Positions 1 through 64,000 are shown, counted from the stretch's first letter. The stretch is DNA of 64,000 nt from an uncultured Alphaproteobacteria bacterium (GCA_905479265.1 CAJQLX010000004.1:62001-126000), one strand, 5' to 3'. Notes: a model not told the origin generated them from the sequence alone. Numbers and translations are program-made.

Positions 1-588
1 CACCGGATTGGTCTCCAACACTGTTACAGACCTCACGCCCTGAGCCGCTAAACTCAGCGCGGATCCAATACCGATAGCCCCGCCGCCCAAAACAACGGCG
101 TGCATGCCCCCCGGCGCGCGGTGGGCCAAGCGCAGCGCAAGTTTAACAGCGTGCCAGCCACAGGCCATCGGCTCGGTCAACGCCGCGTGCCACAGCGGCA
201 CCGCATCTGGCACCGTTACAAGATTGCTTGTTGGCATCGCCAGACGCTCGGCAAAGCTCCCCTCACGCGGGGGCATGGAGATGATTTGACGGCTGGGGCA
301 CAGATTATCGCGCCCTTCAACACAGGCCTCACACGTCCCACAGGACACCAGCGGATTGATCGTCACCCGGCGGCCTGCTTCAGGTCCAGACCGAATAACT
401 CCAGCGGCCTCATGCCCCAAAATCAGCGGCGCTGGACGGCGTTCGTCATGGCCGAGATAAGCGTGCATGTCCGAGCCACAAATGCCGGAGCAATCCAAGT
501 CGATCAGCGCTTCGCCCGCCTGAGGGTTTGGCTCATTAACGTCCGTGTAGACCAGCTGTTTCGGGCCTTTGTAAACCAGTGCTTTCAT
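1..588 (-). CDS. Zinc-dependent alcohol dehydrogenase, N-terminal part (runs off window start)
   Basis: The first 196 codons of a medium-chain Zn dehydrogenase of the sorbitol/threonine dehydrogenase type; the C-terminus lies beyond the window. Catalytic zinc ligands are visible as C37-G-S-D-M-H42 and the GHE motif at 58-60, followed by a structural-zinc cysteine cluster (SCGTCEAC and a later Cys). The ATG at 588 overlaps the stop of the upstream SDR gene as ATGA, so the two are translationally coupled at the end of the TRAP-hpsN operon. I infer a role in interconverting DHPS stereoisomers or oxidising its C2 hydroxyl, similar to the HpsO/HpsP roles; the substrate is not proven by sequence. 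Confidence 0.8.
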   Translation of the reverse strand, partial: MKALVYKGPKQLVYTDVNEPNPQAGEALIDLDCSGICGSDMHAYLGHDERRPAPLILGHEAAGVIRSGPEAGRRVTINPLVSCGTCEACVEGRDNLCPSRQIISMPPREGSFAERLAMPTSNLVTVPDAVPLWHAALTEPMACGWHAVKLALRLAHRAPGGMHAVVLGGGAIGIGSALSLAAQGVRSVTVLETNPV

Positions 589-1343
589 TTGGCGGTGAAC
601 CCTCCGTCTACGAACAGAACTTGCCCTGTGATATAGTCACTCGCTGGCGAGCATAGGAACAGCAATGGCCCGGCTAAGTCTTCCATGGTGCCGTTTCGCC
701 CGATGCAGGTTTGATCGGCCAGCGCCTGAGCCTTGTCCGGATCCGCAAAAACGGGGCCAGTCAGCTCGGTTGGAAAGAACCCCGGAGCGAGCGCGTTGCT
801 CAAGACACCACGCGCCGACCATGCTTCCGCCATCGCGCGGGTCATCTGCTCGACACCGCCCTTTGATGCGCCGTAGCTGATGCCGTTGGCAAAGGCTCGG
901 CGGGACTGGAGCGAGGCGAAGTTGACGATCCGCCCCCAGCCTTTCTCCGCCATGCCTGGCACCATTTGTTGTGCGAGGAAAAACGGGATCGACAAGTTTA
1001 GTTTGATTGTCTGATCCCAATCGGCCTGCTGCACCGCATCAGCGTGGACCCGCATGTTGATGCCCGCTGCGTTGATTAGGATATCGGGCGCACCAAACGG
1101 CTCAGCGAGGGCCTGCGCAAGGTCTGCACAATCGTCCTGCGCCAGCAAATCAGCCGCCACGACCGCTGTATCGCCCGGCGCCGCGGCTGACCAGGCGTCC
1201 AGCTCAGCCTGACGCCGAGCCACGCCCACAACCTGCGCGCCAGCCCGTGCGAGGATGGTCGCCGCTGCTTGTCCCAAACCACTGCTTGCGCCCGTCACAC
1301 AAGCAACCCTGCCGGCGAGCGAGAACAGTGTGTCTTGGGTCAT
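585..1343 (-). CDS. Short-chain dehydrogenase/reductase (classical SDR)
   Basis: A 252-residue classical SDR. The NAD(P) motif TGASSGLG is at about 17-24, NAAG at 91-94, and the catalytic Ser144, Tyr157 and Lys161 (YGASK) are all present, so it should be active. The ATG follows the HisD-family stop codon directly and the stop overlaps the next gene's ATG. Lying between an HpsN-like enzyme and a Zn dehydrogenase in a sulfonate-type TRAP operon, it may oxidise or epimerise 2,3-dihydroxypropane-1-sulfonate at C2. That substrate is inferred from neighbours; the fold and activity class are clear. Confidence 0.88.
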   Translation of the reverse strand: MTQDTLFSLAGRVACVTGASSGLGQAAATILARAGAQVVGVARRQAELDAWSAAAPGDTAVVAADLLAQDDCADLAQALAEPFGAPDILINAAGINMRVHADAVQQADWDQTIKLNLSIPFFLAQQMVPGMAEKGWGRIVNFASLQSRRAFANGISYGASKGGVEQMTRAMAEAWSARGVLSNALAPGFFPTELTGPVFADPDKAQALADQTCIGRNGTMEDLAGPLLFLCSPASDYITGQVLFVDGGFTAK

Positions 1344-2657
1344 TCAGTCGTCTCCCTGCGCGCTGAGATCGAAGTTCTCACCGGGGAAATATTTGGCCAA
1401 CCGCACATCCGCCGCGCGTGCGTGGCCTTCCATGCCTTCCAGCCGGGAAATGCGGGCTGTTGCCTGCCCCACTTGCTTCATACCTTCGCGCGTTGCGCGC
1501 TGCCACGTGACCACTTTCATGAATTTGTGGACGGACAGACCGCCCGTGTACTTCGCAGCACCATTGGTGGGCAGTACGTGGTTGGGGCCAGAGGCTTTGT
1601 CACCAAAGGAAACCGTGGTTTCTTCGCCTAAGAAAAGCGAGCCGTAGTTCTGGAGGCGATTGAGCCACCAATCGAGGTCGGCGGCTTGCACCGTCAAATG
1701 CTCAGGCGCGTAGTCGTCAGAGACGGCTGCCATTTCTTCGCGGTCGGAACACAGAACCACTTCCGCGTAATCCCGCCAAGCCGCAGCGGCGTTGTCACCG
1801 TTTTGGCCGGGAAGGTCATTAATCAACGCCGGAACCCGCGTCAGTACGGCATTCGCGACTTCTCGGCTATCGGTGACGAGCCAAACTGGCGAGTTATAGC
1901 CATGCTCCGCTTGGCTGACCAAATCGACGGCGACGATTTCCGGATCCGCATCTGCATCCGCGAGGATCAAGCTGTCAGTCGGCCCTGCAAACATATCGAT
2001 GCCCACACGACCAAACAGGATGCGCTTGGCTTCGGCAACAAACTGGTTGCCCGGCCCCACCAGAATATCGGCCTTGGGCAGATCAAACAGCCCAAACGCC
2101 ATTGACGCGACGCCCTGCACGCCACCCATGGCCAGAATACGGTCTGCGCCACAGATGTTTGCGGCGTGGATGATCGCAGGCGCGATGCCCACGTCTTTGC
2201 GCGGCGGAGAGCACGCGGTGACGTGCTGCACGCCTGCAACCTTTGCAGTCGTTACGGTCATGATGGCGCTGGCGATGTGGCTGTATCGGCCACCGGGGAC
2301 ATAGCAACCGGCAGAAGACACGGGAATCAGGCGCTGGCCCGCAACCAAGCCGGGGACGATTTCCATCTCCATTTCTTGCATGGTTTCCCGTTGGCGCTCG
2401 GCAAAGCGGCGCACGTTATCGTGGGCGAACGCGATATCGTCTTTGAGTTTTTGACTGACCTTCGCAGAGGCGGCGGCAATGTCTTCCTCGTCGAGCATCA
2501 GAGGGCCGTTGTACTGGTCGAACTTGGCCGCATACGCACGCGCAACTGACTCACCGCCCTGCTCAATCTCGTCGAGAATGCCCTTAACGGTATCGCTGAC
2601 GGACTCAGCTTCAGCAGAGGCCGTTTTGGCGGCGCGCTTTAAATACTCAACGGTCAC
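1344..2657 (-). CDS. hpsN: Histidinol-dehydrogenase-family protein, probable sulfopropanediol 3-dehydrogenase
   Basis: A HisD-fold NAD-dependent enzyme of 437 residues. HisD hallmarks are present: AGPTDSLILAD, SQAEHG (zinc/substrate region), APEHL (catalytic Glu-His) and GPNHVLPT. HisD-family members next to TRAP transporters and sulfonate genes are HpsN, which oxidises DHPS in two steps to sulfolactate. That assignment rests on context: comDE is nearby and xsc is in the same window. I chose GTG at 2657 because AGGAGA lies about 7 bases upstream and overlaps the dctM stop; an open frame continues to 2720 but lies inside dctM. A true histidinol dehydrogenase is less likely because no his genes are near. 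Confidence 0.75.
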   Translation of the reverse strand: MTVEYLKRAAKTASAEAESVSDTVKGILDEIEQGGESVARAYAAKFDQYNGPLMLDEEDIAAASAKVSQKLKDDIAFAHDNVRRFAERQRETMQEMEMEIVPGLVAGQRLIPVSSAGCYVPGGRYSHIASAIMTVTTAKVAGVQHVTACSPPRKDVGIAPAIIHAANICGADRILAMGGVQGVASMAFGLFDLPKADILVGPGNQFVAEAKRILFGRVGIDMFAGPTDSLILADADADPEIVAVDLVSQAEHGYNSPVWLVTDSREVANAVLTRVPALINDLPGQNGDNAAAAWRDYAEVVLCSDREEMAAVSDDYAPEHLTVQAADLDWWLNRLQNYGSLFLGEETTVSFGDKASGPNHVLPTNGAAKYTGGLSVHKFMKVVTWQRATREGMKQVGQATARISRLEGMEGHARAADVRLAKYFPGENFDLSAQGDD

Positions 2658-2667
2658 TGCCGCTCTC

Positions 2668-3996
2668 CTATTTGTAGATTTCGGGAAGAAGGAAGGTCGA
2701 AACGAAGGGAACGTAGGCAATCAGCAACGTCACCAGCAGCATGAAGAACACGAACGGCACAGCCCGTGCTGCGATCTTCAACACTGATTCTCCAGTCAAC
2801 CCACTTACCACGAACAAATTTAGTCCCAAGGGCGGCGTGATGAAGCCCACGCCCAAAGCCGTAATCATCATCACACAGAATTGGATCTCATTCATTTCTA
2901 TGTTGTCTGCAAGGGGCTTGAGGATGGGGGCTAATATGACAATGTTTGGCGTCGTTTCCATCACACAGCCAGCAGCAATAAGGATGACGATCATCAAGAG
3001 GATCAGAACGTAAGGATTGTCTGTGACGGAGGTGACACCATAGACAAAACCTTGCGGTACGCCCATCGCTGCCAGAGTTTGGGCTAGCGGCAATGAGAAA
3101 GCGATAATGGGTAAGATAACGCCATTTACCTTGGCCGAGCTGATCAACATGCTTGGAAAATCTGAAAGCTTCAGCGTTCCAAGCATGAAACCCATGACGA
3201 TCGTCACAATGACCGCTGTCGCCCCGGCTTCTGTTGGGGTGAAACGGCCAGAGAAAATACCAACAAAGATGATGCCGGGCACCAGAAAGGCGTACCAACC
3301 GTCGCGCACCGAGACGCCCAACTGCAGCAACCACTCGCGCAGGCTGATCTGCTTACCGCCTTCATAGGCCATGCGACGGTTGATCAGGATGTTGGTGACC
3401 AGAATAGACGTTAGGATCAGCACGCCCGGGATCAGCGCTGCTTGGAAAAGTGTCGATGCTGAAATGCCCAGAACAAGGCCGATGATGATGTAGGCAATCG
3501 ACGGTGGAATCAGAATGCCCGTACAGGCACCCGCCGCCACCAGCGCGCAAGCATAGGGGCGCGGATAACCGCTTTCGACCAGCCGATCGATGGTCATGCG
3601 CCCCACTGCTGCAGCACCGGCTGCGTCTGAGCCGGAAATGGCGGAGAACATGCCGCACACCAACACCGTGGCTGAGCCGAACCCGCCTCGGGTCCAGTTG
3701 GTGAGCGCTTCGGCAACGTTGAGGAACTTTCGACTCAGCCCGGTCCTGACCAAAACATCCCCGGTCAGGATGAACAGCGGAATCGCGGTGAGGGCGAACG
3801 CGTCAATGCCGTCAAACAGTGACTCACCAAGCAGGGCAAGCGGCAGCACGTCGCTCATGACCATCATAGCCACGGCGCTCGCACCAATCGACGCCCAAAT
3901 TGGCACGCCCAAGGCGCACAAAGCGACAAAAAGAATGACAGGAAGATAGAAAGACCAGCCTAGCTCAACGCTCTGCTGAAGTGTCTGCCACAGCAT
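2668..3996 (-). CDS. dctM: TRAP transporter large permease (DctM type)
   Basis: Large membrane subunit of a TRAP transporter, about 442 residues with roughly a dozen hydrophobic segments. Typical DctM features include a GSDAAGAAAVG stretch and an IPPSIAYIIIG-like loop. It forms the ion-coupled channel with DctQ and takes substrate from the periplasmic DctP. ATG at 3996 is preferred because GAGG lies 6 bases upstream; a TTG at 4008 would overlap the dctQ stop. It is upstream of hpsN, so the likely cargo is a C3 sulfonate such as DHPS (HpsKLM-like), by inference from context. Confidence 0.9.
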   Translation of the reverse strand: MLWQTLQQSVELGWSFYLPVILFVALCALGVPIWASIGASAVAMMVMSDVLPLALLGESLFDGIDAFALTAIPLFILTGDVLVRTGLSRKFLNVAEALTNWTRGGFGSATVLVCGMFSAISGSDAAGAAAVGRMTIDRLVESGYPRPYACALVAAGACTGILIPPSIAYIIIGLVLGISASTLFQAALIPGVLILTSILVTNILINRRMAYEGGKQISLREWLLQLGVSVRDGWYAFLVPGIIFVGIFSGRFTPTEAGATAVIVTIVMGFMLGTLKLSDFPSMLISSAKVNGVILPIIAFSLPLAQTLAAMGVPQGFVYGVTSVTDNPYVLILLMIVILIAAGCVMETTPNIVILAPILKPLADNIEMNEIQFCVMMITALGVGFITPPLGLNLFVVSGLTGESVLKIAARAVPFVFFMLLVTLLIAYVPFVSTFLLPEIYK

Positions 3997-4004
3997 GCTG
4001 AACC

Positions 4005-4520
4005 TCAATCAAACAGTTTGTTGCCCTCAAAGGGCGGACGGCCTTGGACCAAGTCGCGGATGTCTCGAATGATTGACTGAGCCAAGCGGATCAGGACCAA
4101 AGCAAAACCAACGGGAACGGCCATCAAAAACCAGAATTTTGGAAGCCGCAGACCGTCGGTGACAGAGCCGTATTTGACACTGACCATGACCGTTTCATAC
4201 GACCAATAAAACGCGAGAACAGCGACAAACAGCATCGCCAAATCGCCGAAAATATAGAGTACGGACTTCACGCGTTGGGGCACATAATGGAACAGCACAT
4301 CAATCCGAATGTGTCCCCTCTCCCGCACCGCCGCAGCTGCCGCAATCCAAGCAAGGTAGATAAAGGAATAGCGCACGATTTCTTCACCCCAGACGGAGCT
4401 GTAGGAAAAAACCTCACGACGGATGACCTCCACCGCCATCGTGACCACCAGGATGACGTAAAAAATGAGCAGCGCCCATTTCTCAATGTCTCGATCAAAT
4501 ATTTTTATCAGAGACCGCAC
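4005..4520 (-). CDS. dctQ: TRAP transporter small permease (DctQ type)
   Basis: Small TRAP membrane subunit of about 171 residues with four predicted transmembrane segments and the usual DctQ layout (FSYSSVWGEEIVRYSFIYLAW region). It pairs with DctM. I chose GTG at 4520 because AAGGGA sits 7-8 bases upstream; the longer frame to 4571 would run into the stem-loop between dctP and dctQ. Its stop is 9 bases before the dctM ATG. It is expressed downstream of the dctP attenuator, which would make it less abundant than the binding protein. Confidence 0.88.
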   Translation of the reverse strand: MRSLIKIFDRDIEKWALLIFYVILVVTMAVEVIRREVFSYSSVWGEEIVRYSFIYLAWIAAAAAVRERGHIRIDVLFHYVPQRVKSVLYIFGDLAMLFVAVLAFYWSYETVMVSVKYGSVTDGLRLPKFWFLMAVPVGFALVLIRLAQSIIRDIRDLVQGRPPFEGNKLFD

Positions 4521-4543
4521 CGTGATTCCCTTCTCAAGACCCC

Positions 4544-4583
4544 AAAACAAAAGACTCCGCGCCACAGTCAAGGACGCGGAGCC
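4544..4583 (-). terminator. Attenuating stem-loop between dctP and dctQ
   Basis: On the minus strand a stem CTCCGCG/CGCGGAG (arms 4575-4581 and 4555-4561, loop 13) is followed by a T-rich run TCTTTTGTTTT. It lies just after the dctP stop and before dctQ. It has the form of a Rho-independent terminator that would let only part of the transcripts continue, or protect the 3' end of the dctP message. Confidence 0.75.
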
Positions 4584-4599
4584 ATTGTATTAAGCAGCC

Positions 4600-5754
4600 T
4601 TACGCGTCATGGACGTAGTAGCGACCACGGGTGTTAGCACCTTCTTCAAGCTTGCTGAAGGCATCCATGGAGCCAGCGAGATCAACCTTAAACTGATCCC
4701 ACTCGCTGCGCTGGTAACCCCCTGCGGCTTGCCACTCACCCAGCTGATCTTCAGACAGGCTGTGGAACTCAACGCCAGACTTGGAAAGCTCAGACATTGC
4801 GTAAGCGCGTGCTGCTGGAACTTTCGCCAGGTTCTGTTGAGACGTCACTTCAGAAGCAAACTCAATGCCTTCCTGAACGTCAGCCGGCAGACTGTTGAAC
4901 CATTCGAGGTTACAGCTGAACACCTGGCTGTCTGGAACAGCTTGCGTGAAGGTTACGTGGCTCAAGATGTCCTTGAAACCAAAGACGTAGAGCGCACCAA
5001 CGGACGGATCGAGAGCATCCGCAACACCTTGCTTAATCGCCGAAGGCGTCTCGCCCCAAGCAACAGGTGTCGGGTTTGCACCAACCATGCGGTAGTACTG
5101 CTGGAGCATCTTGGAACCCGGTACGCGGAACTTCACGCCTTCGAGATCAGATGGAGACAGTACCGCGCCAGCACCGCCCTTGCGAACAGCAACTACGCGT
5201 GGATCGATGACCACGTAGAACAACGGCTTAAAGCCCTTAGCTTCTACCTTGGGATGGACATTGCTGGTCCAAGCGTCGGAGCTGACGAGGTTCGTGAAAC
5301 GCTGGTTCGCACCACAGAAGTACGGCAGGTTAATCAGATCAACCGCTGGCGCAAACGGCGCGAAGTTCGACAAGGAATGCTGAGCCGCCTGAATGGTGCC
5401 ACTCTGTACTTTTTGCACCAGTGCGCCACCAGCGCCGAGCTGACCGCCCGGTGCGAGCTTCACGTATACTTTGCCGTTCGTTGCGTTCTGGATATTTTCC
5501 TTGAGGTCCAACTGCATGATTGGGTAGCTGCGGGATGCGCCGAGGACGTACGCCGTAGCAACCAACATGGTGTGGTCCGCAGCAGCTTCACGCTCGCGCT
5601 CTTCAGCAGCAGTTTGCGCAACAGCTTCTTCCGACCACAGCGTACCAGCTGCACCAGCAACCATCGCTGCAGTAAAGCTACCAGCGGCAGTGAGCTTGAG
5701 GAAATTACGGCGAGACGCGTTGCCCAGCTCGTTTGTATTGTCTTTGGATTTCAT
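4600..5754 (-). CDS. dctP: TRAP transporter substrate-binding protein with Tat signal (DctP type)
   Basis: Periplasmic TRAP binding protein of 384 residues. The N-terminus carries a twin-arginine signal, SRRNFLKLTAAGSF (about residues 13-26), then an Ala-rich hydrophobic stretch, so it is probably exported folded. The mature part has the DctP pattern: a QLGAGGALVQKVQSGTIQ segment near 110-125 and a conserved Arg region, KFRVPGSKM, near 210. GGGAGG precedes the ATG. It is the first transporter gene of the operon, after the small membrane gene, and is separated from dctQ by a stem-loop. Cargo is inferred to be DHPS or a related C3 sulfonate. Confidence 0.9.
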   Translation of the reverse strand: MKSKDNTNELGNASRRNFLKLTAAGSFTAAMVAGAAGTLWSEEAVAQTAAEEREREAAADHTMLVATAYVLGASRSYPIMQLDLKENIQNATNGKVYVKLAPGGQLGAGGALVQKVQSGTIQAAQHSLSNFAPFAPAVDLINLPYFCGANQRFTNLVSSDAWTSNVHPKVEAKGFKPLFYVVIDPRVVAVRKGGAGAVLSPSDLEGVKFRVPGSKMLQQYYRMVGANPTPVAWGETPSAIKQGVADALDPSVGALYVFGFKDILSHVTFTQAVPDSQVFSCNLEWFNSLPADVQEGIEFASEVTSQQNLAKVPAARAYAMSELSKSGVEFHSLSEDQLGEWQAAGGYQRSEWDQFKVDLAGSMDAFSKLEEGANTRGRYYVHDA

Positions 5755-5782
5755 TTGGTGACCCTCCCAGTCAATCAGATTT

Positions 5783-5796
5783 GTTGAGCGCTTTCA
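5783..5796. promoter_or_regulatory. Weak LacI-type half operator before dctP
   Basis: The AGCGCT core with one good arm (minus strand TGAAAGCGCTCAAC) lies about 30 bases upstream of the dctP start. Only the core and one arm match the perfect palindrome at 6071, so it may be a secondary site or chance. Confidence 0.3.
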
Positions 5797-5988
5797 CTTA
5801 TGACGACGCTGTGCTTCAAACAGCAAAGTGGAGATAACGAAAAGCGCACAGGCAAGAACCAACACCAACATTTCGCCAACGTCGTTCAGCCAAACGGTGC
5901 CCAAGAAGGCTCCAGACGCAACGTTTGCGAAATAAAAAGCGAAGATGGCTGTCGAAGCCAAGAGCACTGTAATAGCCCAAGATTTCAT
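5794..5988 (-). CDS. Small two-helix membrane protein at the head of the TRAP operon
   Basis: A 64-residue protein starting at ATG 5988, with GGGAGG 5 bases upstream; the longer frame to 6048 lacks such a site. It has two hydrophobic segments (about 4-24 and 36-54) and ends in a charged tail, EAQRRHK. I do not recognise the family. Its position directly behind the LacI-type operator and before dctP suggests it is an accessory of this TRAP system or of sulfonate metabolism. Because it is short, its status as a gene rests on the good ribosome binding site and operon position. Confidence 0.6.
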   Translation of the reverse strand: MKSWAITVLLASTAIFAFYFANVASGAFLGTVWLNDVGEMLVLVLACALFVISTLLFEAQRRHK

Positions 5989-6070
5989 GTCGCCTCCCAA
6001 CAACACGATTGTCTCCAACCGCTCCCGAAGGATCAGTTCTGCCGCCAACTAAGACTGAATCTCAGAATAT

Positions 6071-6084
6071 TGCAAGCGCTTGCA
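6071..6084. promoter_or_regulatory. LacI-family operator, perfect 14-bp palindrome
   Basis: TGCAAGCGCTTGCA is a perfect palindrome with the central CG typical of LacI/GalR family operators. It sits between the divergent small membrane gene/dctP operon and the lacI-type gene, so it could control both. A 13/14 copy lies at 9432 and a 12/14 copy at 61446. Confidence 0.75.
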
Positions 6085-6188
6085 TTACGATTTTCCAATT
6101 TTTCCGGGAAAAGCCGGATTTGCGTTCAGTGGGTTGATCAAGCATCAGAGTCTGTGATTACTCTTTATAGCATAACATTTGAGAAGCC

Positions 6189-7208
6189 ATGATCACCAAG
6201 CCGCCCACACTGGATGATGTCGCTCAAGCTGCCGGGGTTTCGGCGGCGACGATATCGAGATGCATCAACACGCCCGATCGCGTGGCAGAGAGCACTCGGC
6301 TGCGCATCCAAGCGGCGATTGACGCTCTGGGCTACACACCGAACTTTGGGGGCCGCGCGCTCGCGACCCGGCGCACCAACATCATTGGTGCTGTAATTCC
6401 GTCGATGGCCAACTCAGTCTTTGCGGGCGGCATCCAAGCCTTTCAGGAAGTTTTGGCCCGGGAGAAAGTGACCCTGCTGATTGGCTCGTCCAACTACGAT
6501 CCCGATTATGAATTTGAGCAGATCCAAACCCTGATCTCTCATGGTGCTGACGGCATGCTTTTGGTTGGCAGCAAACGGCCCGAGCGGACGCAGCAGTTCC
6601 TGATCTCTCGCCGCATCCCGACGCTGAACATCTGGTGCTATCGCGCCGACAGCGACCAGCTTTACGTGGGCTTTGATAATCACCGTGCTGGACAGGACGT
6701 GGCCAAGCTGGTTCTTGACTATGGCCACAAGGCCGTTGCGATTGTTTCAGGCATCTGTGACGGCAATGACCGCGCCGCAGACCGGCTTGCGGGGATGACG
6801 TCCGTGCTGGATGTTCCTGCTTATGGTGCGCAAACGGTGATGGTGCATCAGACAAAGTACAGCTTCGATCACGCGGCTAAGGCCTTTGACACGGTCATCG
6901 CCCAGTCCCCTCGCCCCACGGCAATTCTGGCTGGTAACGACGTACTCGCCGCCGGTATGACGCAGCGGGCCAAAGCCTTGGGCTTCAGTGTACCGGATGA
7001 TGTGTCGATCACTGGTTTTGACGATATCGCGCTGGCGCAGTTCGTTGACCCCGGCTTGACGACCGTTCGTGTGCCGCAAGTTCAGATGGGCCACCGGGCG
7101 GCAGAAGAGCTGTTGGCTGAAATCCGAGAACCGGGGTCGGGGCGCAGCGTCGAGTTGCTCACCCACATCATTAAGCGCGGCTCTTTGGGGCCACCCGCGC
7201 AGGGGTGA
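6189..7208 (+). CDS. LacI-family transcriptional regulator
   Basis: A 339-residue LacI/GalR regulator. The N-terminal helix-turn-helix is at about 5-55 (TLDDVAQAAGVSAATISR, then the hinge-region pattern GYTPNFGGRAL). A periplasmic-binding-protein-like effector domain follows, with typical AILAGNDVLAAGM and VSITGFDDIALAQFVDPGLTTV segments near 255-300. GAGAAG precedes the ATG. It is divergent from the TRAP-hpsN operon and convergent with the FMN dehydrogenase gene, and both flanking operons have a LacI-type palindrome in front. I infer it is the local regulator, with a pathway sulfonate as possible inducer. Confidence 0.93.
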   Translation: MITKPPTLDDVAQAAGVSAATISRCINTPDRVAESTRLRIQAAIDALGYTPNFGGRALATRRTNIIGAVIPSMANSVFAGGIQAFQEVLAREKVTLLIGSSNYDPDYEFEQIQTLISHGADGMLLVGSKRPERTQQFLISRRIPTLNIWCYRADSDQLYVGFDNHRAGQDVAKLVLDYGHKAVAIVSGICDGNDRAADRLAGMTSVLDVPAYGAQTVMVHQTKYSFDHAAKAFDTVIAQSPRPTAILAGNDVLAAGMTQRAKALGFSVPDDVSITGFDDIALAQFVDPGLTTVRVPQVQMGHRAAEELLAEIREPGSGRSVELLTHIIKRGSLGPPAQG

Positions 7209-7213
7209 GCCGC

Positions 7214-8344
7214 TTAGTCCGTCGCCAGAATATCCGTAGAAGCGTCTTTAACGTCGGTTAAACCCGTCATGGCCATTGCGATGGAAAGCTCGGCTTTCAC
7301 GCTCTCCCAATACTCGGTTAAGCCCCGCTCCTGCCGCGCCGCGATCGCGAATTGTAAGGGGCGACCGAGGAAAGCGTAATCAGCGCCCAGCGCCAAGACC
7401 TTAAGCACGTCCTCTCCCGACCGCAAACCACTGTCGAAGAAGACGGGAAAGTCTGGCCCAACCGCTTTTCGCACTTTTGGCAGAGCCTGAACCGGGCCAA
7501 CGCCACCATCGATTTGGCGCCCCCCATGGCTGGAGACCTGAATGGCATCTGCGCCGCGCTTTTGCAGCTCTGCGGCATCGCGTGGGTCAAGAACGCCCTT
7601 AACCACCAACGGCCCCGGCCAAATCGCACGCAGTCGGTCGAAGAAATCCCAATCGGCTCCTGCCCGGCTTTCCGTCCGGTCAAAGACAAAACCGCGTTTC
7701 TGATCAGCCGGGCCGAAGTTACCGAGACTTGGCGCGCCGCGAACCAAAGACGTCAGCGACCAATGTGGATGCACGGCGAAATCGGTGAAGGTGCGCGGTC
7801 CCATGCGGAACGGCATTTTGAAGCCTTGCTTCAACTCGCGCGGGCGGCGTCCAACTTCGGGAACGTCTACTGTCAGCACAAGCGTACGATAGCCCACGGC
7901 CTTAGCCCGCTCGACAAGCTTGATTGTCCCCTCCCCATCACCACTGTAATAGAGCTGGAACCACGCTTTGCCTTGGGAAGCTTCCCAGACGCGCTCCATC
8001 GAGGTCGATGCGACCGTTGATAGCCCGTGCGGCACATTCTCCCGTGCCGCAAGCCGCGCCAGCATCAGGTCAGCGCCCGGCCACGCCAGATTGCACATGC
8101 CCATTGGGGCAATGCCAAACGGAAGATCAGCGGTCTCGCCCAAAACAGTGGTCGAGAGCCTCCGCTGCTGTACGTCGCGCAAGATGCGGGTTTGCAGGGC
8201 CATGCCCCGCAGCACATCGCGGTTCCGTACTTCGCCCACCTCCTGACCGGCTGCCCCATCGATGTAATCAAACACCAATCGCGGCAGTACACGCTGAGCA
8301 CGCAATCGCGCGTCCGTCGCGTCAGTTAGCGGGCGATTAAACAT
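7214..8344 (-). CDS. FMN-dependent 2-hydroxy-acid dehydrogenase (LldD family), candidate sulfolactate dehydrogenase
   Basis: A 376-residue FMN_dh protein. Visible hallmarks are an N-terminal FDYIDGAA segment (25-32), a QLYYSGD segment near 130-136, LTVDVPEVGRRPRE at about 157-170, and the active-site signature SSHGGRQIDGG with His273 and Arg276. The family oxidises L-2-hydroxyacids to 2-oxoacids and passes electrons to quinone or oxygen. It is five bases downstream of comE in a comD-comE operon, so oxidation of sulfolactate to sulfopyruvate is the natural guess, giving the decarboxylase its substrate. Plain lactate is the alternative. Confidence 0.85.
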   Translation of the reverse strand: MFNRPLTDATDARLRAQRVLPRLVFDYIDGAAGQEVGEVRNRDVLRGMALQTRILRDVQQRRLSTTVLGETADLPFGIAPMGMCNLAWPGADLMLARLAARENVPHGLSTVASTSMERVWEASQGKAWFQLYYSGDGEGTIKLVERAKAVGYRTLVLTVDVPEVGRRPRELKQGFKMPFRMGPRTFTDFAVHPHWSLTSLVRGAPSLGNFGPADQKRGFVFDRTESRAGADWDFFDRLRAIWPGPLVVKGVLDPRDAAELQKRGADAIQVSSHGGRQIDGGVGPVQALPKVRKAVGPDFPVFFDSGLRSGEDVLKVLALGADYAFLGRPLQFAIAARQERGLTEYWESVKAELSIAMAMTGLTDVKDASTDILATD

Positions 8345-8349
8345 CGCAC

Positions 8350-8904
8350 CTAGGCCTTTACAGCGCCCATGAAGCGATCACGGATGGTCACCGGGTCCAT
8401 CGTGATAACTGGAACCTTGATGTTCCCAGATTCACACTTGGATACGATGATGGTCATTTTGTCCGAAGCAATAGCGTCCTTGACCGCCTGCACGGTATCT
8501 TCCGCGCGACACTCAACCACATTCTCACAACCACAAGCCTCAGCAACCGCAGCCAGCGACGTCTTACGACCCGCATAGGTCGGCTGGTCGCCCGTAGAGC
8601 CGTAAGACCCATTGTCGATGATCAGCAGGATGAAGTTGTCCGCTACATTGTTCGCAATCGTCGGCAAAGTGCCGAAGTTGGTCAGAACGGAGCCGTCACC
8701 GTCGATAGAGATGACTTTCTTGTCCTGCGCCAGTGCAAGGCCCAAACCGATGGACGAGGCCAGACCCATGGTACCCAGCATGTAGAAGTTGGTTGCACGG
8801 TCGTCGATCAGGTGCAGCTCCTGACTCGGCAGACCAATGTTACAGACAACCAAATGCTCGGCGATGGTTGGTGCGAGTTCTTTCAGAATATCAGAGCGAA
8901 TCAT
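8350..8904 (-). CDS. comE: Sulfopyruvate decarboxylase, beta (ThDP-binding) subunit
   Basis: A 184-residue stand-alone C-terminal ThDP domain. It has GTMGLASSIGLGLA near 44-57 and the ThDP/Mg motif from GDGSVLTNFG to LLIIDNGSYGSTG near 69-107. Together with the alpha subunit this split arrangement is that of sulfopyruvate decarboxylase (ComDE), which makes sulfoacetaldehyde and CO2, or of the related phosphonopyruvate decarboxylase. Xsc in the same window favours sulfopyruvate. GGAAGGG precedes the ATG, which starts 3 bases after the comD stop. Confidence 0.82.
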   Translation of the reverse strand: MIRSDILKELAPTIAEHLVVCNIGLPSQELHLIDDRATNFYMLGTMGLASSIGLGLALAQDKKVISIDGDGSVLTNFGTLPTIANNVADNFILLIIDNGSYGSTGDQPTYAGRKTSLAAVAEACGCENVVECRAEDTVQAVKDAIASDKMTIIVSKCESGNIKVPVITMDPVTIRDRFMGAVKA

Positions 8905-8907
8905 GGC

Positions 8908-9405
8908 TTAGTAACCCTTCCAGAAAGACGCATCGGTCAGGATAGCGACCGGCTTGTTGCACATGAAGGTGTACTTCAAGATCTTATCGAGTTCCTCCAC
9001 GTCTTCTTCGCGGTGGAAGTGATAGGTCGGGATATTCAGCTGCGCCAGAAGCGCTTTGGTGTGAACGGCCATCTCGACCTGACATGCCACAGGCTCGCCC
9101 AGCTCACCCCGGTAGGAAATCAGCATCGGCAGCGGCATCCGGTAGAACTGTGTCAGGGTCACGAGCGTATTGATCGTCACGCCAATCGCCGTGTTCTGCA
9201 TAATGATCGCTGGGCGCTTTCCACCCATGAATGCGCCCGCACATAAACCCATGCCCTCGTCTTCTTTGTTTGACGGGATATGGTAGATATCCGGGCTGGC
9301 GTCGACGGCATCAATGACACCGGCCAGCTGCTTACATGGCACCGTTGTTACGAAACTAATGTCATTGGCGACCATGTCGCTAACGATCCTTGCGTTTATA
9401 TCCAC
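8908..9405 (-). CDS. comD: Sulfopyruvate decarboxylase, alpha (PYR-domain) subunit
   Basis: A 165-residue stand-alone PYR domain of a ThDP decarboxylase. It shows TVPCKQLAGVIDAV, then NKEDEGMGLCAGAFMGGK with the cofactor-activating Glu, and IMQNTAIGVTINTL. I place the start at GTG 9405 because GAGGA lies 8-10 bases upstream and the family is about 165-175 residues. The open frame extends to 9798, but that extra sequence crosses the operator and overlaps the divergent acyl-CoA dehydrogenase gene. It is the first gene of the operon under the palindrome at 9432. Confidence 0.82.
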   Translation of the reverse strand: MDINARIVSDMVANDISFVTTVPCKQLAGVIDAVDASPDIYHIPSNKEDEGMGLCAGAFMGGKRPAIIMQNTAIGVTINTLVTLTQFYRMPLPMLISYRGELGEPVACQVEMAVHTKALLAQLNIPTYHFHREEDVEELDKILKYTFMCNKPVAILTDASFWKGY

Positions 9406-9431
9406 CCTTGGAATCCTCGCCTTTTCTTGAA

Positions 9432-9445
9432 TGTAAGCGCTTGCA
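9432..9445. promoter_or_regulatory. LacI-family operator before comD
   Basis: TGTAAGCGCTTGCA matches the 6071 palindrome at 13 of 14 positions and lies 27 bases upstream of the comD GTG, a repressor-compatible position. It ties the comDE operon to the same LacI regulator as the TRAP-hpsN operon. Confidence 0.7.
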
Positions 9446-9554
9446 TAGCATGAGCAGTCTCGTTCTGAAAGCCAACGTGACAACGAATCAGCAGCGCGAA
9501 TTTGCGATATCTGATAACAGGATCCCATGGCGACAAACCAGTGCGATCCAATCA

Positions 9555-9570
9555 CCTGACCCATGTCAGG
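9555..9570. promoter_or_regulatory. Short dyad upstream of the acyl-CoA dehydrogenase gene
   Basis: CCTGAC-CCAT-GTCAGG, a perfect 6-bp dyad with a 4-base spacer, sits 55 bases before the ATG at 9625. It could be a regulator site or a small hairpin; no cognate regulator is identifiable. Confidence 0.35.
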
Positions 9571-9624
9571 CCAAAATTGCCGGTGCTGTCGCGTGGACGA
9601 CCCGGTGAGAAGAAAGGGTGACGT

Positions 9625-10767
9625 ATGTTTGAACTGAGCCAAGAACAGCGATTGATTGTGGACGCTGCAGCTGCCTTTACCGACGATAGGATGCGGCCCA
9701 ATGCCGAGCATTGGGACCAAAATCATATCCTCGACCGAGACGTTTTGGCCGAGCTTTGCGCCCTTGGTTTCGGCGGCGTTTATACCAGCGAAGAACACGG
9801 CGGTTCAGGCTTGGGGCGGCTCGAAGCCGCGCTGATCTTTGAGCAACTGTCCAAGGGCTGCATCGGTCACGCAACCTTTTTGACGATCCACAATATGGCG
9901 GCATGGATGGTTGACCGGTTCGGCAGCAGCGACCTGCGTGAGCGCTTTGTTGGTCCTATGGTGCGGGGGGAGATGATTACCTCCTACTGTCTGACCGAGC
10001 CTAATAACGGCTCCGATGCCGCCAACCTGACCACACGCGCAGACCGCGACGGCGATAGCTACATCCTCAACGGCGCCAAGGTCTTTATCTCCGGCGCAGG
10101 TTTCTCCGACCTTTATATCGTCATGGCGCGATCAGAAGGTCCGGGGCCAAAGGGGATTTCGGCGTTTTTGGTCGAAAACGGAACGCCGGGGCTCAGCTTT
10201 GGCAAGAACGAACGCAAGATGGGTTGGAACGCGCAACCCACAGCCATGGTCAGCTTCGACAACTGCCGCATCCCCGCTGCGAACCGCTTGGGCGATGCGG
10301 GGCAAGGGTTCAGCTTTGCGATGCAAGGGCTCAACGGTGGTCGCTTGAACATTGCCGCCTGTTCCCTTGGTGGCGCGCAAGAAGCGATGGACCGCGCCTT
10401 ACGCTACAGCCGCGAACGCAAGCAGTTTGGGCAGGCCATTGGTGATTTTCAGAACACCGCGTTTAAACTCGCGGATATGGAAACCGCGCTGGAAGCCTCC
10501 CGCCTGTTCCTCTATTCCGCCGCAAAAGCGATGGATGAGGCGCGCGGGGATGTTGCGACACAGAACGCCATGACCAAGCGGTTTGTCACCGATCAGTGCT
10601 TCGACGTCGCCAATCAGGCGCTGCAAATCCATGGCGGTTACGGCTATTTGTCAGACTATGGCGTCGAGCGGATTGTTCGCGATCTCCGCGTGCATCAAAT
10701 CCTCGAAGGCACCAACGAGATCATGCGGGTCATGATCTCGCGGGCCTTGAGCCAGCGGGCGGGCTAA
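9625..10767 (+). CDS. Acyl-CoA dehydrogenase (short/branched-chain type)
   Basis: A 380-residue flavoprotein of the ACAD family. The FAD/substrate signature is seen as SYCLTEPNNGSDAANL (about 117-132) and the C-terminal signature as QIHGGYGYLSDYGVER (333-348). The catalytic Glu is probably in the final EGTNEIMRVMIS segment (about 363-374). The layout resembles isobutyryl-CoA dehydrogenase (ACAD8-like), used in valine breakdown, but short-chain acyl-CoA or isovaleryl-CoA are possible. It stands alone, divergent from comDE, with no other beta-oxidation genes beside it. Confidence 0.9.
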   Translation: MFELSQEQRLIVDAAAAFTDDRMRPNAEHWDQNHILDRDVLAELCALGFGGVYTSEEHGGSGLGRLEAALIFEQLSKGCIGHATFLTIHNMAAWMVDRFGSSDLRERFVGPMVRGEMITSYCLTEPNNGSDAANLTTRADRDGDSYILNGAKVFISGAGFSDLYIVMARSEGPGPKGISAFLVENGTPGLSFGKNERKMGWNAQPTAMVSFDNCRIPAANRLGDAGQGFSFAMQGLNGGRLNIAACSLGGAQEAMDRALRYSRERKQFGQAIGDFQNTAFKLADMETALEASRLFLYSAAKAMDEARGDVATQNAMTKRFVTDQCFDVANQALQIHGGYGYLSDYGVERIVRDLRVHQILEGTNEIMRVMISRALSQRAG

Positions 10768-10771
10768 TCGC

Positions 10772-12346
10772 CTAGAACAGCCCCAGTTTTGCTAATGTCG
10801 CGGGACCGGCGATGCCGTCGACTTTCAGGCCGTGGTCCTGCTGGAATGCTCGAACCACGGTTTCCAGATCGCCATCAAACACCCCTTCCATCCCATCAAC
10901 GGTGTAGCCTTCGCGTCGGAGGGCTTGTTGCAGGTTTTCAATCTCAAAGCCTTTGTCTCCCCGCTGCATCACGCTGAGCTTACGCTGGCCCTTGCTGGCG
11001 TAAAACAACGACTGGTTGGCTGATTTCACACTGCGAGACGCATCAACGTTCGGCTCAGACAGGCGTTGAGATTGCAGCGTCAGCGCCTGCTGCTTTGCGG
11101 CAAGCGTATTGAGTTGCGCTTGGGAAACCCGGTCTTCCAACACCCCGGTCACCGCACTCAAACGGTTTAATGCCGTTGCATAGACCGTATTGGCCGTGTC
11201 GTAGTCGCCTTTTGCCGCGAGTTTTGCCGCTTCTTTTTCCGCCTGCTCGATTTCAACCAGTGCGCGCTCGGCTGTCACATCGCTTTTTTGGCTACCAGCC
11301 ACCATTGCCGCATCGCTGGAAACGCGCACGCTTAGAGGCTCCTCGATCAGGATCAAACGGCCTGTTTCCCGTTCTTTCAGCGACACCTGCACGGCCCCCA
11401 AATCAAGGTCTTCGCCCAACACCGCACGGGGCACCGTAAAGCGAGCAATCAGCACGATGGACTCATCATAGCGTAACGTCCCCAGATCAAAGCGTTGCTC
11501 GGCAAAAGCAATGTCGTTGAGCAAATCGGCTTTGACGCCGGGCGCACTGACAAGATTGAGCCGCAGGTCTTCCGCAACGGTTTGGAACAGGCCGCGCACT
11601 TCCTGATCGAAAATCGTGGCGACCTGTGAAGGGCTTTCTACGTAGTAATAATTACCGTTTCCCGCTTGGGCGATGGCGCGAAGCATTTCCTCGTCATAAT
11701 CAGCACCCAGACCAATGGCGGACACGGTTGTTCCGTCGCTGGCCATACGCCCCACCAGCGCGCTCATGCCGTCAATGCTCTCAATACCATCGTTGGCCAA
11801 ACCGTCGGACATCAGCACAAGCCGCGTCAGCCGCCCATCGCCTTTGCCGAAAGACAGCAGGCGGGCATTATTCTTCAAGCCCGCGGAAATGTTGGTGCCA
11901 CCATCGGGATAAAGCGCGGCGAGAGCAGAACGCAGGGCTTCTGGACGGCTCAAGTCGTCTTGCGCAGCCAGCACCTTGGCGCGGTTGCTGTAGGTCGAAA
12001 TCGACAGCCGGTCCTCTGTACTCAGCCGATCAATCACTTTGTAAGCGGCTTCCCGTGCATAGTCCCACTTGCGAGCATCGGCCATTGAGCCGGAGGTATC
12101 CAGTACCAACCCCAGATTGAGCGGCAAGCGGTCGTCAATGGTGGGGTCAATCACCGGCGCAGCGGCACCGTCAATGCGGATCAACACGTGCAGATCAACC
12201 GCATCATCCCGCGGTGCGATAACCGCTTGTTCGAGATCAAGGCGTAACGTCGCTGGCGCTGTGGTTTGTGCCTGTGCGTTTGCCACGCAGAAAAGCGGCA
12301 ACAGGGCCGCAAGCGCGAGGCGGTGAAAAAGGGTGACGCGGGACAT
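10772..12346 (-). CDS. Secreted VWA-domain protein with C-terminal peptidoglycan-binding domain
   Basis: About 524 residues from ATG 12346, which has AGGAGG 8 bases upstream. A Sec signal peptide ends near ANAQA. A von Willebrand A domain follows with an intact MIDAS motif (DTSGSMADA, then a conserved Thr and Asp downstream). A helical, Ala/Glu/Lys-rich section leads to a C-terminal PG_binding_1 repeat (about the last 65 residues, ending AGPATLAKLGLF). It is likely periplasmic and holds a partner near the cell wall. No MoxR-type ATPase or other typical VWA partner is adjacent, and the function is unknown. Confidence 0.82.
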   Translation of the reverse strand: MSRVTLFHRLALAALLPLFCVANAQAQTTAPATLRLDLEQAVIAPRDDAVDLHVLIRIDGAAAPVIDPTIDDRLPLNLGLVLDTSGSMADARKWDYAREAAYKVIDRLSTEDRLSISTYSNRAKVLAAQDDLSRPEALRSALAALYPDGGTNISAGLKNNARLLSFGKGDGRLTRLVLMSDGLANDGIESIDGMSALVGRMASDGTTVSAIGLGADYDEEMLRAIAQAGNGNYYYVESPSQVATIFDQEVRGLFQTVAEDLRLNLVSAPGVKADLLNDIAFAEQRFDLGTLRYDESIVLIARFTVPRAVLGEDLDLGAVQVSLKERETGRLILIEEPLSVRVSSDAAMVAGSQKSDVTAERALVEIEQAEKEAAKLAAKGDYDTANTVYATALNRLSAVTGVLEDRVSQAQLNTLAAKQQALTLQSQRLSEPNVDASRSVKSANQSLFYASKGQRKLSVMQRGDKGFEIENLQQALRREGYTVDGMEGVFDGDLETVVRAFQQDHGLKVDGIAGPATLAKLGLF

Positions 12347-12516
12347 GGAAAAGGCCTCCTGTGAATGGTATCGACACAAGAACCCTAGCGCTGCCGATCG
12401 GCCAGCCTTTGCCGGGGATGCGCAGTTACCGCGCAAAAATTAAGGCAATCTTGCGCTCAAAAAGGCGCGGCGGAGCGATTGACGTGCTGCCCTCGCCCCG
12501 CTTTTCCGATGCCCCT

Positions 12517-14964
12517 TTAGGACCGCATACGCCCGCCATTTGGATCATAGGCTGGCGCGCCCATGATCACTGCATCGTGCATTTCACCCAAGATTTCCAC
12601 GGTCACCTTCGCGCCTGCGTCCGCGAAAGGCGTTGCGACGTAGGCCATGGCCATGGACTGCTCGACATGGTGGGCAAAGCTGCCGGATGTGATGTAGCCC
12701 ACAGCCTCGCCATCCACCAACACGGCTTCATCCAGCGTCACGTCAATCGGTGTATCAACGGTCAAAGTCACCAACTTGCGCTCAACGCCTTGGTCTTTGA
12801 AGGCTTGGGTGGCTTCCTTGCCCACGAAGTCTTTGTTCCAGTTGATGAAGGCATCCATGCCCGACTCAACCGCGTTGAAGTCAGGCCGGAATTCCAGCCC
12901 CCAAGCGCCCCAGCCCTTTTCCAGCCGCAAGGACATAAGCGCCCGGTTGCCGTACCAGCGATAACCTAAATCCGCGCCCGCGTCCTCGATTGCTTCGGAC
13001 AGCGCCAGCAGGTACTGCGGTCGGCAATACACCTCATAGCCCAGCTCCCCCGAAAAGCTGATCCGGTTGAGAATCACCGGGACGCCGCCAACAAAGGTCT
13101 GCACGCTATCGCGGAACATGAAGGCGTCTTCGGAGACGTCCAGCCGCGTGATCCGCTGCAGCAGTTCCCGTGACTTCGGCCCCGACAACGCGACCCCGTG
13201 CCAATCGCCGGTTTGGTTTTCGTGCCGCACTGTGTCTGGCAGCGTTTTAGCAAAAAATCGGCTGTGCGCGTCCTGCATCGAGCCGGAGCCAAACAGCATG
13301 AAGTGATCCTCGCCCAAGCACGCGACGGTCAGATCGCCGTAGAGCCGCCCTTTGCCGGTGAGCATGGGGGTGAGGGTGATGCGGCCTTCTTTTGGGATGA
13401 ACCCGGCCATCGTCCGATTAAGCCATTCGCGCGCGCCCGGGCCTTTGATTTCATGCTTGGCAAAGTTGGCGATCTCAATCCCGCCAACGCCCGTGCGCAC
13501 AGCCGCAACTTCGCGCGCGACATAGTCGTGGGACCGGTTGCGGGTAAAGGCTGGGTCTTCCCAAGCGTCTTCAGGACTGTCCGCGAACCAAAGCGCGTGT
13601 TCGAGACCAAAGGCCTGCCCCATGCGCGCGCCCTTGGCGACCAAACGGTCATAGAGCGCGGTTGTCTGCTGTCGCCGTCCCTTGGGCAGAGTTTCGTTCG
13701 GGAAGGTCATCACGAAGCGGCGCTCGTAGTTCTCGGTTGATTTGACCGTCCCCCAGTCTGGGCTTGCCCACGAGCCAAAGCGCGCCACGTCCATCGCCCA
13801 AACGTCGATCGAAGGCTCCCCGTCGATCATCCACTCGGCCATCGTCAAACCAACCCCGCCACCCTGACAGAAGCCCGCCATTACACCCACGGCGCACCAG
13901 TAATTATGCATCCCCGGCACAGGACCGATCATCGGATTACCGTCGGGGCCAAAGGTGAAGGGACCGTTGATGGCCTGCCGAATGCCGGCATTGGCCAGTT
14001 CCGGCCAGCGTTCAAAACCCAGCTCTAGCCGGTCTGCGATGTGCTCAAGGTTAGGGTTCAGCAGCTCATGACCGAAATCCCAGGGTGTCCCCTCGACCTT
14101 CCACGGCACGCCCACAGGCTCATATGTGCCGATCAGCATGCCGTCCCGCTCCTGCCGGAAATACATGTTGGCCTCGTAGTCGATCCCGCACGGCAAGCGC
14201 GAGCCCCAGTTGGCGACTTCATCGATCCGCTCGGTGAGCAAATAGTGGTGCTCCATGGGCTGCACAGGGACGTTTAAGCCGGTCATTTGACCAACCTCCC
14301 GCGCCCAAAGCCCCCCACAGTTAACGATGTGTTCCGCGTTGATCACCCCTTGGGGCGTGGTCACGTCCCACGTGCCATCAGCCCGCTGTGTCGTGGCAGT
14401 CGCTGGCGTGTGAGTGAAGTATTGCGCGCCATAGTGCCGGGCTGCTTTGGCAAAGGCGTAGGTGGTGCCGGACGGGTCAAGGTCACCGTCCTGATCATCC
14501 CACAGCACGGCGTGATAGTGCGACGGGTCAACCAGCGGATGCCGCTCTCCCAATTCCTTGGGTGAGATGAATTCCTGTTGCAGCCCCATGTAGCGCGCTT
14601 TGGACCGCTCGCGCTTGAGGTAGTCGTACCAAGTCTTGTTCGATGCGAGGTAAAAGCCACCCGTCAAATGCAGGCCGATATCCTGCCCCGACAGCTCCTC
14701 AACCTCGCGATACAAACCAATAGTGTAGCTTTGCAGGCGCGAGATGTTCGGGTCCGACGAAATCGTGTGAATCTGCCCCGCTGCATGCCACGAGGAACCG
14801 GATGTCAGCTCGTCCCGCTCCAGCAGTACCGCGTCTTTCCAGCCGAACTTGGCGAGGTGATACAGGATGGAACAGCCAACCACGCCACCGCCAATCACCA
14901 CCACTTTTGCGTGGGATGGTAGGGCTTTTTTGGCGCTTGGGCCTTCTTTGATGATATCGGGCAT
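12517..14964 (-). CDS. FAD oxidoreductase-GcvT fusion (dimethylglycine/sarcosine dehydrogenase family)
   Basis: An 815-residue fusion. The N-terminal DAO-type FAD domain has VVVIGGGVVGCS at 21-32 and SGSSWHAAG at 55-63, where His60 is in the place of the covalent-FAD histidine of dimethylglycine and sarcosine dehydrogenases. The C-terminal half is a folate-binding GcvT/aminomethyltransferase region (LSGPKSRELLQRI, FSGELGYEVY, GWGAWGLEFRPD). It would N-demethylate a methylated glycine and pass the C1 unit to tetrahydrofolate. It is 49 bases downstream of an mttB-family gene, so the pair probably acts in sequence on betaine-type substrates. Confidence 0.9.
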   Translation of the reverse strand: MPDIIKEGPSAKKALPSHAKVVVIGGGVVGCSILYHLAKFGWKDAVLLERDELTSGSSWHAAGQIHTISSDPNISRLQSYTIGLYREVEELSGQDIGLHLTGGFYLASNKTWYDYLKRERSKARYMGLQQEFISPKELGERHPLVDPSHYHAVLWDDQDGDLDPSGTTYAFAKAARHYGAQYFTHTPATATTQRADGTWDVTTPQGVINAEHIVNCGGLWAREVGQMTGLNVPVQPMEHHYLLTERIDEVANWGSRLPCGIDYEANMYFRQERDGMLIGTYEPVGVPWKVEGTPWDFGHELLNPNLEHIADRLELGFERWPELANAGIRQAINGPFTFGPDGNPMIGPVPGMHNYWCAVGVMAGFCQGGGVGLTMAEWMIDGEPSIDVWAMDVARFGSWASPDWGTVKSTENYERRFVMTFPNETLPKGRRQQTTALYDRLVAKGARMGQAFGLEHALWFADSPEDAWEDPAFTRNRSHDYVAREVAAVRTGVGGIEIANFAKHEIKGPGAREWLNRTMAGFIPKEGRITLTPMLTGKGRLYGDLTVACLGEDHFMLFGSGSMQDAHSRFFAKTLPDTVRHENQTGDWHGVALSGPKSRELLQRITRLDVSEDAFMFRDSVQTFVGGVPVILNRISFSGELGYEVYCRPQYLLALSEAIEDAGADLGYRWYGNRALMSLRLEKGWGAWGLEFRPDFNAVESGMDAFINWNKDFVGKEATQAFKDQGVERKLVTLTVDTPIDVTLDEAVLVDGEAVGYITSGSFAHHVEQSMAMAYVATPFADAGAKVTVEILGEMHDAVIMGAPAYDPNGGRMRS

Positions 14965-15013
14965 GAGAGGTCTCTTCAGTCGTCTGTTAGGGCGTGTAAA
15001 TAGGGTTTAAAAC

Positions 15014-16540
15014 TCAGTACCAAGCGTCGGGAAGCTCTTCCTTGCGCCGGGTAACATAGGCTTCCAGCTCTTCGCGCTTGGCTTGATCCAGCGCAGGCTG
15101 TTGATAGTCGCCGAGCATCCGGTTCCACTTCTCGAAAGCACGGACACGCATGTCCTTTGCTCCGTTCGCTTCCCAGTTTTCAACGTTATCGCTGTTGCTC
15201 AGCTCAGCCTCGTAGAAGGCATCAGAATAGTTCGCCATTGTGTGCGCGGAGCCCAGGAAATGTCCGCCCGGTTCAATCTCTTCGAACGCGGTTCGGGCAA
15301 AGGCGTTGTCATCGTCTTGCAGACCGACACCCAACAGCTTCTGATAACTGCCCAAGCGATCAGCATCCATGATCAGCTTTTCGTACCCCGTGCTCAAACC
15401 ACCTTCGAGCCAACCGGCAGCATGCAGGGTAAAGTTTGACCCGGCGAGCATGGTCGAGTGCATGGAATCCGCGCTTTCGTATGCGGCTTGGGCATCCTCG
15501 ATCTTGCTGGCCGTCAGTGATCCACCACAACGCAACGGCAGACCCAGACGCCGGGAAAGCTGTCCAATCATATAATTCGAAAGCACCGGCTCAGGCATAC
15601 CAAAAGTCGGCGCGCCCGTGCGCAAAGACATAGAAGACAGGAAGTTCCCCATCACAAACGGCGCGCCGGGCCGAACCAGCTGGGCAAAGGCGCAAACCAT
15701 CATCGACTCAACCACCGCCTGACATACCGAAGCCGCCGTGCTCACGGGGCCCATAGCACCGGTCAGGATAAACGGCGTCACCACCATCCCCTGCCCTCGG
15801 CCAGAATAGACCTGAACCGCCTGACTGACCACGCGGTCGACCAGCAGCGGTGAGTTGGTGTTGACGTTGGCCATGATACAAACGTCACGGTCCAACCGTT
15901 CTGCGCCGAACAGGATATCGATCATATCCACCGTATCCTGTGCCCGGCTCATCTCAGTAATGGCGCCCAAAAACGGCTTATCGCTCAGCGTCATCTGCGC
16001 GAAAACCATGTCCAAATGGCGCTTGGACACGGGAATGTCCGTCGGTTCACAGATCACAAACGAACCGTGATGCAGGTTGGGATGCATGTAGACGAGCTTG
16101 AGCAGTGCCTCGTAGTCGCTGAATTCGGCGTAGCGGCGGCCTTTCTCCAAATCTCGGACAAAGGGCGCGCCATAAATCGGGGCGAAGACCTGATGATTGC
16201 CGCCAATGGTGACGGAACGCTCGGGGTTGCGAGCGTGCTGGACGAATTCGCTTGGGGCTTTCGCGACGAGATCACGGATCAACTGGGCGTCGGCCTTGAT
16301 GAGGTCGCCATGCTCCCCCGTCGGCTCAACCCCCGCTTTGCGCCAAATATCCAGCGCCAAAGGATCATCGCGAAAGGCAACGCCGATGTTCTCGATCATC
16401 CAATCGACTTGAGCTTCCAGCTTTTCCAGCTGGTCCTGATCCATGGGGTCGAAAAACGGCAGTACGCGCCGGATGTGCGGCGACGCTACGGTCGCGGATA
16501 CGGCCTGCACACCGCGCGTGGGACGCTCTCGTCTCGCCAT
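15014..16540 (-). CDS. Trimethylamine methyltransferase family protein (non-pyrrolysine MttB/MtgB-like)
   Basis: A 508-residue MttB-superfamily protein read through without an in-frame TAG, so it lacks pyrrolysine and belongs to the group that includes glycine betaine methyltransferase (MtgB). Members move a methyl group from a quaternary amine to a corrinoid protein. Conserved-looking stretches include IYGAPFVRDLEKGRR and GAPTFGMPEP. It is upstream of, and probably cotranscribed with, the DMGDH-GcvT gene and divergent from a LysR gene. No corrinoid protein or reductive activase lies in the window, so the methyl acceptor is unknown. Confidence 0.88.
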   Translation of the reverse strand: MARRERPTRGVQAVSATVASPHIRRVLPFFDPMDQDQLEKLEAQVDWMIENIGVAFRDDPLALDIWRKAGVEPTGEHGDLIKADAQLIRDLVAKAPSEFVQHARNPERSVTIGGNHQVFAPIYGAPFVRDLEKGRRYAEFSDYEALLKLVYMHPNLHHGSFVICEPTDIPVSKRHLDMVFAQMTLSDKPFLGAITEMSRAQDTVDMIDILFGAERLDRDVCIMANVNTNSPLLVDRVVSQAVQVYSGRGQGMVVTPFILTGAMGPVSTAASVCQAVVESMMVCAFAQLVRPGAPFVMGNFLSSMSLRTGAPTFGMPEPVLSNYMIGQLSRRLGLPLRCGGSLTASKIEDAQAAYESADSMHSTMLAGSNFTLHAAGWLEGGLSTGYEKLIMDADRLGSYQKLLGVGLQDDDNAFARTAFEEIEPGGHFLGSAHTMANYSDAFYEAELSNSDNVENWEANGAKDMRVRAFEKWNRMLGDYQQPALDQAKREELEAYVTRRKEELPDAWY

Positions 16541-16619
16541 TGTTCTTGCCCTCCCTGTTACGGATGCAGACTGCCTTCCTTTTTATCGCTTGTATTCCTT
16601 GAAAATAGATATGGTTTGG

Positions 16620-16634
16620 ATAGGCTCTGTCTAT
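16620..16634. promoter_or_regulatory. Possible LysR site (ATAG-N7-CTAT)
   Basis: An ATAG-N7-CTAT dyad, which fits T-N11-A, overlaps the lysR start codon between lysR and mttB. It could mediate autoregulation and control of the divergent mttB. The short arms make chance a real possibility. Confidence 0.3.
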
Positions 16635-17538
16635 GCAACGTCTCAGCCATCTTATCCAAAATGCCCGCCCACTGATCGTGTTCGAAGCCGCCGCGCGCCT
16701 GCAGTCCTTTACTCGCGCTGCCGAAGAATTGAACATGCAGCAGCCTTCGGTCAGCGCGTCCATTCGCCAGCTCGAAGACAATCTCAACCTGCGCCTGTTC
16801 AAACGCAGTCACCGGAAGATCGAACTGACCCGCGCAGGCCAGCGCCTGTTCGCCGATATCGCGCAGCCCTTGGGCAGCCTTGAAGACTCGCTGCAGTCGA
16901 TCAAGCAACAGAGCGCACTGGATTACGTGACACTGAGCACGTCGAGCGCGTTTTCGTACTACTGGCTCATGCCGCGTGTGCCGGATTTGCGGCTGCAGCA
17001 CCCGGACATTGACTTGCGCATGCTGAACAGCGACCGCGACCCCGAATTGGCCCAAGATGACATCAGCTTGGGTATTCGCTTGGGCAAGGGCGATTGGGCA
17101 GGATATGAGGCGGTGAAGTTGGCTGATGAGATCATTTATCCCGTCGCCAGTCCGCACTTTTTGGACAGCGCAGGAACACTGGAGAACATCCAAGACCTCA
17201 GCACGCAACGCCTGATCCACCTCGAAGAACCCATACGCGCCCGCCCGACGTGGTCACAGTGGTTCGGGCATCACGGCTTAGGCAGCATCACCCTGCCCCG
17301 GGGTCTGCGCCTGAACGACTACGCACTGGTGCTACAAGCGGCAGTGTCTGGCGAGGGATACGCCTTTGGCTGGGATCATATCGTGCAAACGATGATCGAG
17401 CGGCGCTTGCTGATTGGCTTGAAGGATTGGGCTTGGGCGACGGGGAACAGCGTGTTTCTCGTCTGGCCTAACGACCGCGCGCTCGCGCCAAAAGCCGAAC
17501 AGGTTCGCGACTGGATTGTTGCCTCAAGCACCCGCTGA
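16633..17538 (+). CDS. LysR-family transcriptional regulator (GcvA-like)
   Basis: A 301-residue LysR regulator with the N-terminal winged HTH at about 10-70 (IVFEAAARLQSFTRAAEELNMQQPSVS) and a LysR effector domain. The N-terminal pattern is that of the GcvA/AmpR subgroup. It is divergent from the mttB-DMGDH operon, with only 92 bases between, and so probably controls it; the effector could be a methylated amine. Its last 15 bases overlap the convergent small membrane gene. Confidence 0.92.
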   Translation: MQRLSHLIQNARPLIVFEAAARLQSFTRAAEELNMQQPSVSASIRQLEDNLNLRLFKRSHRKIELTRAGQRLFADIAQPLGSLEDSLQSIKQQSALDYVTLSTSSAFSYYWLMPRVPDLRLQHPDIDLRMLNSDRDPELAQDDISLGIRLGKGDWAGYEAVKLADEIIYPVASPHFLDSAGTLENIQDLSTQRLIHLEEPIRARPTWSQWFGHHGLGSITLPRGLRLNDYALVLQAAVSGEGYAFGWDHIVQTMIERRLLIGLKDWAWATGNSVFLVWPNDRALAPKAEQVRDWIVASSTR

Positions 17539-17880
17539 AGCGCGCTGACGACTGGGCCATAGGATCAGCAGCGTCAGCACAGCAACATCAACGTCGATGA
17601 TAACCAGCGCCCACGCCCACACCTCTGGCAGAGCAAAAAGCGGCTTAAACAGGTACGCCAACACTGCACCCACCAGCGCCGTGAAAAACTGCAACCACGC
17701 CACCGTCCGCGACTGCCGCCAAAGCCCCCAAGCCAGCAACAGGTAAAGCGGCGCAAAGGGCATCAGCAGTTGAGCGGTTCCGTTGAAGCCTGCGTCGGGA
17801 ATGAACGTCAAGGCATGCAGCGCCGCGTTCAGAACCATCAGGACGGCAGCGATACGGTAAAACAACGGCAACAAGGGCAT
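17524..17880 (-). CDS. Four-helix integral membrane protein, unknown function
   Basis: About 118 residues from ATG 17880, with GGAGCT a few bases upstream. Four hydrophobic segments are visible (about 6-25, 42-56, 62-82 and 89-108), and the C-terminus is basic. It resembles small DoxX-like or DUF membrane proteins, but I do not recognise the family. It is convergent with and overlaps the end of lysR by 15 bases, and shares no clear role with either neighbour. Confidence 0.6.
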   Translation of the reverse strand: MPLLPLFYRIAAVLMVLNAALHALTFIPDAGFNGTAQLLMPFAPLYLLLAWGLWRQSRTVAWLQFFTALVGAVLAYLFKPLFALPEVWAWALVIIDVDVAVLTLLILWPSRQRASAGA

Positions 17881-17960
17881 GACCAGCTCCGACCTCAAAA
17901 CAAAATATATCGATCTTTATGAACCGTTTGCTTACTTTTTGACGCCCAAGCGCACAACAA

Positions 17961-18000
17961 AAAAAGGCCCGCGTCTCAAGGAAGACAGCGGGCCTTTTTT
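17961..18000 (-). terminator. Strong Rho-independent terminator
   Basis: An A-tract, then stem GGCCCGC/GCGGGCC, then a T-tract make it symmetric, so it could work on both strands. It lies 71 bases past the ABC-ATPase stop and would end the xylose-type ABC operon. Confidence 0.9.
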
Positions 18001-18070
18001 CGATCACAACCAGCATAAAGGAGGAGCTAATACTGATCGCGCCTAGAGGTGTGGTGGCCTCGTTCTTAGG

Positions 18071-18859
18071 TCAGGACTTCAGAGCGCCCGGACCGGGTGT
18101 TGCGCCATCGGGGCACTTGCCGAGGATGATCATACCGAGGACTTCGTCCTTGGTGACATCTTCGGTGCGGGCCGTACCGACGGTTTGACCGTTTTTCATC
18201 ACCATGACCCGATCAGCGAGATCGAAGACATCGTGGATATCATGGCTGATCAGGAAGATCCCGATACCGTCACGCTTCAACGCTTGGATCAACTCACCCA
18301 CCTGCTCGGTCTCTTGCGGACCCAGCGCAGCAGTCGGCTCATCCATGATCAGGATTTGCGCGTTGAACAGGATCGCGCGTGCAATCGCAACGGACTGACG
18401 TTGACCGCCAGATAGCTTCGCAACTGGTTCCTTGAAGCGTTCGAAGTTTGGGTTCAACCGCCCCATCACCTTTCGCGCTTCAGATTCCATCGCCACGTCA
18501 TCCAACGTACCCCAACGGGTCAGGATTTCCCGGCCCAAATACAGGTTCGCTGCGGCATCGACGTTATCGGCAACCGCAAGGGTCTGATAGATCGTCTCGA
18601 TCCCGTAAGACTTGGCGTCGCGGGGGTTGTTGATCGTTGCTCGCTCGCCGCGCACACGGATCTCACCGCTGTCCTTGCTATAGGCGCCGGAGAGCACTTT
18701 GATCAGTGTAGACTTGCCTGCGCCGTTGTGACCGAGAATGGCAACAACCTCACCGGGGAACAGGCTGACGGATGCTTCATCCACCGCCTTGATGCCCCCA
18801 AAGGCCAGCGAAATATCACGCAACTCGACGAGGGCTGTTTCGGACTTATTTTCTGTCAT
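18071..18859 (-). CDS. Sugar ABC transporter ATP-binding protein (single ATPase domain)
   Basis: About 262 residues from ATG 18859. Walker A is GHNGAGKST near 45-53, the ABC signature [15 protein letters not shown] near 148-162, and Walker [12 protein letters not shown] near 169-179. It has one ATPase domain, as in FrcA-type systems, not the tandem domain of E. coli XylG. It energises import by the permease and the XylF-like binding protein upstream. It is the last gene of the operon, followed by a strong terminator. Confidence 0.92.
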
Positions 18860-18870
18860 GACTTTCGCCC

Positions 18871-20235
18871 CTATTTCGCGCGCTTGCGGTAAACGGTATC
18901 GACCCAAACCGCAAAGACCAGCACCGTCCCAACAACGATTTGCTGGATGGCTGCATCGAACCCGATCAAAACCATTCCAGTTTGCAGTGACTGCATCACC
19001 ACGGCTCCTAGAATCGCCCCATAGATCGTGCCAATTCCGCCTGAGAACGAGGTGCCGCCGATCACCGCCGCGGCGATCACGTAAAGCTCATCAAGCGTAC
19101 CGAGGTTGTTCGTCGCTGAGTTCAGACGCGCCGAGGCAATAACCGCCGACAGGCCACACAGCGTGCCCATAAGGGCGAAGATCCGCACCGTGACCCAACG
19201 GGTCGCGATCCCGGCCAGCTCGGCTGCTTCAGGATTACCCCCGATGGCGAACACGTATCGGCCAAACTTGGTCCGCGTCGCGAGGAACGTCATCCCCACA
19301 CCCACGGCAAACAGGATAATCACGGGAATGGCAAAGCCGTGACTGATGAAGATTTCACTGATGGGCGTTTCGATATTGTTGGCGGTTGCGTACTGGCGAA
19401 CAATACCCTTGGGCCAGGGGTAGGAGTTGACCAGCAAGACAAAACCGATGATGGCACCACAGCCGACAATGGCCAAAAAGCTCTCTGCCCAAATCGGGCG
19501 CATTGGAAAGTTAAACCGCTTCCGCTTTTGCCGGCCTTGCCACAGCATGTACAGCACGACCAAGCACGCCAAGCCGCCAATAATCCAACTGCCAACCGCG
19601 CCAATGGCTCCGTACGGCCCACCACCGAGTTTGGAGAAGGTGTCGTCAACCGGCGAGATCGTCTCGCCGCGCGCCAGCAAGAACGCCGCACCGCGCCAGA
19701 ACAGCAAGCCACCCAAGGTCACAATGAACGCGGGAATGCCCAAGTAAGCGATCAAATAGCCATGAATGGCCCCGATCAAACAACCGATAATCAGCCCGCA
19801 GATCACCGTGATGATCCAGATCATCGGATGCCCGAGCCCAAGAAACTCCGGCAGGATCCAAACCTGAATAATCGCCATCGACATGGCACAGAAACCAAGG
19901 ATCGAGCCCACGGACAAATCGATGTGCCGCGTCACGATCACCAGCACCATTCCCGTCGCCATGACGCCAATGGACGCTGTTTGGACCGAAAGGTTCCACA
20001 AGTTGCGCGGCGTCAGAAACGCGCCAAACCCATTGACCACCTCGCCGTAAACGTGAAAGCCAACCCAGATCAGGGCCAAGGCTCCCAGCATGCCCAGCAG
20101 TCGCGCATCGATTTCTGTTGATCGCAGAAAGCGCGCAAAAATTGATTCTTTTTCGACACGAGCGGCCTTGCCTGCCCGTACCTCTTCGACCTGATGTGTC
20201 ACACCCTGCCCCATATCTGAAAACGACGAACCCAA
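18871..20235 (-). CDS. xylH: Sugar ABC transporter permease (XylH/RbsC type)
   Basis: Up to 454 residues with about ten membrane segments and the carbohydrate permease pattern ([23 protein letters not shown] near 93-115; [12 protein letters not shown] near 328-339). It forms the pore for the XylF-like binding protein. The start is uncertain: TTG 20235 has AAGGG close upstream, while ATG 20214 has none. A charged N-terminal extension of about 40 residues precedes the first helix. It lies between a stem-loop after xylF and the ATPase gene. Confidence 0.88.
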
Positions 20236-20276
20236 CAGCCCTTCACGGACCGCGTCGCCAATTTTGTCTCTGCTAT

Positions 20277-20323
20277 CAGAAAAATACCGCCCGGCCCCTG
20301 AGACGAACCCAGAGGCCGGGCGG
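20277..20323 (-). terminator. Attenuating stem-loop between xylF and xylH
   Basis: On the minus strand the 10-bp stem CCGCCCGGCC/GGCCGGGCGG (arms 20314-20323 and 20287-20296) is followed by TATTTTTCT. It lies just after the binding-protein gene, the usual place for a structure that keeps binding-protein mRNA more abundant than permease mRNA. Confidence 0.8.
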
Positions 20324-20350
20324 AAGTACCTTCTTCGCTACTGCGAAGAC

Positions 20351-21382
20351 TTAACAGCCCGAGACACCAGCCATTGAACCAGCACAGACCTTATCTTTAG
20401 CGATATGGCCAGCGTCGATAACGACGTCGATGTTGGAAGCAGAGATCGGCGTTGGAGCGAGGAAGATAGCGTCCATCTCAACGCCCTTCGCACCACCGGA
20501 CCACTTTACGGAACCGTCGATATCAGACATGGAAACACCAGAAGCCAAAGCCGCTGCGATGTTACCTGCCGCTGCACCGAGCTGGCGCGCGTCTTTCCAA
20601 ACGGAAACAAGCTGCGTGCCGCGCGCAACGCGGTTCAGAGCAGCGTGATCACCGTCCTGACCGGATACTGGAATAGCCAAGCCCTGCGCTTCGAGAGCAG
20701 CAATAGCGCCGCCAGCCATGCCGTCGTTCTCGGAGAGAACAGCATCAACGTTGTTGTTGTTGGCCGTCAGGATCTGCTCCATGTTTTTCTGAGCATTGTC
20801 TGGCTTCCAGCCATCGGTGAAGGCTTCACCAACGATTGTAACGTCACCCGCTGCAACAGCATCACCGATCACGTCCATCATGCCTTCGAGCAGGAACAGC
20901 GCGTTAGGGTCGCCCTTGTCGCCTTTGATGATCGCGTAGTTGCCGTTTGGAACTTCAGCGAGGATGGAGCGTGCAATCACGCGGCCAACTTCTTTGTTGT
21001 CAAAGGTCAGGTAGAACGCACGGTCGTCTTCGATCAGACGGTCGTAACCCAGCACCGGAATGCCTTCAGCAGCAGCTTTGTCTACAGCCGCGCCAACAGA
21101 GCCACTGTCCACGGACAAGATCACCAGCGCGTCTGCACCCTGCGCAATCAGGCTTTCCACGTCGGAAAGCTGCTTGGAAGCGGACAGCTGAGCATCAGCA
21201 GAGATGTAGCGGTCGCCGTTGGCTTCGATCGCAGCTTTCATGGCTGCTTCATCGGTCTTCCAACGCTCTTCCTGAAAGTTGGACCAGGAAACGCCAATGG
21301 TCAGGCCATCAGCTAAAGCGGTCGAAACGACCAGAGTTGAGGCAGCGGTCGCCGCCAAGGCGAGTTTGATAAACGAGTTCAT
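20351..21382 (-). CDS. xylF: Xylose-type sugar ABC transporter substrate-binding protein
   Basis: About 343 residues from ATG 21382, which has GGAGGA 5-6 bases upstream. A Sec signal ends near STALA, followed by a type-1 periplasmic binding fold (LTIGVSWSNFQEERWKTDE, then AIIKGDKGDPNA). The pattern is that of XylF, the D-xylose binding protein, and xylA lies 4.5 kb away. It is the first gene of the importer operon and divergent from a ROK regulator. Two Cys near the C-terminus (KVCAGSMAGVSGC) may form a disulfide. Confidence 0.88.
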   Translation of the reverse strand: MNSFIKLALAATAASTLVVSTALADGLTIGVSWSNFQEERWKTDEAAMKAAIEANGDRYISADAQLSASKQLSDVESLIAQGADALVILSVDSGSVGAAVDKAAAEGIPVLGYDRLIEDDRAFYLTFDNKEVGRVIARSILAEVPNGNYAIIKGDKGDPNALFLLEGMMDVIGDAVAAGDVTIVGEAFTDGWKPDNAQKNMEQILTANNNNVDAVLSENDGMAGGAIAALEAQGLAIPVSGQDGDHAALNRVARGTQLVSVWKDARQLGAAAGNIAAALASGVSMSDIDGSVKWSGGAKGVEMDAIFLAPTPISASNIDVVIDAGHIAKDKVCAGSMAGVSGC

Positions 21383-21491
21383 GATGTCCTCCCAGACACG
21401 GTGCAATGTCACATTGCCCTCTCCCACGAGAGCGCACAAGTCGAATAAATCCGACTCTTGAAGAAAAAATACACCAGAAATCATTTATGTC

Positions 21492-21508
21492 AATTCGACT
21501 CTCGAATT
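21492..21508. promoter_or_regulatory. Probable operator between xylF and the ROK regulator
   Basis: AATTCGA-CTC-TCGAATT is a perfect 7-bp dyad with a 3-base centre in the AT-rich divergent region. It is a good candidate site for the ROK regulator controlling both directions. Confidence 0.6.
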
Positions 21509-21574
21509 AATTTACTTGGTGCTATGCTTTGTTTCGATTAATGCTAGTCAAAATATGATAACGACAGATGGTAG

Positions 21575-22780
21575 TTGACTGTGCTTGCTTACACGACCGA
21601 AGGATTGAGACACCATAACCGAGCGCTGGTTTTAAAAAGACTTCGCGAAGCCGGTTCTGCTTCCCATGGCGATCTGTCAATCAGCAGCGGTCTTGCCTCT
21701 GGCACGGTTTCCGTGATCCTCAATGAGCTGGTTGAAGAAGGCGTCATCATCAAGCAGCAGGCGACCCCCTCCTCCGGTCGCGGTCGTCCCAAGGTCCATT
21801 TTGAGCTCTTTGGTGATTTGGCGTTCGCAGGCTTGGTTCGGATTGCGTCGGACGAAGTTGAGTTCTCGCTGATCGACTTCTCTGGCACACTTAAAGATCG
21901 TTTTTCCCTGTCCCGCCCCCGCGAAGGCTCTTCGGCATCGGCGTTCATTCAACTGGTCCGCCAAGGGCTGAATCGACTGGCCGAACGTGCCGACGTAAAG
22001 CTAACCGACTTGGCCGCTGTGACGCTATCGATCAAAGGCATCATCTCGCTCGGCACCAAGACGCTGATTTGGTCCGCAGACTTTGGCGACCAAACCATCG
22101 ATTTTGGACAGGCTTTTAACGACTTGGGCGATCGACTGCGCCTGATCCATGAAACATCGCTGGTGTCCGAACGGCTCTATCAAGGCTCCCGCACGTTGCT
22201 GTGCCTGTCCTTGGGCAGTACCATTGGTTTAGGCCTCACCCGCCCCATAGATGCAGAAAGCAGCGAGCACTCTGCCCCAGCATTCAGCCACTCCTGCCAC
22301 GACCCTCATGGCCCTTTGTGCCGCTGTGGCTCGCAAGGCTGTATCGACGCCTACGCCTCCTTCTATGGCATCTTGCGCACGGCTCTAGACGGGCCAAAAA
22401 ACAAAGTGAGCTCCCAAATCATTCCGCGCGAAGAAATCCTGCGTATTGCTGAAGACGCTCGACGCGGAAATCGGAACTTCCAGATCGCCTTTTTGCAGGC
22501 GGGCGAGGCCATCGGCTTGGGCCTGTCGCGGCTTATCAGTGTTTATGGCTCGCTCGATATCGTCATCACCGGTTTTGGCACTGAGTACTTTGATTTGATG
22601 GAGCCGGTCGTTTCCAAACACCTGTCAGCCAATCTGCTGACCAAGCTGGGCAAGGAAGTGTCTCTGACCATCCAACCCAACGAACCCGCGATGATCTACG
22701 ACGCCTTGAACAGCAACACGCTGACCTACATCGAAGAGAAACTGGTGGCACCGCGCCGACTGGGCGAACAAGCAGCATGA
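21575..22780 (+). CDS. ROK-family transcriptional regulator (XylR-like)
   Basis: About 400 residues. The N-terminal winged helix covers about 10-70 (HNRALVLKRLREAGSASHGDLSISSGLASGTVS). A ROK sugar-kinase-like domain follows, with the zinc-type cysteine motif CHDPHGPLCRCGSQGC at about 239-254. It is divergent from xylF, so it probably represses xylose uptake with the sugar as inducer. The start is TTG 21575 or GTG 21581; neither has a clear ribosome site. The stop overlaps the next ATG as ATGA, coupling it to the diheme oxidoreductase gene, which is unusual for a regulator. Confidence 0.9.
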   Translation: MTVLAYTTEGLRHHNRALVLKRLREAGSASHGDLSISSGLASGTVSVILNELVEEGVIIKQQATPSSGRGRPKVHFELFGDLAFAGLVRIASDEVEFSLIDFSGTLKDRFSLSRPREGSSASAFIQLVRQGLNRLAERADVKLTDLAAVTLSIKGIISLGTKTLIWSADFGDQTIDFGQAFNDLGDRLRLIHETSLVSERLYQGSRTLLCLSLGSTIGLGLTRPIDAESSEHSAPAFSHSCHDPHGPLCRCGSQGCIDAYASFYGILRTALDGPKNKVSSQIIPREEILRIAEDARRGNRNFQIAFLQAGEAIGLGLSRLISVYGSLDIVITGFGTEYFDLMEPVVSKHLSANLLTKLGKEVSLTIQPNEPAMIYDALNSNTLTYIEEKLVAPRRLGEQAA

Positions 22781-24213
22781 AGACCTTTGTAACCCTTTGC
22801 GCCAGTGCCCTCTGGGCACTGTGCATGCCTGCGAGCGCTCAGAACGCTTGGGACGAAACCACCCCAGCGTTGGATCTCGTGGACTATCGGCCCGAAGGCT
22901 GGCTGCTGGAGGATGAGTTGTTCTTCTTCCTCGACGCCGGTGAAGCCCTGTTCGAAGCCAAGTTCACCGCTCAAGACGGCGCAGGTCGGCCAAACAGCAC
23001 ACAGGCCGCCATCCCCCATCGCCCGCGGAAACCACTAACCCAAGCCTTCAGCCGAACGTCTGGACCGGATGCAAGCGCCTGTTCTTCCTGCCACAATGAC
23101 CCCGTTTCTGGCGGCGCAGGTGATTACGTCACTAACGTCTTTACGGCATCGGGCTTTGCCAACGCCGTGTTTGACACCACCGACCCCGAATTCAGCAACG
23201 AGCGCGGAACCAACCATTTATTCGGCGCAGGGCTTGTCGAACTGCTTGCTCGTGAAATGACAGTAGAACTTCAATCACACAGGCATCAGGCGCTGATCAC
23301 TGCCCGCGAGACGCAGCAGCCTGTGACCGCAGCCTTAACCGCCAAAGGCATCTCCTTTGGCACGCTGACCGCTTTCCCAGACGCAACCGTGGACCCGAGC
23401 ATGATCGAAGGGGTCGATTTTGATCTGATCATCAAGCCGTTTACCCACAAAGGTGTGATCCGCTCGCTGCGGAACTTCACGCTGAACGCCATGAACCACC
23501 ATTCCGGCATGCAAGCCGAAGAGCGGTTTGGGCCACGCTGGACCGGCACGTCAGACTTTGACGAAGACGGCTTTACCGCAGAAATGAGCCAAGGCGAGAT
23601 TTCTGCTCTCGTTGCGTGGCAAGCCACCCTTCCCCCTCCCGTTCGGCGCGACGATCTGAGCCCCGATTGGGCAGCGGCGGCACAGGGCGGAGAAGGCCTG
23701 TTCACCGATTTTGGCTGCGCCACCTGTCACGTCAGCGCTTTGCCGCTGGAAAGCCTCGATTTCCACGATCCGGGTCCACTGGATGGTGCTGGCACGCTGA
23801 ATGCCCGCGACGTCGCACGAACGGCGATTTACGACCTCACGCACATGAGCTGGGCCGCTGATCTGGAACGCGACGCGCAAGGCCGCGTGCTGGTTCCTCT
23901 CTTTGGCGACCTCAAACGGCACCGCATGACGGATACGGAAGTAAACCGCTTGGGCAATGAACGCGTGGTTCAGGGCTTTGTCGACACCAACGTGTTTATC
24001 ACCACTGAGCTTTGGGGCGTGGGGAATACGGCCCCCTATGGCCACCGCAACGACATCACCACCATCGATGAAGTCATTCGCGCCCATGGTGGCGACGCTC
24101 GCAGCGCTCGTGATGCCTATGTCTCCGCGCAGCCAGAGCAGCAGTCTTCGATCATCGCGTTTTTAAAATCGCTGATCATCAAAGACATCCCTCGGGAGCC
24201 GTCCGCGCTATGA
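22777..24213 (+). CDS. Periplasmic diheme c-type oxidoreductase (DUF1111/DHOR family)
   Basis: 478 residues with a Sec signal (about 1-21, ending ASA) and two heme c motifs, CSSCH at 102-106 and CATCH at 314-318. Both fall in the layout of di-heme oxidoreductases related to MauG and bacterial cytochrome c peroxidase. It would be exported and loaded with heme by the Ccm system. It overlaps the ROK gene by 4 bases upstream and the CRTAC1 gene by 4 bases downstream, so all three are coupled. The substrate is unknown; the partner gene and sugar context suggest periplasmic oxidation chemistry. Confidence 0.87.
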   Translation: MKTFVTLCASALWALCMPASAQNAWDETTPALDLVDYRPEGWLLEDELFFFLDAGEALFEAKFTAQDGAGRPNSTQAAIPHRPRKPLTQAFSRTSGPDASACSSCHNDPVSGGAGDYVTNVFTASGFANAVFDTTDPEFSNERGTNHLFGAGLVELLAREMTVELQSHRHQALITARETQQPVTAALTAKGISFGTLTAFPDATVDPSMIEGVDFDLIIKPFTHKGVIRSLRNFTLNAMNHHSGMQAEERFGPRWTGTSDFDEDGFTAEMSQGEISALVAWQATLPPPVRRDDLSPDWAAAAQGGEGLFTDFGCATCHVSALPLESLDFHDPGPLDGAGTLNARDVARTAIYDLTHMSWAADLERDAQGRVLVPLFGDLKRHRMTDTEVNRLGNERVVQGFVDTNVFITTELWGVGNTAPYGHRNDITTIDEVIRAHGGDARSARDAYVSAQPEQQSSIIAFLKSLIIKDIPREPSAL

Positions 24214-25856
24214 AACGGATCGTTACCCGCACCGCATGCTTTGGGGCTGCGCTCGTCCTCGCACTAAGCGCGCCTGCATTGGCGCAACAGGACATTCCAA
24301 CCCTGACGGAAGTCGGTCAAAGCGCAGGCCTAGACCACCGCTTCACCGGCCCGTGGGAGTTCTTTGTGGGCGGCGGCGGTGCCAGCTTTGACTGCAATGG
24401 CGACCGACGCCCAGATTTACTGCTAGCCGGGGGAACCTCGCCGGCGAAATTGTACGTGAATCAGTCATCCAAGGGCGCAGATTTGCGGTTTGAAGAACGC
24501 CCCGTCTTGGCCACTGAAAAGCCACTGACCAAAGTCACGGGCGCCTATCCCATCAATCTCAACAACGATGCGCACCCGGATTTGGTCTTGCTGCGACTTG
24601 GCTCAAACCGGATTTTACTGGGTGAAGGCAACTGCCAGTTTCGCGATGCGAACAAGCAGCTGAACTTCGATGGCGGACGGGCGTGGACAACGTCGTTTTC
24701 AGCAATTTGGGAGCCGGGCGAAACCTTCCCCACGCTGGCCTTTGGCAACTACGTTGATCGCCGCGCACCGGGTTCACCCTTTGGTACATGCGAAGACAAT
24801 CGACTGGTCCGCCCTGTTTCGACGCAGGGCGCCTTACCAGACTACGCAGACAATATCCCGCTGACGCCCAGTCACTGCACCCTTTCGATCCTCTTTACCG
24901 ATTGGCAAGGCGAAGGGCAGTTTGACCTGCGCGTGACCAACGACCGGCAATACCATCGCGGCGGCAAAGAGCAGCTTTGGCATATTCCACCCGGGGGCGC
25001 GCCCTACGAGTATACCCGCGCAGAGGGTTGGGAAGACTTGGTGATTTGGGGCATGGGGATCGCCGAAGCGGATCTCGATGCCGATGGGCGTCCGGAGTAT
25101 GCCCTGACCTCCATGGGCGATACCAAAGTGCAGGCGCTCAGCGAAGACGCCTTTGAGGACGAGCCGATCTATATCGATCTCGCCTTTGACGCCGGACTGA
25201 CCGCGCACCGGCCTTACGCCGGGGATACGTCCAAGCCGTCAACCGGTTGGCACGCACAGTTCGCCGATGTGAACAACGACACGTGGCACGACCTTTTCAT
25301 CGCCAAAGGCAACGTGGAGGCCATGCCCAACTTTGCCGCTTTTGACCCTGACAACCTGTTGCTGGGCAGCGAAACGGGTCAGTACCGCGAAGTTGGCGAC
25401 CTTGCCGGGATTGCGCTGGACCGTCGGGGGCGTGGTGGCGTGATTGAGGATTTCAACGCTGACGGCAAATTGGATTTGCTGGTGATCAACCGCGAAGACG
25501 TCCCTTCCCTGTTTGTGAACCATGGCCCGCTGGACGCACCAAGTCCCGCGCAGGGTTTGGGGAACTTTTTGCGGGTGGAGCTGAGCAATGGCGCGGTCAA
25601 CCCGCAGGGCATCGGCGCATCAATTTCGGTGAAAACAGGCAATCGCTTCCAGACCAAAACCGTCGCGATTGGCGGCGGTCACGCATCGGGACAAATGGGT
25701 TTTTCGCACTTTGGCTTGGGACAGGCTGACATCGCACAAGTCCGTGTTAAGTGGCCGCAAACGGGATGGAGTGCGCCGTTTCAGGTCTTTGCCAACACGC
25801 ACGTCATCCTCGACCGGGAAACCAACAGCCTGCGCACGTGGCACGCCATTGATTAA
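24210..25856 (+). CDS. CRTAC1-family secreted protein with FG-GAP/VCBS repeats and ASPIC/UnbV domain
   Basis: 548 residues with a Sec signal ending near ALAQ. Integrin-like calcium-binding repeats follow, such as DCNGDRRPDLLLAGG (about 61-75), EADLDADGRPEYALTS, DVNNDTWHDLFIAKGN and DFNADGKLDLLVINRED. The C-terminal ASPIC/UnbV region contains GIGASISVKTG and GQMGFSHFGLG. It is a probable periplasmic or surface beta-propeller. It is translationally coupled to the diheme oxidoreductase and the two probably form a functional pair, perhaps a substrate or metal-binding partner for the heme enzyme. It is convergent with xylA. Confidence 0.88.
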   Translation: MKRIVTRTACFGAALVLALSAPALAQQDIPTLTEVGQSAGLDHRFTGPWEFFVGGGGASFDCNGDRRPDLLLAGGTSPAKLYVNQSSKGADLRFEERPVLATEKPLTKVTGAYPINLNNDAHPDLVLLRLGSNRILLGEGNCQFRDANKQLNFDGGRAWTTSFSAIWEPGETFPTLAFGNYVDRRAPGSPFGTCEDNRLVRPVSTQGALPDYADNIPLTPSHCTLSILFTDWQGEGQFDLRVTNDRQYHRGGKEQLWHIPPGGAPYEYTRAEGWEDLVIWGMGIAEADLDADGRPEYALTSMGDTKVQALSEDAFEDEPIYIDLAFDAGLTAHRPYAGDTSKPSTGWHAQFADVNNDTWHDLFIAKGNVEAMPNFAAFDPDNLLLGSETGQYREVGDLAGIALDRRGRGGVIEDFNADGKLDLLVINREDVPSLFVNHGPLDAPSPAQGLGNFLRVELSNGAVNPQGIGASISVKTGNRFQTKTVAIGGGHASGQMGFSHFGLGQADIAQVRVKWPQTGWSAPFQVFANTHVILDRETNSLRTWHAID

Positions 25857-25873
25857 CCCAGCCTCTGCGCGCC

Positions 25874-27190
25874 CTAGACGTAACGGTTAACGACGTTTTC
25901 CAGATGCTCCTGTCGGCCCGAAACCGGCTTAGGATTAATGTCGCGCTCCGCGACCATGCCGCGAATATCGCTCAGCGATACGGCATCTGCGGAGATTTCA
26001 GCCGCCAGATCACCGGACCAGCCCGAATAGCGCTGATCAACAAAATCCATCAATGGCCGCTCGTCGAGCATGGTCGCCGCCGCCTTTATTCCCCGTGCGC
26101 AACAATCCATCGCACCCGCGTGCGCCATGACCAAATCGCTCAGATCGATCGACTGACGGCGCAGCTTAGCGTCAAAGTTGGTGCCACCAGTTGTGAACCC
26201 GCCACCCTTGAGGATTTCATAGTACGCCAGCGCCATTTCGGGGGTGTTGTTTGGGAACTGATCCGTGTCCCAGCCGGACTGGTAGTCGTTGCGATTCATA
26301 TCGATGGAGCCAAAAATCCCCAAGGACTGCGCAACGGCGATTTCGTGTTCAAAGGTGTGGCCCGCGAGGATGGCGTGGCCCTGCTCAATGTTCACGCGCA
26401 CCTCGTTTTCCAGCCCATAGCGCTTGAGAAAGCCGTACACGGTTGCGACGTCATAGTCGTACTGGTGCTTGGTCGGCTCTTGCGGCTTGGGCTCGATCAG
26501 GATGGTGCCTTTGAAACCGATCTTGTGCTTGTAGTCGATGACCTTGGCAAAGAACCGGCCCATCTGGTCCATTTCTCGGCTCAGATCGGTGTTGAGCAAA
26601 GTCTCATAGCCCTCACGACCACCCCACAGCACGTAGTTCTCACCGCCCAGCTGCTGGGTTGCATCCATGCAGCTGGCAACCGTCGCCGCTGAGTAGGCCC
26701 AGACTTCTGGATCAGGGTTAGAAGCGGCACCTGCCATAAATCGAGGGTGACTGAACAAGTTCGCCGTGCCCCACAGCAGCTTCATGCCCGTCGCCTCTTG
26801 CTTGCCCTGCATGTAATCCACGATCTGGGAAAGGTTCCGATCGCTCTCGGCAAATGTCGCGCCTTCGGGCCGCGCGTCGATGTCGTGGAAGCAATAAAAC
26901 GGCACACCCAACACCTGAAACAACTCAAAGGCTGCATCGGTTTTCGCCTTTGCCGCCGTCATGGGATCACTGTCCGCTAAGGCGTTCCAAGCGCGCGGGA
27001 AACTGTTTTGCCCAAACACGTCCGAGCCTTCCCAGACGAAGTTGTGCCAATAGCAAACCGCGAACCGCAGGTGCTCGGCCATCGTCTTACCCATGAACAC
27101 TTCAGTCGGGTCATAGTGACGAAACGCTAAATCGTTTGTGCTCGATTGGCCTTCGAATTTAAGCGGTTCGATACCGTCAAAATATTGCAT
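25874..27190 (-). CDS. xylA: Xylose isomerase
   Basis: 438 residues of class II xylose isomerase, converting D-xylose to D-xylulose in the cytoplasm. Both family signatures are visible, [16 protein letters not shown] (about 182-197) and [16 protein letters not shown] (about 232-247), along with the N-terminal FRHYDPTE. Metal ligands (the Glu of the second signature and the later Glu/His/Asp) appear intact. It is 94 bases downstream of, and in the same direction as, a ThDP enzyme gene. A xylulokinase gene is not seen in the window, so xylB must be elsewhere. Confidence 0.96.
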
Positions 27191-27284
27191 CAGTCGAGCA
27201 TCCTGCTGTTGGTTGTTTCACTGCGTTTCCGGCGTGTAGACGCCCCAAAATCTAGCCCATTTCCCCTCGGTGGAGCAATGCAGA

Positions 27285-28934
27285 TCAGGCTTGGTTTTCG
27301 TCTCTTATCTCGGTGAGCGTCTTGTTCGGCGTGATTGCCTCTGCCGCGATTTCAAGATCGAGAACAGCGCCGGTTGGGGAGGCCAGGGCGCGCTCAAAAG
27401 CGGCGGCAAAATCTTCGGTTCGGCTCACCCGTTCACCGTGAAAGCCATAGGACTGTGCCAACATGGCAAAGTCTGGACTTTCCATCGTTGTCCCCGAAAC
27501 CCGGCCCGGGAAGTGCGTTTCCTGATGCGCGCGAATGGTGCCGTAAATGCCGTTGTTGAGGATCAGGATAATCGGCTGTGCGCCCGCTTGCTTGGCCGTT
27601 GCCAGCTCCTGACAATTCATCTGAAAATCGCCGTCTCCAGCGAAGCACACAACCCGTCGATCGGGGTGTGCGACCTTGGCCGCGATCGCAGCCGGAACGC
27701 CGTAGCCCATTGCGCCAGATTGCGGCGCAAGCAGCCGCGCTTCTGGCCCCAACGGAAAGAACTTGTTGGACCAAACCGTGAAGTTACCCGCGCCGTTGGT
27801 CAGAATCACGTCGTCCGGCAGCACGGTTCGTAAGTGTTTGATAACGCTGGCCATATCAACTGGCGAGGGCTGCGCCTTTACGTCAAGAAAGGCTTCATAG
27901 GTCTTCCGCGCGCCTTGGCTCCATTCACTGGGTCGGCGCTCGATGGGCTCTAGCGCAGCAGCAAAGGCATTTGGCCCGGCCTGAATGCCGATGGTTGGCA
28001 CGTATATCTTGCCAAGCTCACTTTCGGCACCATGAACGTGGATCAGTTTCTGCTTGGGAACCGGGACATCCATGAGCGTGTAGGCGTTTGTGGTCATCTC
28101 GCCAAAGCGCACGTTGACGGCGAGGATGACATCGGCCTCGCGGATCAGCCGCTGAACGTGGGGCGGCATGCCAACGCCCGCCTCTCCGCAAAACGCCGGG
28201 GAGTGGTTGTTGAAGCAGTCTTGGAAGCGAAACGCTGTGATTGCGGGAATATGGCTCTGCTCGGCAAATCGCTCAAACAGGCGCTGGCTGTGGTCGGAGA
28301 TCATCGACCCGCCCAACATCATCAACGGCCGCTCGGCGCGCTCTAACAGCGCCCTTGCATCGGCCAGTGACGCTGCATCAGGGCTCGGCTCAGCCAAAGC
28401 GCGCATCTCCAAAATAGGGTCAATACCGCTGGACCCGTTCAGCGTGTTCTCCGGTAGGGCCACAACGACTGGTCCCGGACGGCCACTGGTCGCAACCTTC
28501 CACGCGCGCGCCACCATTTCTGGCACACGTTCCGTGTCTTCAATCTCCGTCGCCCACTTCACCATCGTTCCGAAAACAGCGCGGTAATCGACTTCTTGAA
28601 AGGCTTCCCGCTCGCGCATTTCCGTCCCGATTTGCCCGACAAACAAAATCATGGGCGAGCTATCCTGCATGGCCGTATGCACGCCAATCGACGCGTTGGT
28701 CGCACCCGGTCCACGGGTGACGAAGCAGATGCCCGGCGTGCGGGTCAACTTGCCATAGGCCGAGGCCATGAACGACGCCCCGCCCTCGTTCCGACAGAGC
28801 ACGAAGTCGAACTTTCCCTGCGTGTCGTACATCGCATCCAAGACGGGCAGATAGCTCTCACCGGGCACGCCGAAACTCTTTGTCGCGCCAAGGTTTACGA
28901 GGGTCTGGACCAGCAGCTCTCCGCCATTCTTCAT
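27285..28934 (-). CDS. Thiamine diphosphate-dependent enzyme (acetolactate synthase-like)
   Basis: 549 residues in the PYR-central-PP order of acetohydroxyacid synthase-like enzymes. The activating Glu is in LCRNEGGASFMASAYGK (about 47-63), and the ThDP motif GDGDFQMNCQEL to ILNNGIYGTI is in the last third. It keeps Glu, unlike glyoxylate carboligase, which has Val there. No small regulatory subunit gene is adjacent, so it is probably not the biosynthetic IlvB. It is upstream of xylA and could act on a 2-oxoacid from sugar breakdown, but the substrate is unknown. Confidence 0.83.
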   Translation of the reverse strand: MKNGGELLVQTLVNLGATKSFGVPGESYLPVLDAMYDTQGKFDFVLCRNEGGASFMASAYGKLTRTPGICFVTRGPGATNASIGVHTAMQDSSPMILFVGQIGTEMREREAFQEVDYRAVFGTMVKWATEIEDTERVPEMVARAWKVATSGRPGPVVVALPENTLNGSSGIDPILEMRALAEPSPDAASLADARALLERAERPLMMLGGSMISDHSQRLFERFAEQSHIPAITAFRFQDCFNNHSPAFCGEAGVGMPPHVQRLIREADVILAVNVRFGEMTTNAYTLMDVPVPKQKLIHVHGAESELGKIYVPTIGIQAGPNAFAAALEPIERRPSEWSQGARKTYEAFLDVKAQPSPVDMASVIKHLRTVLPDDVILTNGAGNFTVWSNKFFPLGPEARLLAPQSGAMGYGVPAAIAAKVAHPDRRVVCFAGDGDFQMNCQELATAKQAGAQPIILILNNGIYGTIRAHQETHFPGRVSGTTMESPDFAMLAQSYGFHGERVSRTEDFAAAFERALASPTGAVLDLEIAAEAITPNKTLTEIRDENQA

Positions 28935-29255
28935 GGATCATCTTTCAGCTTTGGGAATTGATGACCAAACTCTGCACCAGCATCCTTCTGCGGGCAAACG
29001 CAAACCCGCGGATCCCCAGTTTGACCGGTCCTTAGGCGATTAAAGGCGGGTTCCGGTAAGGAATTGTTCACTCACCCGACAGAATAAATGCCGCACTCGG
29101 TGGCGGACCAATCTCGATTTTGCGGCTTTCCGCGTCCCTGCTCATGCGGGGCTGGTATCCCACGCGAGTTTATGTCGCGTCAAAAACATTGCCTTACCGA
29201 GCGGGATCGTACCAAAGTGCCACAATGTACAGACGCAATGGGAGGGACCGTCACC
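28935..29255. other. Intergenic region between divergent ThDP-enzyme and aldehyde dehydrogenase genes
   Basis: 321 bases that must hold two divergent promoters. One hairpin is visible, GCGGG/CCCGC at 28990-29009. An open frame runs upstream of the dehydrogenase start to 29088, but it lacks a ribosome site and matches nothing, so I treat it as non-coding. No clear operator was found. Confidence 0.5.
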
Positions 29256-30692
29256 ATGCAAAACAGTCGGAATTTCTATATCAATGGACAGTGGGTTGCG
29301 CCAAAAGAAGGCCGCGATTTTGATGTCATCGACCCGTCAAACGAAGAAGTCTACGCCACCATCTCGATGGGCGGTCAGGCTGACACTGATGCTGCGGTTG
29401 CAGCGGCGAAAGCGGCCTTTCCTACATGGCGTCAAACGAGCAAGGCTGAACGCCTTGAGTTGATGGAATCCATCCTCGACGTCTACATGCGCCGCTCGGA
29501 CGAAATGGGCGCTGCGATCAGTCAGGAAATGGGTGCCCCCATCGATATGGCGAAGGTCCAGCAATCTGGCACGGGTTCTTCGCACCTGAACGCCTTTATC
29601 AAAGCCTTCAAGGATTTTGAGTTCGAAGAGCCGTTTAGCGATGATATCCAGGATACGCGCATCATCAAAGAGCCGATCGGTGTTTGCGCCCTGATCACGC
29701 CGTGGAACTGGCCGATGAACCAGATCACGCTCAAGGTTATTCCGGCGCTGGCAACCGGTTGCACGATGATCCTGAAGCCATCCGAGCAGTCGCCAATGTC
29801 GGGCATTCTGTTCTCCGAAATCATGCACGAAGCTGGTGTGCCCGCTGGCGTTTACAACATGGTCAACGGCGATGGTCCGGGTGTTGGCAGTCAGCTTTCA
29901 GTGCACCCAGACGTGGACATGGTCAGCTTCACCGGCTCCACCCGCGCCGGTCGCGCCATCACCATCGCAGGCGCAGAGACGATCAAGCGCGTGTCGCTGG
30001 AACTGGGCGGCAAAGGTGCCAACCTGATTTTCGCTGACGCCGATCCCAAAGCGGTCAAGCAAGGCATCATCCGTTGTTTCAACAACACCGGTCAGTCCTG
30101 TAACGCGCCAACCCGCATGTTGGTCGAGCGTTCCCGCTACGATGAGGCTGTTGAAGAAGCCATCGCAGCGGCAAACTCTACGACCGTGAATGCAGCGTCC
30201 GAAGAAGGTCGCCACATCGGCCCGCTGGTCTCTGAGCTGCAATTCAACAAAGTCCAAGACCTGATCCAAAAAGGTATCGACGAAGGCGCGCGGCTGGTTG
30301 CTGGCGGCGTTGGTCGTCCAGAAGGCCTGAACCGCGGCTACTACGTTCGCCCCACGGTGTTCGCAGACTGTAACAACGACATGCAGATCATGCGCGAAGA
30401 GATCTTTGGCCCGGTTCTGTCCATGATGCCGTTCGATAGCGAAGAAGAAGCCATCGCGATTGCCAACGACACGGACTATGGCCTGACCAACTACATCCAA
30501 ACCTCCGACCCAGAGCGCGCGCGTCGTGTGTCCCGTGCTGTGCGCTCGGGCATGGTCGACATGAACGGCAAAGCCCGCACCGCTGGCTCACCATTTGGTG
30601 GCATGAAGCAGTCTGGTAATGGCCGCGAGGGTGGTCCTTGGGGGCTGGACGAGTTTGTTGAGATCAAAGCTGTTGGTGGCTGGCCCGTATAG
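29256..30692 (+). CDS. NAD(P)-dependent aldehyde dehydrogenase
   Basis: 478 residues of the ALDH superfamily. The coenzyme loop TPWNWPMNQ, the catalytic-Glu segment LELGGKGAN and the catalytic Cys in NNTGQSCNAPTRML are all present. I chose ATG 29256 because GGAGGGA lies about 8 bases upstream and the protein then begins MQNSRNFYINGQWV, a typical ALDH start. The substrate cannot be told. It stands alone between a ThDP enzyme and a hydroxypyruvate-isomerase-family gene and ends at a clear terminator. Confidence 0.92.
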   Translation: MQNSRNFYINGQWVAPKEGRDFDVIDPSNEEVYATISMGGQADTDAAVAAAKAAFPTWRQTSKAERLELMESILDVYMRRSDEMGAAISQEMGAPIDMAKVQQSGTGSSHLNAFIKAFKDFEFEEPFSDDIQDTRIIKEPIGVCALITPWNWPMNQITLKVIPALATGCTMILKPSEQSPMSGILFSEIMHEAGVPAGVYNMVNGDGPGVGSQLSVHPDVDMVSFTGSTRAGRAITIAGAETIKRVSLELGGKGANLIFADADPKAVKQGIIRCFNNTGQSCNAPTRMLVERSRYDEAVEEAIAAANSTTVNAASEEGRHIGPLVSELQFNKVQDLIQKGIDEGARLVAGGVGRPEGLNRGYYVRPTVFADCNNDMQIMREEIFGPVLSMMPFDSEEEAIAIANDTDYGLTNYIQTSDPERARRVSRAVRSGMVDMNGKARTAGSPFGGMKQSGNGREGGPWGLDEFVEIKAVGGWPV

Positions 30693-30715
30693 CCAACACT
30701 GACTTTGAAGACGGC

Positions 30716-30746
30716 AAAGGGCGCTCACACCGGGCGCCCTTTTTTA
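30716..30746 (+). terminator. Rho-independent terminator after the aldehyde dehydrogenase gene
   Basis: AAAGGGCGC pairs with GCGCCCTTT and is followed by six T. It lies between the convergent aldehyde dehydrogenase and isomerase genes. Confidence 0.9.
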
Positions 30747-30750
30747 TTGC

Positions 30751-31527
30751 CTAGAACGCGCCTGCTTTAACCGCTCGCAACCAACCCAGCGAGTCCTGTG
30801 TTGGGCCATCGGGCAGATATTCAGCGCCCAAAGGCCGGGTCCAGCCCAGTTGGTCGATGTGGCGAAAGATGTGGCCGTAGTTCACTTCGCCCCGGTCCGG
30901 CGTGCTGCGAAACGGCACGCCGGCAAATTGGATGTGGCCAATGATCGGCAGCAACGTCGCCAGCCGGTTGCTTAAATCGCCTTCGGTCAATTGCACGTGA
31001 AAGCAGTCGAACATCAGCGCCAGCTCCGCACGGCCAACCTGCTCTATTAGCCGTTCTGCTTGGGCGGTGGTGTCAAAGAAATAGCCCGGCGCGCTGTAGC
31101 GGTTCAACGGCTCGATGAGAACGATTCTCCCGCTTTGCGCCGCGTGATCGCAGGCGTAGAGCAGGTTTTCGATAAACACCGCCTCAGCCTTTGGCCCTTG
31201 GGCGCGTCCGGCCATGACATGAACGGCGTGGGCGTCGAGTTGCTGGGCGAAGTCAAAGGCTTGATCGATGGCATCACGCGCCTCAGCCTGTCGCCCCGGA
31301 ACCGCGCTCAGCCCCATCTCACCCCCACCAACATTGCCCCGTGCCGTGTTGAGCCCGAGCAGTGGTAAGCCCGTTTCCGCCAGTGCCTCGCGGATCGCGG
31401 CTATGTCTTCCGCAGCGGGCCAGTGGCACTCCACAGCGGCAAATCCAGCCTGATGCGCAGAACGAATGGCGTCGGGCAGCGATTGATCGCCGAATAGAAA
31501 TCCCAGATTGGCGGAAAAGGTGGGCAT
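30751..31527 (-). CDS. Hydroxypyruvate isomerase family TIM-barrel protein
   Basis: About 258 residues from ATG 31527. It has the Hyi/OtnI pattern: FSANLGFLF at the N-terminus, GLNTARGNVGGGEMGLSA with the flexible loop, IEPLNRYSAPGYFF with a metal-binding Glu, and MFDCFHVQLTEGDL with Asp/His ligands. Members isomerise hydroxypyruvate to tartronate semialdehyde or 2-oxo-tetronate to its isomer. No gcl or tartronate semialdehyde reductase gene is next to it, so the pathway is open. Confidence 0.85.
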   Translation of the reverse strand: MPTFSANLGFLFGDQSLPDAIRSAHQAGFAAVECHWPAAEDIAAIREALAETGLPLLGLNTARGNVGGGEMGLSAVPGRQAEARDAIDQAFDFAQQLDAHAVHVMAGRAQGPKAEAVFIENLLYACDHAAQSGRIVLIEPLNRYSAPGYFFDTTAQAERLIEQVGRAELALMFDCFHVQLTEGDLSNRLATLLPIIGHIQFAGVPFRSTPDRGEVNYGHIFRHIDQLGWTRPLGAEYLPDGPTQDSLGWLRAVKAGAF

Positions 31528-31681
31528 GGGGCAGAGCACTCCTTGGTCGTTGCTCCTGTTACTCCTGCGCATATGCGGCAGGAACTCAAGGCTTCAGCGC
31601 CTCAAAACTGTTTCACGCCTGCTTGTTGAGGGTGTGTTTCTGGTCTTTAAGGAAGGATCACCCAGTTCTGAGGAAGCGGCT

Positions 31682-32752
31682 TTGGCTGACCCCCTTCATT
31701 CGCCCCACCGGCCCGTTTCCAACGGCGCGCAGCATCTGCGGGTTGCGACCTTTAACGTGTCGTTGTTTGGCAAACAGCCGGGAACGATAATCACGCGGGT
31801 CAACGACGCTTCGAACCAGCAAGTACGGCACATCATTGCTGCCCTCGCCGAGGCCAATCCAGACGTGGTGCTGATCAACGAGCTGGACTTTGATCCCGCC
31901 GGAGAAGCCGCCAATGCCCTCGCCCGGCGGCTGAGTCTGGCTTTGCCCGATCAGGCGCCCTTTACCGCACAAGCCTTTCCCAGCAATACCGGCATTCCAA
32001 CGGGGTTGGATGTTTTGGGGAAGGGACGGAAACCAACGCCGGAGAATGCGTTTGGCTTCGGTGAGTTCCCCGGTCAGTACGGCTTTGCGCTGCTCTCGCG
32101 CTTTCCGGTCACGTCCACCCGATCGTTTCAGCATTTTCTGTGGCGGGACATGCCCGGCGCGCGCCTGCCCGATCAGCAGAGAAAATCCGGCAAAGGCGAC
32201 TTCTTTGCGCCTGCGGTGTTGGAGGTCTTTCGGCTCAGCTCCAAGAACCATGTTGATGCCGTGATCGATGTCCCAACCCTCGGCCCCCTGCACCTGCTGC
32301 TCAGCCACCCGACGCCCCCTGTTTTTGACGGTCCAGAGCAACGCAACCGACGCCGAAATCATGACGAAATTCGGTTGTGGGCGGACTATCTGCGTGATGC
32401 TGACTATCTGGTCGATGACGCCGGCCAGCGCGGTGGCCTGCCCCCTGACAGCGCGCCATTTATCATCCTTGGCGACCTGAACGCTGACCCCGATCGGGGC
32501 GATAGCGAGGATCAGGCCATTGCGCAACTGCTTCACCATCCCCGCGTCGTGGACCCCGAACCACGGGGCGCGCACGGCACCCGAACCGCCGATTTCCGCC
32601 ATCAATCCATGCGCGTCGATTACGTGCTTCCCTGCCGTAGCCTGTCGGTACACGGCAGCGGCGTGGCGTGGTTTGCCAAAGACGACCCTCGGGCGCGCTG
32701 GAACAGTGCTTCTGACCATCACTTGGTCTGGGTCGATGTTTTGATCCCGTGA
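31682..32752 (+). CDS. Endonuclease/exonuclease/phosphatase family protein
   Basis: About 356 residues of the EEP fold: LRVATFNVSLFGK (metal-binding Asn) near 28-40, INELDFDP (catalytic Glu), a central His-containing HLLLSHPTPPVF segment, and FIILGDLNADP then SDHHLVWVD at the end. I propose a TTG start at 31682 with GAGGA 8 bases upstream. The open frame continues to 31508, but that would overlap the divergent isomerase gene and has no ribosome site. It may be an exported phosphodiesterase or phosphatase; the substrate is unknown. Confidence 0.75.
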   Translation: MADPLHSPHRPVSNGAQHLRVATFNVSLFGKQPGTIITRVNDASNQQVRHIIAALAEANPDVVLINELDFDPAGEAANALARRLSLALPDQAPFTAQAFPSNTGIPTGLDVLGKGRKPTPENAFGFGEFPGQYGFALLSRFPVTSTRSFQHFLWRDMPGARLPDQQRKSGKGDFFAPAVLEVFRLSSKNHVDAVIDVPTLGPLHLLLSHPTPPVFDGPEQRNRRRNHDEIRLWADYLRDADYLVDDAGQRGGLPPDSAPFIILGDLNADPDRGDSEDQAIAQLLHHPRVVDPEPRGAHGTRTADFRHQSMRVDYVLPCRSLSVHGSGVAWFAKDDPRARWNSASDHHLVWVDVLIP

Positions 32753-32816
32753 CGCGATCCGCTCTAATGCGCTACACAGTAGGCTCCTTGGTCCTGTTTG
32801 TTTGAGTTACAGTCCT

Positions 32817-34019
32817 ATGCTTCGCGATCTTTCACTATCGGCTGTCTACATGGGTTTGCTGGCCGCTTTTGTCGGCTATTCCGCGTCGTTCGCGATCCTG
32901 CTTGCGGGCCTGACATCGGTTGGTGCGACGGAGCAGCAAGCCGCGACGGGGCTGTTTGTTGCGGCACTGGCGATGGGGCTTTGCAGCATCATTGTCCCCC
33001 TGCTCACCCGCGCGCCGTCGGCTGTGGCCTGGTCCACACCGGGCGCGGCGTTTCTGGCCTCAACAGCCGTATTGCCGGGCGGGTTTGGGGAGGCTGTGGG
33101 GGCGTTTATCCTCTGTGCGCTGATGATCATTGTCACCGGTCTCATCCCTGCGCTGGGGCGTGTCGTCTCGAACATCCCAAAACCCATCGCCAATGCCCTG
33201 CTGGCCGGGGTGATTCTGAAGCTGTGTTTTGCCCCAGCTTTGGCCTTGGGGTCGGTTCCGCTGCTGGTGCTGCCGGTCCTGATCGCTTGGTTGATTGGGC
33301 TGAGTTGGAACAAACTGGCAGCGATGCCGTTGGCTGTTGTCGCGCTGGTGCTTGTGCTGGTTTTTGGCGTGGACCTGTCGAGCGCTATGCAGCCGGGCTC
33401 CAGTGCCAATGTCCTGCCAACGCTGGCCATCGTTCCGCCTGTCTTCAGCCTGTCGTCTATGATTTCCGTGGCTTTGCCGATCTATCTGGTGACCATGGCC
33501 GGACAGAATATTCCCGGTTTTGCCGTGCTTGAGTTGAACAACTACGAGACCAAGCGCCAGCCGCTGCTTCGCCAAACCGGCTACGCCAGCCTGCTCATCG
33601 CCCCTTTTGGCGGCGTTGCCGTGAATATGTCATCGATCACCGCCGCGATGATGAGCGGGGAGGACGCACACCCGGACCGGCGGCGGCGCTATTGGGCGGC
33701 TGTGGTATCAGGTATCAGCTACGTCGCGCTCGCCTTTGCCGCGGGAACCATCACACGCTTTGCCGCCGCCGCGCCGCCGGAATTGATTACAGCCATTGCT
33801 GGCTTAGCCCTGATCCCGGCGCTGGTCTCAGCCTTTAACCGCGCCTTTGAAAACAGCCAGCAGCTCGAAGCCCCTGCCCTGACTTTCATCATTGCCGCCA
33901 GCGGCATGACGCTGTTTGGGGTGAGTGGAGCGTTCTGGGGACTGGTCATCGGGGCCACCATTTGGGTGGTCAAAAGCTTCACCAGTGGACGCGCTAGCGC
34001 CGACCGCGAAGGCCGCTAA
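32817..34019 (+). CDS. benE: Benzoate/H+ symporter family membrane protein (BenE type)
   Basis: About 400 residues with around twelve hydrophobic segments and typical BenE stretches: TRAPSAVAWSTPGAAFL near 70-85, GQNIPGFAVLE near 230-240 and PFGGVAVNMSSITAAM near 263-278. BenE proteins take up benzoate or related aromatic acids with protons. ATG 32817 is used; TTG 32802 is possible. The stop overlaps the convergent gene by a few bases. No benzoate catabolic gene is adjacent, so the cargo is uncertain. Confidence 0.87.
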   Translation: MLRDLSLSAVYMGLLAAFVGYSASFAILLAGLTSVGATEQQAATGLFVAALAMGLCSIIVPLLTRAPSAVAWSTPGAAFLASTAVLPGGFGEAVGAFILCALMIIVTGLIPALGRVVSNIPKPIANALLAGVILKLCFAPALALGSVPLLVLPVLIAWLIGLSWNKLAAMPLAVVALVLVLVFGVDLSSAMQPGSSANVLPTLAIVPPVFSLSSMISVALPIYLVTMAGQNIPGFAVLELNNYETKRQPLLRQTGYASLLIAPFGGVAVNMSSITAAMMSGEDAHPDRRRRYWAAVVSGISYVALAFAAGTITRFAAAAPPELITAIAGLALIPALVSAFNRAFENSQQLEAPALTFIIAASGMTLFGVSGAFWGLVIGATIWVVKSFTSGRASADREGR

Positions 34020-34663
34020 AGGCGATCATCACAGCCGCTCACCCGCGAGATTTGGGCGGTTTGGTAGGATGTTGCAACCGCATAGTGGCGCATCTCTCGA
34101 TCTGTCATCCAGTGAATGGATGTCGAAGGCGCGGCGTCTATCGTGTACCAATAGAACGCCGGATTAATGCCGATGCTGGCATAATAATCGAGGTACATGC
34201 GGTGGGCTTCATGGGTGCGAGACAGGTTTTCGGGCTTGGTTCCCAACCCGCCGGACCACGCGTGAACACCGATACACGCGCCAATCCGCACGATGCGTTC
34301 TCGACCCGCGAGAAAGAAATCAGTCCCGCCCGACGCCACGACGCCATCGGCGGGAATCACGGTCGTAAGGCCAGCGGCCCTGACCATGCGCGCCGCTTCA
34401 AGGTTGGCCACGTCGTCTACTGAACCGGGGACGAACGCCATGATGATGCGCGTCAGACCCGGAAATTCCTCCCGCGCTTCTTTCAGCGCTTGTGGGGTGG
34501 ATTTCGTGATGACACCGCGCATGACCAAGGAATCACCGCGCGGCTCAAAGCTCGCCGCCGTAACCTTTCCCGGCCCAAACCAAAAAAAGCCAACGATACC
34601 CAAGACCAAAAGGACAAGGCCCAAAGTGCCCCATCTTATCCAGCGCAGCTGTGCCGCTTGCAT
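34016..34663 (-). CDS. Membrane-anchored ClpP/crotonase-like periplasmic protein (COG3904-like)
   Basis: 215 residues: one N-terminal transmembrane anchor (about 11-29), then a periplasmic domain with VMRGVITKSTPQALKEA, VIPADGVVASGGTDFFLAGRERIVR (about 103-127) and IGVHAWSGG. This resembles predicted periplasmic ClpP-fold proteins in which the Ser of the ASGG stretch and the His of IGVH could be catalytic. The function is unknown. It is convergent with benE and stands alone otherwise. Confidence 0.55.
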   Translation of the reverse strand: MQAAQLRWIRWGTLGLVLLVLGIVGFFWFGPGKVTAASFEPRGDSLVMRGVITKSTPQALKEAREEFPGLTRIIMAFVPGSVDDVANLEAARMVRAAGLTTVIPADGVVASGGTDFFLAGRERIVRIGACIGVHAWSGGLGTKPENLSRTHEAHRMYLDYYASIGINPAFYWYTIDAAPSTSIHWMTDREMRHYAVATSYQTAQISRVSGCDDRL

Positions 34664-34793
34664 ACTTATCCCTCTCTAAAGCAAGCGGGACGTTAGTGGG
34701 TTTCATAGATATTTTTAGTGGAAAACGCCTATTTCGCGACTGAATTCGTCTCGTTGTTGCTGCCATGACAGGGCAGCTTGCCCACAACGCGGC

Positions 34794-35720
34794 TTAACGC
34801 GACTTAGGCGGGTCGCGCTCAGATGCTTTCTTTCGATGCGTGTTTTCGCGCCAGATGATCAGGACACCGGCGCCAACAATAAGAATCGCACCGGGGAAGA
34901 GTGTGTCGATCGGCGCTTCACGGAAGAACAGCCATCCGAAGCCTAAGGCCGTCAAGATTCCCAGGTAGCCAAACGGCGCGAGCACAGCAGACGCTGCGAT
35001 GCGGTAGGCAAACATCAGCAGCAAAACCGCGATCCCCCCTGCTGTCGACATCGTCACGATCAGCACCAAGTCTGTGGTCTGGGCAATGGGGGAGAAACCG
35101 GTGGTAAAAGTCGCCAGCACAAAGGCACCCAGCGCACTGGCCAATGAAGAATACAAATACAGCAACGCGTTCGGAACTTCGTCAGGGAAATAGCGGACCG
35201 TCACCATGGAAAACCCGTAGCAAAATGCCGCGACCATCGGCAGCAACGCGATTGGCGTAAACGCGTCTGTTCCCGGTCGTAAAACCCACAGGACGCCAAT
35301 AAACCCAATCAGCAGCGCCGCAATCCGCCACGGCCCAACCCGGTCCTTGAACATCACCACGGCCATTATCACGACAAACAGGGCGTTGGTCTGCGCCAGC
35401 GCTGAAATCGTGGCCAGCTCTAAGTTCGCCAACGCTGTGTAGAACGCCAACTGCGCCACGGCTACCGTCACACCGCGAAACAGCGCCAGCCGCCAGCGCC
35501 GAATGATGATGCTTTGGCGGTTAAATTTAAACGCGCCCATACACAGGATGATGATGACCGACGGCACAATGCCCAGCGTGTTCCGGTAGGCGGAAAGCTC
35601 AGGCGCTGTGTACCCTTGCTCCAACAACAAACGCACCATAATGGCCATTGAGTCGAAACCAAGAATGGCCAACAACGTCATGGCGATGGCCAGCAAAGTG
35701 CGGCTGCGCGTTTCGATCAT
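34794..35720 (-). CDS. DMT-superfamily transporter (EamA family)
   Basis: 308 residues with ten predicted transmembrane helices arranged as two EamA repeats (for example YRNTLGIVPSVIIIL and GFIGVLWVLRPGTDAF). Such proteins usually export metabolites or amino acids. The C-terminus is strongly basic (HRKKASERDPPKSR), consistent with a cytoplasmic tail. Neighbours give no hint of the cargo. Confidence 0.88.
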   Translation of the reverse strand: MIETRSRTLLAIAMTLLAILGFDSMAIMVRLLLEQGYTAPELSAYRNTLGIVPSVIIILCMGAFKFNRQSIIIRRWRLALFRGVTVAVAQLAFYTALANLELATISALAQTNALFVVIMAVVMFKDRVGPWRIAALLIGFIGVLWVLRPGTDAFTPIALLPMVAAFCYGFSMVTVRYFPDEVPNALLYLYSSLASALGAFVLATFTTGFSPIAQTTDLVLIVTMSTAGGIAVLLLMFAYRIAASAVLAPFGYLGILTALGFGWLFFREAPIDTLFPGAILIVGAGVLIIWRENTHRKKASERDPPKSR

Positions 35721-35818
35721 TAAGGGGGCACCACCAGGGTAAATTGGGCATTACTGTTGAAATAGCCCTTCACCCTGCATCACTGATCGCCACCCGGCAA
35801 ACAAAACTTCTTTGCATG

Positions 35819-36901
35819 TTAAGCACTTGGTGGGATGAGCACGAAGTTTCCGAAATGGCGCTTGCGCAAAAATTCTTCCTGCGCTGCTACGATTTGGTCC
35901 AGCGGATAGGTTCGATCCAGCAACGGCTTGATCACCCCCGCCTCAATCAGCTGCACCAAACGGGGAAAGACCATTTCGTCCCACGCTGTTGATCCAATCA
36001 GCACGATGTCCTTGAGATACAAATCGCGCATATCCAGATCCACAATCGGGCCTGCAATCGCCCCCGACGTTGCCAATCGACCGCCGCGCTTGAGCACTTT
36101 GAGCATGGCGGGAAAGCCCGTCCCGCCCACGTTATCGATCACCACATCGACGGAAAACTCCCCCAGCGCAGAAACCAGATCTTCGTCTCGGTCCAAGGCG
36201 CGGGTCGCCCCAAGGTCGAGCAACTGCTGTATTTTGCCTTTGCTGGTCAGCGCCGTCACCGTCGCCCCGCGTGCCTTGGCCAGTTGCACGGCCGCAGACC
36301 CAACACCGCCCGACGCACCAGCGATCAACACATGATGCCCCGCCCCCACGCGGGCGCGGTTGAGCATGGTTTCAGCGGTCGCATAGGCGCACGGAATGGT
36401 GGCCAACTCAGCATCCGACCATTCACAATTCACGGCGAAGACCTCGCTGGCCGGCACCTTAACGAACTGCGCAAAGGCACCGTCGAAGTTTGACGCCATC
36501 CATTCGCATTCAAGATCATCAAAACCATGCACCCGCATGCAAGCCCGCACCAGCACCCGCTGCCCCAGCAGTTCAGCAGCAGCGCCCTCCCCCAGTGCAA
36601 CGACTTCGCCGCAGCAGTCGGTGCCTTGGATCAGGGGGAAGGGTGTTTTGCCGGACCACCCGCCGTCATCGTGCTCTTTGTCACTGGCGTTTGTCGCTGT
36701 GCTGTCGGTTGAGCCGGAGACATCGGATGAATACCATCCCAAGCGCGTATTGATTTCCGTGTTGTTCATCCCTGCCGCCAAAACCCGCAGCAGGACTTCG
36801 CCCGCTTGGGGTTGGGGCACGGATACGTCCCGATATTGCAACGTGTCGTATCCACCCTGTCCGACGGTGACGATGGCTTTCATGGTTTGCGGCAGTGACA
36901 T
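35819..36901 (-). CDS. Zinc-type MDR / quinone oxidoreductase-like dehydrogenase
   Basis: About 360 residues from ATG 36901. It has a GroES-like N-terminal domain with GTDCCGEVVALGEG and a Rossmann domain with LIAGASGGVGSAAVQLAKARGA (about 195-216). The catalytic-zinc Cys/His pattern of alcohol dehydrogenases is not obvious, which points to the NADPH quinone reductase/crotonyl-CoA reductase branch. It follows xsc in the same direction but behind a terminator, so it is probably a separate unit. Confidence 0.85.
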   Translation of the reverse strand: MSLPQTMKAIVTVGQGGYDTLQYRDVSVPQPQAGEVLLRVLAAGMNNTEINTRLGWYSSDVSGSTDSTATNASDKEHDDGGWSGKTPFPLIQGTDCCGEVVALGEGAAAELLGQRVLVRACMRVHGFDDLECEWMASNFDGAFAQFVKVPASEVFAVNCEWSDAELATIPCAYATAETMLNRARVGAGHHVLIAGASGGVGSAAVQLAKARGATVTALTSKGKIQQLLDLGATRALDRDEDLVSALGEFSVDVVIDNVGGTGFPAMLKVLKRGGRLATSGAIAGPIVDLDMRDLYLKDIVLIGSTAWDEMVFPRLVQLIEAGVIKPLLDRTYPLDQIVAAQEEFLRKRHFGNFVLIPPSA

Positions 36902-37001
36902 GGCAGCGGGTCCATCCAAGGGTTTGTAGGCGTAAAACGTGCCCGCACCTTAGGCGGTGAAGGGGTCGCTGTTAAGCGTGGCTCACGGGCTTGTTGCCAA
37001 C

Positions 37002-37032
37002 AAAAAAGGGACGCCGGTTGGGGCGTCCCTTT
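37002..37032 (-). terminator. Rho-independent terminator of xsc
   Basis: The 11-bp stem AAAGGGACGCC/GGCGTCCCTTT has a 6-base loop and a T-run on the minus strand. It lies 30 bases after the xsc stop, so xsc is probably transcribed alone, without the pta gene often linked to it. Confidence 0.92.
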
Positions 37033-37062
37033 GTCTGGTTCAGCAGACCCTTAAAGCAGGGT

Positions 37063-38841
37063 TTAGCCGACTTGCTGTGGGCGCATGTCGCTGATGTCGA
37101 TACCGGCAACAGAAACCGGCTTCTTCATCGCATCACGGCGGAACGGCTCACCCAGTTCTTGGTTCAGCACAACCTCGATAAAGGTTGTTACGCCGTCGTT
37201 CATTTGCTCTTTCACCGCTGTGTTCAACGCGTCGGTCAGGGACTCCATGGTGGAGACCTGAACGCCTTTAAGACCACAAGCGTCAGCGATTTTCGCGTAG
37301 TTCACATCGAGGTTCAGCTCAGTGCCAACAAAGTTGTCTTCGAACCAAAGCGTTGTGTTCCGCTTTTCCGCGCCCCACTGGTAGTTCCGGAAGATAACCA
37401 TGGTCACAGGCGGCCAGTCGTTGCGGCCACAGGCGGTCATCTCGTTCATGGAAATACCGAAAGCGCCGTCACCGGCGAAACCGACAACCGGAACGTCTGG
37501 CTGGCCGATCTTGGCACCGAGGATAGCGGGCAGACCGTAGCCACAGGGACCAAACAGGCCCGGCGCGAGGTACTTGCGGCCTTCGTCAAAGCTTGGGTAC
37601 GCGTTGCCAATCGCACAGTTGTTGCCGATATCGGAGGAAATGATCGCTTCCTTCGGCAAAGCGGACATGATCGCACGCCACGCCATACGGGGGGACATAC
37701 GCTCAGGCTCACGACCCCGCGCACGCTCGTTCCAGTTGGTGCCCGGATCGTCGTCTTCGTGGTCCATGGAGGTCAGCTGCTGTGACCAGCGGGATTTGGT
37801 TTCAGCAACCAAAGCCGTCCGAGCATCACGCTCAGCATCGCCGGCGGTTGCGGACAAGCGTGCAAGGATTTGCTCAGCCACCAGCTTTGCATCGCCCTGA
37901 ATGCCAACTTCGACGCGCTTGGTCAGGCCAATGCGGTCGGCGTTGATGTCAACTTGGATCAGCTTGGCATCCGTTGGCCAGTAATCGATACCGTAGCCCG
38001 GCAGCGTTGAAAATGGGTTCAACCGGGTGCCCAGCGCCAAAACAACGTCAGCCTTGTTGATCAGCTCCATCGCCGCTTTAGAGCCGTTGTAACCCAGTGG
38101 GCCACACGCCAGCGGGTGCGAGCCCGGGAAAGCGTCGTTATGCTGGTAGTTACAGCAAACCGGCGCATCCAACCGTTCAGCCAACTCAGCAGACGCTGGA
38201 ATAGCGCCAGCGAGGACGACGCCAGCGCCGTTCAGGATCACAGGAAACTTTGCGGTAGACAGCAGCTCGGCGGCACGGTCGATGGCGGTCTCGTCGCCTG
38301 CGGAGCGACCAATGCGGACGATCTGCGGCAGATCGATGTCGATCACTTGTGTCCAGTAATCGCGCGGCACGTTGATTTGTGCGGGCGCGGAACCGCGGAA
38401 GGCTTTTTCGATCACACGGTTAAGAACTTCCGCCACGCGAGACGGGTCGCGGACTTCTTCCTGATAGCACACCATGTCCTTGAACAGCGCCATTTGCTCA
38501 ACTTCCTGGAAACCACCCTGACCAATGGTCTTGTTCGCGGCCTGTGGCGTCACGAGCAGCAAGGGGGTGTGGTTCCAGTACGCCGTTTTGACCGGCGTGA
38601 CAAAGTTGGTGATGCCGGGGCCGTTTTGCGCAATCGCCATAGACATCTTGCCGCTTGCGCGGGTGTAGCCATCGGCGGACATGCCGGCGTTACATTCGTG
38701 CGCGCAATCCCAGAACTTGATCCCCGCTTGTGGGAACAAATCGGAGATTGGCATCATGGCGGAACCGATGATTCCAAAAGCGTGTTCGATGCCGTGCATC
38801 TGGAGCACTTTTACGAAAGCTTCTTCAGTCGTCATTTTCAT
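37063..38841 (-). CDS. xsc: Sulfoacetaldehyde acetyltransferase
   Basis: 592 residues, ThDP-dependent. The enzyme converts sulfoacetaldehyde plus phosphate to acetyl phosphate and sulfite, the desulfonation step for taurine, isethionate, sulfolactate and DHPS. Visible: AFGIIGSAMMPISDLFPQAG near the N-terminus (21-40), activating Glu49 in WDCAHECNAG, the near-invariant GPGITNFVTPVKTAYWNHTP, and the ThDP motif GDGAFGISMNEM to FRNYQWG. Length and these segments are specific to Xsc. It is divergent from an IclR gene and 28 kb from comDE, whose product is its substrate. Confidence 0.96.
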   Translation of the reverse strand: MKMTTEEAFVKVLQMHGIEHAFGIIGSAMMPISDLFPQAGIKFWDCAHECNAGMSADGYTRASGKMSMAIAQNGPGITNFVTPVKTAYWNHTPLLLVTPQAANKTIGQGGFQEVEQMALFKDMVCYQEEVRDPSRVAEVLNRVIEKAFRGSAPAQINVPRDYWTQVIDIDLPQIVRIGRSAGDETAIDRAAELLSTAKFPVILNGAGVVLAGAIPASAELAERLDAPVCCNYQHNDAFPGSHPLACGPLGYNGSKAAMELINKADVVLALGTRLNPFSTLPGYGIDYWPTDAKLIQVDINADRIGLTKRVEVGIQGDAKLVAEQILARLSATAGDAERDARTALVAETKSRWSQQLTSMDHEDDDPGTNWNERARGREPERMSPRMAWRAIMSALPKEAIISSDIGNNCAIGNAYPSFDEGRKYLAPGLFGPCGYGLPAILGAKIGQPDVPVVGFAGDGAFGISMNEMTACGRNDWPPVTMVIFRNYQWGAEKRNTTLWFEDNFVGTELNLDVNYAKIADACGLKGVQVSTMESLTDALNTAVKEQMNDGVTTFIEVVLNQELGEPFRRDAMKKPVSVAGIDISDMRPQQVG

Positions 38842-39319
38842 GAACTAGTCATCCCTCTGTCTGCCAGCACTTGTCGTCTGGTGTAATCCCCGCACACCGG
38901 GGCGAAATTGCCCCTTTGTATTGGGACGTTCTAGCGCCTCTTAAAAGCAAAGAAATTGGAACATCAAGCATCATTTACGCATGATCCACCTTTGATCGCT
39001 GAATACCTACTAGTTTACAATTTAAAGATTAGCGATTTTTCAACTTATGGATTTTTTGAAACCATACTGTTCATTAAACCCATCGATGCGCATTCAGGCT
39101 TAGAGGCGGCGAAATCAGCATGGAATGGGGATGAAAGCGTTCTGGCGGTGCGGATAAGGGTTCCCACTGCGAAATGAATCGGCTTAACTCCGGGGTAGAA
39201 AATACCAGAACTACTGGGCAGCAAGTATAGGGTATCCATCCATGCCCGCGCGTGTTTTGACCAACCGCGTATTGTCTGGGCGTTGACGGACACACGGGAA
39301 GCAAAACGGTTACAGCACT
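38842..39319. promoter_or_regulatory. xsc-iclR divergent intergenic region
   Basis: 478 bases with an AT-rich core (about 38940-39075). Dyads seen: GGTGT-N9-ACACC at 38880-38898 near the xsc start, GGGGC-N6-GCCCC at 38899-38914, and TTTCAA-N12-TTGAAA at 39038-39061. The last lies in the AT-rich part and is the best candidate for IclR binding. A 73-codon open frame at 38956-39177 has no ribosome site and looks spurious. Confidence 0.5.
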
Positions 39320-40123
39320 ATGGCCTCTGACACCCCAAACCAAGACCAGCAAGACCTTGACGCCCCGGGAAAGGTGCCCACGACCCTTCGCGCGTTGATT
39401 GTGTTGGAAAAGATCGCTGAGGCGGGTGTGCCCGTCACACCGACGGAAATCAATCAAAGCCTGAAGCTCACCAAGGCCACCATCCACCGCATCTTTTCCT
39501 CGTTGGAAGAAGAAGGCTTTATTCAGCGCGATATGGATGGCCGCGCCTATTCGCCCAGCACGCGACTGCGCAATCTGGCTTTTGGTGTTGTCTCGTCGGT
39601 GCGGTTGCGCTCGGCGCGCCGAACGGTTCTAAACTCGCTGGCGGAGCGTTTGGGTGAAACCTGTAACATTGCTCTGCCTGATCGCGACGGGATGATTTAC
39701 CTCGACCGGGTCGAGACAAAATGGCCGCTGCGGATACAATTGCCCATCGGGACCAAAGTCCCCTTCCACGCGACGGCCTCTGGTAAGCTGTATTTGAGCA
39801 CACTTGCCACCTCTCACCGAGAACGCTTGGCCCACGCCCTGACGCAAGAGCCGCCACAGACCCCCAATACCCACAGCGATGCAGCGAGCTTGCTGACTGA
39901 TCTCAAGCGGACACGTCTGCGCGGCTATGCTGAGGATAACGAAGAATTCATGCAGGGCATGGTTGCGGTTGCCGTGCCGATCTTGGATCAGAACAAGCGC
40001 CTGCTCTCCACCCTTTCGGTTCACGCACCCTCGCAGCGTATGACGATCAACGACGCCCGCGAGGTTGTGCCGGAGTTGAAACGCGCAGCAGAGCAACTGC
40101 AACAGCTTTTGCTGACCTCATAG
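39320..40123 (+). CDS. IclR-family transcriptional regulator
   Basis: 267 residues with an N-terminal winged helix at about 22-85 (TLRALIVLEKIAEAGVPVTPTEINQSLKLTKATIHRIFSSLEEEGF, in order) and a C-terminal effector domain (PFHATASGKLYLS; GYAEDNEEFMQGMVAVAVPILD). It is divergent from xsc, so the simplest idea is control of xsc by a pathway sulfonate. Some IclR members instead regulate aromatic or short-chain acid catabolism. Confidence 0.93.
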   Translation: MASDTPNQDQQDLDAPGKVPTTLRALIVLEKIAEAGVPVTPTEINQSLKLTKATIHRIFSSLEEEGFIQRDMDGRAYSPSTRLRNLAFGVVSSVRLRSARRTVLNSLAERLGETCNIALPDRDGMIYLDRVETKWPLRIQLPIGTKVPFHATASGKLYLSTLATSHRERLAHALTQEPPQTPNTHSDAASLLTDLKRTRLRGYAEDNEEFMQGMVAVAVPILDQNKRLLSTLSVHAPSQRMTINDAREVVPELKRAAEQLQQLLLTS

Positions 40124-40156
40124 CCTGCGCGTGAGCGTTCCTCTGGGGCTGCGGGA

Positions 40157-41329
40157 TCAGGAACAGAGATCGATGGCCTGACGGGTTTGCAACATCGAGC
40201 GACACCACAAGCCAAACCCGGTGGTGGCATGGGTTTTGAGCTCCAGCGCCCGCTCGTTTGACGTTTCCCGGCTCAACACGTTCAACAGCCGGATCCGCAC
40301 CTTTGAAGCGCTCGGTGTCATGGGACGCGGGGCGCGGTGAACAGACGTCAGCGGGATCGCTTCCAGCGCCTCCAAAACCGGCCCCATGGCGCTGCGGCGG
40401 TAGTAGAGCCGGAGCATCAAGCCAAAGTCAGACGTGCTCCCCCGCTCACTGATATCCACAGCACCGTGCAGCATGCCATTCCCCAACCCATAGGCAATGA
40501 CACGCCCTTTAACGTCCATCTCAAGCCCCCGAACAACGTGGGAATGATGCGCAATGATCAAATCTAAATCAGCACGGAACTGCGCTCGGCGGAAACGGTT
40601 GATGACATGATCTTCGGGCATCTGCTCGTATTCGAGCCCTTCGTGCAGACTCAAAACTTTGAAGGATTCCCCGCGACGCATCATCGCTTGCACGGTTTTC
40701 TCCCAATCAGGCGGGGAAACAACGCTCCATTGGCCCGGTTGTCCGCTGGAAGACGGTCGCGGGGCGTTGTCTGAAAGCCCCAGAGCGGCAAAGGCGATTT
40801 CTTGCTCACCCACGCGCCCGGTCTTTGCTTGTGACAGCGCCTCGGTCGTCCCCAAACCGTGGTGAATGACCCGGTCGTCGTAGTCCGACAGCGCGGCCAG
40901 CGTGGAAAGCTGACCTTCGCGCCCGAAATTACCGCTGCGGTCATTCGCGGTAGAAAGCAGGTTGAACCCCAAGTCCTCAACAAGATGTTTGAGCCCCGTC
41001 GTGTGCATTTGAAACCCAGCGCCCTGAGTCTCCGACGAGGTAAGCGGCTTTTGCGTCACCACAGCTTCGAGATTGGCGAAGTTGACATCGCCGATGATCA
41101 GCGGTCGGAGCGCGTGGGTATAGTGCGCCCACGCGCCCTTATTGGCACCCGCACGCAGCTTGCCCTCTGCAGCAAAAGCCACGTCGCCCAAGGCGGTCAC
41201 GATGGTTGCTTCTGTGGGAGAATTTGGGTCGACCGGCGGTATGTCTTCGGTCACCGCAGCGCAACCGCTCAACACCAGCGTCAGCCACCCCGCGCCTATC
41301 AGACTTAGTCTTCGCTCCACCCAAGCCAT
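40157..41329 (-). CDS. CapA-family (PGA_cap) metallophosphatase-fold lipoprotein
   Basis: 390 residues with GGAG 7 bases before the ATG. The N-terminus has a lipoprotein signal with lipobox LSGC (Cys22). The PGA_cap/CapA fold follows: VTALGDVAF (metal-binding Asp), GDVNFANLEAVVT (Asn-Leu-Glu), LLSTANDRSGNFG, LSLHEGLEYE and AHHSHVVRGLEM with the HH/SHV pattern. CapA proteins act in poly-gamma-glutamate or envelope polymer work. It is 74 bases downstream of the ATP-grasp gene and might be the last gene of that cluster. The lipid anchor is unusual for the family. Confidence 0.8.
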   Translation of the reverse strand: MAWVERRLSLIGAGWLTLVLSGCAAVTEDIPPVDPNSPTEATIVTALGDVAFAAEGKLRAGANKGAWAHYTHALRPLIIGDVNFANLEAVVTQKPLTSSETQGAGFQMHTTGLKHLVEDLGFNLLSTANDRSGNFGREGQLSTLAALSDYDDRVIHHGLGTTEALSQAKTGRVGEQEIAFAALGLSDNAPRPSSSGQPGQWSVVSPPDWEKTVQAMMRRGESFKVLSLHEGLEYEQMPEDHVINRFRRAQFRADLDLIIAHHSHVVRGLEMDVKGRVIAYGLGNGMLHGAVDISERGSTSDFGLMLRLYYRRSAMGPVLEALEAIPLTSVHRAPRPMTPSASKVRIRLLNVLSRETSNERALELKTHATTGFGLWCRSMLQTRQAIDLCS

Positions 41330-41403
41330 CTCACCACTCCGCGTTCGTTTAAGTGGTCATTTTAATTGGATTACTGCATGAACAAAGAGAATACGTCTGT
41401 GAA

Positions 41404-42546
41404 TTACCCGTTTTTCTGCGAATTCCAGCTTAGATCGAGGGTTGAGGCTGTCTCAATACTGCAGCGGTGCGCGCGTGCGATGCGCAGCAACTCAGCAAAG
41501 GCGCGTGCCTGATCCAACAGCGAAAGGCGGTCGTTGGGCCAGTGAGAAAGGCTTCTCAGCCGCCACGCCTTGCCCAAGGCTCGCATGCCGCCAACCAGGA
41601 CCGTCGGCAACCGCTCCCCCATCAGCAAGCCCGCCGACGCCCTGAAACGTGTTTCGCGGCCAGCGACGACAGCCTCGACCAGCCCGCGCTGGGGACCAAA
41701 GAAGTGAAACCCGCTGGTGCTGCGTGGATTGCATTCGAGCACGCGATAGCGCCCTGCTGCATCCTGCCGAAAATCGAACGACAACTGGCCCGTGATGGTC
41801 AATGTTTGCGCTATCGCACGGACCAGTGGCTCGATCGCCCAGTGGCGGTTTTCGTCAGCGGCTTCAAAGGCGATGCCTGCTCCGGTTCCGCCGCGTAACC
41901 GCACAACCGGGCGATAGGCTTGCAAAGCCAGCACCTGCCCATCGCGAACCAGTGCGGAGCAGCAGAGCTCTTCCCCCGGCAGGTAACGCTGTGCGATCCA
42001 TGGCACCTCTACGGTTGGTTCAATCGCGGATCGCTGGGTATCATCGGGGCATATAAGGGTGTCTGTACCAAAGCGCGAAAAGCACGGCTTGAAGACCCAA
42101 TCTTTACCCCTGACCGCTTCCCGCGCTGCGCGGCTTTCCAACCGGTGAAACTCAGGCGCAAAAGCGGGGGCGGTCTGTGCCACCAACGTGTTGAACCGCC
42201 CTTTGTCGTGCAGCGTGAGCAAGTCGTCCAAGGGCGGCGCATAGAGCTTGTCACCCCACGCTTTCCCCTGCGCTGCAGCGGCAAGGTGAAACACCTCCTC
42301 ACACGTTGGGAGAATGAGGCTGATTTGATGAAACTCGACAATCTTGGCCATGCGATGCGCAAAGGCGATGGGCTGTGTTTTGGGCGCAGGCAGATGTTCG
42401 AAGCAATCGACCATTTGACTGAACCGGCTCAGCGGTGCCTTGAGGCTGTCTGCAGCCACCACGCGCCAGCCAGCAGCGTTGAACAGGCGCGCCCAGTGCA
42501 AGGCCACCGGCGCCCGTGCGCCCGTAATCAGGACTGAGGGCTTCAT
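41404..42546 (-). CDS. ATP-grasp ligase
   Basis: 380 residues of the carbamoyl-phosphate-synthase-like ATP-grasp type. The N-terminal pre-ATP domain begins SVLITGARAPVALHWARLF. Lys153 in WVFKPCFSRFGT sits at the nucleotide site, a QRYLPGEELCCSALV segment follows, and the metal/ATP region reads YRVLECNPRSTSGFHFF. Members join a carboxylate to an amine through an acyl phosphate. The ATG overlaps the stop of the adenylating enzyme gene, so both belong to the five-gene operon. The substrate is unknown. Confidence 0.85.
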   Translation of the reverse strand: MKPSVLITGARAPVALHWARLFNAAGWRVVAADSLKAPLSRFSQMVDCFEHLPAPKTQPIAFAHRMAKIVEFHQISLILPTCEEVFHLAAAAQGKAWGDKLYAPPLDDLLTLHDKGRFNTLVAQTAPAFAPEFHRLESRAAREAVRGKDWVFKPCFSRFGTDTLICPDDTQRSAIEPTVEVPWIAQRYLPGEELCCSALVRDGQVLALQAYRPVVRLRGGTGAGIAFEAADENRHWAIEPLVRAIAQTLTITGQLSFDFRQDAAGRYRVLECNPRSTSGFHFFGPQRGLVEAVVAGRETRFRASAGLLMGERLPTVLVGGMRALGKAWRLRSLSHWPNDRLSLLDQARAFAELLRIARAHRCSIETASTLDLSWNSQKNG

Positions 42547-43802
42547 GTTCGCAGTCTTTCGACCCGGCGCAGTTTTCGGGTAAACAAGTCATCATGCGCC
42601 AGCGCTTCAAAGCTAATCTCCGCTTCCACACCCCGTCCACGCAGAACCGAACTCAGGGCCGCGCGCGCCTTGGCTTTGATCTCATCAGGCACCACAGACG
42701 GCAGGCGAAGAATCACGCGGCCTTCGTGGGTTTGCTGAATGCGGAAATCCGTGATCCGCGCGTCCGTGTCTAAAACCGCATTCCGCAGAATATCCGGTGT
42801 CACCATGACGTCACCAAACCAGAACACATCATCCCGCCGCCCAACGACTTCCGCCACAGGCTGCAGCGGTGAGCCACACGCGCAGGGTTGATCCTGCACC
42901 CGCAGCAAATCGTTCATTTCATAGCCCGCGATCAACTGATAGCGCCGCGAAAAATCGGTGATGACGGGGGATGCAAGCTCGTTGCTGACCCAATCAAAAC
43001 TGAACTTCACGTAATCTTCAGTCAGGTGCAGCGTCCCTTTCCGGCACGTCACCCCCAGCAATCCTTCTGTCGCCATATAAATTTGCCCCAAACGCAGGCC
43101 AAACGCGGCTTCGATTTCGGCGCGATCAGGGCCATCAAGGGTTTCGGCGGCTGAGAAAATGCGTCTCGGCGTCAAACGATCAAGATCGGTGTTGCGTGCG
43201 AGCCAGCTCAGAATCTTGGGCGGTGCAACCAGAACGGTGGGGTTGAGTTGCAACAGCTCATCAACCCATTGTTCCGGCCCAGACCGAAGATCAAAGAATT
43301 CGACCCGCAGCAACCGCGATTGATTACCAGCCTGATAGAGCGCTGAATTTTGCGGTAAAATAACAGCGACGCGCTGACGGGTGCGCCAGACCTCGGGCAA
43401 GGCTTTGGCAAGGATAACGCCCAGCCACTGATAGCGCTCAGCTTGCGTTATCACGTAAAGCCCCCGGTTGCCGCTGGTCCCCGTGGACATGCCGCACGCC
43501 ACGTCGGGGTGAACATAGCCAGACGGTAAGCCCCGGCGCACTTCTGCGGCCGTCAGGCGTTCTTGGTTGAAGGCTGCAAAATCGGCCATCAGCGACGCCT
43601 TGCTCATGCGCAGCGTGTTTGGATCATACTGGGGGAAGCTCTCTGAAACATGCGCTTTCCACAGCTTCATTTGGCTCTGCTGGTGCAGGTTCAGATCGGT
43701 GCGGCTTCTTAGCTTTGCCGCCAACCAGCGGGTGTGCAGAAAGGAACGCAGGACGCGGCCATTGGGACTATCGAACATCGAACCCGCAGCCCCCCGGATC
43801 AT
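42543..43802 (-). CDS. Adenylate-forming enzyme, coenzyme F390 synthetase-related
   Basis: Up to 419 residues. It resembles PaaK/F390-synthetase-type adenylating enzymes: the phosphate loop STGTSGNRG near 106-114, a YMATEGLLGV acid-binding stretch, and GRRDDVFWFGDVMVTP near the C-terminal hinge. F420 biosynthesis genes are not present here, so it likely activates another acid. The start is either ATG 43802 (35-base overlap with the MBL gene) or ATG 43778 (11-base overlap). It overlaps the ATP-grasp gene by 4 bases. It sits in the KAS III-epimerase-MBL cluster as a probable acyl-activating enzyme. Confidence 0.78.
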   Translation of the reverse strand: MIRGAAGSMFDSPNGRVLRSFLHTRWLAAKLRSRTDLNLHQQSQMKLWKAHVSESFPQYDPNTLRMSKASLMADFAAFNQERLTAAEVRRGLPSGYVHPDVACGMSTGTSGNRGLYVITQAERYQWLGVILAKALPEVWRTRQRVAVILPQNSALYQAGNQSRLLRVEFFDLRSGPEQWVDELLQLNPTVLVAPPKILSWLARNTDLDRLTPRRIFSAAETLDGPDRAEIEAAFGLRLGQIYMATEGLLGVTCRKGTLHLTEDYVKFSFDWVSNELASPVITDFSRRYQLIAGYEMNDLLRVQDQPCACGSPLQPVAEVVGRRDDVFWFGDVMVTPDILRNAVLDTDARITDFRIQQTHEGRVILRLPSVVPDEIKAKARAALSSVLRGRGVEAEISFEALAHDDLFTRKLRRVERLRT

Positions 43803-44577
43803 GACACAGAATCACCGTGCCCCCCGCTGCCTGAAACCCGCGCAGAAGATCAAGGCTCTGCTCCGCCGCTGGAACGTCTGACGCCACGCTCTTTGACATC
43901 CCAAACATCGGTTCTCTGTCGCTCAGTCCTTTTAGCAACCAATGCGCATCGACCGCGTAGAGGGTTTGACGATCATGCCAATAGACCCCGAAGTGTCCCA
44001 CGGCATGCCCCTCAAGCGGGACAATCGACACTTGGTCTTTGACCAAAATCCGACCGGTTCCCAAGCCATAGGGAAGCGCGATGGTTGGTAACTCTTCAAT
44101 GGCGTCGAGGCGGCTTGCATAGTCCGGCGGTAGCAGTTCGAGGAAACTGCCGTGTCCCAGTGCAGCCCGCACGGATCCAGCCTTCGACACCACATCATAA
44201 GCCTGCCGAGAGCCAATAAAACGAGCCTTTGTAAAACTCTTCAGCTCGCTGATGTGGTCAGCATGCAAATGGGTGACGATCACGGTTTGAACGTCTTCCG
44301 GCCTCTTGCCCTTGTCGGCCAAAATCTGCTGCACCTGTCCGGCTGCCTGCAAATCGGCTCGAAAAATCTGCGTATAGAGCCAAAGTCCAAAAGACTTCTT
44401 CGCGCCCCGACCATAGCACCGCGCGCCATAGCCGGTATCAATCAGCGTCAGGCCCAAGTCGGGATGCTCGAACAGGCCAAATCGCACGGGAAGCACGACC
44501 CGCGACCAGCCGCTCGACCGGTCGAGCAAGCGCCCCGGCGCAGCGATCGTCGCGCTGTTGTACAATTCCAGTTCCAA
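43768..44577 (-). CDS. Metallo-beta-lactamase fold hydrolase (lactonase-like)
   Basis: 269 residues. The zinc motif H103-L-H105-A-D107-H108 is intact, and later ligands appear in PLEGHAVGHFG, YAVDAHW and ILCHDPG, so two metal sites are likely. The overall pattern is close to N-acyl homoserine lactonases and related lactone or thioester hydrolases. The start must be TTG 44577, two bases after the epimerase stop, since no ATG lies near the N-terminus. In this cluster it may hydrolyse a lactone or thioester intermediate, by inference. Confidence 0.83.
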   Translation of the reverse strand: MELELYNSATIAAPGRLLDRSSGWSRVVLPVRFGLFEHPDLGLTLIDTGYGARCYGRGAKKSFGLWLYTQIFRADLQAAGQVQQILADKGKRPEDVQTVIVTHLHADHISELKSFTKARFIGSRQAYDVVSKAGSVRAALGHGSFLELLPPDYASRLDAIEELPTIALPYGLGTGRILVKDQVSIVPLEGHAVGHFGVYWHDRQTLYAVDAHWLLKGLSDREPMFGMSKSVASDVPAAEQSLDLLRGFQAAGGTVILCHDPGGCGFDVR

Positions 44578-44579
44578 CC

Positions 44580-45533
44580 TCAGGTCTCCGGCGTCTCAAA
44601 TGCGTTCTCAATCCCAACTTGTATCGGTATTGCCGATGACCAACCAAGCGCTTTCCGAGCCAGATCCGTATTCAATGTTAATGAAAAGGCAAAAATCCCT
44701 ATGCTATAGCGGGTAAACCGAGGCTCACCGGCCAACCGCAGCCCGCGATAAGCCCCCTCCAGCCCCCGCGCAGCCGCCAGCAAAATCGGCAGCGGCACAG
44801 GGCGCCACCGCAAAGCCAATCTCCGACGCTCAGCGATTTGCTCAACCAACTCTGTGAGGCGAACAGGCTCCTCGCCTGCGATATTGTACACTGCCGGAAC
44901 AGCGGCGGGTTTGAGCGACGCGAGGATCGCTGCGCATACGTCGTCAACGTGGGTCAGGTTGGTGACTGCCTCACCCCCGCGGATCATCGGCAATGGCCCG
45001 GCTGCGATTGCACGCTCCAACCGCGGCAACAGCGCTTGATCCCCCGGCCCATAGATGGCCCGAGGCCTCAAGATGACAGCAGGAACCGAAGAGGCTTGAA
45101 CCCGTTGTTCGGCTAGGGCTTTGGTCGCAGCATAATGATTGATGAAGGGGCGCTGGACCTTAGTCTCCAGCACATCGTACTGGTCGCAAAAATCGAAATA
45201 CAGCGCCGGTGTCGAGATATGAACGAAGCGCGTGACGCCCCGGCTTTCTGCCCAGCGGAGCACGTTTTCCGTCGCGTGGACGTTGTCTCGCTCAAAGTCC
45301 ACCAAAGCGCCCCATGGTGCCGAACGCGCCGCGCAATGAACGACGACATCGACATCGGGCAAAGCATCGAGGGACTTTGGCTGGCTCAAGTCCGCCGCGA
45401 CAAAGCGATGCCCCTTGGGCGCAGCATCACGGCGGCGCCCCGTACCCACCGGCACAAACCCCTGATCGGCCAAAACGCCCATCGCACGCCGGCCCAGAAA
45501 CCCCGTCGCGCCGGTCACCAACACCCGAGTCAT
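44580..45533 (-). CDS. NAD-dependent epimerase/dehydratase family reductase (3beta-HSD/OleD-like)
   Basis: 317 residues of an extended SDR. The nucleotide motif GATGFLG is at 8-14, and the catalytic Tyr-Lys pair is in HYAATKALAE. The sequence style, with VHCAARSAPWG and ISTPALYFDF, is that of the 3beta-HSD/OleD group that reduces 2-alkyl-3-ketoacids. It starts within the KAS III stop (ATGA overlap), and a ketosynthase coupled to an OleD-like reductase suggests beta-keto to beta-hydroxy reduction of a condensed acyl chain. That function is inferred. Confidence 0.82.
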   Translation of the reverse strand: MTRVLVTGATGFLGRRAMGVLADQGFVPVGTGRRRDAAPKGHRFVAADLSQPKSLDALPDVDVVVHCAARSAPWGALVDFERDNVHATENVLRWAESRGVTRFVHISTPALYFDFCDQYDVLETKVQRPFINHYAATKALAEQRVQASSVPAVILRPRAIYGPGDQALLPRLERAIAAGPLPMIRGGEAVTNLTHVDDVCAAILASLKPAAVPAVYNIAGEEPVRLTELVEQIAERRRLALRWRPVPLPILLAAARGLEGAYRGLRLAGEPRFTRYSIGIFAFSLTLNTDLARKALGWSSAIPIQVGIENAFETPET

Positions 45534-46546
45534 GCAATCAACGCCACCGCGCCAAATTGGACGCCCGCAGACGTTCCCAGCATCAGCACGCGGGCACCAT
45601 CTTGAATCTGCCCCTGCTCCCGCGCGTGGGCAAACGCTGTGGGGATCGACGCCGCAATCTGATTGCCGTGGCTTCGCGTGATATCGACATAGCGGTTTGA
45701 GCGCACTTGAAAGGCACGGGCCATGTGCAGCAGGCTCAGCGGGCTGGCCTGATGGGGGACAAAGAAATCAACCTCACCCCGGCTCCAACCAATCGAGTCC
45801 AAAAAGCCATCGAGAAACCCTGTAAACTGCCCCCGAACCACCCGGAAAAGAGCGTCTCCGCTCATCTGGAAATAGGCTTGCTCAAGGAAATGGGCGCTGT
45901 CGTCGTGGGGTGAGTTGTGCGTTCCACCGACGGGCAATTGGCACGCCTCATAGGCTGACGGGTGGCTCGCAAATGCCGCACCAACCACGCCGCGCCCCTG
46001 TGCCAACTCAACCACCCACGCCCCAGCACCATCGCCAAACAATCCAGCAACGTCCGGCGCTGTTTTCCATGGCAGAGCACAGGATGCCAGCTCGCTGCTC
46101 ACGATCAGAACACGCCTGGCCCGACCTGTTTCCAGATAACTCGCTGCGATATCCAAGGCAGATAGGGCGCTCAGGCACGTGGTGTTGACATCCAGCACCT
46201 GACACGCGCCATCTGGCAGACCAAGACCACGCTGGTAAAGCGGTGCTGTGCTGGGGATTAATTGGTGCGGAACAGCCGAGGCCGCGATGATGAGGTCCAA
46301 GCCATCTGCGCCAATATCCGCGCGTTCCAGTGCGGTTTGAGCCGCACGGAGCCCCAAGGCAACCTGCGTTTCTCGTCCAAGCCGATCGGCGATAAAGCGC
46401 GTCTTCACACCCGTCGCTGCCACCAGCGACCCCAGCGCCAATCCATGCGTCTGCTCCAACGTTTCAGACGACACCTGTGCCGCAGGCACGGCGTGCCCCC
46501 AACCGGTGATAGCAGCAGTCCGTTGCTGGAAGTTTGCGTTCACCAT
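45530..46546 (-). CDS. 3-oxoacyl-ACP synthase III-like ketosynthase (FabH/OleA group)
   Basis: 338 residues from ATG 46546, which has GAGGAG just upstream. The KAS III catalytic triad is complete: Cys124 in VNTTCLSAL, His265 in FVPHQAS, and Asn295 in SHGNQIAAS. It would condense an acyl-CoA or acyl-ACP primer with another acyl unit. The frame is open far upstream to 47737, but that extension runs antisense through the divergent gene and is not real. It is the first gene of the five-gene cluster operon. No acyl carrier protein gene is beside it. Confidence 0.87.
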   Translation of the reverse strand: MVNANFQQRTAAITGWGHAVPAAQVSSETLEQTHGLALGSLVAATGVKTRFIADRLGRETQVALGLRAAQTALERADIGADGLDLIIAASAVPHQLIPSTAPLYQRGLGLPDGACQVLDVNTTCLSALSALDIAASYLETGRARRVLIVSSELASCALPWKTAPDVAGLFGDGAGAWVVELAQGRGVVGAAFASHPSAYEACQLPVGGTHNSPHDDSAHFLEQAYFQMSGDALFRVVRGQFTGFLDGFLDSIGWSRGEVDFFVPHQASPLSLLHMARAFQVRSNRYVDITRSHGNQIAASIPTAFAHAREQGQIQDGARVLMLGTSAGVQFGAVALIA

Positions 46547-46669
46547 TTGCTCCTCAGTCATAGGCTTTTCACACGACCCTACCCCATTAACGTGTCGATG
46601 AAGCTTAAACTTGTCAATGTCTAATCTGTTCGCTATGGTCTCAACTGTGGAAAATCCGAGCCCCGCAAT

Positions 46670-47845
46670 ATGAGTGATCAGGCCGCAAAAAACCTCGCTG
46701 CGCTGGTGCAACAGACCGGCGCAAGCGCCTTGGTGCGTAACCTTGAGACCGAGGTTTTCACCCAGTGCGTTGGCGCGTGGACGGTTCCGATGAGTGTGAA
46801 CGCGGGCCTGCGCCGAACATGCTACATCAACTGCCCCAGCCGTGCCTTCCTCGACTATGGCGCGGAAGAACTCGACCGATTGACGGAAAATCGGTTGGTG
46901 CGTCTGGCCGGTCGTGGCGCGTTGGCGGGGTTTTCGCCGCTGGTTGCTGCGACGGGGATGGACCGTCAGGTGCAGTTGAATAACTGGCTGGTGGCAACAA
47001 ACATCCTCCCGCCCGCAAACCCGCAAGATTGGCTGAATGCCTTTGAAGACATCAGCACGCGACACGCAGGGTTCATCCCGGTTCTCCGTTCCGTGAACAG
47101 CGCGGCTCACGCGGCAAGCCTTGACGCTTTCCGCCGCGAAGGACTGGTCCTGCTGCCGATCCGCAAGATTTTTATTCGGGACTATGCCGTGGATCAAAAG
47201 TGGACAACCGACGAAACCAAGGATGCGAAACTGCTGGCGACAAGCGGTTTTACACGACGCCCCGGCACCTCGTTTTCTGCCGCTGAGTTCTGCCGTGCGG
47301 CGGACCTCTATGCCCAGCTCTATCTCGAAAAGTATTCTCGCCTGAATCCGCACTACACAGCTGAATTTTTGCAGCACGCTCAGGCCAAGCTCGATTTGAA
47401 CCTCGATGGCCTTTTTGACGCAAACGGCACCATGGTTGGTGTCATTGGCCGCAGCGAGCAGCACGGCACCCTCACGGGGCCCATCGTTGGCTATGACACG
47501 GCCTTGCCGCAGCGTTGGGGGCTTTATCGGCAGCTCCGTGCCATCAACCATGGCTACGCGCGCACAGGCCAGCGGTTGTATAACATGAGCGCAGGCGCTG
47601 AGCGGTTTAAAGAGCTGCGCGGCGGTCGGGCGCATGTGGAGTATATGGTGGCCGATTTTCGGTGCGCGACGCGGGTTCAGCGTCGGGCGGCGAAGGTTCT
47701 CGCCGCGCTGTTCAACCGCGCCGCTCGCACCCTGCAAAGCCCCAAAGATGAGCGGTGTGAGTCACTGAAAACCGGCATTGAGCGCCAGAATGAAGCGCAT
47801 TCAGGCCAAGAAAATCCTGTCTCTCGGCCTACAAACTCGTGCTAA
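46670..47845 (+). CDS. GNAT/FemAB-like acyltransferase of unknown function
   Basis: 391 residues. I do not recognise the family with confidence. The middle and C-terminal part, with LDGLFDANGTMVGVIGRSE, LPQRWGLYRQLRAINHGYA and LYNMSAGAERFKELRGGRA, has the look of a GNAT/FemAB-type transferase. The last 50 residues are charged and low in conservation. It is divergent from the KAS III gene across 123 bases, which suggests joint regulation, and it may transfer the product acyl group or an amino acid. No strong ribosome site precedes the ATG. Confidence 0.6.
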   Translation: MSDQAAKNLAALVQQTGASALVRNLETEVFTQCVGAWTVPMSVNAGLRRTCYINCPSRAFLDYGAEELDRLTENRLVRLAGRGALAGFSPLVAATGMDRQVQLNNWLVATNILPPANPQDWLNAFEDISTRHAGFIPVLRSVNSAAHAASLDAFRREGLVLLPIRKIFIRDYAVDQKWTTDETKDAKLLATSGFTRRPGTSFSAAEFCRAADLYAQLYLEKYSRLNPHYTAEFLQHAQAKLDLNLDGLFDANGTMVGVIGRSEQHGTLTGPIVGYDTALPQRWGLYRQLRAINHGYARTGQRLYNMSAGAERFKELRGGRAHVEYMVADFRCATRVQRRAAKVLAALFNRAARTLQSPKDERCESLKTGIERQNEAHSGQENPVSRPTNSC

Positions 47846-47878
47846 ACCCAAACGACAAGACACCCACCAGAGGCCCCC

Positions 47879-48334
47879 ATGTCCGCAAGTCCAAGCGATG
47901 GCGATCTGCGCCAGCTGTTGAGCACGACCAAAACCGTTGCGCTGGTTGGCGCATCGGCCAATCCAGAGCGCGATTCCCACAGCGTCATGGCGTACCTGCT
48001 GGAACAGGGATACAGCGTGCATCCCGTCAACCCGGGTTTGGCAGGCCAAACGCTGTTGGGACAACCGGTTTACGCCAGCCTTGCTGACGTGCCGGCACCG
48101 GTGGATATGGTCGATATTTTCCGCAACAGCGAGGCTGCTGGCGGGGTTGTTGATGATGCGCTGGCGCAGAACGAACGCCTTGGCTTGCGCAGCATTTGGA
48201 TGCAGTTGGACGTCATCAACCCGACCGCCGCAGCAAAGGCAGAGGCGGCGGGGCTGCAGGTTGTGATGGACCGCTGCCCCAAGATCGATATTCCTCGCCT
48301 TGGCCTTGACCGCAAGGTGCGGGTTTTCCCCTAG
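47879..48334 (+). CDS. CoA-binding protein (YccU-like)
   Basis: 151 residues of the single CoA-binding-domain family. It has a Rossmann-like VALVGASANPERDSHSVMAYLLEQGY (about 20-45, in parts), DMVDIFRNSEAAGGVVDDAL, and the C-terminal VMDRCPKIDIPRL typical of these proteins. The function of the family is poorly known. It is 33 bases after the transferase gene and may be cotranscribed with it. The stop overlaps the convergent SDR gene by 4 bases. Confidence 0.88.
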   Translation: MSASPSDGDLRQLLSTTKTVALVGASANPERDSHSVMAYLLEQGYSVHPVNPGLAGQTLLGQPVYASLADVPAPVDMVDIFRNSEAAGGVVDDALAQNERLGLRSIWMQLDVINPTAAAKAEAAGLQVVMDRCPKIDIPRLGLDRKVRVFP

Positions 48335-49035
48335 ACGGAGTGCGTTAAGCCGCCATCCACGCGCAGGTTCTGACCGGTGACGTAGCTCGAAGCGTCGGTC
48401 GCCAGAAACGCAATCGTCTCAGACAACTCACGAACCTGTGCATAGCGACCGGCGGGAATGCGTGCCAGTCGGTCTTCTTTCTCCGGCAAGCTATCGATGA
48501 AGCCCGGCAGAACATTGTTCATCCGCACGCCCTTGGCCGCGTATTTGTCAGCATACAGCTTGGTGTATCCCGCCAACCCAGCGCGGAACACGGCAGAGGT
48601 TGGGAAGTCCGGGTCCGGCTCAAAGACCGCAAACGTCGAAACGTTGACAATCGCGCCCTTCCCCTGCGCCTCCATAATGGGCGTAACGAGACGGGTGACG
48701 CGCGCGACGTTCAGGAAGTAGTAATCCATGCCCAAGTGCCAATCTTCGTCACTGATCGACAGCAAATCGCCCTTGGGACCATGGCCAGCACAGTTGATCA
48801 CCGCATCAATCCGGCCAAAGCGATCCATGGTCGCTGCAACAAAGGCTTCGAGGTCCGCGACAACAAGGTTGGAACCGGTAAAGCCCAAGCCGCCTAATTC
48901 CTTCCCCAGCGCTTCGCCCTTGCCACTGGACGACAGAACCGCAACCTCGTAGCCGATTTCGTGCATCTTCCGCGCGGCATCAGCGCCAATTCCACTGCCG
49001 CCACCGACGATCATCGCAACTGGTTTCGTACTCAT
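48331..49035 (-). CDS. SDR-fold protein lacking the catalytic Tyr-Lys
   Basis: 234 residues. The NAD-binding motif GGGSGIG is at 11-17, NCAG is present, and NVST supplies a Ser. In the place of YxxxK, however, the sequence reads SAVFR before AGLAGYTK, so Tyr and Lys are Ser and Arg. The rest is well kept (MNNVLPGFIDSLPE, SSYVTGQNLRVDGG). It may be a divergent but real subfamily with other chemistry. Its ATG overlaps the upstream DAO stop as TAATG, so the two are coupled. Confidence 0.85.
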   Translation of the reverse strand: MSTKPVAMIVGGGSGIGADAARKMHEIGYEVAVLSSSGKGEALGKELGGLGFTGSNLVVADLEAFVAATMDRFGRIDAVINCAGHGPKGDLLSISDEDWHLGMDYYFLNVARVTRLVTPIMEAQGKGAIVNVSTFAVFEPDPDFPTSAVFRAGLAGYTKLYADKYAAKGVRMNNVLPGFIDSLPEKEDRLARIPAGRYAQVRELSETIAFLATDASSYVTGQNLRVDGGLTHSV

Positions 49036-50258
49036 TAGATAACAGCCTTTTCAATGAAGGGACGACCCGCTTCGATGCGGTCGTAGCCAAAGGGTGAGAG
49101 GTCAAGCGAGCGGTATTCTCCATAGACAATCCATTCAGAAATCCCGCGCCCCATCGCTGGCGATTGCTGGAAGCCGTGACCGGAGAAACCATTGGAAAAG
49201 ATGAAGTTTTTCACCCGTGTATGCGGGCCAATAATGGCGTTTTGGTCGAGCGTGTTAAACGCATAGTGACCAGCCCAAGAGTTTACGAGCTTGATTTGCT
49301 CGAACTGTGGGATGCGGTTCGCGATGACAGGCCAGACCTTTTCTTCCCAAATCGAGTGGTCCTGCACAAAGTCGTCGTAGGCGACCGCTGGATCCTCATC
49401 GGGCGGACAACCCGCGAGGTAATATTGGCCCTCGGTGCGCATATGAACGCCCGTCGGATCAATGGTCAGCGGCAAGTCACGGTCCAGCGGATGCGCGGCA
49501 TCAAAGATGAAGGTATAGCGCTTGCGCGGCTCGACCGGAATCTCGATCCCGGCCATCCTAGAGGTTTCAACCGCACGGGGGCCACTGGCGTTAACCACCG
49601 CGCCACAAGCAACAACCTCGCCCGTGGCCAGCGTCACGGACTCAACCGCCGTCCCCGCTGCGTTGAGCGTCATTGCGGTGACTTCGTTGGTGCAATATTC
49701 CGCCCCGCGCTCTTTGGCGGAACGCTTCCACCAATCGAACAGCGTTGCGCCGTCAAAGTACCCTTCGTCCACCAGATTGTGGTTCGCGGCGATGATGTCT
49801 TCGAGGTTATAAAACGGGTATGCAGCGGCGATTTCGTCGCGCGACAAGTGCTTGGTGCCGGCGCCCAAGTCCGCCTGCAGCCGTTGGCTTTCGGCCAACA
49901 CGTCGGCAAACGCCGGGTTATCAGCGAGATACATGTAGCCGAAGTTCTGGATACGAAGTTGCGGCACCCGGTCATCTTCTTCGCCCATGTAGCTGCGAAA
50001 GTTCTTCACAAATGCCGCGCCAAACTGAGAAATGCGGACGTTGATTTCGTTGGTGAACTGTTGCCGGATGCAAGAGTTGGTATGCGACGTCGATGTCCAC
50101 TCATAGGTCGGATCGCGCTCGACCACGAGGATCGAGCCATCGAAATCCGGGTTGCTTTGCGTAAACCATGCAATCGCGGAGCCATACATTGCGCCGCCAA
50201 CAATGACGACATCGTACGATGATTGCGCAGGCGCTTGGAATTTGCTGGCGTCAGACAT
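49035..50258 (-). CDS. DAO-family FAD-dependent oxidoreductase
   Basis: 407 residues. The FAD motif VVIVGGAMYGSAIAW (about 17-31) and the second dinucleotide-site segment ILVVERDPTYEWTSTSH are clear, and the C-terminus has SNGFSGHGFQQSPAMGRGISEW, as in the DAO/FOXRED1-like group. It probably oxidises a secondary or primary amine such as an N-methyl amino acid. It is the first gene of a two-gene unit with the atypical SDR and divergent from a PaiB-like gene. A 9-bp inverted repeat lies in the shared promoter region. Confidence 0.87.
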   Translation of the reverse strand: MSDASKFQAPAQSSYDVVIVGGAMYGSAIAWFTQSNPDFDGSILVVERDPTYEWTSTSHTNSCIRQQFTNEINVRISQFGAAFVKNFRSYMGEEDDRVPQLRIQNFGYMYLADNPAFADVLAESQRLQADLGAGTKHLSRDEIAAAYPFYNLEDIIAANHNLVDEGYFDGATLFDWWKRSAKERGAEYCTNEVTAMTLNAAGTAVESVTLATGEVVACGAVVNASGPRAVETSRMAGIEIPVEPRKRYTFIFDAAHPLDRDLPLTIDPTGVHMRTEGQYYLAGCPPDEDPAVAYDDFVQDHSIWEEKVWPVIANRIPQFEQIKLVNSWAGHYAFNTLDQNAIIGPHTRVKNFIFSNGFSGHGFQQSPAMGRGISEWIVYGEYRSLDLSPFGYDRIEAGRPFIEKAVI

Positions 50259-50293
50259 GGTTTTCCCTTCCGATGCGACGTGGGTGAACGATA

Positions 50294-50336
50294 GACTCTT
50301 AGCCTAACTTGGACCGTAAACAGCATTCTAAGAGTC
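50294..50336. promoter_or_regulatory. Inverted repeat in the DAO-paiB divergent promoter region
   Basis: GACTCTTAG (50294-50302) and CTAAGAGTC (50328-50336) form a perfect 9-bp inverted repeat with 34 bases centre to centre, near three helical turns. It looks like paired half-sites for a dimeric regulator; a hairpin with a 25-base loop is the alternative. Confidence 0.5.
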
Positions 50337-50384
50337 CATCGCCACGATCAAGTATTTTATTGAATATCCGAAAGAATCAGCGCC

Positions 50385-51014
50385 ATGCACCCGAACCCAA
50401 TCTTCCGCCAAAGCAGCACTAAGCGAGACCTCGATTTCGCCGCGCAGGTTGGCTTTGGCATGCTATGCGCAACCGCCGACAGCGCTCAGCCGCCGATGCT
50501 GGCGCATGTGCCGTTCCTGCTGTCAGAGACTCGCGGTTTCGCCGAGCTGCATTTGGCCCGTGGTAATGCCATCGTCAAAGCACGCCTCAACCGCCTGCCT
50601 GCTGCCATCGCCATCCAAGGCGCCCACGCTTACATTTCACCCGATTGGTACGGGGTCGAGGATCAAGTGCCGACGTGGAACTATGTCGCGGTCCATATAA
50701 CCGGGACGCTTATTCGGCTGGATCAGGGAGAAATACGGCGCTTGGTCGATGAGCTGTCTGATCACTTTGAGGGCCGCATCGACGGCAAAACCCCGTGGCG
50801 CACAGACAAAATGACCGCTGGAGCGGTGGAAAAAATGCTGGTCCAGATCGTCCCGTTCCGCTTTGAGATCGAAGACGTACAAGGGACGTGGAAGCTGAAC
50901 CAAAACAAGCCAGACGCCGCCCGCCTGTCCGCAGCGGCGCAGGTCGAGGCCTCGCCGCTGGGTTTAGGCACCGGCGCGCTGGCCGATTTGATGCGACAGA
51001 CTAACGTCGATTAG
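50385..51014 (+). CDS. FMN-binding negative transcriptional regulator family protein (PaiB-like)
   Basis: 209 residues of the PaiB/FMN_bind_2 family: PNPIFRQ at the N-terminus, PFLLSETRGFAELHLARGN, then AYISPDWYG near 82-90 and VPTWNYVAVHITG near 93-105. It has a flavin-reductase-like split barrel. In Bacillus PaiB is linked to regulation, but many members are of unknown activity. It lies next to hpaB, which has no hpaC reductase partner here, but it is not an HpaC homologue by sequence pattern. Its stop overlaps the convergent hpaB stop by 4 bases. Confidence 0.87.
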   Translation: MHPNPIFRQSSTKRDLDFAAQVGFGMLCATADSAQPPMLAHVPFLLSETRGFAELHLARGNAIVKARLNRLPAAIAIQGAHAYISPDWYGVEDQVPTWNYVAVHITGTLIRLDQGEIRRLVDELSDHFEGRIDGKTPWRTDKMTAGAVEKMLVQIVPFRFEIEDVQGTWKLNQNKPDAARLSAAAQVEASPLGLGTGALADLMRQTNVD

Positions 51015-52498
51015 GACGCGAGAAAGTCGCTGACCCGGTCCACCAAAGGGTCACTGTCGTACAAATCAAAGTACCCGGCGTTCATCAGCGCTGGCGGGCC
51101 AAAGAAGAACCGCTCGTAAAGCGCTTGGCGCGTGCCAAAACCACTGACACACACGTCATGCGCCAAGCGGTAGAGCGCCACGCGGTCGCGGGCTTCGAGA
51201 TTGGCCACTTGGAAATAGCGCAGCACGTCTTCGGACATTTCGTTGGAGAAATCGGTCTCCGATGGGGTCGCCATCAGCGAGCTTGAGCCCATGAGCTGGA
51301 GGATTTCAACCATACGCGGATACATTTTGGGGAAGAGGTTGCGCGAGGTGTCGATGGGACGGCGCAGCGGCACATAATTGCCCCACTGGTCCTCGTGCGC
51401 TTGCTCTTCGGCGGAGAACAGCAGCGCGCGAACGGTCTCGGTCATCATCATGACTTCGGCAATCAAGGTCTTGGTGTGCAAGTCCTTGTCCCGGCCCGTT
51501 GCCCGAGCAATCGATGTCATCAAACCAACCATGAACTCCGCCTTGGCCAGCTTGCCGCAGGCGACCTGGTGCATCATGTGCGTGACCGCGTTGGTTACGG
51601 CAAACGCCTGATTACACAGCAGCGGTTCGCGGTACATGAACAGCCGCTCCCACGGCACCAGCACGTTATCGAAGATCACGACCGCATCCATTTCCTCAAA
51701 CCGCGAGGACAAAGGCGCATCGAAGTTGCTCTTGCCGTGGTCATAGGTATCGCGGGCCAGCAGTTTCAGGCCCGGTGTTGCGATTGGAATGGCGAAGGCA
51801 AAGGCAAAGGGGACGTTTTCTTGGGAACCACGCAGCAGCGTGGAGGGGAAAACCTCGATCTCATCGGCGATTGGACCCAGCGTCGCAAGCAGGCGTGCGC
51901 CCTTTACGATGACACCAGCATCGGTTTCCTTGACCACGTGCAAGGCGACTTCGTCGTCGTACTTACCCTCAACCGCGACCGCGTGGGATTTCTGCGGGTT
52001 GATGAGGGTGTGTGTCAGGACCAGATCGTTTTTGCGCGCATGATCGTAGTAGTTGATCATGTTCTGCTTGAAATCCGCGTTACCAAGGCCGCGTTCGACG
52101 CCCTGATCCAACCACTGCGCTGCCGAAGCGAAGGACATGAGCGAGGCGTTCTTGTAGTCCGGCGTACGGCCAAACATACCGTGCGACCACTTCGCCCACT
52201 CATAGTACGCCCTGCCCTTGGCTTTGATATCTTCTTTGCTCTTGGGCGCCATAAACGACATGCCGCACCGGTCGCCGTCTTCGTCAACGTAGGTCAGCGT
52301 GTTTTCGAGTTCTGGCTCGGACTGCTTGTCAAGAAAACGGCCCAGCGTCGCAGCACCGCGGCGGGTTGCGTCGTGCTTGGTTACGTCCTTGATGCGTTCA
52401 CCACCGGTCCAGATTTCACGATCATCTTGCAAGCCTGCAAGGTACTCTGATCCCGAACGAACACCGCGACCTGCGCGGCCATTTGCTGATTTAAGCAT
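51011..52498 (-). CDS. hpaB: 4-hydroxyphenylacetate 3-monooxygenase, oxygenase component
   Basis: 495 residues of the HpaB family, the FADH2-using hydroxylase that makes 3,4-dihydroxyphenylacetate (homoprotocatechuate) from 4-hydroxyphenylacetate. Typical segments are seen: SGSEYLAGLQDDREIWTGGE at the N-terminus, LTHTLINPQKSH, ARLLATLGPIADE, and FDNVLVPWERLFMYR. It needs a flavin reductase (HpaC), which is not in the window. The gene overlaps the marR gene by 8 bases and ends the hpa operon. Its product is the substrate of HpaD. Confidence 0.9.
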   Translation of the reverse strand: MLKSANGRAGRGVRSGSEYLAGLQDDREIWTGGERIKDVTKHDATRRGAATLGRFLDKQSEPELENTLTYVDEDGDRCGMSFMAPKSKEDIKAKGRAYYEWAKWSHGMFGRTPDYKNASLMSFASAAQWLDQGVERGLGNADFKQNMINYYDHARKNDLVLTHTLINPQKSHAVAVEGKYDDEVALHVVKETDAGVIVKGARLLATLGPIADEIEVFPSTLLRGSQENVPFAFAFAIPIATPGLKLLARDTYDHGKSNFDAPLSSRFEEMDAVVIFDNVLVPWERLFMYREPLLCNQAFAVTNAVTHMMHQVACGKLAKAEFMVGLMTSIARATGRDKDLHTKTLIAEVMMMTETVRALLFSAEEQAHEDQWGNYVPLRRPIDTSRNLFPKMYPRMVEILQLMGSSSLMATPSETDFSNEMSEDVLRYFQVANLEARDRVALYRLAHDVCVSGFGTRQALYERFFFGPPALMNAGYFDLYDSDPLVDRVSDFLAS

Positions 52499-52979
52499 GG
52501 GATTTCTCCTCCTCTAGTTCTGCACTCACGCTGAAGACCGGGCCACTTTCGAACTGGCGAAGAACAGTGGACAGACTCTGCCACTCTTCCTCCGTCACGC
52601 AGCGGCGCACGGCCTGATGAATATCGTGCAAGCGCGGCGCGATTTCGCGCTCCAGCTTGCGCCCCTCGGGGGTTGGTTTTGCGAAAACGATGCGGCGGTC
52701 TTCGACCGAGCGCAAACGCACGATCAAGCCCTTTTTCTCAAGCCGGTCCAGCACGCCCACGAGGCTCGCCGCGGGCAAGAGTGTCCGGCGGGCAAGCTCG
52801 ATGCTCGAAAGGCTCTCATCCTCCCACAGCGTCCGCAGCACCCGCCATTGTTGCTCCGTCAGTCCATGCTCAGCAAACAACACGCGGTAGTGCGGCATGA
52901 TGCCGTCCAAAACGCGGTAGAGCATCATGGGTAAACTGGCGTCAAAGGGCGCGGTATCGTTTAGGCCTAAATCATTCAT
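52491..52979 (-). CDS. MarR-family regulator (HpaR-like)
   Basis: 162 residues with a central winged HTH (LTEQQWRVLRTLWEDESLSSIELARRTLLPAASLVGVLDRLEKKGLI, in order, about 40-86) and the MarR wing RSVEDRRIVFAKPT. It is coupled to hpaB by an 8-base overlap, and a 20-bp imperfect palindrome covers its start codon, which suggests autorepression. The effector may be an aromatic acid such as 4-hydroxyphenylacetate. It is one of two MarR genes in the hpa locus. Confidence 0.9.
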   Translation of the reverse strand: MNDLGLNDTAPFDASLPMMLYRVLDGIMPHYRVLFAEHGLTEQQWRVLRTLWEDESLSSIELARRTLLPAASLVGVLDRLEKKGLIVRLRSVEDRRIVFAKPTPEGRKLEREIAPRLHDIHQAVRRCVTEEEWQSLSTVLRQFESGPVFSVSAELEEEKSHA

Positions 52980-52990
52980 ATGTGAACGAT
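52971..52990. promoter_or_regulatory. MarR-type palindrome over the marR start codon
   Basis: ATCATTCATATGTGAACGAT pairs at 8 of 10 positions between halves and overlaps the ATG at 52979. It is in the short gap between the kinase gene and marR and is a likely autorepression site. Confidence 0.6.
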
Positions 52991-53028
52991 TACAGGTTTT
53001 TTGGCCGACGGCAAGGGGTTGAGGGCTC

Positions 53029-53961
53029 TTAAAATGCGGAGATCAAGGCTTTGGCCTGCGCCAAAAACCGCTTATTGCGCGCCGGCGCACCATCCTCGCC
53101 CATGCGCGTGATGATCCAGCCAACATACGTCACCGCCCGCAAAGCCATAAAGAATTCCAGCCCACCCACGTCGAGCGTCCGCTGACTTTGATAGCCTTCG
53201 ATCAGCGCGGCTCGCAAATCGGTGAAGTCAGGTTCGACACGATGCTTTATCAGGGCTGTCGCAATATCGAACAGCCGAAACCCAAAGCCACCATCGTCGA
53301 AGTCGATCATGTAGAGGGTGCCGTCCTCTGCTCGCATGACGTTTTCCGGCACCAAATCGGCATGGATCAGGCCAAAATCCAGCGACTCTTGTTCCGTCGA
53401 CAAACGCGCAAGGGCGTTTTGGCGAAAGCGGATCAAGAGCTCGCGCAAGTCACGGTCAAGCGTGGGATTTTCCCAGAAGCGATCCCAGAGGGGCGCGTCG
53501 CCCAGTAAACCTGTCCGATCCCAAGACCAGCGTTCAAACCCCGCGGGCGGCGCCCACCGGTCGGATACGTCATGCAGCTTGGCCATTTCCACGCCCAGCG
53601 CATGAAACGTTTCCAGCCGGTTTGGAACATTCAGCGGCACGCCCAACATGCCCAACGGCGTGGCATTCAACCAACTGAGCATCGAAACTTGCGTGTCTTC
53701 AACCCGCTGCAGGGCCACGCCATCCAGTGCCGGAACCGGCGCAGGCACGTTCAGTCCGCCGGTGGCCAGTGCCGCCATCCATTGCAGCTCGGCTCTCAGC
53801 TCCGCGTCATTGCGATAGCCCGGACGGTGCAGGCGCAGGGCGAGACTTTGGCCCGTGGTTGCCGTGATGCGAAAGACCTCATTTTCCCGCTTCGCCACCA
53901 AATGAACTTGCGCATCGGACAAGCCCCACAGCGTCAAGGCGTGAGCAACAACGGGGTTCAT
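53029..53961 (-). CDS. Aminoglycoside phosphotransferase-family kinase (hydroxylysine kinase-like)
   Basis: 310 residues of the APH/choline kinase fold. The catalytic loop IHADLVPENVM gives His200, Asp202 and Asn207, and MIDFDDGGFGF supplies the metal-binding Asp220/Asp222. Residues NEVFRI near 27-32 belong to the nucleotide site. It overlaps the downstream-acting PLP enzyme gene by 4 bases (ATGA), and the pairing is the same as hydroxylysine kinase with its phospho-lyase. I infer that it phosphorylates the hydroxyl of an amino alcohol, here probably an aryl-ethanolamine given the hpa genes around it. Confidence 0.8.
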   Translation of the reverse strand: MNPVVAHALTLWGLSDAQVHLVAKRENEVFRITATTGQSLALRLHRPGYRNDAELRAELQWMAALATGGLNVPAPVPALDGVALQRVEDTQVSMLSWLNATPLGMLGVPLNVPNRLETFHALGVEMAKLHDVSDRWAPPAGFERWSWDRTGLLGDAPLWDRFWENPTLDRDLRELLIRFRQNALARLSTEQESLDFGLIHADLVPENVMRAEDGTLYMIDFDDGGFGFRLFDIATALIKHRVEPDFTDLRAALIEGYQSQRTLDVGGLEFFMALRAVTYVGWIITRMGEDGAPARNKRFLAQAKALISAF

Positions 53962-55253
53962 GGTTCCAGCGGCGTTTGGGCCAGCACCTCGTCCAACGTG
54001 CTGATCAAGTGATCGACGTTGGCCATACTGAACGGCATAGGTGGACGGATTTTCAGGGTGTTGCGGTGTCGGCCCAGCTTGGAGAGCAGAATGCCGCGCT
54101 CGCGCATGGCGTTGATGACCCGGTCGGTGAAAGCCGTGGCCGGCGTCTTTGCGGCGTGGTCCAAAACCATCTCTGCACCAAAGACCAGCCCCATCCCTCG
54201 TACATTACCAATCGCCGTGTGCTTCTGGGCCAGCCCCTCCATCTGGGTTCGGGCATAGGCACCGACAGTCGCGGCGTTGGTCATCAAGTCGGCGGCATCC
54301 ATTTCGTCCAAAACCGCCATCGCCGCCGCGCAGCTGACCGGGTTGCCGCCAAAGGTGTTGAAGTAGCGGAAACCGGTCCGAAAGGTCGCCATCATTTCCG
54401 GCGTCGTCACCACAGCACCGACCGGATGGCCGTTAGCCATAGGCTTTCCCATCGTAACGATGTCCGGCACGGCATCGAGCTTTTGATGCGCCCAGAAGTG
54501 CGTTCCCGTCCGCCCAAAACCGCTCTGAACCTCATCACAAATCAGGACGCCGCCCGCCTTGCGCACCACCTCCGCGACAGGCTTGAGCCAGCCATCGGGG
54601 ATATCGGGGAAACCTTCGTTGAGGAACATGGGGCAAATCAGCAGCGCGGCGAACCCTGTTCCATCCGCCTCCAAAGCTGCGATTTCGCGCTCCAGCGCTG
54701 CGACCAGCGAGGCAGCATCTGGATCCGGGTTTCGATAGCTGTCCGGAGCCGGGATAAAGCGAAAGAACTGCTCCAGCCCAAAGCCAAGCTCCGGCACATT
54801 GCTCCGAGAAAGCTGGCTGACCAGCGCGGTATTGCCGTGATAGGTGGCGTCTGTCGCGATGATCCCACGCTTACCCGTTGCCCCTTCGGCCATGCGCAAG
54901 GCAATGTCGTTGGCTTCCGACCCTGTGCAGGTCAAAATCGCCGTGGACAAGCTCTCGTCCATCGTCGCGGTTAGGCGCTCGATATAGTCGAGCATGCCTT
55001 CGTGGAGATAGCGCGTGTGGGTGTTGAGCGTGCTGGCTTGGGCGTGGATCGCCTCGACGACACGTGGGTTACAGTGCCCCACGTGGGGAACGTTGTTGTA
55101 GCAATCGAGGTACTTGCGCCCAGCGGCGTCCCACAGCCATACGCCCTCCCCCCGCACGATATGCACGGGGTCATCGTAGAACGTGGAAACATTCGGCCCC
55201 AACAGCCGCGCACGACGCTCGATCAGGGCTTGGGTGGATGCTTCCGCCGTCAT
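53958..55253 (-). CDS. Class III aminotransferase-fold PLP enzyme, probable amino-alcohol phosphate phospho-lyase
   Basis: 431 residues. The PLP lysine is Lys270 in TMGKPMANGHPV, and CDEVQSGFGRTG (239-250) holds Asp240. The segment NNVPHVGHCNP (53-63), then LNTHTRYLH (76-84), and the GKPMANGHP form are those of ethanolamine-phosphate and phosphohydroxylysine phospho-lyases, not of ordinary transaminases. The reaction would release ammonia and phosphate and leave an aldehyde. It is 5 bases after hpaI and coupled to the kinase gene, so the aldehyde probably enters the 4-hydroxyphenylacetate route. Confidence 0.85.
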   Translation of the reverse strand: MTAEASTQALIERRARLLGPNVSTFYDDPVHIVRGEGVWLWDAAGRKYLDCYNNVPHVGHCNPRVVEAIHAQASTLNTHTRYLHEGMLDYIERLTATMDESLSTAILTCTGSEANDIALRMAEGATGKRGIIATDATYHGNTALVSQLSRSNVPELGFGLEQFFRFIPAPDSYRNPDPDAASLVAALEREIAALEADGTGFAALLICPMFLNEGFPDIPDGWLKPVAEVVRKAGGVLICDEVQSGFGRTGTHFWAHQKLDAVPDIVTMGKPMANGHPVGAVVTTPEMMATFRTGFRYFNTFGGNPVSCAAAMAVLDEMDAADLMTNAATVGAYARTQMEGLAQKHTAIGNVRGMGLVFGAEMVLDHAAKTPATAFTDRVINAMRERGILLSKLGRHRNTLKIRPPMPFSMANVDHLISTLDEVLAQTPLEP

Positions 55254-55258
55254 GGGAC

Positions 55259-56080
55259 TTAGTAGCCTGAGCCAGCCGTAGGGGCCGGCTCAGCCGCCGC
55301 ATCGCCCTTGAGCAGTGCCTTGCGGTCCGCAGCCATCTTGCGCATGCCTTCGGCGTAGACAATGACGTCAACCGACACGGCAATAAAGTTCGCGCCCATA
55401 TCAACCCATTTCTTCGCTTCATCCGCATTGGTTGTCAGGATGCCGGCGGCTTTACCTGCGGCGCGGATCCGCGCGAGCGCGCTTTCGATGGTGGCTTGCA
55501 CTTCTGGCGCCCCCGTATTGCCCAGAAAGCCCATATCGGCAGCAAGGTCAGAGGGTCCGATGAACACGCCATCAACGCCCACCACTTTCAGGATATTGTC
55601 TAAGTCTTCCATAGCGGCGCGGCTCTCAACCTGCACCAGCAAGCAGATTTCGTCATTGGCCGTGGGCAGGTAGTCTTTGATCCCATTGAAGTCCGACGCA
55701 CGCGCCAAGCCAGCGCCCACACCTCGGTGCCCTTGGGGCGGGTATAGACAATCTCGAACCAGCTTTTTCGCCATCTCCGCGCTGTCCACCATCGGCATCA
55801 ACAGCGTCTGCACGCCCAAATCGAGCGCTTGCTTGACCATCCAGCTTTCGCCAATCGGCAACCGGACCACCGCATTCCGCCCCGCACCCTGTACGACCGC
55901 CACCTGAGAGAGGATCGTTGGAATGTCGTTAGGCGCGTGCTCGCCGTCGATCAAGAACCAGTCAAAGTCGGCGGTCGCTGCGGCTTCTGCGACGTAGGCA
56001 TCGGCGAAACCGAGCCACGTTCCGACTTGAACGTCATCGGTACGAAGGGCGGCTTTGAAAGCATTGGTGGGTGCAGGCAT
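55259..56080 (-). CDS. hpaI: 4-hydroxy-2-oxoheptanedioate aldolase
   Basis: 273 residues of class II metal-dependent HpcH/HpaI aldolases: TWLGFADAYVAEAAATADFD near 19-38, FLIDGEHAPND with the catalytic His, QVESRAAMEDLD with a metal-binding Glu, and VFIGPSDLAADMG. It splits 4-hydroxy-2-oxoheptane-1,7-dioate to pyruvate and succinate semialdehyde, the last step of the homoprotocatechuate pathway. It lies 18 bases after hpaH. Confidence 0.92.
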   Translation of the reverse strand: MPAPTNAFKAALRTDDVQVGTWLGFADAYVAEAAATADFDWFLIDGEHAPNDIPTILSQVAVVQGAGRNAVVRLPIGESWMVKQALDLGVQTLLMPMVDSAEMAKKLVRDCLYPPQGHRGVGAGLARASDFNGIKDYLPTANDEICLLVQVESRAAMEDLDNILKVVGVDGVFIGPSDLAADMGFLGNTGAPEVQATIESALARIRAAGKAAGILTTNADEAKKWVDMGANFIAVSVDVIVYAEGMRKMAADRKALLKGDAAAEPAPTAGSGY

Positions 56081-56098
56081 GGTTTGGTTTCTCCCTGA

Positions 56099-56905
56099 CT
56101 AAACAAAGCGACAAGACACAGAGCCAAATGGCCCGAAATCCGCGCTAATTTCACAGCCCTTTGGGGCTTGCACAGGCCGGATGAAGGAGCCGCTGAGCAC
56201 GACATCACCGGCGCTAATCTTGTCACCATAGGCCGCCAAGCGGTTGGCAAGCCAGACAATGCCCATAATCGGATCATCCAGCACACCAGCGCCCAAGCCG
56301 GTTTCTTCGACTTCTCCGTCGCGGCTGCAGATGGCCCCGACCCAGCGCAAATCAAAGTCATCAATGGCGTGGCGCTCGTCCCCCAGAACGATCCCGGCAT
56401 TGGCGGCGTTATCGCTGATGGTATCGGTGACTTTGCGGATCGCGCCCGTTTGGGGATCCTTGGGAATGATGCGGGTGTCGAGGATTTCCAGGCTCGGACA
56501 AACGGAGTCCGTGGCGGCAATAACGTCTTCGCGGGTGACATTTGGGCCGCTGAGGTCGGCTTTCATGATGAAGCAAATCTCCGCCTCGATCCGCGTTGCG
56601 ATAAACCGCGAGGTTGGCACGTCGCCGCCGTTCTCAAAGAACATGTCCTCGAACAACACACCGCTATCAGGAATATCGATGTTCAAGGCGTACTGCATCG
56701 CCTTGGACGTCAGCCCAATCTTCCACCCCTTGATCACGCGCCCAGCTTGGACAAAACGCTGAACCAAAGCGCTTTGGATGGCATAAGCGTCTTCGAGGTC
56801 GAGCCCAGGATGATCTTGCGAGATAATCGGGATCTGGCTCTGGCTCTGGTCCGCCTCGTACAAGGCGTGGGCAAAGGCGTCGCGTTGGGTATCAGTCAGG
56901 CTCAT
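56099..56905 (-). CDS. hpaH: 2-oxo-hepta-3-ene-1,7-dioate hydratase
   Basis: 268 residues of the MhpD/HpaH hydratase family: WKIGLTSKAMQYALNIDIPDSGVLFED (about 61-87, in parts), RIEAEICFIMKADLSGP near 104-120 with metal-binding Glu residues, and NAANAGIVLGDERHAIDDFDLR near 165-186. It adds water to the oxo-hepta-dienoate from HpaG. It is placed between hpaG and hpaI as expected for the pathway order. Confidence 0.93.
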   Translation of the reverse strand: MSLTDTQRDAFAHALYEADQSQSQIPIISQDHPGLDLEDAYAIQSALVQRFVQAGRVIKGWKIGLTSKAMQYALNIDIPDSGVLFEDMFFENGGDVPTSRFIATRIEAEICFIMKADLSGPNVTREDVIAATDSVCPSLEILDTRIIPKDPQTGAIRKVTDTISDNAANAGIVLGDERHAIDDFDLRWVGAICSRDGEVEETGLGAGVLDDPIMGIVWLANRLAAYGDKISAGDVVLSGSFIRPVQAPKGCEISADFGPFGSVSCRFV

Positions 56906-56928
56906 GGTTAGACGTCCGTTCTATGCCC

Positions 56929-57786
56929 TTAAAGGCTTTCATCTTCGATGCCGTTGCGCAAGACACCAATGGTCGGCACCTCGATTTCAACCACGTCACC
57001 GGGCTTGAGCCATTGTGGTGGATCAAGCCGCGCCCCTGCGCCTGTTGGCGTTCCGGTGACGATCATGTCGCCGGGGTTTAGCGTGGTGAAGGTCGAGATG
57101 TAGTTAATGATCTTGGTAAAGGAAAAGACCATGTTTGCCGTATTGTCGTGCTGTCGCACGTCGCCATTCACGCGGGTTTCCAGCGTCACACCGTGGATCA
57201 TATCCGGCCCTGTGAACGGCATCAGCCACGGCCCCATCGACGCCGAACGGTCCCAGTTCTTGCCCTGCGTCACGTTAAACTTGGCATGCCGAACCCAGTC
57301 GCGCAGCGTGCCTTCGTTGCACAGCGTTACCGCCGCGATGTGATCATAGGCCTCGGCTTCTGGAATCCGCCGTCCGCCCTTACCGATGACAATGACAATC
57401 TCGCCTTCATAGTCCAACTGCTCGGTTTCGGGGGGGCGAACGAGGTTTTCTTCGGTGCCGTTGAACCCAGAAATAAAACGGGGGAACAAGGACATGTACG
57501 TTGGCGCGCCAGAGCCGTCTTTGTACTCACTGTTCCGATCAGGGTAATTCACGCCCACGCACAGGATTTTACCCGGACGGGTCAGCGGCGGCAGCATCTT
57601 TACCTCGCTGACGGCATAGTCCTGCTGGTCCGTCACCGTCGCGGCCAGCGCGTCCCAAGCCATGTCTTCAGCAACATCGCTCAGGTCGAGCCAATCGCCA
57701 TCGCTGAGGTCGCAAATATGCGTCTCCCCCACCATGGCACCAAACTTCGGTAAACCGTCTTTTGTCTCAAAGGAAACGTAACGCAT
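56929..57786 (-). CDS. hpaG: Fumarylacetoacetate hydrolase-family decarboxylase/isomerase (HpaG type)
   Basis: 285 residues of the FAH family. ILCVGVNYPDRNSEYKDG near 94-111 and DYEGEIVIVIGKGG near 149-162 (metal-binding Asp/Glu) are clear. In the pathway it would decarboxylate 5-oxopent-3-ene-1,2,5-tricarboxylate. The E. coli HpaG is a tandem two-domain protein of about 430 residues, while this one is a single domain. It sits between hpaD and hpaH, which supports the assignment. Confidence 0.85.
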   Translation of the reverse strand: MRYVSFETKDGLPKFGAMVGETHICDLSDGDWLDLSDVAEDMAWDALAATVTDQQDYAVSEVKMLPPLTRPGKILCVGVNYPDRNSEYKDGSGAPTYMSLFPRFISGFNGTEENLVRPPETEQLDYEGEIVIVIGKGGRRIPEAEAYDHIAAVTLCNEGTLRDWVRHAKFNVTQGKNWDRSASMGPWLMPFTGPDMIHGVTLETRVNGDVRQHDNTANMVFSFTKIINYISTFTTLNPGDMIVTGTPTGAGARLDPPQWLKPGDVVEIEVPTIGVLRNGIEDESL

Positions 57787-57804
57787 CGTCGGGCAACTCC
57801 GGGG

Positions 57805-58785
57805 TCAGGGGGCGATAATGGGGGTGGCGTTTAGGTCGGCTTCGCGGGGCTCAAGGCCTTCGAAAACCATGCCATGCTCAAACCACGACCGAGGCGCAGG
57901 CGCGCCCCACAGCGTCTGGCGCTGCTTGTCGGTCAGATCCCAGCGGATCGGCTCGTGGTCCGGATCAATGGTCTGGTAGTCCGAGCAATAAATCTCGGTT
58001 CGGTGGCCGTCTGGATCGAGAATATAGAGGAAGAACGCATTGGAAATCCCATGCCGCCCCGGTCCACGCTCGATGTTATCCACGTAGCCCGTGGTCGCCA
58101 TCAGGTCGAGCAGATCGATGATGGCCAAGGGCGTTGGCACCCAGAACGCCGTGTGGTGCATTCGGGGGCCGGTGCCGTTGGTAAAGGCAACATCATGAAC
58201 GCCGCCTTTGCGATGCAACCACGCAGCCCACAGGCGGCCCGTATCCTCGTCTTCGGTGTACTCGGTCGTGCGAAAGCCAAAGTCTTGATAAAAGCTCACG
58301 CTGTCATCGACATTGGGTGAAAACAGGTTGAAGTGGTCAATCCGCAGCGGTCGCACGCCGCGATACAGGCTGTATTTCTGGTGAACCGTCTCTAACCGCT
58401 CCATATCGCGGTAGAACTCCACCGGAACCCCGTGATTGTCACGCAGGCGCAAAGTCCGGCCCTGAAACGGGCGATCGACCCACTCGGTTGCCACGCCCTT
58501 GCCTTCAAAATAGCCTTTGGCCCGGTCAAGATCGGCATCGTCCCACACCTTGTATGACGTGTACTTCACACACGGCTTTGGCCCTTTGGTCAGGATCATG
58601 CAGTGATGACCGCGCTCTTCCAACGCACGCAAGAAGATCTGATTGCTGTCTTCATGGGTGACCAGCAGCCCGAGCGTCTCCACGTAAAAATGCCGGCTCG
58701 CCGCGAGGTCCGTCACGACCAGCTCAATATGGCTCAGTCTAACTGTGTTGAACGGCGGATAGAGGTTAAACGCAGGAATAGGCAT
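57805..58785 (-). CDS. hpaD: Homoprotocatechuate 2,3-dioxygenase, VOC (type I extradiol) class
   Basis: 326 residues in the two-domain vicinal-oxygen-chelate layout. Candidate metal ligands are His151 (IDHFNL), His211 (MHHTAFW) and Glu264 (RTEIYCSDY), at positions close to those of the Brevibacterium and Arthrobacter enzymes. It cleaves the ring of 3,4-dihydroxyphenylacetate between C2 and C3. The E. coli HpaD belongs to the unrelated LigB class, so this operon uses the other solution. It lies between hpaE and hpaG, each within 20 bases. Confidence 0.9.
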   Translation of the reverse strand: MPIPAFNLYPPFNTVRLSHIELVVTDLAASRHFYVETLGLLVTHEDSNQIFLRALEERGHHCMILTKGPKPCVKYTSYKVWDDADLDRAKGYFEGKGVATEWVDRPFQGRTLRLRDNHGVPVEFYRDMERLETVHQKYSLYRGVRPLRIDHFNLFSPNVDDSVSFYQDFGFRTTEYTEDEDTGRLWAAWLHRKGGVHDVAFTNGTGPRMHHTAFWVPTPLAIIDLLDLMATTGYVDNIERGPGRHGISNAFFLYILDPDGHRTEIYCSDYQTIDPDHEPIRWDLTDKQRQTLWGAPAPRSWFEHGMVFEGLEPREADLNATPIIAP

Positions 58786-58790
58786 GACTC

Positions 58791-60299
58791 TTAACCTCCC
58801 AACTTTGGAATGCGGTGCTGTGACGTCGCAAAGGCAATGTTCTTGGTCTCCATATAGAAATCAAAGGACCAATCTCCGCCATCGCGGCCAATACCCGAAG
58901 ACTTGTTGCCACCAAAGGGCGATGGCAAGTGGCGCAGGTTCTCTGAGTTGACCCAGATCATGCCGGCGTCTAGCTGATCGGTGAAGCGCAACGCGCGGGT
59001 GACATCGGCAGTCCAGACGTATCCCGACAAACCGTAGGCCACGCCATTGGCCATCGCCAACGCGTCTTCTTCGGTGTCAAAGGGGATGGCCGTCAGCACG
59101 GGGCCAAAAATCTCTTCTTGGGCGATGCGCATGTCGTTGGTGGCGTTGGTGAACAGCGTCGGACCAACAAAACAGCCCTCGGTGCCAATCTTCTCCCCGC
59201 CCATGGCGATGGTTGCGCCTTCCTCACGGGCAATGTCGAAGTATTCCAGCACTTTCTTCTCGTGGACGGGGTGGATCAGCGGACCAATGGTTGTCTCTGG
59301 GTCCAGCGGATGCCCCACTTTGATGCCCTTTGCCTTGTCGACCACCATCTGCACAAATTCATCATGAATGCTGCGCTGGACCAGCAAACGGCTTGAGGAT
59401 GTACACCGCTCGCCGTTCAGGGAGTAAATCATGAACACCGCAGCATCCGCAGCGCGGTCGAGATCAGCGTCTTCAAAGACCACCACCGGGTTTTTGCCGC
59501 CCAACTCAAAATGCACGCGTTTGAGCGTATCAGCGGCCTGTTTCATGATCATTGAACCCGTGCGACTTTCGCCAACAAAGCCGATGGCGCGGATCGCTGG
59601 ATGCTCAGTCAGGGCTTTACCCGCGACTTCACCCATGCCGTTGACCGTGTTCCAAACACCGGGTGGAAGCCCGGCTTCTTCCGCGATTTCAACCAACAAA
59701 CGCGCCGTCAGGGGGGAGAACTCAGCAGGCTTGTGAACCACCGTACAGCCGCAAGCCAACGCTGGCGCAATCTTCCACGTGGACAGCATGAACGGCGTGT
59801 TCCACGGCGTGATGATCCCCACCGGCCCCAACGGAACGCGGTTTGTCACGTTCAACTGATTGTTACCATACAGCGATTGCCCGTCACGCGCACTCGGCGC
59901 GCGGTCGGCAAAGAAGCGGAAGTTGTCCGCAGCGCGCAGAGCCGCCTTGGACATGAAACGCAGCGATTGGCCGGTATCCAAGGCTTCAAGGAAAGCAATC
60001 TCTTCCTTACGCGCAACAATCCCGTCGGCAATGGCGTGCAGGATGCGGCGACGCTCCGTGCCCGGTGTTGCCGCCCAATCGGCAAAGGCCGCTTTGGCGG
60101 ATGTGCAAGCCGCATCGACGTCTTCCGCCGTCCCTTGCGCCACCGTCGCCAGCGGTGACATGTCGACCGGTGAAAAGCTGTCGAACGTCTTGCCATCACT
60201 GGACAGGACATCTTGGCCACCAATCCGATGATGGATTGGACCGCTCTGGAACTGTTTCAGGTAGGCATCAGCCTTGGCTAAATTCTCTTCCAAAGTCAT
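58791..60299 (-). CDS. hpaE: 5-carboxymethyl-2-hydroxymuconate semialdehyde dehydrogenase
   Basis: 502 residues of the ALDH superfamily. TPWNTPFMLSTWKIAPAL (coenzyme loop), HFELGGKNPVV (catalytic Glu) and NGERCTSSSRLLVQ (catalytic Cys) are present. GGGAGA precedes the ATG. It oxidises the ring-cleavage semialdehyde made by HpaD. Its place between hpaF and hpaD makes the assignment firm. Confidence 0.93.
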   Translation of the reverse strand: MTLEENLAKADAYLKQFQSGPIHHRIGGQDVLSSDGKTFDSFSPVDMSPLATVAQGTAEDVDAACTSAKAAFADWAATPGTERRRILHAIADGIVARKEEIAFLEALDTGQSLRFMSKAALRAADNFRFFADRAPSARDGQSLYGNNQLNVTNRVPLGPVGIITPWNTPFMLSTWKIAPALACGCTVVHKPAEFSPLTARLLVEIAEEAGLPPGVWNTVNGMGEVAGKALTEHPAIRAIGFVGESRTGSMIMKQAADTLKRVHFELGGKNPVVVFEDADLDRAADAAVFMIYSLNGERCTSSSRLLVQRSIHDEFVQMVVDKAKGIKVGHPLDPETTIGPLIHPVHEKKVLEYFDIAREEGATIAMGGEKIGTEGCFVGPTLFTNATNDMRIAQEEIFGPVLTAIPFDTEEDALAMANGVAYGLSGYVWTADVTRALRFTDQLDAGMIWVNSENLRHLPSPFGGNKSSGIGRDGGDWSFDFYMETKNIAFATSQHRIPKLGG

Positions 60300-60323
60300 C
60301 GCAGATCATCTCCCTTTCGAGCT

Positions 60324-60725
60324 TTAGTGGCTCGATTTATTCTCGTCCTTCAGACGTGGATGAACGGTGTTCCGTTTCCAGCTCAAGGCAGCGTTATTTT
60401 CGAAAATTTCCATGGAAAGCATGAAGTACGCATCCCCCAAGCGCTCGGCAAAGAAGGCCTCTGCTGCCGCATAGATGTGCGCACCCGCGCGCTGCTGCTC
60501 CGCCAACGTGCGCCCCTGCCCGATGTAGACTTGCATCGCGACAAAGGCGTTGCTGGGGTGTCGATCCGCGACGCTTTCATGATCGGCGCGAAAGGCACGG
60601 ACGCGAATGCCGGCCAATGGGAACAGCTTTGTTTCGACAATCGCCTCGTTCAGCGCATGACACAGCGCGCCCATGTCGTGGCTGTCATCAAGCTGCGGCG
60701 AATATTGAATGGATACGTGCGGCAT
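60324..60725 (-). CDS. hpaF: 5-carboxymethyl-2-hydroxymuconate isomerase
   Basis: About 133 residues of the tautomerase superfamily. Two ATG codons follow one another; the second, at 60725, is 6 bases from GGAGA and leaves Pro as the first residue after Met removal (PHVSIQYSPQL), which is the catalytic base of the family. It isomerises the HpaE product. It is the first structural gene of the hpa operon, with a perfect TTAACATGTTAA palindrome 19 bases upstream. Confidence 0.9.
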   Translation of the reverse strand: MPHVSIQYSPQLDDSHDMGALCHALNEAIVETKLFPLAGIRVRAFRADHESVADRHPSNAFVAMQVYIGQGRTLAEQQRAGAHIYAAAEAFFAERLGDAYFMLSMEIFENNAALSWKRNTVHPRLKDENKSSH

Positions 60726-60743
60726 CATCTCTCTCCACTATAG

Positions 60744-60755
60744 TTAACATGTTAA
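60744..60755. promoter_or_regulatory. Palindromic operator before hpaF
   Basis: TTAACATGTTAA is a perfect 12-bp palindrome between the marR stop and the hpaF start. Its form and place fit a MarR-family operator for the hpa operon. Confidence 0.65.
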
Positions 60756-60798
60756 GCACAAGGAGGCGGCGGGTCAATGACCCGATTTTGAACCCGGC

Positions 60799-61227
60799 TC
60801 AATCCAGCAATTCTTCAAGCAAATCGAGAATGGTCTCTAGCTTTTCCTTGCCCATGCGGGCTTCGAGTGCCGCGAAAATGGCTGCCGACTGTTCTGCATG
60901 ACGGGCCAAAATCACCCGTCCCGCTCCAGAAATGCCCACCAACGTCTTGCGTCGATCACTGACGTCCTCTTTACGAACAATCAGCCCATCAGATTCCATG
61001 GTCTTGAGAATGCGTGACAGGCTGGGAAGGTGGAGGCACGCTTCTGAGGCGATAACCGTTGGCTCGATCTCGCCAATTTCTTCCAACACACGCAGCACAC
61101 GCCATTTCTGCTCGGTCACGCCACTTTCTGCGAGCATGCTTCGAATAGGCACCATAACCTCTTCGCGCGCCCGCAGCAGCGCGATCGGTAAGGATCGTTT
61201 GGTTTTTCTAAATGCAGAATATGACAT
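60799..61227 (-). CDS. hpaR: MarR-family regulator, likely homoprotocatechuate operon repressor
   Basis: About 142 residues from ATG 61227, which has GAGGA 8 bases upstream; the frame to 61248 lacks one. The winged HTH spans about 45-90 (VTEQKWRVLRVLEEIGEIEP, then LPSLSRILKTMESDGLI) with the wing VSDRRKTLVGISGAG. It is directly upstream of hpaF and in the same direction as in known hpaR-hpa arrangements. The palindrome at 60744 is its most likely site. Confidence 0.87.
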   Translation of the reverse strand: MSYSAFRKTKRSLPIALLRAREEVMVPIRSMLAESGVTEQKWRVLRVLEEIGEIEPTVIASEACLHLPSLSRILKTMESDGLIVRKEDVSDRRKTLVGISGAGRVILARHAEQSAAIFAALEARMGKEKLETILDLLEELLD

Positions 61228-61445
61228 TGAGAAATCCTCTAGCATCACTCATACAACTTAGGCAAAAATCGGTTATTCGCATCCAGCCCCACGACGCCGG
61301 TCAAAAGGCAGCGATCCATCGCTGATAGCGTTCATATCGCGCATTTTTGTCCCTGCAAATAGACTTCTATTGGAGATTTCTGCTACTAGCACTATATCCG
61401 CTTGCTGCTTTTCGCTGATCTTGTATTCTGCGCTGAAGGCAAAAA

Positions 61446-61459
61446 AGAAAGCGCTTGCA
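61446..61459. promoter_or_regulatory. LacI-type operator before the second TRAP operon
   Basis: AGAAAGCGCTTGCA matches the 6071 palindrome at 12 of 14 positions and lies 35 bases before the dctQ ATG. It suggests control by a LacI-family regulator, either the one at 6189 or one outside the window. Confidence 0.55.
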
Positions 61460-61494
61460 TTCTTCGATAATTGCCAGGTTTTGAGAGGAACTCA

Positions 61495-62079
61495 ATGATA
61501 GTGCTGCTGCGATTGACCGCGGGGCTGATTACCCCGGTCCTTGCCGTTGGCCGGCATATTGCCTGGGTGGCTCTGGCCTTGATGGTTTCGGTGATTCTGG
61601 CGCAGGTCTTTTTCCGCTACGTGCTCAATAACGCCTTGGCTTGGCCGGATGAAGCTGCGCGGTTCCTGATGCTATGGATGACGGCGTTGATCGCACCGAC
61701 AGCACTGCGTGTCGGGGGCTTTGTTTCGATCACGATGCTCGCTTCGTTCCTTGGACAGCGACCCGCCCAACTGCTGAATGTCATCCTTCTGTGCATGGCC
61801 ATGCTCGTGCTGCTGGTGAGCATTCAACACGGCTACAAGCATACCTTCGGATTTGGTGGCAAGTTTGATAGCTCGTCACTGCGGATTCCGCTGAACTGGT
61901 TCGGCTATGACGTTGTCAAGGTCAAGCTGCGTTACATGTACGGCTCTCTGCTGCTCTGCGTGCTGCTTATGATTGCTGTGATGTTTGAACTCATCCTGCG
62001 CTCGGTGATCCTCCTGTTTAACCCAAAAGCTGACCTGCCAGAGGTTCCTCGGTTTGTTCAGAACGTGGAGACCGACTGA
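61495..62079 (+). CDS. dctQ: TRAP transporter small permease (DctQ type), second system
   Basis: About 194 residues from ATG 61495, with GAGAGGAA about 5 bases upstream. Four transmembrane segments and the DctQ pattern WPDEAARFLMLWMTALIAPTALR are seen. An insertion-like segment near 110-150 (YKHTFGFGGKFDSSSLRIPLNWFGYD, in parts) makes it longer than the first DctQ. It abuts dctM with no gap. The cargo is unknown. Confidence 0.87.
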   Translation: MIVLLRLTAGLITPVLAVGRHIAWVALALMVSVILAQVFFRYVLNNALAWPDEAARFLMLWMTALIAPTALRVGGFVSITMLASFLGQRPAQLLNVILLCMAMLVLLVSIQHGYKHTFGFGGKFDSSSLRIPLNWFGYDVVKVKLRYMYGSLLLCVLLMIAVMFELILRSVILLFNPKADLPEVPRFVQNVETD

Positions 62080-63579
62080 ATGCTCGCGCTGTTTCTGCCT
62101 GTTTTTCTGGTCCTCCTGCTCATTGGACTCCCCGTCTTTTTCGCACTGATTCTTGCGCCGGGGATGCTGCTGTATTTGAACGGTCAGGAGCGCGACTTGG
62201 CGCTGCTGTACCGGAACGTCTACAACGGCATGGACAGCTTTCCCCTGATGGCCCTGCCCTTCTTTGTTCTGGCGGGCGAGTTGATGAACCGCGGCGGCAT
62301 TACCATGCGCTTGGTCGAGTTCAGTCAGGCCATGATGGGACATTTGCGGGGCGGTTTGGCCTACGTCAATATTCTCAGCTCGATCCTGTTCGCGGGTCTT
62401 TCTGGCTCCGCGGTCGCGGATACATCCGCCCTTGGCTCTACGCTGATCCCCGCGATGGAAAAGAACGGCTACACCCGTCGATTTGCAGCCGCGATCACGG
62501 CGGCCAGCTCTGTGATTGGTCCCATCATTCCCCCATCGGGCATCATGATCATCTACGCCTATGTCATGGGCGAAAGCGTCGCGGCGCTGTTCCTTGCTGG
62601 TATTGTACCGGGGATCCTTGTGGGCGTCGGCCTGATGATCGTCGTTCGGTTGATGGCGGACTCCTATGACTTGCCCAAGGCTGAGCGTATTGTTCGCAAA
62701 GACCAGACGATCAGCCCCATTGAAAACTGGGTGTCCTTTGTTCTGCTGCGCTTGAACCTTGGCGGTATCATGCTCGCGCTGTTCTCCATGATCAACGGGC
62801 TCCAAACATCGGTCACGGACTCAAAGTTAGAGGTGAACGGATGGATCATGTTTGGCATTGGCGTGATCCTGTCCCACGGGCTGCTCATGGTCATTCGCCC
62901 ACGGGTATCCAGCGACTTCCGCATCGTCTGTAAAAAGGCCATCGCCCCCCTCCAGACCCCCATCATCATTCTTGGCGGCATCCTGCTCGGTGTGTTCACA
63001 CCGACTGAGGCATCTGCCATTGCCGTCGCCTATGCCCTTTTCATCGCCTTTGTGGTCCTGCGCACTTTGCGGCTTTCGGATCTGCCCATGATCCTGACCA
63101 AGGCAGCCTTTGCCTCGGCCAGCGTGTTGCTGTTGGTGGGGGCTGCCGTGGCCTTTAAAACCGTGGTAAGCCTTTCCCATGCGCCAGAGCACCTGACGGT
63201 GTTCATTCTCGGCCTCACAGACAACCCACTGGTTCTGCTGTTCTTGATCAATGTTGTCCTGTTTATCGTCGGCATGTTCCTCGACGCCGGACCTGCGATC
63301 ATCATTCTTGGACCCATCTTGGGCCCAATCTTTATTGATCTTGGCGTGCACCCGGTGCATTTTGCCATCATCATGTCAGTGAACCTGACCGTTGGATTGG
63401 CCACGCCGCCAATGGGACTGGTTCTCTTTGTTGCTTCGTCGGTCTCAGGGGAGCGTATTGAGACCATTTCGCGAGCAATTCTACCGTTTTTGGCTGTGGA
63501 GGTCGTCGTGATCTTCTTGATCACCTACTTCCCTGCCATTTCCATGACGATCCCACGGCTCACGGGATTCGTCCAATAA
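62080..63579 (+). CDS. dctM: TRAP transporter large permease (DctM type), second system
   Basis: 499 residues, longer than the usual 425-450; the extra length is a central cytoplasmic/membrane insertion near 205-290. Conserved stretches include FAGLSGSAVADTSALGSTLIPAME and VIGPIIPPSGIMIIYAY. The ATG follows the dctQ stop directly. It works with the binding protein encoded 36 bases downstream. Confidence 0.92.
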   Translation: MLALFLPVFLVLLLIGLPVFFALILAPGMLLYLNGQERDLALLYRNVYNGMDSFPLMALPFFVLAGELMNRGGITMRLVEFSQAMMGHLRGGLAYVNILSSILFAGLSGSAVADTSALGSTLIPAMEKNGYTRRFAAAITAASSVIGPIIPPSGIMIIYAYVMGESVAALFLAGIVPGILVGVGLMIVVRLMADSYDLPKAERIVRKDQTISPIENWVSFVLLRLNLGGIMLALFSMINGLQTSVTDSKLEVNGWIMFGIGVILSHGLLMVIRPRVSSDFRIVCKKAIAPLQTPIIILGGILLGVFTPTEASAIAVAYALFIAFVVLRTLRLSDLPMILTKAAFASASVLLLVGAAVAFKTVVSLSHAPEHLTVFILGLTDNPLVLLFLINVVLFIVGMFLDAGPAIIILGPILGPIFIDLGVHPVHFAIIMSVNLTVGLATPPMGLVLFVASSVSGERIETISRAILPFLAVEVVVIFLITYFPAISMTIPRLTGFVQ

Positions 63580-63615
63580 CAGCAATCGATGACATCGAAC
63601 TTATGGAGGAATAAG

Positions 63616-64000
63616 ATGTTGAAATTGACGTTTAAGGCTATGATGGCTGCTGCTGCCCTGATGGGTGCGACCGCTATGACAGCTACGGCGCAGGAATACA
63701 CAATCCGTGCGACCGCTAACTCAAACGAAAACGACGAAGACTATGATGGTCTGGTGGTTTTCAAGAACTTCGTTGAAAGCGCTTCTAACGGCGCTGTTGC
63801 CGTTGAGCTCTTCATTGGCACGCAGCTTTGTTCCAACGGCGCAGAGTGTCTGCAGGGCGTTGCTGACGGCTCCATCGACGTTTACATCTCCACCTCTGGC
63901 GGTGCTGCTGGTATTTTCCCATACGTTCAGGTTCTCGACCTGCCGTACTTGATGGCGAACGACCGCGTTGCTGAGAACGTGCTTGCTGGTGACTTCACCC
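63616..64000 (+). CDS. dctP: TRAP transporter substrate-binding protein, N-terminal part (runs off window end)
   Basis: The first 128 codons are visible. GGAGG lies 7-8 bases before the ATG. A Sec signal ends at TATAQ, followed by the DctP start (EYTIRATANSNENDEDYDG) and the family pattern VELFIGTQLCSNGAECLQGV. The order Q-M-P differs from the first system (P-Q-M), so the two TRAP systems are not recent copies. The cargo is unknown. Confidence 0.88.
   Translation, partial: MLKLTFKAMMAAAALMGATAMTATAQEYTIRATANSNENDEDYDGLVVFKNFVESASNGAVAVELFIGTQLCSNGAECLQGVADGSIDVYISTSGGAAGIFPYVQVLDLPYLMANDRVAENVLAGDFT

Follow-up and report, generated by a model that had tools for sequence, protein, structure and literature searches.

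A Co-Conserved KAS III, SDR, MBL and F390-Type Gene Quartet as a Candidate Small Biosynthetic Cassette in an Uncultured Alphaproteobacterium

Four genes encoding a KAS III, an extended SDR, an MBL-fold hydrolase and an F390-synthetase-related adenylating enzyme stand together in the window analysed here, a stretch of 64,000 nucleotides from an uncultured alphaproteobacterium, and on their sequence they make up a real, co-conserved and uncharacterised operon of biosynthetic type. The reading that we favor, with a probability of roughly 0.4, is that of a biosynthetic cassette, self-contained and spread by horizontal transfer, that would yield a small acyl-derived metabolite and in which PaaK-like priming would be followed by FabH-like extension, reduction, release and tailoring.

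Organization of the Locus

The core genes are accompanied in the window by an ATP-grasp gene and by a divergently transcribed GNAT gene, as follows. Families were assigned with Pfam and NCBIfam profiles, and residue conservation was read from alignments of up to 36 relatives.

41404-42546, minus strand: ATP-grasp ligase of the PRK06849 clade, accessory set A (NF005315, catalytic residues)
42543-43802 (start possibly at Met9), minus strand: F390-synthetase-related, PaaK-type adenylating enzyme of the TIGR02304 clade (TIGR02304, profile matches)
43768-44577 (TTG start), minus strand: MBL-fold hydrolase with a predicted AHL lactonase/pyridoxolactonase-type fold (metal ligands, AF2 model)
44580-45533, minus strand: extended SDR of the NAD-dependent epimerase/3beta-HSD/OleD superfamily, presumed beta-keto reductase (PF01370)
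45530-46561 (start possibly at 46546), minus strand: FabH-like KAS III of the PRK07204 clade (PF08541/PF08545, NF005541)
46562-46669, no strand: intergenic region between the divergent KAS III and GNAT genes, likely a shared promoter (position only)
46670-47845, plus strand: divergent GNAT acyl- or aminoacyltransferase with a predicted FemX/MprF fold, accessory set A (predicted fold)

The sequence-only reading of this DNA had described five packed minus-strand genes and one divergent gene, and its positions and spacing are all borne out. The KAS and SDR genes overlap by 4 bases, a gap of 2 bases separates SDR from MBL, the MBL and F390 genes overlap by 35 bases (11 if the latter starts at Met9), and 4 bases are shared by the F390 and ATP-grasp genes. 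A CapA-like neighbor was considered as a seventh member and rejected, having no match in a metagenome-assembled genome (MAG) of the same genus and being absent from close relatives.

Conservation of the Active Sites

The catalytic residues had also been described as intact, and each of those named is present and invariant, or nearly so, in the up to 36 relatives aligned. The KAS III passes the PF08541/PF08545 cut-offs and obtains 246 bits from NF005541 (PRK07204; cut-off 402), while FabH-type models give it 164-191 bits, under their curated cut-offs. Its Cys-His-Asn triad C129/H270/N300, which in the longer reading of the protein corresponds to the Cys124/His265/Asn295 reported before, is invariant in 33 of 33 aligned KAS proteins. 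The nearest matches are FabH-like models and CorB/MxnB-type structures rather than OleA; judging from the triad and overall similarity, the enzyme is FabH-like. The SDR is recognized by PF01370 (E 2.8e-33), and its S107/Y134/K138 residues are invariant in all 36 proteins aligned.

In the MBL hydrolase, the metal ligands H103, H105, D107, H108, H191, D210 and H259 are kept in 36/36 proteins. An AF2 model (pLDDT 87) resembles AHL lactonases and 4-pyridoxolactonase (Z 22-25) clearly more than it does beta-lactamases, AhlX scoring Z 24.9 with 239 residues superposed at an rmsd of 2.9. The proposal of a lactonase-type hydrolase thus stands as regards the fold (Z about 25) and the metal ligands, but not as regards the catalytic tyrosine: AhlX and 4-pyridoxolactonase carry Tyr at the position that corresponds to W213, three residues past the bridging Asp, where the aligned cluster proteins have Trp in 32 of 36 cases, Phe in three and Tyr in one. 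Because Trp occupies the position of the lactonase catalytic Tyr, the reaction of the hydrolase is uncertain.

The F390-type protein of the window scores 242.8 bits over its full length on TIGR02304 (cut-off 251.9), Pfam AMP-binding being weak. Residues E246, R322 and K410 are invariant (36/36), the P-loop is kept in 34-36 of 36 proteins, and the conserved C253/H259/C307/C309 form a zinc-type C-H-CxC site that is common to PaaK-type ligases. Its profile retrieves phenylacetate-CoA ligases and aryl-acid PaaK-like ligases (4r1l, E 4.5e-18). By these motifs and the zinc-type site, the enzyme belongs to the PaaK superfamily, which includes F390 synthetase; unlike other members, it forms a separate clade that was always linked to KAS, SDR and MBL at the loci examined.

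The two remaining proteins are more remote from known families. The ATP-grasp protein obtains 249 bits from NF005315 over its full length (cut-off 406), keeps K153, E271 and N273 in 24/24 aligned sequences and shows only a remote similarity to carbamoyl-phosphate synthase. The GNAT of the window has no Pfam match, while its orthologues reach Acetyltransf_6. Its AF2 model (pLDDT 85.8, of good confidence up to residue 358) suggests a two-domain GNAT fold over residues 1-344 like that of FemX/MprF aminoacyl-tRNA-dependent transferases (Z 13-16): among its best fold matches, FemX stands at Z 15.9 (264 residues superposed with an rmsd of 3.6), streptothricin-type aminoacyl-tRNA-dependent peptide synthases at Z 15.7 and MprF at Z 15.1. 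The earlier suggestion of a FemAB-like gene is thereby backed by predicted structure. No sequence match of the window protein to solved chains was detectable.

Co-Conservation and Horizontal Distribution

Co-conservation was searched with the F390-type protein as sole query, and the neighbors of its matches were then inspected. The quartet was found at every locus examined in this way, in three phyla and almost always in the same order. The order KAS, SDR, MBL, F390 is kept at all 18 genome loci, of which two are cut by contig ends, and among 398 Pseudomonadota genomes drawn, the other strong TIGR02304 matches also hold the quartet (9/9). The same is true of 11 of 11 plasmid records examined, including those of Paenibacillus and Pontibacillus (Bacillota) and of Fusobacterium vincentii, in which the order is SDR-MBL-F390-KAS. 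The genes of the megaplasmid pMPPla107 are spread over about 20 kb; this plasmid was considered as an exception to the quartet, which was rejected because its KAS, SDR and MBL genes are found some 15 kb upstream. The arrangement is not due to chance, because no locus examined through the F390 protein was without the quartet. A failure of the five families to co-occur, which the sequence-only reading had named as the outcome that would speak against it, is clearly not what these loci display.

The distribution is patchy. A match is present in 672 of 5,426 complete E. coli genomes, with at least 80% of the locus covered in 671 (about one in eight), and in strains Nissle 1917 and LF82 the cassette sits between narI and the tyrTV tRNAs. 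Among 385 alphaproteobacterial genomes, strong matches are confined to three, that of the window included. The window shares its six-gene block, but none of the flanking genes, with a MAG of its genus. Pairwise protein distances are correlated (r 0.87-0.96), and most deep nodes of a concatenated tree are well supported. Taken together, these observations fit the transfer of the cassette as a unit, although the distance correlations alone would fit common descent as well. A phage origin was rejected, since 50,697 phage records contained no good F390 match and only distant KAS matches, at most 32% identical.

The individual families are already catalogued. The genes of the window are members or near relatives of the NCBIfam families TIGR02304, PRK07204 and PRK06849, the Paenibacillus cluster members pass two of the three cut-offs, and the E. 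coli F390 protein reaches 755 bits on TIGR02304, the highest value among the cluster relatives. These families are listed singly and without a function, however, and their models do not describe a joint cassette. No description of the gene combination was found among the open-licence papers searched, and an earlier description elsewhere is possible; those examined that mention F390 synthetase are unrelated to the cassette or mere lists.

Alternative Tailoring Modules

Around the core, two accessory sets that never co-occur are found among 37 loci. Set A consists of the ATP-grasp gene, alone or with the GNAT gene, a Rieske protein gene or both, and is present at 24 of them; set B comprises PAP2, a fatty-acid hydroxylase and one or two desaturases, is present at five, and is carried by E. 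coli, other enterics and Burkholderia. The remaining loci show the core only. In the Fusobacterium copy, a GT21-family glycosyltransferase and another SDR take the place of both sets. The ATP-grasp and GNAT genes had been placed in the cluster by the sequence-only reading; they are indeed present, but as optional tailoring across loci and not as part of the core, the ATP-grasp gene occurring at 24/37 loci and each of the 20 GNAT orthologues being accompanied by it.

The locus of the window corresponds to set A without Rieske, as in its nearest relatives, and elsewhere in its genome no clear orthologue of the Rieske partner was found, only general Rieske proteins at ~31% local identity. A small ACP hidden beside the core was also considered, and rejected from the small ORFs of the Pseudomonas megaplasmid copy, which include no ACP and by eye are hydrophobic or SDR-fragment sequences. 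The modular tailoring predicts products that would be chemically related yet distinct.

A Proposed Route and Its Alternatives

FabH-type enzymes normally use an acyl-CoA primer and malonyl-ACP. The presence of a PaaK-like CoA ligase beside a FabH-type KAS suggests the ligase as the maker of the primer. The genes, their intact active sites, their linkage and the modular tailoring are observed, and the chemistry of each step is proposed. In the route that we infer, a carboxylic acid would be activated by the adenylating enzyme, probably as its CoA thioester, which is what FabH-type enzymes naturally take as primer; the KAS III would then add one malonyl-derived unit, using the host's own fatty-acid ACP, and the OleD-type SDR would reduce the beta-ketone. 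The lactonase-fold hydrolase may release or cyclise the resulting beta-hydroxyacyl product. In clusters with set A, the addition of an amine or amino acid would fall to the ATP-grasp and FemX-like enzymes, often together with the Rieske protein, while in those with set B the membrane hydroxylase, desaturase and PAP2 enzymes would decorate the product instead.

By analogy, this route most resembles the logic of PQS/alkylquinolone biosynthesis with a reduction added, PqsA, PqsD and PqsE jointly providing a carboxylate-CoA ligase, a KAS III and an MBL-fold hydrolase, the combination that is also found in the cluster. On the other hand, the cluster has an extra SDR and a PaaK-type ligase, no PqsBC pair was seen in it, and its predicted MBL structure fits AHL lactonases better than PqsE: the latter appears at rank 44 and lower in Foldseek (TM 0.46), a distant match, and is not among the best 50 VIA-align matches of the model, although the two may be related. 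Several points stand against the preferred route, among them the Trp of the hydrolase and the ambiguity of the distance correlations. The sequence would be compatible with adenylation either first or last, the F390-type gene being the last of the core; and long alkyl chains are suggested by the tailoring enzymes of set B, whereas PaaK relatives usually take aryl acids.

An alternative that we consider unlikely is that the core makes the long-chain hydroxylated backbone of a membrane lipid, which the accessory enzymes hydroxylate, desaturate, dephosphorylate, glycosylate or aminoacylate. The composition of set B, the GT21-family glycosyltransferase and SDR that adjoin the Fusobacterium copy, and the fold that the GNAT of the window is predicted to share with lipid aminoacylators such as MprF all point in this direction. 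Many clusters lack any membrane-bound tailoring enzyme, however, and the structurally known relatives of PaaK are mainly aryl-acid ligases.

An Ole-like pathway was the parallel drawn by the sequence-only reading. In a full pathway of this kind, the KAS III would join two acyl chains, the SDR reduce the product, the F390-type enzyme adenylate the beta-hydroxy acid and close a beta-lactone, and the MBL hydrolase open or process it. Like OleABCD, the cluster unites a condensing enzyme of the thiolase superfamily, a reductase of the OleD superfamily, an adenylating enzyme and a hydrolase, here with a lactonase fold, in one operon. Yet when the cluster is set beside a genuine ole operon (L084), relatedness is confined to the SDR (28-31% identity to real OleD proteins, of the same superfamily) and, weakly, the KAS (27% to OleA). 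The active-site glutamate characteristic of OleA, present in the OleA of L084, is replaced by Leu or Ile in 34/34 cluster KAS proteins. The SDR obtains 146.6 bits from the OleD model, far under the curated cut-off of 580; the OleC of L084 has no meaningful similarity to the F390-type enzyme, whose comparison with OleC and PaaK sides with the latter; and the hydrolase has an MBL fold, whereas OleB is an alpha/beta hydrolase, of which none recurs in the cassette at the loci examined. Membership in OleABCD was therefore rejected on all four features, and closure of a lactone ring by the adenylating enzyme finds no specific support, its nearest solved relatives being phenylacetate-CoA ligases. The Ole-like pathway is thus improbable.

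A decidedly doubtful variant would place adenylation last: KAS, SDR and MBL would make a free beta-hydroxy acid, the F390-type enzyme would adenylate it, and the ATP-grasp or the FemX-like enzyme would form an acyl-amide signal. The gene order, in which the ligase follows KAS, SDR, MBL and F390, agrees with this sequence of steps, as do the amide-forming folds of set A. Prior adenylation would nevertheless be redundant for the ATP-grasp step, because ATP-grasp enzymes activate their own substrate, and neither amide former is present in clusters that have set B or the core only. This variant amounts to the earlier acyl-amide idea with the Ole part removed. Finally, a degradative or detoxifying pathway is hardly credible: PaaK and lactonase relatives often act in catabolism, but anabolic families are represented by the KAS III, whose condensing triad is intact, by the FemX-like transferase and by the desaturases, and the cassette shows no conserved genes for uptake or beta-oxidation at the loci examined.

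Biological Significance

To return to the favored route of priming, extension, reduction and release, there is a realistic chance that the cassette is a small acyl-metabolite cluster deserving a class of its own. We would give even odds to the broader view that the quartet stands for a class of small biosynthetic clusters that has so far escaped recognition, that lacks an ACP, PKS or NRPS of its own and that has spread horizontally over at least three phyla. On this view its product family, which might act as a signal or consist of membrane-active lipid amides or lactones, would come from common E. coli strains, both gut and uropathogenic, as well as from marine and plant-associated alphaproteobacteria. 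The conserved and catalytically intact operon is carried by probiotic, adherent-invasive and ST131 E. coli, by marine MAGs and by plant-associated bacteria, and its copy in E. coli Nissle 1917 makes the question of the product directly testable in a tractable and well-studied host.

Genes adjoining the cassette in the window

Close to the ATP-grasp gene, beside the cassette (the quartet of KAS III, SDR, MBL hydrolase and F390/PaaK-type adenylating enzyme, plus optional tailoring genes), lies the following:

40157-41329, same strand as the ATP-grasp gene and 74 bases downstream of it: CapA/PGA_cap-family gene

No counterpart of this gene was found in the same-genus MAG that shares the six-gene block of the window, so it is probably not a cassette member. 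Elsewhere in the window, a 592-aa ORF (37063-38841) was read by eye as a candidate thiamine-diphosphate enzyme, e.g., sulfoacetaldehyde acetyltransferase.

Copies in other genomes

In E. coli, the cassette with set B tailoring (PAP2, fatty-acid hydroxylase and desaturases) is present in 671-672 of the 5,426 complete genomes. It is flanked by narI and tyrTV in strains Nissle 1917 and LF82, and further carriers include JJ1886 and ST131 strains.

NZ_CP022686.1, 4902074-4908955 (L066:11032-17913): set B cassette, E. coli
NZ_CP084075.1 (L070:4243-6843): genes preceding the Fusobacterium vincentii cassette, which encode an SDR, an HpnI-like glycosyltransferase of family GT21 and a protein of 215 residues with no family assignment
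L046:12398-15283 and L048, Rhodobacteraceae: Ter-associated genes (StiP with a PELOTA domain, PRTase_2/TRSP and a HAD-like gene)

In these two Rhodobacteraceae genomes the Ter-associated genes immediately adjoin set A clusters (ATP-grasp, FemX-like GNAT and often a Rieske protein). Beside an enteric copy, candidate genes for a LuxI-type AHL synthase and its LuxR regulator were read by eye (L050:745-2113).

On the Pseudomonas megaplasmids pBASL58 and pMPPla107 (L067, L072/L088), small hypothetical genes space out the cassette genes, and the SDR of pBASL58 reads as shorter pieces. A 386-kb record, NZ_CP141085.1 (L089), is labelled as an E. coli plasmid. It probably represents misassembled chromosomal DNA, since narGHJI, the cassette, galU and hns are arranged in it as on the chromosome.
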